36,151 nt of DNA from Pirellulaceae bacterium (GTDB taxonomy: Bacteria > Planctomycetota > Planctomycetia > Pirellulales > Pirellulaceae), in NCBI GenBank assembly GCA_028066335.1, contig JALCBQ010000014.1, forward strand, positions 1-36,151, given 5' to 3'. Each line of letters starts with the position of its first letter. Within the stretch, counting starts at the first letter, position 1. Made by a program: the position numbers and the translations under genes. The notes beneath the pieces were generated by a model. That model saw only the letters and a list, made by a program, of their open reading frames with translations. It was not told where the DNA came from and did not search any database. Shown piece after piece: positions 1 to 36,151 of this stretch.

Positions 1-513
1 CTCTTCAATTCCTTCAAGGAGAAACGTGATCAGTTCGGTCGTCCGGCTTTGGGTATCTGCTGAAGAGTAGAGATAAAAAACCTCGGTCGTTCCGAATTCA
101 GCACCACCTGGTGGTACAAGTTTGATCGCTTGGCGGGCTTGGTCGACATCATCACGTGTCGGCCAGTTTTTTGGTCGAGAATAACTTACTGGAGGGCCCA
201 TTTTTTGAAGGGCGTTGTGGACGACCTTTTCACTGCGTGCTAGTTCGGCAATCGTCTCTTGAGCATGTTTCCGATCTTCGGTTCCTAGAAAACGTCCTTG
301 AGTTTGTTGACTGTGGTTTACCTCGTCCCGAACGATCAATGCCTGTGAGGCTTCCCATTGGTCCGATTTGGTAAAGGCATAGATCGTCGCAACAATCGTC
401 AAAGTAAGGGTGGGGATTGCCCAATGCCAACGGTGCTTTAGAAAAGCATTGGCGAGTTGTTGTAAGTGAAGGATTGGGATTTGCTTGGCGGTCATTAGTT
501 TTCCGGGGCTCAT
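1..513 (-). CDS. Wzz/GumC-type polysaccharide chain-length determinant, N-terminal part (runs off left edge)
   Basis: The minus-strand frame is open from an ATG at 513 to the window edge (171 codons, no stop seen). The N-terminus is a short basic, amphipathic stretch followed by one membrane segment at about residues 31-47 (WAIPTLTLTIVATIYAFT). A periplasmic-looking domain follows, with the motif ASQALIVRDE and helical Gln/Glu-rich sequence. This is the usual layout of Wzz/GumC co-polymerases, which set the chain length of exported polysaccharide at the inner membrane. A second in-frame ATG at 495 (residue 7) has a GGAAAA stretch just upstream and could be the true start. The gene is divergent from the exopolysaccharide operon at 849-5618, which fits the assignment. 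Whether a tyrosine-kinase domain is fused at the C-terminus cannot be seen. Confidence 0.72.
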   Translation of the reverse strand, partial: MSPGKLMTAKQIPILHLQQLANAFLKHRWHWAIPTLTLTIVATIYAFTKSDQWEASQALIVRDEVNHSQQTQGRFLGTEDRKHAQETIAELARSEKVVHNALQKMGPPVSYSRPKNWPTRDDVDQARQAIKLVPPGGAEFGTTEVFYLYSSADTQSRTTELITFLLEGIEE

Positions 514-848
514 GTTGAAAGTCTTGTAATCTTTGCAGATTTTACGAACGCAACTTAGGTGCCAAACATGAATGTCATCGGAAGAAAGTGGGAAAAACGT
601 TCACAGAAACGTAGTTTACGAAGAACGGTAAAGCTGAAAGGAAATAAAACTCCAAGGAAGAAAGTGGGAATTTGTAAGAAGAAAGGGGCAGGATGTTGTT
701 TCTTCGAAACATGTTGCTGAAAAACAACGATGAAATATGACCAAACTACTTGGGTTTAACGAAGTACGATTTGCTTTTCGGCTGGAATAAGGAATGCTTT
801 TTGGAGTAGGTATGTAGTTTCCTCTCTCTTTTGTTGTTTAGGTCATCT
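514..848. other. Divergent intergenic region upstream of the exopolysaccharide genes
   Basis: 335 bases without a credible gene separate the wzz-like gene from the acyltransferase gene, so promoters for both directions should lie here. The plus strand is purine-rich from about 580 to 690. It carries a 15-base direct repeat (GGAAGAAAGTGGGAA) at 580-594 and 656-670. A small inverted repeat, GTTTC-TTC-GAAAC, sits at 698-710. I found no well-spaced -35/-10 pair that I would defend. Confidence 0.5.
580..670 (+). repeat. 15-base direct repeat pair in divergent promoter region
   Basis: GGAAGAAAGTGGGAA occurs exactly at 580-594 and again at 656-670, with starts 76 bases apart, in a purine-rich non-coding stretch. 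This could be a pair of regulator sites or chance in low-complexity sequence. Confidence 0.5.
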
Positions 849-1982
849 ATGCTTCATGTAAAGCCGATTTCTTCTCTGGCTGACCTTAGTTCTTTACTTG
901 GGCAGTGGAACTTGCTTACAGAAAAAGTCCCTTTTCGACAGTGGCAATGGCTTGTTCCCTGGTGGAAGCATTATGGAAACGAAGACCAGCTTTATGTTCT
1001 AGCGGTCTATCTTGATGAGACAGAAAAAACGCTTGTTGGAATTGCACCGTGGTATCTTCGGGAAGAACGAGGAAAAGGACGAACGATTCGGTTCCTCGGA
1101 GATGGTGAGGTTTGTACTGATTATCAGGCAATCCTTGTTCAGCCGAATCACCAACAAGAAGTTTCCCAAACCCTGGCAATGTGGCTTACCGAAAGGGCGA
1201 GTTCAGCAGAGAGTCGCTGGAATTGGGACCTTCTGGAGTTCGAAGGTTGTATAACATCCGAAATTACACTCACCCATTTCTTTGAAGAGCTTGAGGGTTT
1301 GGGTAATAGCGTCGACTTTACAGAGGGAGAACATTGTTGGCGGATTACCCTGCCTGATGATTGGGAAGCCTATCTTGCAATGCAATCGAAATCGCATCGT
1401 AAGCAAATTCGTCGTTCAAAAAAACACCATCTCGATACGAAAAAAGCAGTTTTGAAAACAGCGGACTCAAAAGAGACCTTCGATCGTTATTGGGAGGTAT
1501 TTGTTGAGCTCCATCAGAAGCGAAGAAAAAGTTTAGGAGAAGAGGGGTGCTTTACCTCTCCCCGATTTTCCGGGTTTTTACGAGAGGCGGCCGAGCTTTT
1601 CTTTGGCGAAGAACAATTAGGGCTTTATGTTGTCGAATATGAAAAGGTGCCGATTGCGGTCGATTTTCACCTTTTGGGGAATCAGGTATCGTACGCCTAC
1701 CAATCAGGGATTGATCCTGATTCACTTTCGCTCGAGCCGGGGCGTCTGGTCAATGTTGCAATGATTGAGAAAGCAATCCTTGAAGGAAATACCGGCTATG
1801 ATTTTATGCGAGGTGATGAGCCTTATAAAAAACATTTTCGTGCCGAGCCTTTGCAATCGGCGACCTATCGGGTGTTTCCAGACAAAGCGTCGGCCCAAAT
1901 ACGGCGAAATATCTGGAAAGCAAGTGAAAAAGTAAAGACGTGGATCAAATCAGGGTTTTCGTCCGTTGGTCTTGGGGAATAG
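849..1982 (+). CDS. CelD/FemAB-like GNAT acyltransferase of the exopolysaccharide operon
   Basis: 377 residues from the ATG at 849; the frame extends six codons further upstream to a TTG, but that start has no support. It belongs to the Acetyltransf_6/CelD (BcsL-like) branch of GNAT proteins. Visible marks are the basic motif QSKSHRKQIRRSKKH (about residues 179-193), a GNAT core around VVEYEKVPIAVDFHL (about 260) and the C-terminal YDFMRGDEPYKKHF (about 317-330), typical of this family. There is no signal peptide or membrane segment, so it should be cytoplasmic. It probably transfers an acyl group to a sugar or lipid-linked precursor; the substrate is not visible. It is the first gene of a four-gene string, with a 4-base gap to the deacetylase, which argues for co-transcription. 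Confidence 0.75.
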   Translation: MLHVKPISSLADLSSLLGQWNLLTEKVPFRQWQWLVPWWKHYGNEDQLYVLAVYLDETEKTLVGIAPWYLREERGKGRTIRFLGDGEVCTDYQAILVQPNHQQEVSQTLAMWLTERASSAESRWNWDLLEFEGCITSEITLTHFFEELEGLGNSVDFTEGEHCWRITLPDDWEAYLAMQSKSHRKQIRRSKKHHLDTKKAVLKTADSKETFDRYWEVFVELHQKRRKSLGEEGCFTSPRFSGFLREAAELFFGEEQLGLYVVEYEKVPIAVDFHLLGNQVSYAYQSGIDPDSLSLEPGRLVNVAMIEKAILEGNTGYDFMRGDEPYKKHFRAEPLQSATYRVFPDKASAQIRRNIWKASEKVKTWIKSGFSSVGLGE

Positions 1983-1986
1983 TAAA

Positions 1987-2832
1987 ATGCACTTTGGAAA
2001 ACAGCTTGCTCTGACTGCCTATTATTGGCTTAGTCAACCTCAGAGGTGGTGGTACTGTCGCCAGGCAATCCAGGGTGGCCAACTCCCAATTTCCATCTTG
2101 TTTTATCATCGGGTTGCCGATGAGAAGCCAAATTCATGGACAATCTCAACAGGAAAATTTCGCAAACAGATCGACTTTTTGCGAGAGTCATTCGAGATTA
2201 TCTCGCTGCAGGAAGCTCAACGCCGACTTGAAACAGGTCAAAACCGAAAACCAGCAGTCGTGATTACCTTTGACGACGGTTATGCCGATAATTGTCAGTT
2301 TGCTTTGCCTTATCTTATAGAGCATCAAATACCTTGTACCTACTTTGTTTCGAACTATTATCTTCTCTCGCAAGAGCCATTTCCTCATGATAGAGAAAAT
2401 GGTTGTTACTTAAAGCCGAATACCAAAGAAGAGATTCAAGGGTTAAGTAAAGATGGGGTTGATATTGGGGCACACACATTTTCTCACGCAGATCTCGGAA
2501 AAATTCATGAAAGAAACGAGCTTTGGAAAGAAGTCATTGAGCCGGCAAGAGAGCTATCGCAGTGGATCCAAAAGCCCGTTAACTATTTTGCGTTTCCATT
2601 TGGCTTGCCTCAAAACTTAAACAAGCTTGTCATTGAAATGTTACAAGAGGAAGGTTTTTTAGGGGCTGTCTCAGCTTATGGTGGTTATAACTTTCCCAGT
2701 GAGAAAAGCTACCACTTAAAGCGTATTCACGCCGATCCTGAAATGATCCGGTTTAAAAACTGGTTGTCATACGATCTCCGTAAACTGGCTGCAGATGTGG
2801 AAAAATTCGAGGAAAAGAAAGTCTCTTTTTAA
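1987..2832 (+). CDS. Polysaccharide deacetylase (carbohydrate esterase family 4, NodB-like)
   Basis: 281 residues from ATG 1987, preceded by GGGGA at a good distance; the longer frame from TTG 1966 would overlap the upstream gene. NodB-type motifs are present: YHRV near the N-terminus, TFDDG (about residues 94-98, with the catalytic base and metal Asp), HTFSH (residues 163-167, the metal-binding HxxxH) and FAFPFG (about 201-206). All residues expected for a metal-dependent N- or O-deacetylase are kept. I see no clear signal peptide, so it may act on cytoplasmic lipid-linked intermediates or be exported by another route. It lies between the acyltransferase and flippase genes and should modify the polysaccharide made by this operon. 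Confidence 0.88.
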   Translation: MHFGKQLALTAYYWLSQPQRWWYCRQAIQGGQLPISILFYHRVADEKPNSWTISTGKFRKQIDFLRESFEIISLQEAQRRLETGQNRKPAVVITFDDGYADNCQFALPYLIEHQIPCTYFVSNYYLLSQEPFPHDRENGCYLKPNTKEEIQGLSKDGVDIGAHTFSHADLGKIHERNELWKEVIEPARELSQWIQKPVNYFAFPFGLPQNLNKLVIEMLQEEGFLGAVSAYGGYNFPSEKSYHLKRIHADPEMIRFKNWLSYDLRKLAADVEKFEEKKVSF

Positions 2833-2863
2833 GTCGTTCTCATTAGGACCATAGGACCAGACG

Positions 2864-4417
2864 ATGGTTGAAGTCTTTGTCAATAAAGAGCTTGATGAAT
2901 TCTCACTGCAGGGAAAGAGCAGTGAAGACTCTTCTGCGCGCAGCGAGGGGCAACTCGTTGAGGACAGTCTGGTGATGGGGCTTTTCTTTCTTTTTGTAAT
3001 GACAATAGTGCAGCGTGGTGTCGGATTTGCAAGAAGTGTCTGGTTCTGCCAGGCGATGGAGCCATATGAGCTAGGTCAATGGAATATGGCCAATAGTTTT
3101 TTAACGATGTTTGCACCACTTATTGTTTTAGGTATACCAGGAACTCTAGGTCGGTATGTTGAACACTATCGGCAACGAGAAGGTTTACGACCATTTCTAA
3201 AATGGATGTTTCAGGCAACTGCTGTTTTAACGGTAGGGGGAATCCTTCTTTTAGTCGCCGGTGGTGAGTATTGGTCGTGGTTTATTTTTGGTGAACCTGG
3301 CCAAAGCCGACTGATTTATCTTTTGGCTGGTGGGCTTCTATTTGTTGTCGGATTTAACCTGTTTATCGAGCTTTTTACCGCTTTTCGACAATCTCGTCGG
3401 GCAACGATTTTGCAATTTTTGCATAGTTTATTGTTTGCCGCTTCGGGACTTTTACTTTTATGGCCTTTTGCGATGGGGGCCTCGGGGGCAATTATCGCTT
3501 ATATGGTTGGTAGCCTAAGCGCATGTTGTTTGGGTAGTTACTGGTTACTCAAAGATTGGTCTTCGCTTCCGAATAAAGGGCTTCCGCCGACAACTTCCTA
3601 TTGGAAAAGTCTGGGGATGTTTGCCATGTGGATTTGGCTCGGGAATTTGTGCGCAAACCTTTTCGAGATTACCGATCGGTATATGATCCTCCATTTCTCC
3701 GTCGATGATGTCGCTCAAGCGACAGCCCTTGTCGGTCAGTACCATAGCAGCAAAATTGTCCCTATTTTACTATTGGCAGTCGCCTCTATGGTCGGTGGTG
3801 TCCTTTTACCCTACCTTGTCAAGAATTGGGAAGAGGGTGAGAAACATAAGGCAGGGTTTCAAGTTCAGTTTGTTGCCAAGATACTCGCTTTTGGCTTTAC
3901 GCTTGCCTCTTTCTTTATTTGCCTTATTTCTCCATGGCTTTATGAGATAATTTTTGAGGATAAATACGATCTCGGCCTGGGGATTGTGCCCTATGCCTTT
4001 GCTTATGCAATTTGGGGGAGTATCGGAGCGATTTGGATTACCTACCTTTGGTGTAGTGAACATGTTCGTTGGTCAATCGTACCACTTGCAATCGGGGTCG
4101 TTGCTAATGTCGTTGCCAATTATTTTTTGTTGCCTTATTGGGGCATTTATGGAGCCATTTGGGCAACCATGTTTGCAAATGGGATAAATCTACTGGTCCT
4201 TTACGGAATACTGGTCCGGTTTGGCCTAACGTTTGAAAATAGTTTTTGGCTCGTTCTTTTTGTCCCACTTTTGGTTTGTCTTCCTTTTGTTTGGGGATTA
4301 GGGATATTTATAGCAGTAATGGGATTTGGATTCTATTATGGCTGGTTGTTAAACGCTTTGGAGAGGCGGCAGATTGTCGAGTTTGTTGGCCGCTGCCGGA
4401 ATTATTTTGAAAAATAA
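2864..4417 (+). CDS. Polysaccharide flippase (Wzx/MVF-type MOP exporter)
   Basis: 517 residues with a roughly 40-residue charged cytoplasmic leader and then about a dozen or more strongly hydrophobic segments up to the C-terminus. The pattern, with NMANSFLTMFAPLIVLGIPG and RYVEHYRQREG following the first segments, is that of oligosaccharide flippases of the MOP superfamily. These move lipid-linked repeat units across the inner membrane. The start ATG at 2864 follows AGGACCAGACG. The next gene starts one base after this stop codon, so the two are almost certainly translationally coupled. With a Wzz-like gene nearby, a Wzx/Wzy-type pathway is suggested, but no Wzy polymerase is visible in this window. 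Confidence 0.85.
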   Translation: MVEVFVNKELDEFSLQGKSSEDSSARSEGQLVEDSLVMGLFFLFVMTIVQRGVGFARSVWFCQAMEPYELGQWNMANSFLTMFAPLIVLGIPGTLGRYVEHYRQREGLRPFLKWMFQATAVLTVGGILLLVAGGEYWSWFIFGEPGQSRLIYLLAGGLLFVVGFNLFIELFTAFRQSRRATILQFLHSLLFAASGLLLLWPFAMGASGAIIAYMVGSLSACCLGSYWLLKDWSSLPNKGLPPTTSYWKSLGMFAMWIWLGNLCANLFEITDRYMILHFSVDDVAQATALVGQYHSSKIVPILLLAVASMVGGVLLPYLVKNWEEGEKHKAGFQVQFVAKILAFGFTLASFFICLISPWLYEIIFEDKYDLGLGIVPYAFAYAIWGSIGAIWITYLWCSEHVRWSIVPLAIGVVANVVANYFLLPYWGIYGAIWATMFANGINLLVLYGILVRFGLTFENSFWLVLFVPLLVCLPFVWGLGIFIAVMGFGFYYGWLLNALERRQIVEFVGRCRNYFEK

Positions 4418-4418
4418 T

Positions 4419-5618
4419 ATGCTAACCAAACAACCAGAAGGAAAATCATCCAGTGGTCAAGAAAGGCCGTTGGTCATAACGTTTTGCGTGACGAGCCTTT
4501 ACCACGGTGGTGCGGAGACATTACTGTACAACCTCATTGAAAAAATCGATCGGACTCGGTTTACACCTGTTGTTTGCTGCCTGAAAGAACGGGGCACACT
4601 TGGGGAAATACTTAGTAAAAGGGTTCCGGTTTACGAACATCTTCTTTCCTCGAAGTACGATATCCGGGTGTTATGGCGTTTGTCTCGCCTTTTTAAAAAA
4701 ATTAAAACAGATGGAGTCGTTACAGTCGGTGCCGGGGACAAAATGTTCTGGGGAAGGTTAGCGGCAAAGATTGCCAGGGTTCCTGTCGTCGTCTCTGCCT
4801 TACATTCGACGGGTTGGCCCGACGGGGTTGGTCGTCTTAACAGAGCCCTTACCAACATAACAGATGGTTTTATTGCAGTTGCCAAAGAGCATGGCAAATT
4901 CTTAAATGAGTTCGAAAAATTTCCAAAAGAAAAAATATTTGTCATTCCTAATGGAGTCGAGTGTGATCGTTTCCAGCCACTTGACAACAATGATAGTCTT
5001 AAAGACTATCGCCCCAAATTTCGGAAGCAATGGAATATTCCAGAGGAAGCTCTCGTTTGTGGAATCGTTGCAAGGCTCCACCCCGTAAAGAACCACACTC
5101 TATTTCTGGAGATCGCTAAAAAGGTCTCTCGACAAATAGATTCGGCCCATTTTGTAATCGTTGGAGAAGGTGAAGAACGGGCTTATTTGCAAAGGAAAAT
5201 CTTTGAGCTAGGGCTAGAGGGAAAGGTCCATCTCGTCGGCCTTTCGACCGAAATTGAAAAATTGTGGCCTGCGTTTGACCTGGGTGTTTTAACCTCAGAT
5301 AACGAGGCGAATCCCGTCTCCCTCATGGAGGCGATGGCCTGCGGCATCTCGGTAGTTTCAACAAAAGTCGGGTCTGTTGCCGAGGTCATCAAGGAAGGGC
5401 AACATGGCCTTCTTTTTGAAAAAGGTGATGCCGAAAATGGGGCTCTGTGTTGGCTAAGCCTTCTTGAAAATGCCGAAAAGCGAAAGGCGATGGGTGTCGC
5501 CGCAAGGAGGCATATCGAGAAAAATTGGTCTCTATTGGCAATGGTGAAGGGTTACGAGACGATGTTAGAAGAAATTTACCAAAAAAAAGAAGAGGCACTT
5601 CTTCTGGCGGGCAGATAA
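4419..5618 (+). CDS. GT4-family glycosyltransferase
   Basis: 399 residues from ATG 4419, one base after the flippase stop; the open frame upstream overlaps the flippase and is rejected as a start. It shows the GT-B fold of family GT4: the N-terminal glycine motif LYHGGAETLLYNL, the linker motif IPNGVE (about 177-182), GIVARLHPVKN (about 214-224) at the start of the C-terminal Rossmann domain, VGEGEER, and ANPVSLMEAMACG (about 297-309). The last contains the nucleotide-sugar-binding glutamates of the E-x7-E element, slightly diverged. It should retain anomeric configuration when adding a sugar from an NDP donor to the growing polysaccharide precursor. It is the last gene of the exopolysaccharide string. 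Confidence 0.88.
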   Translation: MLTKQPEGKSSSGQERPLVITFCVTSLYHGGAETLLYNLIEKIDRTRFTPVVCCLKERGTLGEILSKRVPVYEHLLSSKYDIRVLWRLSRLFKKIKTDGVVTVGAGDKMFWGRLAAKIARVPVVVSALHSTGWPDGVGRLNRALTNITDGFIAVAKEHGKFLNEFEKFPKEKIFVIPNGVECDRFQPLDNNDSLKDYRPKFRKQWNIPEEALVCGIVARLHPVKNHTLFLEIAKKVSRQIDSAHFVIVGEGEERAYLQRKIFELGLEGKVHLVGLSTEIEKLWPAFDLGVLTSDNEANPVSLMEAMACGISVVSTKVGSVAEVIKEGQHGLLFEKGDAENGALCWLSLLENAEKRKAMGVAARRHIEKNWSLLAMVKGYETMLEEIYQKKEEALLLAGR

Positions 5619-5644
5619 ACGAAGTAGGCAATGTTTGAAATCTA

Positions 5645-5672
5645 TTGAAGAGGACTGTTATTTGGCTATAGG
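5645..5672 (+). promoter_or_regulatory. Possible promoter upstream of plsC
   Basis: TTGAAG at 5645-5650 and TATAGG at 5667-5672 are separated by 16 bases in the 105-base gap before the acyltransferase gene. The hexamers are imperfect matches to the housekeeping consensus, so the call is tentative. Confidence 0.25.
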
Positions 5673-5723
5673 TCAAGTAAAATAGGGGTAAATAGATTTT
5701 AGGCCCTTATCTTTAGGAAAAAA

Positions 5724-6350
5724 ATGCAGACCGCTCCATGGCATGTTCGATTAACAGGTTTGGTTTTGGCTTTTGCGGCAAAACTGCTCAGTGGAGCCTC
5801 TGCGCGCTGGCGGCACTGCCAGCCTGATAGTTGCCAGAGGATTTATTTTGCGAACCACACTAGCCACCTTGACGCTTTGGTGATTTGGTCGGCACTACCA
5901 AGGGCGATGCGTTCCTTGGTTCGCCCTGTGGCAGCTGCCGATTATTGGGCCAGTAGCTCTATTAAGCGGTATGCCGCCAGTTCCTTTAATGCGATGTTAA
6001 TCGATCGAAAAGATGTAAAGGTTCACCGTAACCCGATCAATGTCATGTTGGAACAGATGGGGGACACTTATTCGATTATCGTCTTTCCTGAAGGGGGGCG
6101 AAGTCTTGATGGTCAAATGCAAAAGTTTAAGAGTGGGCTTTATCACTTGGGGAAAAAACGTCCTGATATTGAGCTTGTTCCTGTTTATATTGACAATGTT
6201 AACAGGGTATTACCTCGGGGCGAATTCCTGCCCGTTCCCCTGTTGAGTTCGATCACATTTGGTGAGCCCATCTGGCTTGAAAATGGCGAATCAAAAAATG
6301 ATTTTCTTAATCGTGCCCACCAGGCTGTTTTGAGTTTAAAAGATAGATAA
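5724..6350 (+). CDS. plsC: 1-acyl-sn-glycerol-3-phosphate acyltransferase (PlsC family)
   Basis: 208 residues. It has the acyltransferase HX4D catalytic motif as NHTSHLD (H45 to D50) and the glycerol-phosphate-binding motif as FPEGGRS (from about residue 121). This is the normal PlsC/LPLAT arrangement, with a hydrophobic N-terminal anchor (about residues 8-22). It acylates lysophosphatidic acid to phosphatidic acid at the inner membrane. The start ATG follows TTTAGGAAAAAA. The next gene, cdsA, begins 4 bases after this stop and uses phosphatidic acid as substrate, so the pair forms two consecutive steps in one transcript. Acyl-acceptor specificity cannot be read from the sequence. Confidence 0.85.
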   Translation: MQTAPWHVRLTGLVLAFAAKLLSGASARWRHCQPDSCQRIYFANHTSHLDALVIWSALPRAMRSLVRPVAAADYWASSSIKRYAASSFNAMLIDRKDVKVHRNPINVMLEQMGDTYSIIVFPEGGRSLDGQMQKFKSGLYHLGKKRPDIELVPVYIDNVNRVLPRGEFLPVPLLSSITFGEPIWLENGESKNDFLNRAHQAVLSLKDR

Positions 6351-6354
6351 ACGT

Positions 6355-7443
6355 ATGAATTGGTTGTTAGATACCCTCTCACTTTCTTCTGGGATGTTGG
6401 CTGAAGGGCCGACTGTCTCTGTCGTTGAGTTGATGTCTTTGAACAACGCAACCCACATTCTTTTGGGGAGTGTCCTTGCTCTATTGGTGGCTGTGTTTTT
6501 AGCGGGGAAGTTCTTAAAACACCAATCAGAAGGTATTGTCAACGCTTCTATTGTTATCTCTTTTAATCAACGAATTCGTGCGTGGTTATTACTCTCTGCG
6601 ATTTTGGTAGCAGGTGCAATTTTAGGAAGAGGGTATACCGTCGTCCTGTTCGGATTTATCTCGTTTTGGGCACTCCGCGAATTTATTACAATGACTCCAA
6701 CTCGTCGGGGTGACCATCGTGCATTGTTTTGGGTCTTCTTTTTGCTAACCCCGCTGCAGTACATTTTGGTCGGCCTCGGACAAGATTTTTATGGCCTTTA
6801 CAGTATCTTAATTCCGGTATACGGTTCGTTGTTAATATCGGCACGAATTGCCTTGGCTGGTGACTATAAGCGATTTTTAGAGCGAACGGCCAAAATACAG
6901 GTCGGTCTTTTAATTACGGTCTATTCTCTTAGTTTTGCTCCAGCGCTCCTCGATTTAAAGCTATACACGACCGAAATGTTAGCTGCCCCTCTTGAGGAAC
7001 AGGTTGTTTGGAACAGTGTTCAAGGGACAGGAGCGACCTTTGGTCTTTTATTTTATTTTGTCTTGCTTGTACAAATCGGAGATATATTTCAGTTTGTCTG
7101 GGACAAAATTTTAGGTCGACGTATTATCGCTGTGAATATCAACGCCAGTAAAACCTGGGAAGGTTTTTTCGGTGCAATGATTACAGCGATGTTAGTCGGG
7201 GCACTCCTAAGTTGGTTTACACCATTTAACTGGTGGCAGGCACCTTGTATTGCTTTGGTTACAGCTGTTATGGGATTCACTGGAAGTATGACAATGTCGG
7301 CAATCAAGCGTGATCGAGGGGTCAACGATTACGGGACTCTCGTTCAGGGACACGCCGGTATTTTGGATCGGTTAGATTCAATCTGTTTTGCAGCACCTGT
7401 TTTTTTTCATATAACGCGGTATTTCTTTACTTCTGTCTTGTAA
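6355..7443 (+). CDS. cdsA: Phosphatidate cytidylyltransferase (CDP-diacylglycerol synthase)
   Basis: 362 residues, polytopic, with about eight hydrophobic segments. The C-terminal CTP_transf_1 signature is recognisable at about residues 312-340 as SAIKRDRGVNDYG followed by GHAGILDRLDS. The usual Lys of the KD pair is Asn here and the usual HGG is HAG, but the Asp residues that bind metal (ND and DRLD) are kept. KTWEGFFGA (about 263-271) is the other family landmark. The length is greater than the roughly 280 residues of E. coli CdsA because of extra N-terminal hydrophobic sequence, like the longer eukaryotic-type members. It makes CDP-diacylglycerol from phosphatidate and CTP. It is coupled to plsC by a 4-base gap. 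Confidence 0.85.
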   Translation: MNWLLDTLSLSSGMLAEGPTVSVVELMSLNNATHILLGSVLALLVAVFLAGKFLKHQSEGIVNASIVISFNQRIRAWLLLSAILVAGAILGRGYTVVLFGFISFWALREFITMTPTRRGDHRALFWVFFLLTPLQYILVGLGQDFYGLYSILIPVYGSLLISARIALAGDYKRFLERTAKIQVGLLITVYSLSFAPALLDLKLYTTEMLAAPLEEQVVWNSVQGTGATFGLLFYFVLLVQIGDIFQFVWDKILGRRIIAVNINASKTWEGFFGAMITAMLVGALLSWFTPFNWWQAPCIALVTAVMGFTGSMTMSAIKRDRGVNDYGTLVQGHAGILDRLDSICFAAPVFFHITRYFFTSVL

Positions 7444-7501
7444 TGGTTGAGGCTTCTCTGCTACTTGAGCAATATTCGTCAGTAAAAAGGATAGACATAG
7501 C

Positions 7502-9373
7502 GTGTACCGATCGCTTGAGCAGACGACGAACGACCTGGAAAAAAATGGCCATCTTATTCGCATAAACGAGGAGGTCGATGCGAATCTGGAAATGGCAGAA
7601 ATTCACCGGCGTGTTTTTCAGTCGTCAGGGCCTGCTATTCTGTTTACGAATGTTAAAGGATGCTCGTTTCCAGCCGTTTCCAACCTTTTTGGTTCCAAAG
7701 ATCGCGTCCATTTTCTTTTCCGATCAACACTAGCGACGGTTCAAAAATTAATTGATCTTAAGGTGGACCCCGCTTCAATCAGGAATCACTGGAAAAGTGG
7801 ATTGTCTCTTGCTCGGGCCGGTTGTCACACATTACCCAAAAAAGTTCGACGTGGTGCTATTTTCGAATCGACGACCGATATTAGCCAGTTGCCACAAGTT
7901 ATCTCATGGCCAAAGGATGGCGGCGCTTTTGTAACATTGCCCCAGGTCTATTCGGAAAGTGCGTTACAGCCGGGTTGGAAAAAATCGAATCTTGGCATGT
8001 ATCGTGTTCAGCTTTCGGGAAACGAGTACCGACCCGATCGACAAGTCGGCCTTCACTATCAAATTCATCGTGGAATAGGTGTCCATCACCAAGAGGCGAT
8101 TGCCTCAAAAAAACCATTCCGGGTGAATATCTTTGTTGGTGGTACGCCGGCGATGACGTTGGCTGCTGTTATGCCACTCCCCGAAGGGATGAGTGAACTG
8201 ACTTTTGCCGGCGCACTTGCAGGCCATCGAATCCCTATGGTCGCTCGGGCCGAAGGACCTGCTATCTATGCCGACGCCGATTTTTGTATTTGTGGTACTG
8301 TCGATCCAGAGCAACTTCTTCCTGAAGGCCCCTTTGGTGATCACCTTGGATACTACAGCTTGCAACATGAGTATCCTGTCCTGAATGTCGAGAAGGTTTA
8401 TCATCGCAAGGGAGCAATTTGGCCGTTTACCGTGGTCGGTCGTCCACCACAAGAAGATACATTCTTTGGCGAGATCATTCACGAAATTACAGGGCCGGTC
8501 ATTCCAACCGTTTTGTCAGGGGTAAAAGGGGTCCATGCCGTCGATGAGGCTGGGGTACACCCCTTGTTGCTTGCCATCGGCAGCGAACGTTATACCCCAT
8601 TTCAGGATGAAAGCCACCCACAAGAACTATTAACACAGGCGAATGCGATTTTGGGCCAGGGCCAGCTTTCATTGGCAAAATTTTTGTTTATTCTCAACGA
8701 GGCAGATGTTCCAGATCTCCGGCTTTCTGAAACAGGTGACTTTTTTGAAGAAATTTTGCAGAGAGTCGAGTGGAGCCGGGACCTGCATTTTCAAACAAAC
8801 ACAACGATAGATACCCTTGACTACTCGGGTAGTGGGGTCAACAGAGGGTCGAAAGTAGTTGTTGCAGCCAGGGGGCCAAAGGTTCGATCGTTATCTGGAG
8901 AACTGCCGGCAGGACTTACCTTGCCTGATGGATTTTGCAATCCCAAAATATGTCGTCGTGGAATACTTGTTATCGAAGGACCCTCCGTAAAAGATAGCGT
9001 GGGCATGGACGGGAGGGGAGATGATTCGGTTTTTTGTCGTTCCGAGGAGAGCTTGCTCCGGTTTTGTAAAAGTTTTACCAAGAAAGATTCGATCAACCAG
9101 TTTCCTCTGATCGTTTTAGTTGACGAGAGTGATTTTGTTGCAAGATCATGGGCAAACTTCTTATGGGTAGTTTTCACCCGAACAAACCCCGCCTCTGATG
9201 TTTTAGGGATAGAGCCTTTTATTCATGAGAAACATTTTGGTGTCCATGGATCATTGGTTTTAGATGCCCGTAAAAAAAATAGACACGCCCCGGCGCTGGT
9301 AGAAGATCCAAAAGTCATGGCAAAAGTCGACGCTCTGGCCGCTAAGGGAGGCCCGTTGGCAAGGTATCTGTAA
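7502..9373 (+). CDS. UbiD-family prenylated-FMN-dependent decarboxylase
   Basis: 623 residues from GTG 7502, which follows AAAGGA at a workable distance. Family landmarks are NLGMYRVQ (substrate/prFMN arginine region), PLPEGMSELTFAGAL, PEGPFGDHLGYYS (from residue 274, containing an active-site glutamate), VGRPPQEDTFFGE and VVFTRTNPASDVLG near the C-terminus. The sequence matches the longer UbiD group (about 600 residues or more) rather than the 490-residue E. coli UbiD. UbiD enzymes decarboxylate aromatic or unsaturated acids, most often in ubiquinone or menaquinone synthesis. The natural substrate here is not shown by context. A UbiX-type prenyl transferase would be needed and is not in this window. 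Confidence 0.85.
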   Translation: MYRSLEQTTNDLEKNGHLIRINEEVDANLEMAEIHRRVFQSSGPAILFTNVKGCSFPAVSNLFGSKDRVHFLFRSTLATVQKLIDLKVDPASIRNHWKSGLSLARAGCHTLPKKVRRGAIFESTTDISQLPQVISWPKDGGAFVTLPQVYSESALQPGWKKSNLGMYRVQLSGNEYRPDRQVGLHYQIHRGIGVHHQEAIASKKPFRVNIFVGGTPAMTLAAVMPLPEGMSELTFAGALAGHRIPMVARAEGPAIYADADFCICGTVDPEQLLPEGPFGDHLGYYSLQHEYPVLNVEKVYHRKGAIWPFTVVGRPPQEDTFFGEIIHEITGPVIPTVLSGVKGVHAVDEAGVHPLLLAIGSERYTPFQDESHPQELLTQANAILGQGQLSLAKFLFILNEADVPDLRLSETGDFFEEILQRVEWSRDLHFQTNTTIDTLDYSGSGVNRGSKVVVAARGPKVRSLSGELPAGLTLPDGFCNPKICRRGILVIEGPSVKDSVGMDGRGDDSVFCRSEESLLRFCKSFTKKDSINQFPLIVLVDESDFVARSWANFLWVVFTRTNPASDVLGIEPFIHEKHFGVHGSLVLDARKKNRHAPALVEDPKVMAKVDALAAKGGPLARYL

Positions 9374-9415
9374 CTCCCCATTTTCCCTTAACATGTTGGC
9401 CAAGGTAAGCGAATA

Positions 9416-10375
9416 ATGCTCGATCTTGAACTACTAGCTTATTTAAAAGATATAATTCTACTGTTATGGTTGACTGCGTTTGGTGGCTTTGTAGGTAGCT
9501 TTTTGAACGTTGTCATTTTTCGTATGCCTAATGGCCAGAGCCTTAGTATTCCGGGATCACACTGTTATTACTGTGGGGTGCCAATTCGTTGGTTTGATAA
9601 TATCCCAGTTTTTAGTTGGTTGTTCCTTGGGGCAAAATGTCGACACTGCCTAGGCCCAATTTCAATCCGTTATCCAATGGTTGAGCTCAGTTTTGCAATC
9701 GTTTCTTTTCTCCTTGCACTGCGAGAAATATTTTCAAAACACTCGCTGGCAGTCCTCGAAAAGCTAAGCCGTTATTATCCCCACGACCATTGGTTGTTTG
9801 TAGAGGTCTTTGAGATACCTGCAGCAGGTTGGGTACGATATAGTGCCTACTTTCTCTTGTTTTGTCTTTTAGGCTCTATTACAGCGATTGGGTATGACCG
9901 GAAAAAGGTCCCTCTTCGGCTCCCAGTTATTGGTGAATTTTTGGGACTGCTGCTCGTCTTGTTTGCACCGGTATTATGGATCGATCTTGGCCCGAATAGT
10001 TGGTGGGATCGCCTTGTTTTAGCAGATAGCTCTCTTTGGGGTGGGGTGAGTTATCTCAACTCCATGGGTGAGCGATTTTTATTGCTGCTACTCTATAGCG
10101 CTTCTATGGTTGTTATCGGTGGCTCCCTTTCCTGGGTTGTCTATCGTAGTTCTACCCATTTTTATCGACGTAGTTGGTGGGCGTTGGCAGCCCAGTATGA
10201 GCTATTAGGGATTTATCTTGGTTGGCCTAGAATGATTGCCCTTTTAGCCTATTCAACACCTCCCCTAATTCTGTTAGTGATCTTTGCAAAGGTCAGAAAA
10301 AAGGAAGTCCCTGAGTACCTCTGGAGCCTTCTTCTTTTCTTTACTGCGATTATTGTCTTCCTGGGGATCGGGTAG
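9416..10375 (+). CDS. Prepilin peptidase homologue (A24 family), probably lacking peptidase activity
   Basis: 319 residues with several membrane segments. The N-terminal part matches the prepilin peptidase methylase/zinc region: [12 protein letters not shown], then CYYC (53-56) and CRHC (75-78), followed by [10 protein letters not shown]. The C-terminal part resembles the A24 peptidase domain but the catalytic aspartates are not where expected. In [10 protein letters not shown] the position normally held by the first Asp is Gly159. In place of GxGDxKL before LGWP there is [16 protein letters not shown], with Leu257 at the second Asp position. The active-type enzyme cleaves and methylates type IV pilin-like leaders at the inner membrane; this copy may only methylate or bind. 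The alignment was made by eye. Confidence 0.68.
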
Positions 10376-10541
10376 GTTTACTTCGGTTGGTCTGATTGTA
10401 GGGGCAGGGAGTGGTCGATATTCTGATTTTTGGAAATAGTTTCCTTCTGCGAGAGGAAATGTAACAAATATTTTAGAGAAGCTATATAGCCGAAAATCTA
10501 GAACATTCATGAATATCCCCAGATCGATACAAGAGGAAAAA

Positions 10542-11420
10542 ATGCCTGACTACATCGAAGAAAATTTAAAAGAAATCGTCAAGTCGCCTAGTTACCGTTT
10601 AGCTGAATATGATACTGCTTTTATAAAAAGTCCAGAGCTGCGGCCGATGCGTATGCACCTTGAAATGCTCAAACCTGAGTTAGCTCTTGTCGATCAAGAT
10701 ATCCAAGACACAGTTGTAACCTTTGGTGGAACCCAGATTGTTGAGCGGCCTGAAGCATTAAAGCGGCTGGACCGAGCAAAAATGCAACTTGAAAAAACTC
10801 CGAAAGATCCTCGTCGGAAAAGAGAGGTTCAGCGGGCACAGCGAGTTTTAGACAAATCAGGGTACTATGACGCAGCAAAAGAATTTGCCAATATTGTCTC
10901 AACCCGTTGCCTCAAAGAGACTGGCAATGAATACCATATCATTACCGGAGGTGGCCCTGGGATTATGGAGGCGGCAAATCGAGGCGCCTTTGAAGCGAAC
11001 AAAAGCTCGATCGGCCTTAATATTACATTGCCGCAGGAACAAGAACCTAACCCTTATATTACACCGGGCCTCTGTTTTCAGTTTCACTATTTTGCAGTAC
11101 GCAAAATGCACTTTTTACTACGAGCAAAAGCCTTGGTCGTTTTCCCTGGCGGGTTTGGAACTTTGGATGAACTTTTTGACGCACTGACTTTGCGTCAGAC
11201 CGAGTGTATGCAGAACATACCGATTATCCTTTTTGGAAGAAAGTATTGGGAACAGGTTGTCGATTTTCATTTTATGGCTGATGAAGGGGTGATCGCCGAC
11301 CATGACCTTGATTTGATCGACTTCGCTGAAACGGCCGAAGAAGCGTGGGAAATTATCGTTCAATACCATAATGAACCGACTGAACCCAAAGAGGTCCTAA
11401 AAAAGAAAACAAGGAAGTAG
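10542..11420 (+). CDS. LOG-family protein (lysine-decarboxylase-like Rossmann fold)
   Basis: 292 residues from ATG 10542, chosen because AGAGGAAAAA lies directly upstream; an in-frame ATG at 10509 has no such site. The two LOG signatures are present: GGGPGIMEAANRG (from about residue 136) and PGGFGTLDE (from about 202). Proteins with this PGGxGTxxE motif hydrolyse nucleoside monophosphates to base and ribose 5-phosphate, the cytokinin-activating reaction in plants; many bacterial members are of unknown role. The protein is about 100 residues longer at the N-terminus than compact LOGs, with a charged helical segment (LDRAKMQLEKTPKDPRRKRE) between the first strand and the GGGPG motif. No signal peptide. 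A hairpin follows the stop codon. Confidence 0.82.
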   Translation: MPDYIEENLKEIVKSPSYRLAEYDTAFIKSPELRPMRMHLEMLKPELALVDQDIQDTVVTFGGTQIVERPEALKRLDRAKMQLEKTPKDPRRKREVQRAQRVLDKSGYYDAAKEFANIVSTRCLKETGNEYHIITGGGPGIMEAANRGAFEANKSSIGLNITLPQEQEPNPYITPGLCFQFHYFAVRKMHFLLRAKALVVFPGGFGTLDELFDALTLRQTECMQNIPIILFGRKYWEQVVDFHFMADEGVIADHDLDLIDFAETAEEAWEIIVQYHNEPTEPKEVLKKKTRK

Positions 11421-11456
11421 AAAAAGTATCTGCTTGAGAGATGGTCGAATTCGAGT

Positions 11457-11488
11457 AAGCTTGTCCTTGGTGGCAAGCTTTCTTTATT
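11457..11488 (+). terminator. Hairpin with T-rich tail after the LOG gene
   Basis: AAGCTTG at 11457-11463 pairs with CAAGCTT at 11474-11480, with two further pairs inside (one G-T). TCTTTATT follows. It lies 37 bases after the LOG stop, as expected for an intrinsic terminator, although the tail is not a pure T run. Confidence 0.5.
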
Positions 11489-11506
11489 ACATACAAAGAA
11501 AATTCA

Positions 11507-12280
11507 ATGGACGTCCAAAAAGTATTTGGAACGAGTTCTCCTGTCGTTTTAGTAACAGGTGCAGGTGCAAAGCGGGTAGGCAGAGCGATCGTTCACCGAT
11601 TAGCGAATGGCCCCTATCGGGTTGCTATTCATGCCAATCGCTCCTTTGGTGAGGCCGGTGAATTAGCCGCTGAAATTGACCCAACGGGAAAAAAGGCGAT
11701 CGTCGTGCAGGCCGACCTTCAGAATTCTGGTGAAGTAAAGGGAATGGTCGACTCGGTGGTACGCCATTTTGGTCGAATCGATGGCTTGGTTAACAGCGCA
11801 GCTATTTGGGAAAAGAAAGAGTTACAAGAAGTCACTCCAGACGACCTAAGAAGACATTTTGAGATCAATAGTATTGGACTTTTTGTTTGTGCACAACAGG
11901 TCGGCCTTGTTATGGTACGGCAAAAAACAGGGGGAGTTATTGTTAACTTGGGCGACTGGGCGACGGTAAGGCCCTACCTGAATTACGCCGCCTACTTTCC
12001 TTCGAAGGGAGCGGTCGAAACAATAACAAAAAATTTAGCAGTCGAGTTAGGTAAGAAAAACCCAAACATTAGAGTTAACGCAATCTTGCCTGGACCGGTC
12101 CTCTTTCAAGAAAATGTTTCAGAAGAAGAAAAAAATCGTGTCGTTTCTCAGACCCTCTTGCAAAAAGGAGGGACGGCAGACCATATTGCTCACACGGTCG
12201 AATTTTTATTGGAGAACGATTTTATAACGGGTGTCTGTTTGCCCGTTGAGGGTGGACGGCGACTTTGGTCACCAGATTGA
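11507..12280 (+). CDS. Short-chain dehydrogenase, pteridine-reductase-like (PTR1/FolM type)
   Basis: 257 residues, single Rossmann domain. The cofactor loop is TGAGAKRVGRAI (from residue 17). HANRSFGEA (from 42) matches the HxxRS pattern that binds the NADPH phosphate in PTR1-like enzymes. The usual SDR catalytic Ser is replaced by Asp150 (LGDWA), followed at the PTR1 spacing by Tyr163 and Lys167 (YFPSK). This D-Y-K triad is characteristic of pteridine reductases such as Leishmania PTR1. The likely substrate is therefore a dihydropterin or related pterin, with NADPH as donor; a fatty-acid-type reductase is less likely. Neighbours give no folate context. It converges on ispD with only 24 bases between them. 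Confidence 0.78.
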   Translation: MDVQKVFGTSSPVVLVTGAGAKRVGRAIVHRLANGPYRVAIHANRSFGEAGELAAEIDPTGKKAIVVQADLQNSGEVKGMVDSVVRHFGRIDGLVNSAAIWEKKELQEVTPDDLRRHFEINSIGLFVCAQQVGLVMVRQKTGGVIVNLGDWATVRPYLNYAAYFPSKGAVETITKNLAVELGKKNPNIRVNAILPGPVLFQENVSEEEKNRVVSQTLLQKGGTADHIAHTVEFLLENDFITGVCLPVEGGRRLWSPD

Positions 12281-12304
12281 TAATCAATTTTGGTATTGGG
12301 CTTG

Positions 12305-13021
12305 TCAAAAGGGAAATGGGTTCGTTTGTTGTCGTGCCTGCTTGGAGAGAATCGCTTTTACTAACTCAAGATCATCTTGTGTAGTGATTTTAATATTTTG
12401 GCGGGACCCTTCGACCATGGTAATAGGGTGGTCAAGTGGCTCGACGAGGCTCGATTCGTCGGTATAGTTTACCCCTTCTTTTTTCTGACGATAGGCTTGT
12501 AGAAGGAGCTCCTTAGAAAATGCCTGGGGAGTCTGCGCTGCCCAGAGATTTTCCCGAGACTTTGTCGAAAGAATGTGCCCTTTTGAATTTCCTTTTTTCA
12601 GAGTGCTCGTAATTGGTGTTGCTAGAATTGCTGCTGAACTCTCTTGAGCCTTGTCGAATAATTTCCGTAGATCATCATTTTTAACACAGGGCCGTGCTGC
12701 GTCGTGGACGGCGATATGAGTAATGGAGGAATCGACAAGGGTAAGGCCGTTTTCAACAGAGTCGGTTCTTGTTTTACCCCCTAGAGCGACTTGGCAGCCG
12801 AGTAACGCGGCAGTTGCCGAGTAATTTTCGCTGAAGAAAGTTTTGTCTTCTGGGTGGATAACCAGAAGGATTTGTTTTACTTGCTCGAAAGATTGGAATT
12901 GTTCGACTGAATATTGCCAAACGGGTTTGTTGTTGATCTTGGCGTAAACTTTTTTGTAATGGGGGCTTCCAAAGCGGCTGCTTTTACCGGCCGCTGGCAA
13001 AATAATGGCAAATGAACTCAT
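12305..13021 (-). CDS. ispD: 2-C-methyl-D-erythritol 4-phosphate cytidylyltransferase
   Basis: 238 residues. It has the nucleotidyltransferase loop PAAGKSSRFG (residues 9-18), followed by a KKVYAKINNKPV segment with the substrate-binding Lys. VHDAARPCV is the IspD family signature. TPITSTLKKG, WAAQTPQAF, TDESSLVE and VEGSRQNIKITTQDDL follow in family order. It transfers CMP from CTP to methylerythritol phosphate, the third step of the non-mevalonate isoprenoid pathway, in the cytoplasm. It starts 28 bases after the pfkA stop and is probably co-transcribed with it. AAGG sits about 8 bases before the ATG. No other MEP-pathway gene is in the window. Confidence 0.93.
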   Translation of the reverse strand: MSSFAIILPAAGKSSRFGSPHYKKVYAKINNKPVWQYSVEQFQSFEQVKQILLVIHPEDKTFFSENYSATAALLGCQVALGGKTRTDSVENGLTLVDSSITHIAVHDAARPCVKNDDLRKLFDKAQESSAAILATPITSTLKKGNSKGHILSTKSRENLWAAQTPQAFSKELLLQAYRQKKEGVNYTDESSLVEPLDHPITMVEGSRQNIKITTQDDLELVKAILSKQARQQTNPFPF

Positions 13022-13049
13022 GGAACGGGCCTTAACAGGTGGTGGTGTA

Positions 13050-14069
13050 TTAGCTCGAAAGGGTCTCTAAAAGATCAAGCATGCTTTGTGGTATCGGCTT
13101 GGCGGTTGTTACTGCTTTTTCAAAAGAAGTTAAGGTAAGCTGGCCGGCGACCTCGCCAGCCATTGCGCCTGTTTCTCCTGAAAGAATCGAAGTGACGGCG
13201 TAGTCACCGAGGCGGCTGGCTAAAATTCTGTCTCCAGGTGTCGGGCTTCCGCCCCGTAATAAATGGCCTAAAATAACGAGCCGCATAGGGTAGGGACACC
13301 CCTGTTTTTCTAATGCTTCTTTGACGCCAACAACCCCTCCTCCTTCATCTCCTTCTGCAACAACAAGCATGATCGATTTTTTGCCTCTTTCTTTCAGCTC
13401 ATGGAGATGTGCAATGAGGCCAGGATAGTCATTAAGTGTTTCTGGTATGCAGACCATTTCGCAACCGGCAGCGAGTGCAGTATAGAGACAAATATATCCA
13501 CTATGACGACCCATTACCTCGATAAGGAACATTCTCTGGTGACTTTCGGCCGTTGTACGAACCTTGTCGACTGCTTCAACAGCTGTCCCAACAGCTGAAG
13601 AAAAACCGATCGTATAATCGGTTCCAAAGAGATCGTTGTCAATGGTTCCTGGGCACCCAATAATTTGTCCATTCCAATATTTGGAAAGGGCCATAGCACC
13701 GGCACAAGTCCCGTTGCCACCGATCGGAATTAATGCGTCAATATGATATTTATTTAAAACAGCTGCCGCCCTCTTTTGACCACTTTCTTGGCGAAATTCT
13801 TCACTACGGCTACTATAAAGAAAGGCACCGCCGACATTACTCCATCCTGAGACATCCCGCATGCGAAATAAAGGAGGGGATGCCTTTTCCGATGGTTGTG
13901 TTCCTTGCATGTCAACAGGCGAGTAAAATCGTTCTTCGAGAAGCCCTTGGTACCCTCGCAGAATGCCGACAACCTCATGCCCCTTCGAGAGAGCGCTTCG
14001 GACGATTGCACGAGTACAGGCATTCATGCCAGGGGCATCGCCACCAGAGCAAAAGAGGCCGATTCGCAT
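13050..14069 (-). CDS. pfkA: ATP-dependent 6-phosphofructokinase
   Basis: 339 residues. The N-terminal CSGGDAPGMNACTRA is the ATP-binding loop. GTIDND (141-146) carries the catalytic Asp144, and MGRHSGY and AEGDEGGG are substrate-binding motifs. Gly before TIDND and Gly120 after the GGN point to ATP rather than pyrophosphate as donor. The usual GGDGS is GGNGT here, so the Mg-associated Asp is Asn119; this is a conservative change and may be a subfamily trait. It phosphorylates fructose 6-phosphate in glycolysis. AGGAA lies seven bases before the ATG. A long inverted repeat (14098-14159) precedes the gene and ispD follows it. Confidence 0.9.
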   Translation of the reverse strand: MRIGLFCSGGDAPGMNACTRAIVRSALSKGHEVVGILRGYQGLLEERFYSPVDMQGTQPSEKASPPLFRMRDVSGWSNVGGAFLYSSRSEEFRQESGQKRAAAVLNKYHIDALIPIGGNGTCAGAMALSKYWNGQIIGCPGTIDNDLFGTDYTIGFSSAVGTAVEAVDKVRTTAESHQRMFLIEVMGRHSGYICLYTALAAGCEMVCIPETLNDYPGLIAHLHELKERGKKSIMLVVAEGDEGGGVVGVKEALEKQGCPYPMRLVILGHLLRGGSPTPGDRILASRLGDYAVTSILSGETGAMAGEVAGQLTLTSFEKAVTTAKPIPQSMLDLLETLSS

Positions 14070-14097
14070 GAAATATTCCTATCAATAAGGGGCCACA

Positions 14098-14159
14098 GGA
14101 AAAGGTTTGGTTTAAGATGCCCATTTTATCGATAAATGGAGTTCAACTAAACCCTTTCC
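14098..14159. promoter_or_regulatory. Long imperfect inverted repeat upstream of pfkA
   Basis: Outer arms GGAAAAGGTTTGGTT (14098-14112) and AACTAAACCCTTTCC (14145-14159) can form 14 of 15 pairs, including one G-U. Inside them CCATTTTATCGATAAATGG (14121-14139) is a near-perfect palindrome. The element ends 28 bases before the pfkA start codon. It could be an operator or a leader hairpin; no gene reads into it from either side, so it is not an ordinary terminator. Confidence 0.5.
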
Positions 14160-14272
14160 CGGTACTTTCTCGTCATTGGGAGCGGAATCTTCGAATAAGA
14201 AGAAAAACAGCCTGAGAGGCCGTGAGGCTAGGCTAAGGTGTGAAAAGTTTCTTTTGGTGGGAAGTTCGTCCT

Positions 14273-14301
14273 TTGTCGGTAGCTCGTTTTGAAGATATAA
14301 T
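14273..14301 (+). promoter_or_regulatory. Predicted sigma-70-type promoter for the SEC-C/TPR gene
   Basis: TTGTCG (14273-14278) and a perfect TATAAT (14296-14301) are spaced by 17 bases, about 73 bases upstream of the start codon at 14375. Planctomycete promoter consensus is poorly known, so this rests on the general bacterial pattern. Confidence 0.45.
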
Positions 14302-14374
14302 GTCTTTCTGCCAAGTTAGGTAGAAATAAGCTTTTCATTTGAAAATAGAATTTAACAGTAACGGGTAGGGAAAT

Positions 14375-16504
14375 ATGGTGACTGATCTTTATAACCTGTG
14401 TCCTTGTGGTAATGGCGAAAAACTGAAATATTGCTGCAACGATTTGAGCAATGAACTTGAAAAAATTCTGGCCAAAATCAAAGGGGAGCAGCGTCTGGCT
14501 GCGTTACAAGAGGTTGAGCGTCTCTTGGGACAACACCCCAAAAACCCGGCCCTTCTCTCTTTGCGCTGTTCTTTGTTGTTGCAACTTGAAGAACTCGGGA
14601 AAGTGGCGGAAGCGATTGAACAGTTTGTCACAGCTTGCCCGGGCAACCCATCGGCACACGCCTATGATGCAATTTGGGCCGCTTTACAAAAGCAACCGAA
14701 CGCAGCCATTGGGAAATTACAAAAGTCGTTTGAGAATTTAGGGAAAAGTCTCTCTCCTCAAGTCTATGAGGCAATTAGCCTTGTTTCACAATCTCTTTTA
14801 GAGGCGAACAATCTCTTGGCAGCACGGGGCCATTTGTCGCTTCAGGCGATTTTGGCAGGTGAGAATGATCCACTGCCATTGCAACTATTGACACAGATTA
14901 ACAGCGCACCTCAAGTACCACTCTTGCTTAAGCAAGACTTTCTTTTAGAAGAGGCGGCTAACGCGACCCCTTATGCTCAAGAGTTTACTGAGGCATTCCA
15001 GCTTGCAGCAGCGGGGCGTTGGGCAAATGGTAAGGAACTCTTTAGAAAACTCGACAAAAACAATCCGGGGCAATATCCAATCCTCAAGAATATAGCGATA
15101 TTGGCCTCGTGGTTAGGTGACCTGATCGAAACGGTTGAGGCTTGGCGAGGAGTTGCCAGCTCTGAGGGCTGTTCTGAAGAGGAAGCGATCGAGGCAGAAG
15201 CCCTTGCCCAGTTGATAGATGCAAAAACGTATGAAGATCAGCTTGATGTCGTCAAGATCGAAGTTACTCTCTCGGATGGTGACGGTTTTCTTGAGAGACT
15301 ATCGAGTGAAAAACTGGTCGAGAAAATGCCAATCGACCCTCAGCTCCTTAAAACAGAAGATAGCAACCCGCCACCTAAGGCCGCCTATTGGTTACTTGAT
15401 AAACCAATCCCAGAGTTGTCAGATAAACTTACTTTGAAAGAAACGCCACTTGTCCTCGGGGAGATGTTGTACTACGGTAAGCAGACCGATCGTGAAGCCC
15501 GACTCGACTGCATTGTAACCCGCGACGATAACTTTGCCACGGTCCAGCAACACCTTAAAGACCTATCTTTTGGAATGACTTTGAGGAAAGAACAGGAAGA
15601 AGAGGTCATCGGCCAAGTGTCGGCTGTCTCCCATTTATTGAATTGGAACTATCACTTGCCGGCAGGTATTGATGAGGCTAAGAAAAAAGAGCTTGCCGAA
15701 TCGCACCGAAAGGAGACTATCCTCAAGGGGTGGCTTAACAGAGAGCTCTCAACCCTTGATGGAAAAACTCCACTCGAAGCGTCAAAAAACCCGAGTTTAA
15801 AGACAAAGCTAGAGGCTTCTCTCTTCTTGTTAGAACTTATGGGAGAACAGAATGAGTGGACTTTTGACTTTGACGAATTGCGAAAAACGCTTTCGTTAGA
15901 AAAGCCAAGTAACCTCTCTTTCGATGTAGAAGTAGGGGCTCTCCCCTTGGTTCGTCTCTCACGGCTATCCGCTGAGCTTTTGCCCGACGACGATTTGAGC
16001 CTGGCCTTTAGGCGTGCCACCATGTCAGGCGCACGCCGTGCCGCACGTATGCTCGGAAATGAATTGATAAAACGGGATGGAACTACCGAAGCGACGACCG
16101 ACTACGTTTACGGTATGTTCGCCCGTTTAGCAAACGATCCGGGAGAAGCTCTTGAGCTGCTGGCCAAAGCGAAAGAGGTGGCGAAAGAGAAGGGGAGGCC
16201 GGTCGCTTCCTATCTTATTGCTGAACTAGATATTCGATTGGAGCAAAGACAGGTTCAAGAGGTTCAGCAACTATTAGGTGTTTTCCAGACGGAGTATGCC
16301 CAAGATGCCGAGGTTTCTCGTGCTGTCTACCAAATACTTGTTCAACACGGTGTCATTTCACCACAAGGGATGCCACCCGGCATGTCGCCAGGAGCCCCAG
16401 CCGTCGGAACGCCTGGACCAGCATCTCCTTCAGTTACTCAGCCTGGAATGGAATCAAGCGAACCACAAAAGACCTCAAAGCTTTGGGTACCCGGCATGGA
16501 GTAA
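14375..16504 (+). CDS. SEC-C motif and TPR-like repeat protein
   Basis: 709 residues; ATG 14375 follows GGGTAGGGAAAT. Residues 9-21 form a SEC-C zinc motif (C9, C11, C20, C21; CPCGNGEKLKYCC), here at the extreme N-terminus. Most of the rest is Leu/Ala/Glu-rich helical sequence with TPR-like spacing, for example around residues 30-130 and 545-650. The last 60 or so residues are Pro/Gly/Met-rich and probably disordered (PPGMSPGAPAVGTPGPASP), ending in a short charged tail. No signal or membrane segment. SEC-C motifs bind zinc and often mediate protein or ribosome contacts (SecA, YecA-like proteins). The role here is unknown; a scaffold is a reasonable guess. ribD starts 29 bases after the stop. 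Confidence 0.78.
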   Translation: MVTDLYNLCPCGNGEKLKYCCNDLSNELEKILAKIKGEQRLAALQEVERLLGQHPKNPALLSLRCSLLLQLEELGKVAEAIEQFVTACPGNPSAHAYDAIWAALQKQPNAAIGKLQKSFENLGKSLSPQVYEAISLVSQSLLEANNLLAARGHLSLQAILAGENDPLPLQLLTQINSAPQVPLLLKQDFLLEEAANATPYAQEFTEAFQLAAAGRWANGKELFRKLDKNNPGQYPILKNIAILASWLGDLIETVEAWRGVASSEGCSEEEAIEAEALAQLIDAKTYEDQLDVVKIEVTLSDGDGFLERLSSEKLVEKMPIDPQLLKTEDSNPPPKAAYWLLDKPIPELSDKLTLKETPLVLGEMLYYGKQTDREARLDCIVTRDDNFATVQQHLKDLSFGMTLRKEQEEEVIGQVSAVSHLLNWNYHLPAGIDEAKKKELAESHRKETILKGWLNRELSTLDGKTPLEASKNPSLKTKLEASLFLLELMGEQNEWTFDFDELRKTLSLEKPSNLSFDVEVGALPLVRLSRLSAELLPDDDLSLAFRRATMSGARRAARMLGNELIKRDGTTEATTDYVYGMFARLANDPGEALELLAKAKEVAKEKGRPVASYLIAELDIRLEQRQVQEVQQLLGVFQTEYAQDAEVSRAVYQILVQHGVISPQGMPPGMSPGAPAVGTPGPASPSVTQPGMESSEPQKTSKLWVPGME

Positions 16505-16533
16505 GGCTAAATCGTTTTCTTATTGGGAGTGAC

Positions 16534-17823
16534 ATGACGCTTTACAGGCAGCCGCAGTTTGACAAATTTTATATGGCCCTTGCTTTGCGACTTGCACGTC
16601 GTGGAGAGGGCTCGGCCGAGCCTAACCCAATGGTCGGAGCCGTTCTTGTTGAAGAATCGGCTCTGGGTAAACAAGGGATTGGGTCTCAAAACAAAGAAGA
16701 GTCACTTTTATCCGATGCCAATTGGCGAGAACTGAAACGCCTTCTCGATGAAAGCCAGTACGATGGTTTCTTGGAGTTGTCGAATTTTCTTGCCTCTGAG
16801 GGGGAGAGCCGAAGCACTCTTCTCGGTGCAATTGCCGGTTTTGGCTGGCATGAGAAGTATGGAGAGGCGCATGCTGAAGTCAATGCGATTAAAAGGCTTA
16901 ATACCCAAAGGCAGTTTTGGTCTTTAACGGCATACGTTACGCTAGAACCATGTAGCCATTTCGGGAAAACACCTCCATGTGCCGAGGCATTGATTAAGGC
17001 GGGGGTAAGGCGTGTTGTTATTGCACAACAAGATCCATATCCTGAGGTTTCGGGGCAAGGAATTGCTCTCCTCAAAAAAGCTGGTGTCGAAGTAGAGATG
17101 GGACCTCTTGAAAAGGAGGCAAACCTTCTCAATGGACCCTATCTAAAAATGGTCGAAAGAGGGTACCCTTGGGTTTTGGCCAAATGGGCTATGACCCTCG
17201 ATGGAAAAATTGGAACCAAAACGGGTGAGAGTCAATGGATTAGCAACTCTTTGTCACGAGAAATTGTCCATGAGATTCGTCGTCGAGTCGATGGAGTAAT
17301 GATCGGCAGTGGCACTGCCCTGGCCGACGACCCCTCTCTGATTCCACGGCCAGCCGGAGAGCGGGTTCTCTCCAGAATTATTGTTGACCACCTTGCTAAA
17401 ATTGATCTTAAGAGCCAGCTCGTCCAAACGGCTCTTGAAGTACCGACGATTATCGCTGTTGGTAAAGAGGCAGACGATAACAAGTGCAACGTTCTTCGAA
17501 ATAGTGGTTGCGAGTTGGTCCTTACAGAAGGCGAGGGGCATCTTAAGCGGCTCGATTTTTTATTGAAGGAATTAGCTCGGAAAAAGATGACCAATCTTCT
17601 CGTTGAGGGTGGTGGCCAACTTCTAGGAAATCTTTTTGATTTGGGGCAAGTCGACGAAGTACATGTTTTTGTAGGACCCAAAATATTTGGGTCTTCCCTG
17701 GCGCCTTCGCCTGTTGCGGGCATTGGAGTCGAAAAGGTTATGGATACACCGCAATGTTATCGAGGAAAGAGCAGATTGTTAGGCGAAGATATCTATTATC
17801 GGGCCTTGATAAATCAAGGCTAG
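16534..17823 (+). CDS. ribD: Bifunctional riboflavin biosynthesis deaminase/reductase with insertion
   Basis: 429 residues from ATG 16534, preceded by GGGAGTGAC; the upstream-extended frame overlaps the SEC-C gene and is not used. The N-terminal deaminase domain keeps the zinc site: HAEVNAI (His113) and EPCSHFGKTPPC. The C-terminal reductase domain has KWAMTLDGKIGTKTGESQWI, GTALADDPSL and LLVEGGGQLLGNLF. It deaminates and then reduces the pyrimidine intermediate in riboflavin synthesis. It is about 60 residues longer than E. coli RibD. The extra sequence lies between VGAVLVEE and AGFGWHEKYGEAHAEV (about residues 36-91) and is hydrophilic and helical. The active-site residues flank it intact, so activity is likely. 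Confidence 0.9.
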   Translation: MTLYRQPQFDKFYMALALRLARRGEGSAEPNPMVGAVLVEESALGKQGIGSQNKEESLLSDANWRELKRLLDESQYDGFLELSNFLASEGESRSTLLGAIAGFGWHEKYGEAHAEVNAIKRLNTQRQFWSLTAYVTLEPCSHFGKTPPCAEALIKAGVRRVVIAQQDPYPEVSGQGIALLKKAGVEVEMGPLEKEANLLNGPYLKMVERGYPWVLAKWAMTLDGKIGTKTGESQWISNSLSREIVHEIRRRVDGVMIGSGTALADDPSLIPRPAGERVLSRIIVDHLAKIDLKSQLVQTALEVPTIIAVGKEADDNKCNVLRNSGCELVLTEGEGHLKRLDFLLKELARKKMTNLLVEGGGQLLGNLFDLGQVDEVHVFVGPKIFGSSLAPSPVAGIGVEKVMDTPQCYRGKSRLLGEDIYYRALINQG

Positions 17824-17835
17824 AGAGTTCGTTTG

Positions 17836-17854
17836 AAGAAGAGACTTCTTTTTT
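17836..17854 (+). terminator. Weak intrinsic terminator after ribD
   Basis: AAGAAG (17836-17841), a 3-base loop AGA, CTTCTT (17845-17850) and a continuing T run to 17854. The stem is AT-rich and short, so termination may be partial. It sits 12 bases after the ribD stop. Confidence 0.42.
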
Positions 17855-17918
17855 ATATAAAGTAGAACGAGACTTTTCGAAAAAAGAGGGAAAGAGTCGC
17901 TCGTCAAAACAGGGCAGC

Positions 17919-17949
17919 TTGCAGACCTGAACAATTGTTGACTACAATA
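17919..17949 (+). promoter_or_regulatory. Possible uvrA promoter with LexA-like dyad
   Basis: A -10-like TACAAT (17944-17949) is preceded, 19 bases upstream, by a weak -35, TTGCAG (17919-17924). Between them lies TGAACAATTGTTGA (17928-17941), centred on the perfect palindrome AACAATTGTT. It resembles the GAAC-N4-GTTC type of LexA box but misses the last C. Its place before uvrA makes SOS control conceivable. Confidence 0.32.
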
Positions 17950-17993
17950 CAGGTTTTTGTTTTGCGCTCCATTTGGCATTTCTAAATATTTCT

Positions 17994-20900
17994 ATGACAG
18001 ATACTTCGATCGTTGTGCGCGGTGCTCGTGAGCACAATTTGCAAAATATCAAGCTTGAACTGCCCCAAAACCAGTTGATCTGCCTAACGGGCGTTAGTGG
18101 AAGTGGAAAAAGCTCGCTCGCTTTTGATACCCTCTATGCAGAAGGGCAACGGCGGTACATCGAAAGTCTTTCGAGCTTTGCGAGACAGTTTTTAGGACAA
18201 ATGCCCAAACCAGAGGTCGATATGATTTCTGGATTACGGCCGACGATTTCGATTTCTCAAAAATCGACGGGAAACAATCCTCGATCAACCGTTGGAACCA
18301 TTACCGAAATTTATGACTATCTAAGAGTCCTTTATGCAAGGATTGGCCAAGGGCATTGTCCAGATTGTGGTCGTCAGCTTACCTCGCAAACTCGGGACCA
18401 AATTTTAGAACAGATTCTGGGTTTACCTGAGGAGACAAAAGTTCAAATCCTTGCACCCGTTGTCCAAAATCAGAAGGGTGAATTCAAAGACCTTTTTATC
18501 GACCTTCAGAAGGAGGGGTTTGCAAGGGTTCGTGTCGATGGCGAGATCTCGACATTGCAAGATGTTCCACCTCTCGATCGACAGATGCGCCATCAGATTG
18601 AGGTCGTTATTGACCGGCTGAAGATTCGAAAGAAAGTCAGAGGCCGGCTCGCCGAAGCGGTCGAACTCGCATTGGCAACAGGAAAGGGAAAGTTAATTGC
18701 ATTGGTCGATTCGGCCTCCAAAATAGCTGCTAAAAGTAATATAAATATTCAGGAAATTACTCAGGAAGAAGAACTTTTTTTCTCTGAAGATTACGCCTGC
18801 GTCTATTGTTCTCATAGTTTTGAAACGCCCGAGCCACAACTTTTCAGTTTTAATAGTCCACATGGAATGTGTCAGGAGTGCGACGGCCTTGGCGAATTAT
18901 TTTCCTTTGACCCAGATTTGCTTATCCCTGATGAAGAGTTGCCTTTTAAAGATGGTGCTTTTGAAATTTTAGGAAAGTGGAAAGATATGGGCCGTTGGCG
19001 ACGCCATATCTATCAAGGGGTAGCGGATACGATTGAGCGGAAGCAGGCGATCCCTTCAGGAACAATGTTAGAGACACCATGGGGGATGTTATCAGATGAG
19101 CTCAAAAAAATATGGCTTTGGGGAACGGGGAAAGCGAATATCACATTTACCTGGCGCGGAGGTAATTCACCGATCAAGTATGGCGGAACATTCTCGGGAA
19201 TCATCGGGCAATTCCTGGAGAAGTATCGTGAAACCAAAAGCAAGCCAAAATTACGCCAATATGAAAAATATATGCGCCGCCAAAGCTGTCCCCATTGTGA
19301 AGGGAAGCGTCTAAACCCTCAGGCCTGTTTTGTAACGATTACCTCTCTTGATGAAGAAGGGGGTATGTGTCAAACGCTCTCTCTTCCTGAAGCATGTCAG
19401 TTATCGGTTAAAGAGGCAGCCGACTTTTTTGCAAAAGTTCAACTTAGCAAAACAGAAGAAGTGATTGCAGAAGAGCCCCTTAAAGAGATCTGCGGTCGCC
19501 TGAATTTTCTCAAAGATGTCGGCCTTGAATATCTTTCACTTGAGCGAACGGCACCGACTCTGTCAGGTGGTGAGGCGCAGAGGATTCGTCTTGCAAGCCA
19601 AATCGGTTGTGGGTTGGTCGGCGTTCTCTACATTTTGGATGAACCTTCTATCGGCCTTCACGCAAGGGATAATCAGCGTCTTATTGGCACGCTGAAAACT
19701 TTGCGAGATATGGGTAACACCGTTGTCGTCGTTGAGCATGACGAAGAGACAATGAATGCTGCCGATTATCTTGTCGACTTTGGCCCTGGCCCTGGTGTGC
19801 GTGGTGGAGAAATTGTTGCACAGGGGAGCCCCCAGGAATTTCTTAAAAGTCGGCGTAGCCTTACGGCAAAGTTTCTTTCTGGCAAAGAAAAGGTTAAGAG
19901 AACCTTTCAAGAGAGGGAGTTTAATGGGAAACAGCTACAAATACGTGGGGCGCGTCATAATAACTTGAAGGGGATCGATGTTGATATTCCGTTAGGGGTT
20001 TTTGTTTGTGTAACAGGTGTTAGTGGTAGTGGTAAAAGCTCGTTAGTAAACGACATTATCAAAGAAGCCTTGCATAGAGACCTCAATCGTGGCGAAGGAA
20101 ATCCTGGGGAGTATGTCGAACTCTTGGGGCAAGAACACCTGGACAAACTCATTGCCATTGATCAATCACCCATTGGACGGACTCCACGGAGTAACCCTGT
20201 TACCTACATCAAGGTCTGGGACGAAATTCGAAAACTCTATGCCTCCTTGCCAGATGCGAAAAGGCGCGGATATCAGCCTGGACGTTTTAGTTTTAATGTA
20301 TCAGGTGGTCGTTGCGAGGCTTGCTCGGGAAATGGCAGTAATCGGCTCGAAATGGATTTTCTGGCCGATATTTGGGTGACATGTCCTGTCTGCGAGGGAC
20401 ACCGCTTTAACCGTGAAACATTACAGGTTCGCTTTAAAGATCATTCGATCGCCGATGTTCTTGAGCTAGATATTCAACAAGCGATGGAGCTTTTTGAGAA
20501 TATTCCTAAAATTTATGATAAGCTCAAAACCCTTCACGATGTCGGTCTTGACTATTTAAAGCTTGGTCAACCTTCGCCAACTCTTTCTGGTGGTGAGGCA
20601 CAACGGATCAAGTTGGCCCGAGAACTTTCAAAGCGGAGTACCGGCAAAACCCTCTATGTCCTTGATGAACCAACGACGGGTCTCCATTTCCACGATATTC
20701 AGCTTCTTCTTAATCTGTTGCATAGTCTCGTTGAGAAGGGGAACACCGTTTTGGTTATCGAGCATAATCTTGATGTTATTCGAAATTCAGATTGGATCAT
20801 CGATATTGGGCCGGAGGGAGGCGATGCCGGAGGCGAAGTAATTGCTACAGGTGCTCCAAGAGAACTTGCGAAAAAGAGAGGAACGCCGACAGCCGACCTT

Positions 20901-23900
20901 TTGAATGATTACTATCATGGCAATGCTTTAAGCAAAAAAGAAAAGGAGGCCACTTTACCTGCCGATGAATTTGTCGGTAAAAATAAAGAGTTTATCGAAG
21001 TTCGGCAGGCTGAACAACATAACCTTAAAAAGATTGATGTTCGGGTGCCCCGAGATCAAATGTCGGTTTTTTGCGGCCCAAGTGGTAGTGGAAAAACTTC
21101 CCTAGCGATGGATACGATCTATGCCGAAGGACAACGGCGCTATGTTGAAAGTCTCAGTTCGTATGCTCGACAATTTGTCGGTCAAATGCAAAAGCCAAAG
21201 CTGGAGCATATTGAAGGACTCTCTCCTGCAATAGCTATTGAGCAAAAAAACTTAGGTCACACACCTCGGTCGACAGTCGGAACCGTTACCGAAATTTATG
21301 ATTATTTTCGGATTCTTATGGCACGGCTTGGAACTCCTTACTGTCCTGAATGTGAAGTTCCTGTCGGCACCCAGACGACTGACCAAATTGTCGACAAACT
21401 GCTAGCCGAACCCGAAGGTACAAAGCTTCTTTTATTAGCGCCTGTCGAGCTAGAGAATATCCAAGAGGCTGAGCATCTTTGGGAAGAACTCGAAGGAAAC
21501 GGTTTTTTGCGTGTTCTCCTCAATGGCAAGTTGTATACCCTCTCTGAGAGTAAGCCGAGTTTTGACCGTAGAAAGAAAAATGATCTTTTTGTTGTCGTCG
21601 ATCGGCTAACGATTAATCCAGGTGGACAAAGTCGAATTACCGAAAGTACCGAGCTGGGGTTGGCAATCGGTAAAGGAGTCATCAAGGTTCTCTATTGGGA
21701 GGCGAATGTTCCTGAGACAAAATGGCGATCGGTAACACATAGTCAACACCTGGCCTGCCATGACTGTGGCCAAAGCTTTCAGCGGCTGACACCTCATAAT
21801 TTTTCGTTTAATAGTACCTTAGGATGGTGTTCTGCTTGCGAAGGGTTAGGGAAGCAGGTCGGTACAAATTTATCGGCACTGTTAAACAGTCCCAAGCTTA
21901 GTTTAGCCGAGGGAGCGATCGCTCTTTGGCCAAATCTTGCAAGTCGTACTGCACAAATGATGTTACTCGCCCTTGCCAAAGGTTGGGATCTGCCACTTGG
22001 CCAGCCCTTTGACCAATTACGGCCCGACAAACGGCGATTGCTTCTTCAAGGAAATGACCGTAGTAAACACCGTAGTAAACCAGGTCATCAGTGGCTTTCT
22101 ATTACGGAAGCCGAAGAGGAGGCGGCTAAAAAAATATGGAAAGAGAGTGGCCAGCTCAACAAAAAAGAGTTAGCCAAATGGGAAAAAGAGAGACACAAGT
22201 CAGGTAAAAAGACGATATTTCAGTTTCAATTTAAAGGACTCTATGTTGCCCTTGAAGAGGCTTCTCGAGTGAACCCTGGTTTCCGAAGGAAACTTGAACC
22301 ATTTGTTGACGAGGTCGATTGCTCGGCTTGTGCCGGCACGCGATTGCGAGAAGATGCAGCCGCTGTTCGTCTTCAGGGAAAAACAATCGGTGAGATTGTC
22401 CAAATGCCATTGGCCGAGGCATATACCTTGGTAAAGAAATGGAAGTGGGATAGACAACAGAAAAAGGTCGCCGGTGAGGTCATTCGAGAAATTCAAAGCC
22501 GATTACAGTTTCTTATTGATGTTGGATTACATTATGTCACCCTTTCCCGAGAAGCCAAAACGCTGTCGAATGGAGAGTCACAACGTATTCGTCTGGCAAG
22601 TCAGCTAGGGAGTGGCCTGTGTGGTGTTCTCTATGTCCTAGATGAACCGACGATTGGGCTTCACCCTCGTGATAATGGACGTTTGCTCAAGGCTCTTCAT
22701 CGCTTGCGTGATCTTGGAAACACGCTCCTTGTTGTCGAGCATGATAAAGATGTTATCGCTTCAAGCGACGCGATTTATGACTTTGGGTCCGCTGCTGGAA
22801 AGCATGGTGGGAAAATCGTCGCTAACGGAACCCCAAAAGGTGTTTCTCGGCAACCAAACTCGGTAACGGGTCCCTATCTTCATGGTACAAAAGGGATTCC
22901 AATTCCAACCCAAAGGAGAATGCCATCAAATAGTGTTATTTCCGGAAAGAAAGGGAAGAAGAGACAAACCTTAAAAGAGAAGGGGAAAACTACTCGAAAG
23001 CGGGAGTCAGAGGCCCGAAAGAATTCGCCCCTCTTGTCGCCTGAGGCAATCTCCTGGATTCGTATTGAAGGAGCCCGTGAAAATAACCTTAAAGGAATCG
23101 ATGTCCAAATTCCACTTGGAGTTTTGTCTTGTGTAACGGGGGTAAGTGGTAGTGGCAAGAGTTCATTGGTTAACAAAGTTCTTTATAACTTTTTAGCAAG
23201 GACTCTTCATCGTGCGAGTACGATTCCTGGTTCTTGTGAACAGATTACTGGTGTTGAACATATCAACAAAGTTATCCAAGTCGATCAACAACCGATTGGG
23301 AACTCACCTTCCAGTAATCCAGCGACTTATACCGGTATTTTTGAGCAAATCCGAAACCTCTTTGCGATGTTACCCGAGGCAAAGCTTAGAGGTTATTCTG
23401 CCAGGCGTTTTAGTTTTAATGTTCCAGGTGGCCGTTGTGAAGCATGTGAAGGAAATGGGCAAAAGTGTATTAAAATGCATTTTATGCCCGATGTATGGGT
23501 CGAATGCGATGTCTGTGATGGTAAGCGATATAATCAAGAAACGCTGGGGGTGAAGTATCAGGGCTACGCTATCAGCGACGTTCTGGAAATGACATGTCAA
23601 GAATCGCTTGAGCTCTTTGCAACGATCCCTAAAATTCGTAAAGGTCTGCAGACGTTATGTGATGTCGGCTTGGGTTACCTCTCTCTTGGCCAGCCTGCAC
23701 CGACCCTTTCTGGTGGTGAATCACAGCGGGTCAAATTGGCGGCTGAGCTTGCCCGTCCTGATACCGGACGGACCCTCTACATATTAGATGAACCGACGAC
23801 CGGGCTCCATTTTGACGACCTTGCAAAGCTGCTCGAAGTCTTGCAGCGCCTTGTCGATTTGGGGAACTCTGTTTTGTTAATTGAACATAACCTCGATGTA

Positions 23901-25109
23901 ATTAAGGTCTCTGATTGGCTTATCGAGATGGGGCCAGAAGGGGGTGATAGTGGGGGTCAAGTGCTCTATTGTGGTACTCCAGAAGATTTAGTGGCAAATG
24001 AAAAGGTTCAAGCAAAACGATCGGCCAAAAAGAAAGAGTTCGTATTTTCCCATACAGCGAAGGCACTTTTACCCGTCTTGGAAGGGAGCCAGAGTCAAAC
24101 GCGTGCGACTTATAGCCGAGCTAAAGCAATTGAGGAGGAAGAGGCCGAATCGACAGAACTACAGGAGTTACAAGATAATTTTCAGATGCCATGGGAAGAA
24201 GATGGGCACAAATGGCATACCGAAGGGCGGCTTGACAGGAAAGGACAACCGTGTAGGTGGGATGGCCAGATTTTGGAAAAAGTTCTCGAAAAAATTCATA
24301 GTTATGGCGATTTTCCGGAGACCAATTACTCGAATAAAACAGTCGTTGAAGTTACCTCTCACCGTAAATCGGCAGGTTGGTTTTTTCATGCAATTACAGC
24401 AGAGACATGGTTAATTAAAATGAAATTTCGTGTTGCAGCCGGGACCTTCAAGCAGGCTTCATTGCTTAAAAGGCTACCGTTAACCTCCTTAAACGAAATG
24501 GACGACTTGCCAATTTATGGAAACGAATCTCGGGTCTCTTGCAAACAGCTAGGGCGATGGCAAGAGCTCCAAATTAAAGCGCATACTTTTGAGGAACTCG
24601 ATCGACCTGAGTTCTATGTGATTTTAGAAGAAGCCGTCGACGGCTTCTATCGAGAAGTCGATCGCGCCGACCAAAATCCTGATGCGATTATGCCCTGGAA
24701 AACAAAAGGGCAACTTTGGCATTTGTCCAGAAAAGGCTTTATGCCACGACGGACGATTCGCTGGAAATCAGTCGTTTTGGAACGCTTGCTTGAAATCTTT
24801 GACGATGTTGCCCCTGAGGCACAGATATTGTGGAATAACAAAATTCTTATCCACCTTTATTTGCCTCAGCAGAAAACTCCCTGGGCGACCGTTATTACGA
24901 AAAAAAATGAATACCTTGAACTTATCCTTAATGGACCCAAAAATGTTTTCACGTACGGACAGCTGACTAATTTTGGTCATGAACGTGAGTTCGATACCCT
25001 GGGTAAAGAGACTGATACCATCAAACTCCGTTTTCAAATGGAAGACGATCTTTACCTCGGCGATTTTCCAGCCTTTCTAAAACAACACTACCAAGCCTTA
25101 ACGGCCTAA
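17994..25109 (+). CDS. uvrA: Tandem-duplicated excinuclease ABC subunit A with C-terminal extension
   Basis: 2371 residues from ATG 17994; a TTG 21 bases upstream is also possible. Two full UvrA units are fused. Each has two ABC ATPase modules: Walker A near residues 33, 675, 1028 and 1716, and signatures near 523 (LSGGEAQR), 864 (LSGGEAQR), 1524 (LSNGESQR) and 1905 (LSGGESQR). All four Walker B boxes (LDEP) and H-loops are kept. UvrA zinc modules with paired CxxC are present in both units (for example CVYC/CQEC, CEAC/CPVC, CHDC/CSAC, CEAC/CDVC). After about residue 2003 comes a 370-residue extension with two related halves beginning [11 protein letters not shown] (about 2065) and [11 protein letters not shown] (about 2233). 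Ordinary UvrA is about 950 residues and works as a dimer in recognising DNA lesions for UvrB/UvrC; this chain may be a covalent dimer. Confidence 0.92.
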
Positions 25110-25149
25110 TCTCTCCCCATTCTCTCAATAGGCAAAGTTCTTAATATCG

Positions 25150-25821
25150 ATGAATCAACCAACCGATGAAATATTGTTACCTCCCAATTTTTTATTTCGC
25201 TTTGGCGCGGATGTAAAACCATTTTCTGGAAAGTGGGGTAAAAACGGTGTTACCCTTGGCGAGTCATTCGTCTTGCCAAATTTTTCTCATCTAGAGGGAC
25301 GGACCGAATATGCTCAGCTGGAGCTTGGCTGGTCTGAAGAAGGGCTTGCTTTTCACACCAAGGTCACGGGGAAAGAAAAATCACTTTGGTGTCGGGAGAG
25401 TCGCCTTGATGAGTCGGATGGTCTTTTTATTTGGATCGATACCCGTGGGGCGCAAAATATCCACAGGGCTTCTCGGTACTGCCATCAGTTCGCCTTTTTA
25501 CCTGCTGGGGGTGGTACATTACACAAGGAGCCATTGGCTCGTTGGGTGCCCATCCATCGTGCAAAAGAAGATCCAAAGATGATCACAAACGGTGAATTAA
25601 AACTTGTCGCCAAAGTGACGAAAACGGGTTACTCGCTTACCGGCATGATCCCTTCGAATATGCTCACTGGTTACGATCCCGATCAGTTTTCGAGTATCGG
25701 CTTTATGTATGCTCTGGTTGATTCAGAAAAAGGGTGGCAAACGTTCGGGAATGGTCCCGAATTTCCAATTAAAGAGAATCCAACTCTTTGGGGAACCTTG
25801 AACCTAGTTTTGGATGAGTAG
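25150..25821 (+). CDS. DOMON/CBM9-like protein of unknown function
   Basis: 223 residues without signal peptide or membrane segment. The sequence is beta-rich, with the pattern of carbohydrate-binding family 9 or DOMON-like domains: an alternating-strand core around AQLELGWSEEGLAFHTKV, DESDGLFIWIDTRG, then HRASRYCHQFAFLPAGGG and a closing FGFMYALVDSEKG-like strand pair (actual text IGFMYALVDSEKGWQTF). Such domains bind sugars, haem or other ligands, but this protein has no visible export signal, so its ligand may be cytoplasmic. The gene starts 40 bases after uvrA ends and may share its transcript. No catalytic motif is recognisable. Confidence 0.62.
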   Translation: MNQPTDEILLPPNFLFRFGADVKPFSGKWGKNGVTLGESFVLPNFSHLEGRTEYAQLELGWSEEGLAFHTKVTGKEKSLWCRESRLDESDGLFIWIDTRGAQNIHRASRYCHQFAFLPAGGGTLHKEPLARWVPIHRAKEDPKMITNGELKLVAKVTKTGYSLTGMIPSNMLTGYDPDQFSSIGFMYALVDSEKGWQTFGNGPEFPIKENPTLWGTLNLVLDE

Positions 25822-25861
25822 TTTTTTCAGTAAAAGAGGTGTGTCGTTGGTTGAGTATGTG

Positions 25862-27811
25862 CTAATGGTTTTTCCAAAAACTGGGCATAAAGAGTACCAG
25901 AATAACAAAGACCTCAACCCTACCTATCATCATAAGTAAGGTAAAGAGAAGCTTGCTAAAGCTACTAAAGTGGCCATAATTTTGGGTGGCTCCTACAGTT
26001 CCTAGCCCAGGCCCGATGTTGTTGAGAGTCGCTGCAACACCACTGGCACTATCGATGAGCTTGTGTTCTTGCTCCATTGAGGTTCCCCAGGTCGTGTCTG
26101 GTTCCAGGGTAATCACGGCCATCCAGCTATAGATAAAGATAACTAAAATTAAACCAAAGTAGACAAGAATATTTTTTCGCAGCTCTTCCGATTCAATGGC
26201 TCCACCGTTGAGGCGTAATGGTCGAATAACAGTTGGGTGATAAGATTGTTCCATTTCGAGCCGTAAAATCTTAATAAACAGAATGTGTCGGATGACTTTC
26301 ATGCCGCCACCAGTACTGCCAGCACAACCGCCGATAAACATCAACAAGAACAAAACCCCTCGTCCAAAACTGTTCCATTGATCGAAATCAGAGGTTCCAA
26401 ATCCGGTCGTCGTTAAGATCGACGCAACTTGAAAAAGTGAGTTACGGAAGGCATCACTCAATAGTAAACCGGTCGTCGTTGTTCGCTCGCTTTCAAAGTC
26501 ACCATAAAAAAGGCCAAAGAAAAAAACCAGTGTGGTAATTCCAAAGATAATGGCGACATAGGTCCGCCATTCAAAGTCTTTTAGTAGTGCAGCCGGGTTC
26601 TTTAACAAGACAAAATACAATAAGGTAAAGTTTGTTCCTGCCAAAATCATAAAGAGTATAACGACATATTCGATCGCCTCGCCGTAAGGGTGGCCAGATT
26701 TAACAAAGTGTCCTAAGCTATCGTTGTAGGTGCTATAACCACCAGTTGCCATCGTCCCAAACCCGTGGCAAAACGCATCAAAAACGCTCATGCCCAGGCC
26801 CCATAAAAAGATGATCAAAAAGAGATTAAGGCCACAATAGAGTGCTGCAAAAACCCAGGCCGTATGTTGCATTCTTTCGGCTGAGCCCTCTTTGGTTGGG
26901 CCTGGCATTTCAGAACGCATAAGCGCTTTTCCGGCTGAACCCTGACCCAAAATCGCTACAAAAAGAACGATAATCCCCAAGCCTCCCAAAAAATGGGTAC
27001 TGCTACGCCAGAACAGGATTGAGTGTGGAACGAGGTAGGGGTCTTCAAGCTCAGAAATAACAGTCGCACCCGTTGTACTAAAACCGGACTGTGATTCAAA
27101 AAGGGCATCGACAAAATTCATAGAGACCCATCGTACTCGAATGTTCGAATACCGCTCGTTCCGATCAGCAACCTCTTGAAGATCATCGGGGGGTATATAG
27201 ATCGTCTCTTTCCAGTCAGGCTTTCGTTTGAAAAGATCTGTCAACGTTTTTAACACGTCGATAGAAGGTATGTTGTTTGGGAGTTTTTCTTGCTCAAGCT
27301 GTCGATCGACATTTTGTTGAAGAGTTGCGGGGGTAAGGCCTCGGGAGCCAGCATCGGAGATTTGCCGAAGAACGATCCTTTCTGCTTGACTGATCCCCTC
27401 CTGAGGTTGCCAATGCGCAAAGAGTCCGTCTTCTTTATAAGTAAGAATTTGCTGCTCACCGATGTATCTTAGTGAACTTCCTTTTCCTGTATTACTCAAC
27501 CAAAATGGCAAAGCCCCCAAAACAGTTGCCATCATCCAGCTGAGGCCAACAACAGCCATGGCCTCTTTTCTGTAGAGTCGCCCCTTCGTATTGCGACCAA
27601 GGAATAAAAGGATTCCACCGACAAGGCCGCAAATGCCGATACTCGCAAGGAGTGCAAAGAAACCACCACGCTCAAACCCAAGGGGGGGGCCTGTATCAAG
27701 ACTGTGTCGATAGCCAAGAGCCGGAAAGGCCCAAGGAAGGCTAAAGGCCATCACTCCTCCAATAAGGAGAGCGACAATGCCGAGTAATCGGGCAAGGAGT
27801 GGAAGGTTCAT
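25862..27811 (-). CDS. trkH: TrkH-type potassium uptake channel subunit with extracytoplasmic insertion
   Basis: 649 residues, with about ten membrane segments. The four selectivity-filter loops of the Trk/Ktr family are present in order: SGFSTTGATV, FGTMATGGYS, ILTTTGFGTSDF and NNIGPGLGTVG. It forms the K+-conducting subunit in the inner membrane, gated by TrkA, encoded just upstream with 106 bases between. It is about 160 residues longer than E. coli TrkH. Most of the excess lies between the hydrophobic ALPFWLSNTGKG and NFVDALFESQSG, that is, in the loop just before the first filter (about residues 107-235). That loop is polar and helical. The convergent DOMON-like gene ends 40 bases from this stop. 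Confidence 0.9.
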   Translation of the reverse strand: MNLPLLARLLGIVALLIGGVMAFSLPWAFPALGYRHSLDTGPPLGFERGGFFALLASIGICGLVGGILLFLGRNTKGRLYRKEAMAVVGLSWMMATVLGALPFWLSNTGKGSSLRYIGEQQILTYKEDGLFAHWQPQEGISQAERIVLRQISDAGSRGLTPATLQQNVDRQLEQEKLPNNIPSIDVLKTLTDLFKRKPDWKETIYIPPDDLQEVADRNERYSNIRVRWVSMNFVDALFESQSGFSTTGATVISELEDPYLVPHSILFWRSSTHFLGGLGIIVLFVAILGQGSAGKALMRSEMPGPTKEGSAERMQHTAWVFAALYCGLNLFLIIFLWGLGMSVFDAFCHGFGTMATGGYSTYNDSLGHFVKSGHPYGEAIEYVVILFMILAGTNFTLLYFVLLKNPAALLKDFEWRTYVAIIFGITTLVFFFGLFYGDFESERTTTTGLLLSDAFRNSLFQVASILTTTGFGTSDFDQWNSFGRGVLFLLMFIGGCAGSTGGGMKVIRHILFIKILRLEMEQSYHPTVIRPLRLNGGAIESEELRKNILVYFGLILVIFIYSWMAVITLEPDTTWGTSMEQEHKLIDSASGVAATLNNIGPGLGTVGATQNYGHFSSFSKLLFTLLMMIGRVEVFVILVLFMPSFWKNH

Positions 27812-27917
27812 TGATTTGTTTTAGGAAAGTTACTGCCTAAGGAAGCAATGCTGTAATATCCATAACGGAATGAAACGGAAACGCCAGAGAAAACGTAAAG
27901 GAACGGTCAGAGGTGAG

Positions 27918-29258
27918 CTAACTGTTAAATAATTGTTCAACATCAAAGAGATAGTCTTCATCAATAAGGGCAATAACACGTTGGCCCTCTTTGAGGCGAT
28001 CATCGGCACCAGGGACGTGGACAAAGTCTTCTTGTAGAACAGCAGCGATAAGGCACTGTTTAGGTAGGGGTAAATTTGCCAGCGACATCTGGGTTGCCCG
28101 GGTATTTTCGCGTACTTCTAACTCAAAGACTCCAATATTTCCACCGGGAAGGCTTGTCTTGGAAATGACCGCCCCCTCGTTGAGAAAGCCCAAGATCTCT
28201 TTGGCCATAACTTCTCTCGGGCTAACAGCGACATTAATACCGAGTTTGTTGACAATACTGGCGTAGTCAGGGCGGCTAACAATCGCCATGATTGAAGGGA
28301 CGCCTAGGTCATGTGCCTCGACACCGGCCATAATATTATTTTCATCATCACCGGTACATGCAACATAAACATCGGCAAGAGGTATACGCTCTTCTTCGAG
28401 GACTTGCCGCCGAGTTGCGTCGACATGCAAAACCGTAGCATGCTTTGGAAGGTGGGCAGCAAGAAATTCGCACCGTGAGCGATCTTGTTCCAGAAGAAGA
28501 ATTTTATGCTTTTCTGCCGAAAGTGCCTGGGCCAGGTGGTAACCCGTTTCGCCACCACCCCCAATTGCTATGGTTTGCTTCTGAGTTCTGCCTCGGACAA
28601 ATAGGTCATAATTCTCCTGGATATCTTCATGGCGACCAATCAGGGTAATGCGATCACCTTGTTTCAGTTTATCCTCGGCGCCGGCAATCCACATTTTTTC
28701 ATCCCGTAAGATCGAGCCGATACGGACCGAGGCAGATAGCTGGATCTCTTTGAGCGGTTTTCCCAGGACTTTGGCGTTGTTGGCAATGACGATATCTTGA
28801 ACCTCAAGAGCACCACGGGCAAACTGCTCCATCACGACCGACCCCGGATTATGGATGCTCCGTGCAAGCTCGACTGCCGAGAGATGCTCCAGACTTAGCA
28901 TCCGATCAATATGAAAGTGGCGTTGATAGTCGAAGGTACTCAAGTCTCGAAAGATAGGGGCATAAACCCTTGATATGCAACGCCTTGCGCCCATTGCTTT
29001 TGACATGCTGGCAGCAACGATGTTGACTTCATCACTTCCGGTAACTGCCAGACAAACATCGGCACCTAGAACACCAGCCTGAAAATGGATCGACGATTCA
29101 GCTGCCGAACCGCAGATTCCACGGACGTCAAGTGCTTCGTTAAGTCGGGCAATATGCTCGGGGTTTGTGTCGACAATAGTAACGCTATGTTTATGCTGGC
29201 AAAGGAGTTCTGCAATCCAAGTGCCGATCGTTCCCGCACCAAATATAATGACTCTCAT
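27918..29258 (-). CDS. trkA: TrkA, NAD-binding regulatory subunit of potassium uptake
   Basis: 446 residues, with the standard TrkA architecture of two RCK_N/RCK_C pairs. The first Rossmann loop is GAGTIGTWIAELL (from residue 7) with IVDTNPE ending strand 2. The second is GGGGETGYHLAQAL (about 233) with LLEQDRS. RCK_C domains follow at about 130-215 and 365-446 (VPGADDRLKEGQRVIALI). It binds NAD(H) and nucleotides in the cytoplasm and gates TrkH, whose gene lies directly downstream. E. coli TrkA is 458 residues, so the length is normal. GAAG lies a few bases before the ATG. Upstream is a spacer of 127 bases with a short hairpin, so trkA probably has its own promoter. Confidence 0.93.
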   Translation of the reverse strand: MRVIIFGAGTIGTWIAELLCQHKHSVTIVDTNPEHIARLNEALDVRGICGSAAESSIHFQAGVLGADVCLAVTGSDEVNIVAASMSKAMGARRCISRVYAPIFRDLSTFDYQRHFHIDRMLSLEHLSAVELARSIHNPGSVVMEQFARGALEVQDIVIANNAKVLGKPLKEIQLSASVRIGSILRDEKMWIAGAEDKLKQGDRITLIGRHEDIQENYDLFVRGRTQKQTIAIGGGGETGYHLAQALSAEKHKILLLEQDRSRCEFLAAHLPKHATVLHVDATRRQVLEEERIPLADVYVACTGDDENNIMAGVEAHDLGVPSIMAIVSRPDYASIVNKLGINVAVSPREVMAKEILGFLNEGAVISKTSLPGGNIGVFELEVRENTRATQMSLANLPLPKQCLIAAVLQEDFVHVPGADDRLKEGQRVIALIDEDYLFDVEQLFNS

Positions 29259-29360
29259 GAGATTACTTCAAAAGCCCTAACATGGAAAATTTAAAGAAGC
29301 CTGCTTCGTCAACACAGCCACAACCTCCCCAAAAAAGAATCACCAAATTCACTAAGTTAC

Positions 29361-29383
29361 TACCCATAAACAGTTTATGGATA
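29361..29383. terminator. Short perfect hairpin between the small membrane gene and trkA
   Basis: CCATAAA (29364-29370), loop CAG and TTTATGG (29374-29380) form a 7-pair stem that can be extended with one mismatch. It begins 3 to 6 bases after the stop of the small membrane-protein gene on the minus strand. It lacks a clear T run, so the terminator call is weak. Confidence 0.35.
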
Positions 29384-29385
29384 GT

Positions 29386-29604
29386 TTAGAGTCCCCATGA
29401 AAGAAAGAACGTAATTATAAATAGCACACCTAGGCAGCTACTAATCCAAATCCCAAATCGTACCGAGTGGTGCAAAATGGGGCCGGTTTCCTCATGGCGG
29501 GTGGCACCATAGACGAGGCTAATTGTTACCACCAAAGGCAAAAGATACACCAAATGAGGTATCGTAATTACCGCTAATGTGGGTAGAAAAAATGGTGAAA
29601 ACAT
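29386..29604 (-). CDS. Small two-span membrane protein of unknown function
   Basis: 72 residues from the ATG at 29604; an in-frame TTG at 29619 would add five residues and would sit 5 bases after the upstream stop. Two hydrophobic spans (about residues 5-34 and 48-70) flank a short polar segment with ATRHEETGPILHHSVR, suggesting a hairpin in the inner membrane. I do not recognise the family. It is arranged tandemly behind the larger membrane-protein gene (20-base gap), so the two are likely one transcript and may act together. The intact frame, spacing and coherent hydropathy support a real gene. Confidence 0.6.
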   Translation of the reverse strand: MFSPFFLPTLAVITIPHLVYLLPLVVTISLVYGATRHEETGPILHHSVRFGIWISSCLGVLFIITFFLSWGL

Positions 29605-29624
29605 AGCAGTTATTGGCAAAAACG

Positions 29625-30176
29625 TTACGTTTTTCCCCCTTTTTTGGAAGGAATCGGGGTCAAAACAGGTCCTGAGACGGCATCAAAAATTGCCAGGTAG
29701 TTCAGAAGGCCGGCGACCATCACAAACAAAATGGCGATGTCGTAGTTGGGGGCATATTCCTCTTGCCAACGCATAAGATCGTCTCTCCCCTCCTGTCTAA
29801 TTGGTGGGGCCATAAATTCGACAAAGTAATTTCCTTTATGACCATTTTCGGTCGAGATCGCTCGTTGGAAAAAAGCTGGGAAGGTCGGGCCACCAGCTCC
29901 GGCCTGGCAGGCAAACCGCCAAAAATTTTCTTCACCAGGAACGGCTGCGTAGACGGCATGAGAGCCACTTAACGCAATGCCAATGGCAAAGTTGACCAGA
30001 ACGCAGGACATAAAGATCCACCCTTTGAGCTTGCGGCCCTGGTACAGATGTCCCCCACCGGGCCACAGCCAGGCAAGAAAACCGGCCAAAACCTGATTGC
30101 CAAGATAGACCTCAACCGAAGCGATCTCTTCCTCTGGCGGTGAAGATTTAGTTCCGTTTTTCTGCGCAGGTGTCAT
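29625..30176 (-). CDS. Membrane protein with TM2-like PGGGHLYQGR motif
   Basis: 183 residues. After a polar N-terminus of about 28 residues comes LAGFLAWLWPGGGHLYQGR, which resembles the TM2-type motif (small residues, Pro-Gly-x-Gly-His-x-Tyr, Gly-Arg). A second span around residues 50-66 follows. The middle is polar and a last span lies at about 145-165 (ILFVMVAGLLNYLAIFDAVSG). The C-terminus is basic. I believe a planctomycete-restricted family (possibly DUF6677) looks like this, but cannot confirm it. Role unknown. Its promoter candidate lies at 30223-30251 and the 72-residue membrane gene follows directly. Confidence 0.68.
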   Translation of the reverse strand: MTPAQKNGTKSSPPEEEIASVEVYLGNQVLAGFLAWLWPGGGHLYQGRKLKGWIFMSCVLVNFAIGIALSGSHAVYAAVPGEENFWRFACQAGAGGPTFPAFFQRAISTENGHKGNYFVEFMAPPIRQEGRDDLMRWQEEYAPNYDIAILFVMVAGLLNYLAIFDAVSGPVLTPIPSKKGGKT

Positions 30177-30691
30177 TAAATTTTTACTAAACCTAAATCG
30201 TTAAAATGGCTTTCCAAGGCACATTCTACCTCTTTACCGACTACTTGACTAGGTCAAACCCCCATTTCCAATAAATGGGAAGTTATCTGTTTAGGAAGGG
30301 GCAGAAGCTAGAGGATCTAGGCGGATCTATGCCCTATTATTTCGAGAAATCAAATATTCTAGATAGCGTTGTTGCCTTCTGATTCCTGAAGAAAGAGGAC
30401 GACTTAGGTTGGAAAAAAGAGGGAAGCCTATTTTCGATGCTTAACGCGAATTTTTATCTATAAAAAGGGGGGCTAGCCTCTCATTATGGAAATCTCAAAA
30501 TGTTCATTTTCTGCCTGAAATGACCACCTTGGTTTCTAGGGAGATGTCAGAGTTACCACATAGTTTTAGAGAAGCCACTTACGGTAAAAGAATTGTTGGT
30601 ATATGTAGTCAAGGAACGAAGACGACTTTTTATTTTTAATTCCTAATGAAAAGTTGTCGAGAAACTGGGGCCCTAAAGAACTTTGAACATA
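30177..30691. other. Long non-coding stretch upstream of the TM2-like membrane gene
   Basis: 515 bases without a credible gene. Near the right side of the membrane-protein gene are a promoter candidate (30223-30251, minus) and two dyads: TTGACTAGGTCAA at 30245-30257 and CCCATTT-CCAAT-AAATGGG at 30261-30279. GGATCTA is repeated at 30313-30319 and 30323-30329. The remainder, to the end of the AAA ATPase gene, is AT-rich and featureless to my reading; no tRNA-like or conserved RNA fold was recognised. Confidence 0.5.
30223..30257 (-). promoter_or_regulatory. Possible promoter and overlapping operator-like dyad
   Basis: On the minus strand TAGTCA (30251-30246) and TAGAAT (30228-30223) are separated by exactly 17 bases, about 47 bases before the membrane-protein ATG. 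The -35 lies inside the perfect inverted repeat TTGAC-TAG-GTCAA (30245-30257), a typical operator position. Both hexamers are imperfect. Confidence 0.33.
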
Positions 30692-31594
30692 CTACGTTGT
30701 CAAGTCATCGTGGATAAGAAGTTCTTCATAGACTTTTTGAACCATCTCTTCGTCGATATGGTCAGCTCCACCCTCGGCAGCGACAGCAAGAGAAAGCTCG
30801 GCAAGGTGGTTGATTTTTCGGGGGTTTCCTTCACTGAGGTGGTAAAGGTCTCGGCACGCCTCTTCACTAAAAATGGTAATCGGCCCATCAGGATGGTCTA
30901 AAGGGCGATGGTTTTCCAGTAGAAACTGAAGATAGTCGTAGGTCTCTTCTTCCGAAAAAGGGTCGATATCAATTCGTAGCTGGCACGAATCAATGATTTG
31001 TCGATTCAGGTGAATCAAGCGGTAACTGTTGACTCCTAGTAGAAACGTCGCTCCATTTTCAGAGTAGCTGGCATTGAGGAGTCGTAAAAGTGGCACCTCA
31101 AGTTTTTCGCTCCGATCGAAATCATCTAGGACAAAAATCGGGGCCCATTTATTTTGGCGGGTACGGTAGAGCGCCTGTTCAATCTGTTGCCACAAGATCA
31201 TCGTCCAGCGAGGTAACGAAGAGATTTCTGTCTCGTAGGCAACGGGACAATGGAGCTTTTTCCCAAGTTGACTTAAAAACTCTTCTTCACGTTGGCCATA
31301 GACATTAAGATAATAAACGCCCTGATTACGTCGGTCATCGGCAGGACGTTGCTGGAATTGTTGAAAGAGTGTCGTCTTCCCTGAGCCACTGCTACCGAGG
31401 ACAATCCCTAGTGAGTAACCCATCGTTGCTAGAAATTGTAGGCGAGCCAAGGCTTCACCATGGCTACCACCATCAAAAAATGGTGGCAATGTGTTCGATG
31501 GCTGCAGACTGTGAAGACGGGAGCTTTGATGAAACGGGGAGCTTGTAAAACCCCAGTGATCAAGGTGTGGAAGATTTTTAGTCGGTTGGATCAT
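30692..31594 (-). CDS. ExeA/GspA-like AAA+ ATPase
   Basis: 300 residues from ATG 31594, chosen because GAGGACC sits directly before it; a TTG start 31 codons upstream is unsupported. The N-terminus HWGFTSSPF and the segment GGSHGEALARLQF match the ExeA start (W-G-x-x-x-x-P-F ... H-x-E-A). Walker A is GSSGSGKT (67-74), Walker B is IFVLDDFD (153-160). A sensor-like GVNSYRLI and the NPRKINHLAELSL arginine-finger/C-domain region follow. ExeA-type ATPases help assemble the type II secretin through peptidoglycan; related proteins serve transposition. There is no peptidoglycan-binding domain or membrane span and no type II secretion gene nearby, so the role is open. Confidence 0.78.
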   Translation of the reverse strand: MIQPTKNLPHLDHWGFTSSPFHQSSRLHSLQPSNTLPPFFDGGSHGEALARLQFLATMGYSLGIVLGSSGSGKTTLFQQFQQRPADDRRNQGVYYLNVYGQREEEFLSQLGKKLHCPVAYETEISSLPRWTMILWQQIEQALYRTRQNKWAPIFVLDDFDRSEKLEVPLLRLLNASYSENGATFLLGVNSYRLIHLNRQIIDSCQLRIDIDPFSEEETYDYLQFLLENHRPLDHPDGPITIFSEEACRDLYHLSEGNPRKINHLAELSLAVAAEGGADHIDEEMVQKVYEELLIHDDLTT

Positions 31595-31779
31595 CTGGTC
31601 CTCTTTCTTGGAAAGGCAAAGGGGGGGCTCAATGGAGAGTTCCCTTCTCCCTTTTCGGCTTAAATAGAGGGTGTTCTTGGACGACAATCAACCTGCCAAG
31701 ACAAAATATGGGCATCCAAAAAAATTTTCACTGCAAGATCAATACAATCCACAAAACTTAATGTGATCGATAACAAATT

Positions 31780-32505
31780 ATGAAAGAAGAAAAAATATCT
31801 TCGCTACCCCGCTTTTTTTCACTAGAGAAGCTTGAACTCGACAGGGAAGTGACATTAGATGAATCAGAGAGCCAGCACCTTGCCAAAGCCTTGCGGAAAC
31901 AGGTTGGCCACGAGGTAACCCTCTTTGACGGTACTGGTGGAGAGTACCGTGCAACGATTACCGAAGTTCGAAAGAAAGTAACGACCCTCGTTTGTAACGA
32001 ATATTTTGACATTAACCGGAAAAATCAAAGAAGGCTGACCATAGGTGTTGCTTTACCCAAAGGGGATCGTCAAAAGTGGCTCGTCGAAAAGTTGACCGAG
32101 CTAGGGGTAAGCACCCTTGTTCCACTTTTAACAGAAAGAGGGGTCGCCCAACCGACTGGCAGTGTCCTTGAGAGGTTGACAAAAAATGTCCTTGCCGCTT
32201 GCAAACAGTCGGGAAGAAATATCCCAATGGAGATCCAACCAGCACAGAAATTCAACGATTTTTTAGGAACGGTTGGTATGACCGGAAGTCGATTTTTTGC
32301 ACACCCTGGAGAACGTCAGATTGGGCCAACAGCAGAAGGGCTGGCTGGAGAAGAAGAGGTGGCCTGGGCAATCGGTCCTGAAGGTGGTTTTTCCACCGGT
32401 GAAGTCAAGGAGGCGAAATTCGCCGGTTGGAAACCAGTCTGTCTTGGACCGGTAATTTACAGGATAGAAACGGCGGCGCTCTTGGTCGCCTGTTGGGGGC
32501 AGTAA
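31780..32505 (+). CDS. rsmE: 16S rRNA (uracil1498-N3)-methyltransferase
   Basis: 241 residues. The N-terminal PUA-like half has SQHLAKALRKQVGHEVTLFDG. The C-terminal SPOUT half has ALPKGDRQKWLVEKLTELGV, ACKQSGRN, then AIGPEGGFSTGEV and the knot motif LGPVIYRIETAALL, all standard RsmE landmarks. It methylates uracil 1498 in 16S rRNA at the decoding region, using S-adenosylmethionine. The usual LGxRILRxETA is slightly changed (VIYRIETA). It is divergent from the ATPase gene (185 bases between start codons) and is followed by short tandem repeats that begin right at its stop codon. Confidence 0.92.
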   Translation: MKEEKISSLPRFFSLEKLELDREVTLDESESQHLAKALRKQVGHEVTLFDGTGGEYRATITEVRKKVTTLVCNEYFDINRKNQRRLTIGVALPKGDRQKWLVEKLTELGVSTLVPLLTERGVAQPTGSVLERLTKNVLAACKQSGRNIPMEIQPAQKFNDFLGTVGMTGSRFFAHPGERQIGPTAEGLAGEEEVAWAIGPEGGFSTGEVKEAKFAGWKPVCLGPVIYRIETAALLVACWGQ

Positions 32506-32604
32506 ATTATTAGAAAGCAGTAAATTGTTTGAAAGAGGTCGCAGTTAGACAGAATCCCTAGGCGGAATCCTCCGTTGATCCCTAGACAGAATCCTTCGCT
32601 GGTC
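32500..32604 (+). repeat. Two neighbouring short tandem duplications at the 3' end of rsmE
   Basis: CAGTAAATTATTAGAAAG (32500-32517) is followed directly by CAGTAAATTGTTTGAAAG (32518-32535), 16 of 18 identical; the first copy holds the rsmE stop. Further on, two 24-base units lie back to back at 32557-32580 and 32581-32604 (both start CCTAG and share 19 of 24 bases), with a partial copy before them. Looks like replication-slippage duplication between convergent genes. Confidence 0.7.
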
Positions 32605-32608
32605 GTTC

Positions 32609-33214
32609 TTACTTCGATCCTTTTTTGTCTTTGTCTTCTTTGGAATCTTTTTCTTTCTTTTCAATCGTTCCAAAGAGCAGGCCACCGACCTTGCCATGTT
32701 GCCACGTTCCGGCGTATTGGTTGTCGTGAAACAAAACTCGTGCCCCAAATCCTGAACCGAGACCAGGAAGGGTTAGGTTGTCGAGGGTAATAACGGGGGT
32801 GTTTTCGGCCCATTTTACCTGAAGAGGTAGAGGAAGTGTCACGTCGGTGTTGCCGTATTGAACACGAGTTGTAAAAAGCCAGTAGTCACCCTCATCGAGC
32901 TTTTTGACGCTCTTAATTTCGTATCTCTCAGGACGAAGTTTATCGGTTTTTTGCCCTTTGGTCGTAAAGTTCCCGACCAAGACGACTCCGTCAAGAAGTG
33001 CCTCAAAGTTTTTGTAGTTCTCTTTTTGTTGATCGGTCAGCGGTTTTTGCTGTGCTGATTCTTTGGGAGGGCTTTGCTTTTTCTGGTTGGCTTGACTTGC
33101 CACCTGGGAGTTTGTCTCTGTTGTTTTTTCCTGGGCTATGGTTGGCACTGTCAGGCAGAGGCAACCTATCGCAAAGAGTGAGCTGAGTGTCAGGCGAAAA
33201 GTAACAATGGACAT
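32609..33214 (-). CDS. Secreted protein of unknown function with charged C-terminus
   Basis: 201 residues with a clear signal peptide: a short basic start, a hydrophobic core LSSLFAIGCLCLTVPT and a probable cleavage after TIA. Then comes a Gln/Lys/Ser-rich linker (about 28-65), a compact beta-rich domain of about 115 residues (VLVGNFTTKGQ, YEIKSVKKLDEGDYWLFTTRVQYGN, PLPLQVKWAENTPVITLDN, LFHDNQYAGTWQHG), and a tail of Lys/Asp/Glu repeats. No catalytic motif is seen. I recall similar small periplasmic proteins in planctomycetes but know no function. The start ATG has GAGG eight bases upstream. It lies downstream of the thioredoxin gene on the same strand. Confidence 0.72.
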   Translation of the reverse strand: MSIVTFRLTLSSLFAIGCLCLTVPTIAQEKTTETNSQVASQANQKKQSPPKESAQQKPLTDQQKENYKNFEALLDGVVLVGNFTTKGQKTDKLRPERYEIKSVKKLDEGDYWLFTTRVQYGNTDVTLPLPLQVKWAENTPVITLDNLTLPGLGSGFGARVLFHDNQYAGTWQHGKVGGLLFGTIEKKEKDSKEDKDKKGSK

Positions 33215-33251
33215 CGTCTTTACCTCACAGATGGATTTTTAGAAACAAAAA

Positions 33252-33292
33252 GTAGAGCCACCCTATTTCGAGAAAAATTGTGGCGACCCTAC
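33252..33292. repeat. Imperfect hairpin between the thioredoxin and secreted-protein genes
   Basis: GTAG-A-GCCAC (33252-33261) and GTGGC-GACC-CTAC (33280-33292) can pair with a small internal loop, in the 104-base gap downstream of the thioredoxin gene. No clear T run follows on the minus strand, so it may be a weak terminator or a processing structure. Confidence 0.35.
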
Positions 33293-33318
33293 TATTTAAG
33301 ATGTTTTTAAAGCGAAAT

Positions 33319-33939
33319 CTATTTTTTTTCGTTTCGCTCTTTTAGTAAAAGCTCGATCGCTTTGTCGGCCTGTTTGTTGGGAAGATCGGCAAAACGAAGT
33401 TTACCCGTATGGTCGATCAGGTAGTAATCTGGGTACGAGTTTACGTAGAATCGTTTGACAATTTCGCCCGTTGTGTCGAACAAAACAGGATAAGGGATTT
33501 TTTCCTCTTTGACAAAATCGGGCCCTTTTTCAGCCTGATTTTTCGTATGAATCCCTAATACAACGAGACCTTCATCTTTGTGTTTCTCGTGAAGTTCTTT
33601 CAAGTGTGGGATCGAAGCACGGCAGGGACCACACCAAACTCCCCAAAAGTCGATCAATACGACTTTACCTTCAAACTGTGCCCAATCGGCAGCAGCACCG
33701 TTTAGGGGTGTCGTCCCGTCGGCAATCGATGGGGGGGCTTTCCCCTCAATCGACAGAAGTTTTCCATAACGCTCGGATCCAGCCTTCTCTTCTAGTGGGA
33801 AGAGACGATCGTCTTTTGCATCATTCTTAGCCGCTTGGCTAGAGGTTTGTTGAGCAGTCGCTTGACCATAAGCTTGCTCAAGTGTCCCTGAAACAAAGAG
33901 GGTTACCACCAAGGTGGCAAAAAAAGAGGTTTGTTTCAT
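33319..33939 (-). CDS. Secreted thioredoxin-like protein (TlpA/ResA type)
   Basis: 206 residues with a signal peptide (hydrophobic FFATLVVTLFVSGTL, likely cleaved after AYGQA or nearby) and a Gln/Ala/Ser-rich linker. The thioredoxin-like domain follows, starting around residue 85. The active site is WCGPC (Cys103 and Cys106), followed by RASIPHLKELHEKH. The cis-Pro region is NSYPDYYLID, with the Pro one position different from the usual TP. LGIHTKNQ and FVKEEKIPYPVLFD mark the TlpA/ResA insertion typical of the AhpC-TSA/redoxin branch. It should act in the periplasm as a disulfide reductase or cytochrome-maturation factor. AAAGGA lies about ten bases before the ATG. Confidence 0.85.
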   Translation of the reverse strand: MKQTSFFATLVVTLFVSGTLEQAYGQATAQQTSSQAAKNDAKDDRLFPLEEKAGSERYGKLLSIEGKAPPSIADGTTPLNGAAADWAQFEGKVVLIDFWGVWCGPCRASIPHLKELHEKHKDEGLVVLGIHTKNQAEKGPDFVKEEKIPYPVLFDTTGEIVKRFYVNSYPDYYLIDHTGKLRFADLPNKQADKAIELLLKERNEKK

Positions 33940-34056
33940 CGAGAGGGGTCCTTTTGCTAAAAAATGTCGAAAGAGGCGTAAAACGCATCAAGAACCGCCA
34001 GTCTATCAAGTGAAAATGGACAAGTCAAATGATTTTTAAATGAGGGAAGATAAGGT

Positions 34057-34836
34057 TTACCCAAAGTTTTTAGTAAATTCGATTGCGGCTGATAATTCAT
34101 AGAGAAGGTTCTCTGATTTTTGGCGAATGATCGTTAGGTAACCGGGGAAACGTTGTTGTTCTAATATTGTCAGTAACTGAGCGAAGTCGACACTTCCGCG
34201 GCCCAGGGCTGTTTCGTGACCTTCGTCTTGTTGGTAGTCGTAGGTTGCATCGTGCATTGCGAACTGGAGAATATGGGGTGCCAAAATGGTCAAAGCTTGT
34301 ACCGGATCGTGTTGGCTCATGAGGTGTTTTGCTGGATCAAAATAGATACCAAGCGAGTGTGTGGGAAGGTCGGCCAATAGTCTGCTGAGGTCTTCTGGAG
34401 ATGTTTTATTGGGGGCAAGTGTCAACAGGGCGCCACACCGCTGACCCCATTGGCCCAGATCGGTCAATAGTTGAAGGAGACCTTGATACTCAGATGAGTC
34501 TGTCGGGGCGATTCTTCCGAGGCGTATTGTAAGGGTCGAGGCACCTAGTTGATAGGCCGATTCCATCCCTTGTTTGATCTCATTAAAGTTTCGTTCAAGT
34601 TGGTCGAGTAATGTTCCTTCTTGCGTTGCAAGGAAGAGATTGCTGACCTTCAGGTGGTAGTCACCGAGCCGCTTACGAAGCTCTCGGATTGCTGTTCGGG
34701 AGAGGGCCGTCTCGTGGAGATGGCCTAAAAGGTCGATTTCGACCCCTTTGGCACCGAGTTGGGCGGCAAGTGGAAGACTTTTCTTAAGAGGGAGGCCAAG
34801 GGGGGCAAGAGAGAGCGAAGGGCGAAGCTGCAACAT
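34057..34836 (-). CDS. Sugar phosphate isomerase/epimerase-like TIM barrel, probably lacking metal ligands
   Basis: 259 residues from ATG 34836, with AAGAAG nearby; an extended frame begins at a TTG 17 codons earlier and is not used. It is an AP_endonuc_2-type barrel: GAKGVEIDLLG (29-38), LTIRLGRI, GIYFDPAKH (163-171, Asp167), FAMHDATYD (192-200, His195) and LGRGSVDFAQLL (211-222). In active members a Glu is expected in the strand where this protein reads LLTLAPNKTS (Ala141) and another in the last strand, where it reads YLTIIRQ (Ile237). Both are absent. It may be a non-catalytic binding protein or use another chemistry. The gene is divergent from the large secreted protein gene to the right. 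Confidence 0.7.
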   Translation of the reverse strand: MLQLRPSLSLAPLGLPLKKSLPLAAQLGAKGVEIDLLGHLHETALSRTAIRELRKRLGDYHLKVSNLFLATQEGTLLDQLERNFNEIKQGMESAYQLGASTLTIRLGRIAPTDSSEYQGLLQLLTDLGQWGQRCGALLTLAPNKTSPEDLSRLLADLPTHSLGIYFDPAKHLMSQHDPVQALTILAPHILQFAMHDATYDYQQDEGHETALGRGSVDFAQLLTILEQQRFPGYLTIIRQKSENLLYELSAAIEFTKNFG

Positions 34837-34995
34837 AATCTTCTTGTTTTTCTTCCAGAGAGAACGTTTTTTACGAAAAAATAACAACGTGTAAGGTAGG
34901 GTTTATCGCCTATTGTAGCGGGCCAATGTCAATAATGGCAGTTGATTGCTCTTGAGAACCATAGAATATCGAATATAGCGAAAGTAGCGACTGTA

Positions 34996-36151
34996 TGAGG
35001 CAAGGTTTTAACCCTGTGTTATGTCTGTTGATGACGCTCTTGTTTTTTGGAGAGTTTGGTCAATGCTGCGCGCCCTCTGTCGTCTTGGCGAATCAAGATC
35101 GTAACAGGAAAGGTGACCCGTCAGGCCAACAGAAAAAGAATAGCGATGAAATCGATCTCCGTACGAAAGATGCCGTCGAAGTTTATAAATGTGATTTTGA
35201 AAATGAATCGGACCTGAATTACGACGGATGGCCCGACGGCTGGACCCGAAAACGGGGTGTTGGCTATCCTGCCTATATTGATATTGGTATCGTTAATCCA
35301 AATAAGAAGAGTCGTAAGAAGAAAGATGCCCCCAGTGAACAACTGTTTAAGGCTTTTTCGGGCGAGCGATGTTTAAAGGTCGAAATGGATGGTGGCGCGG
35401 CGATGCTCCAAAGCAAACCGGTTTCGATCGGTTCTTTTTACAGTTATGTACTCGAGACTTCTATTCGTACCGAAGGTCTCGAACACGATCTCGTCGGTTG
35501 TGCTCTCCTTCTGTTTGATGAAAATGGGGAATTATTAGAGCGGCGTGAATCGGAAGATGTACGTGTTGCCGACGATTGGAAAAAGGTAACGGTCGGCCCC
35601 TTTACCCCTGAAAACACAGAGGTCCGGACCGCAGTCGTTAGCCTCTACGTCAAGCCGACAAAGTCGGCAGATTTGACAGGTAAAATATGGTTCGATGATA
35701 TTTGGTTAGCCCGTCTGCCCCGTATGGAATTAACAGCCAACAGTCCACACCATGTCTACGAGCAAGGGAACGAAATTACTGTAACCTGTGGGATTTCTGG
35801 TATTCTTGAAGCGCATCCGATGATCCGTTTTGAACTGACAGATGTCAACGGAAAAATGATCGACGAGAAGATCCTCAACCTTGACGGGAAAGAGATCCAA
35901 GACGAAACGACCAAGAGCACAGTAAAGAGTAACAAGGTGTTGCAGCGGCGAGTTCTGGGAAATGACAAAATAGGGAATTATGCTGGTACTATTCCGTGGA
36001 CCCTTCCCATTAAAGAGGCCGGTTTCTATCGGGTACGTGTGACGATGCAGGGTTCGACGGAAGTCGTTCATGAACGGATGATTACCCTCGCTGTTTTTCC
36101 ACCTCATAAGAGAAACGTACAGGGGCAGTTTGGCTGGACTCTTCCAAAAGG
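34996..36151 (+). CDS. Large secreted protein, N-terminal part (runs off right edge)
   Basis: The frame is open from ATG 34996 to the window end (385 codons). The first 35 residues form a signal peptide (PVLCLLMTLLFFGEFG core; cleavage near VVLA). A short Lys-rich linker is followed by a jelly-roll, carbohydrate-binding-like domain (about 55-245): CDFENESDLNYDGWPDGW, GGAAMLQSKPVSIGSFYSY, then KIWFDDIWLARLPR, a pattern common in CBM4/CBM6-type modules. An Ig-like beta domain follows (about 246-375), ending in HKRNVQGQFGWTLPKG, which may lead into a glycosidase-like barrel. The protein is exported; an enzyme domain cannot be seen here. A second in-frame ATG lies at 35032 but would cut into the signal peptide. 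Confidence 0.75.

Follow-up and report, generated by a model that had tools for sequence, protein, structure and literature searches.

A PilD homologue that keeps its methylase domain and lacks the catalytic aspartates is probably one half of a split prepilin peptidase in a planctomycete order

What can a prepilin peptidase homologue do once both of its catalytic aspartates are gone? The question is raised by a gene in the window, the whole 36,151-nucleotide stretch of Pirellulaceae DNA that we analyzed. At 9416..10375 on the + strand it encodes a 319-aa protein with an ATG start, here called A, in which the methylase-type zinc domain is kept and the peptidase aspartates are lost. Residues 22-102 (9479..9721, +) match A24_N_bact (PF06750) at 107.3-109.6 bits, and PF01478 Peptidase_A24 was not matched in Pfam at E <= 1; NCBIfam gave no match at E <= 0.01 to A or to its partner B, described below. 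We read the zinc and aspartate columns from an alignment of 265 homologues. The first CxxC pair, Cys50 and Cys53, lies at 9563..9574 (+), and Ala73, Lys74 and the second pair, Cys75 and Cys78, at 9632..9649 (+). Gly159 stands in the first catalytic Asp column (9890..9898, +, for Gly159 through Asp161, with Asp161 itself at 9896-9898), Leu257 stands in the GxGD Asp column (10184..10186, +), and no GxGD motif is found anywhere in A in this alignment. A sequence-only reading of this DNA had reported the same coordinates, intact CxxC pairs, the same two substitutions and the absence of GxGD, and was right on each; it proposed either a methyltransferase-only enzyme or a pseudoprotease that binds pilin leaders. 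A UbiD family gene (7502..9373, +) ends 42 bp upstream of A, relatives of it occur at 9/73 of the loci searched, and it is a neighbor outside the mechanism proposed here. No pilus gene cluster was seen around A in the window. The genome measures 2.9 Mb in 208 contigs and is 96% complete.

We then considered the degenerate A24 half of A. In a predicted structure (pLDDT 79.4, with canonical PilDs in the input alignment), residues 140-319 (9833..10372, +) resemble the archaeal peptidase FlaK, aligning with 3s0x_B over 136 residues at Z 12.0 and rmsd 2.9 in a second-look aligner that ranked FlaK first. Foldseek alone returned no match to the model at E <= 0.001. Solved structures searched by sequence yielded no prepilin peptidase and one chance-level match (E 0.99). 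The model suggests that a shell of the peptidase fold remains in the C-terminal half of A.

A PF06750 search of the window genome at E <= 0.01 returned the window gene as the sole strong match and one weak match, of 17.8 bits, on another contig. The weak match belongs to B, a 466-aa ORF on a separate contig (L005 610-2010) that carries Peptidase_A24 but in which A24_N was unmatched at E <= 0.01. By alignment B has both catalytic aspartates, Asp184 and Asp357. All four zinc cysteines are gone, and their places are taken by Gln80, Asn83, Glu105 and Phe108. A and B are mirror images: the zinc cysteines are in one protein and the catalytic aspartates in the other. The genome encodes two more short A24 proteins, each with both aspartates, which in our judgment look TadV-like. 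The question of a second, active A24 peptidase is therefore answered with three candidates whose sequences look active, namely B and these two.

A survey of 98 genomes from the family and order of the window genome gave 94 B rows and 103 strong matches to PF06750. The 102 A-type proteins counted here are the 103 strong matches, the window included, minus the canonical protein of genome G064; the B row of G064 was dropped as it is the same gene as its A row. The A form (cysteines present, aspartates absent) was found in 92/98 genomes and the B form (the reverse) in 93/98. Both occur in 88 genomes, A only in four, B only in five, and a canonical copy alone in one, G064. All four cysteines are present in 101/102 A proteins and both aspartates in 0/102; ten keep the first Asp alone, and two have an Asp in the second column alone, a pattern well outside what chance would give. 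The Glu at the YPxxE place is present in 102/102. Among the B rows, none of 94 has the full Cys set (one row has a single Cys) and 90/94 have both aspartates, the other four being incomplete ORFs. The genomes with B and no A (5/93) are 72, 82, 97, 81 and 94% complete, and those with A and no B (4/92) are 91, 89, 94 and 82% complete. We rejected chance pairing of A and B, given that both are in 88/98 genomes. We likewise rejected the idea that a canonical copy is merely missing from the assemblies: of ten single-contig genomes, nine show the same split, having both A and B but lacking a canonical copy; the tenth is G064. Outside the class, four cysteines and both aspartates occur together in 28/28 complete proteins. 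That outgroup was taken from 144 matching genomes as the 29 best-scoring PF06750 loci, less the protein of G183, which is cut by a contig end; since only best-scoring loci were included, the figure says nothing about absence of A outside the class.

The complementary loss goes beyond the cysteines and aspartates. Over 25 N-domain columns (>= 80% conserved in 54 canonical proteins) the frequency of the canonical residue averages 0.93 for A but 0.35 for B, and over 22 C-domain columns 0.36 for A but 0.88 for B. According to one study of PilD, methylation stops when zinc is removed while cleavage goes on, and two residues flanking the third Cys, one Gly and one basic, contribute to methylation (PMC3584216). 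The Gly place is occupied by Gly in 99/103 strong PF06750 rows (G064 included) and by Arg in 69/94 B rows. The basic place holds Arg or Lys in 96/102 A proteins and Glu or Asp in 74/94 B rows. In the window protein the two places are Ala73, which departs from the methylase pattern, and Lys74, which fits it; Ala at the Gly place occurs in 4/103 strong rows and also in 3/28 canonical proteins of the outgroup.

Which of the two genes is the original? aroK is a neighbor of 67/94 B loci and of the canonical G064 gene, but of 0/102 A loci, where the stretches scanned for aroK and aroDE extend 1.5 to 5 kb on each side. Relatives of aroDE are near 61 B loci and in G064, and near three A loci. In the class outside the order, aroK stands beside a copy with both aspartates at 27/40 loci and beside none of six A copies there. 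B thus occupies the locus where relatives hold canonical PilD and A does not, so that B is the old gene, in syntenic descent from the ancestral enzyme, and A is a moved duplicate. A tree gave a compatible picture. It contained 98 rows and 330 columns, excluded A proteins under 250 aa and B proteins under 350 aa, and combined random samples (32 A, 22 B, 12/28 outgroup and 14/25 same-class canonical proteins) with the window pair, all 15 other same-class rows and G064. The A proteins of the order and those of another order fell on one side of a branch with SH-aLRT 99, a grouping that may be a long-branch artefact given the degenerate half of A and its long-branched rows. B formed another branch (SH-aLRT 100) with canonical G064 beside it (98). 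The Cys-less copies of another family of the class (f21) and of genome G246 fell elsewhere, among the canonical relatives of their own families. With the N-domain alone (66 rows), a single A clade was not rejected (p-AU 0.642), and a FastTree tree of this domain left A unresolved.

These data suggest a model that starts from duplication of an ancestral bifunctional PilD encoded at aroDE-aroK. In the moved copy, A, the catalytic aspartates would have been lost while the zinc domain persisted; in B, which stayed in place, the zinc cysteines would have disappeared while the aspartates persisted. Once B had cleaved the leader of a prepilin, A would methylate the new N-terminus in a reaction dependent on zinc and S-adenosylmethionine, acting by itself or in a complex with B. 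From residue patterns and gene positions, we consider it probable that A supplies the N-methyltransferase half of a duplicated, split PilD, acting in trans on pilins cut by B. We infer the activities of A and B, the order of the steps and any contact between the two proteins; the complementary pattern, its breadth, the location of B at the canonical PilD locus and the constraint on A are direct observations. Weighing against the model are Ala73 in the window protein, the few genomes with just one of the two genes, the constraint still seen on the C half of A, and the location of A outside any pilus gene cluster. Of the two earlier proposals, the methyltransferase-only one has good support from the comparison: A retains, and B lacks, the residues that published work links to methylation, and for the cutting residues the opposite is true.

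Alternatively, A could be a pseudoenzyme subunit that pairs with B, with a zinc domain that serves folding, stability or prepilin docking and performs no methylation. The presence of A and B together in 88/98 genomes would fit this, as would the A24 half of A, which is FlaK-like in the model and under some constraint. The N-domain remnant of B also fits, since it has a conserved pattern of its own. We nevertheless find this reading unlikely. The residues kept in A are those tied to methylation, not to cleavage, and TadV-type peptidases work without a methylase domain, as described in PMC10191384. The cleanest split also speaks against it. The nearest named relative of A is in Planctomycetaceae bacterium isolate Po218_bin82 (L038, JAITOZ010000026.1), with 57% identity to window A in the best segment (query residues 12-90). 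It is a 141-aa protein (model pLDDT 79.7) consisting of A24_N alone, and it adjoins pilM, which was near none of the other A or B loci examined. The one B-like match of this genome is a 330-aa frame with Peptidase_A24 at 55.5 bits, in which A24_N was unmatched at E <= 1; it has a GFGD motif and the Asp of the first motif. Judged by these domains, the split is complete in this MAG, where each half is a separate protein and neither carries the other half. Five of the 94 complete A proteins measure just 101-178 aa, with the A24 half mostly or wholly gone. The second of the earlier proposals, that an intact A24 half binds leaders, therefore cannot describe what A does in general, but it may apply to those A proteins in which this half remains.

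As a separate observation, the Cys-less N-domain of B (for example L005 610-2010) has conserved residues of its own and is not in free drift. The pattern is possibly a contact site for A.

Returning to A as a methyltransferase, one may ask which proteins it would modify. At E <= 0.01 the window genome shows 18 N_methyl matches, 15 of them over the cut-off, as well as six matches to SBP_bac_10, two to PilM and seven to T2SSE-family ATPases over the cut-off; likely substrates and machinery thus exist in the genome. With so many N_methyl proteins and six of the SBP_bac_10 (DUF1559) family, A might methylate a particular pilin-like set, this family or pseudopilins, and not pilins generally, and the presence of at least two strong A-type PF06750 genes in 9/98 genomes would agree with such specialization. 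However, the neighborhood of A varies and points to no one substrate, and in the named MAG A adjoins pilM, so that we regard a restricted substrate range as improbable.

Another possibility is that A is a decaying paralogue without function, its peptidase half being degenerate and at times mostly lost. We examined selection on A in same-genus pairs, of which four were usable and a fifth was saturated in the N half. The N half gave dN/dS values of 0.08-0.18 and the C half values of 0.19-0.37, with nearly equal halves in one pair (0.177 and 0.194); these are only a rough guide since synonymous sites are near saturation in most pairs. Read in this rough way, they indicate that selection maintains A and acts more strongly on its N half. 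A dN/dS below 0.4 in all four usable pairs, the presence of A in 92/98 genomes, and the retention of four cysteines (101/102) and the YPxxE Glu (102/102) despite wide divergence make functionless decay very improbable, and on conservation and dN/dS we rejected a pseudogene. That A remains a protease through other residues such as Asp161, which is Asp in 92/102 A proteins, is scarcely credible, given that this column is also Asp in 86/94 B rows and 20/25 same-class canonical proteins, that no acid is conserved in the GxGD Asp column of A, and that five complete A proteins have only 101-178 aa. The sequence-only reading had named Asp161 as an example of a residue whose placement in the active site by a structure-based alignment would refute it; in the sequence alignment it lies two residues past the first catalytic column, and on the column alignment we rejected alternative catalytic aspartates in A. 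Since Asp161 is matched in B and canonical proteins, where it lies beside the true catalytic Asp, it is an inherited neighbor and not a new residue. Its retention and the constraint on the C half imply that this half still does something, and suggest a structural role for the residual A24 half, perhaps in holding the pilin helix.

Outside the order, six genomes of the class have an aroK-linked Cys-less copy (G133, G204, G246, G288, G305 and G309), and an A-type gene is found in 6/6. Among 32 genomes with a canonical aroK-linked copy, A is present in 14 and absent from 18. The difference, 6/6 versus 14/32, has a Fisher p of 0.014 over the 38 genomes, with kinship ignored. The table holds genomes whose copies were read and scanned, which excludes G295, G274 and those whose copies were unread. 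G115, G162 and G228, each canonical and lacking an A match at E <= 0.001, were not counted; including them would enlarge the group that is canonical and has no A. The A genes of the table were judged by motif pattern and then by alignment. The Cys losses of f21 may be a single event. Canonical copies also score lower for PF06750 when A is present (median 108.2 versus 112.3; one-sided p 0.014, kinship ignored). Across 24 A-type loci outside the order, which include L329 and L348 (= L274 and L284), four cysteines are present in 24/24 and both aspartates in 0/24; the first Asp is kept in two, and six have an Asp in a poorly aligned second column. Two genomes with a Cys-less copy at aroK, G133 and G288, are exceptions in having a third copy away from aroK with cysteines and aspartates (L276 and L373). 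We think it somewhat likely that a stand-alone pilin N-methyltransferase, 101-141 aa long in some relatives, was freed order-wide; it may dock with the peptidase and could be regulated separately. As part of the same view, loss of the aroK-linked zinc site would have recurred in other families, with A in all six genomes read.

Two further features were seen. The f21 genomes carry extra short A24 copies, with aspartates and without cysteines, away from aroK (L280, L283, L287, L290, L292 and L293). In G274, the canonical gene linked to aroK (L345) appears as two frames, of 322 and 201 aa, by a frameshift or a real split.

How does this arrangement compare with known systems? A shares with PilD/GspO-type enzymes (A24_N plus Peptidase_A24) the two CxxC pairs, the basic residue before the third Cys and, in the model, the FlaK-like C-terminal half, in keeping with common ancestry. 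Unlike them, it has no catalytic aspartates and no GxGD, and the cutting residues are in a second gene. Peptidases without a methylase are already known. B resembles this group, which includes TadV and archaeal FlaK, in having both aspartates and no zinc cysteines, but it descends from a bifunctional PilD at aroK and coexists with A; window A is the opposite case, with the methylase domain present and the peptidase residues gone. Division of a type IV filament component into two proteins is also seen in TadB/TadC, a platform protein in two genes; PMC6668835 and PMC10191384 explain it by the splitting of a single gene that had two similar domains. Here, in contrast, duplication and complementary loss would have separated two unlike activities. 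A literature search, with most subscription papers outside its scope, found no Asp-less PilD homologue, no split enzyme and no report of a methylase without a peptidase. The chemistry would be that of PilD; the split arrangement is new to us.

The two activities of PilD are hard to separate genetically because they are on one polypeptide, and a natural split offers a way to test what pilin methylation is for. If the model is true, removal of A should abolish methylation alone and removal of B should abolish cutting, and the small A forms would define a minimal methylase. Annotation based on the N-domain would call A a prepilin peptidase.

Finally, we note some observations on other proteins. 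Three MAGs, labeled Opitutaceae, unclassified and Akkermansia (L041, L042 and L045), encode PilDs with altered Cys spacing instead of two CxxC pairs. Within the window, a 2378-aa ORF at 17973-25109 (+) matches the UvrA interaction domain in two stretches and the UvrA DNA-binding domain in two, and is apparently two tandem UvrA units in one protein. An ORF at 30692-31687 (-) matches a NACHT/AAA-type NTPase.
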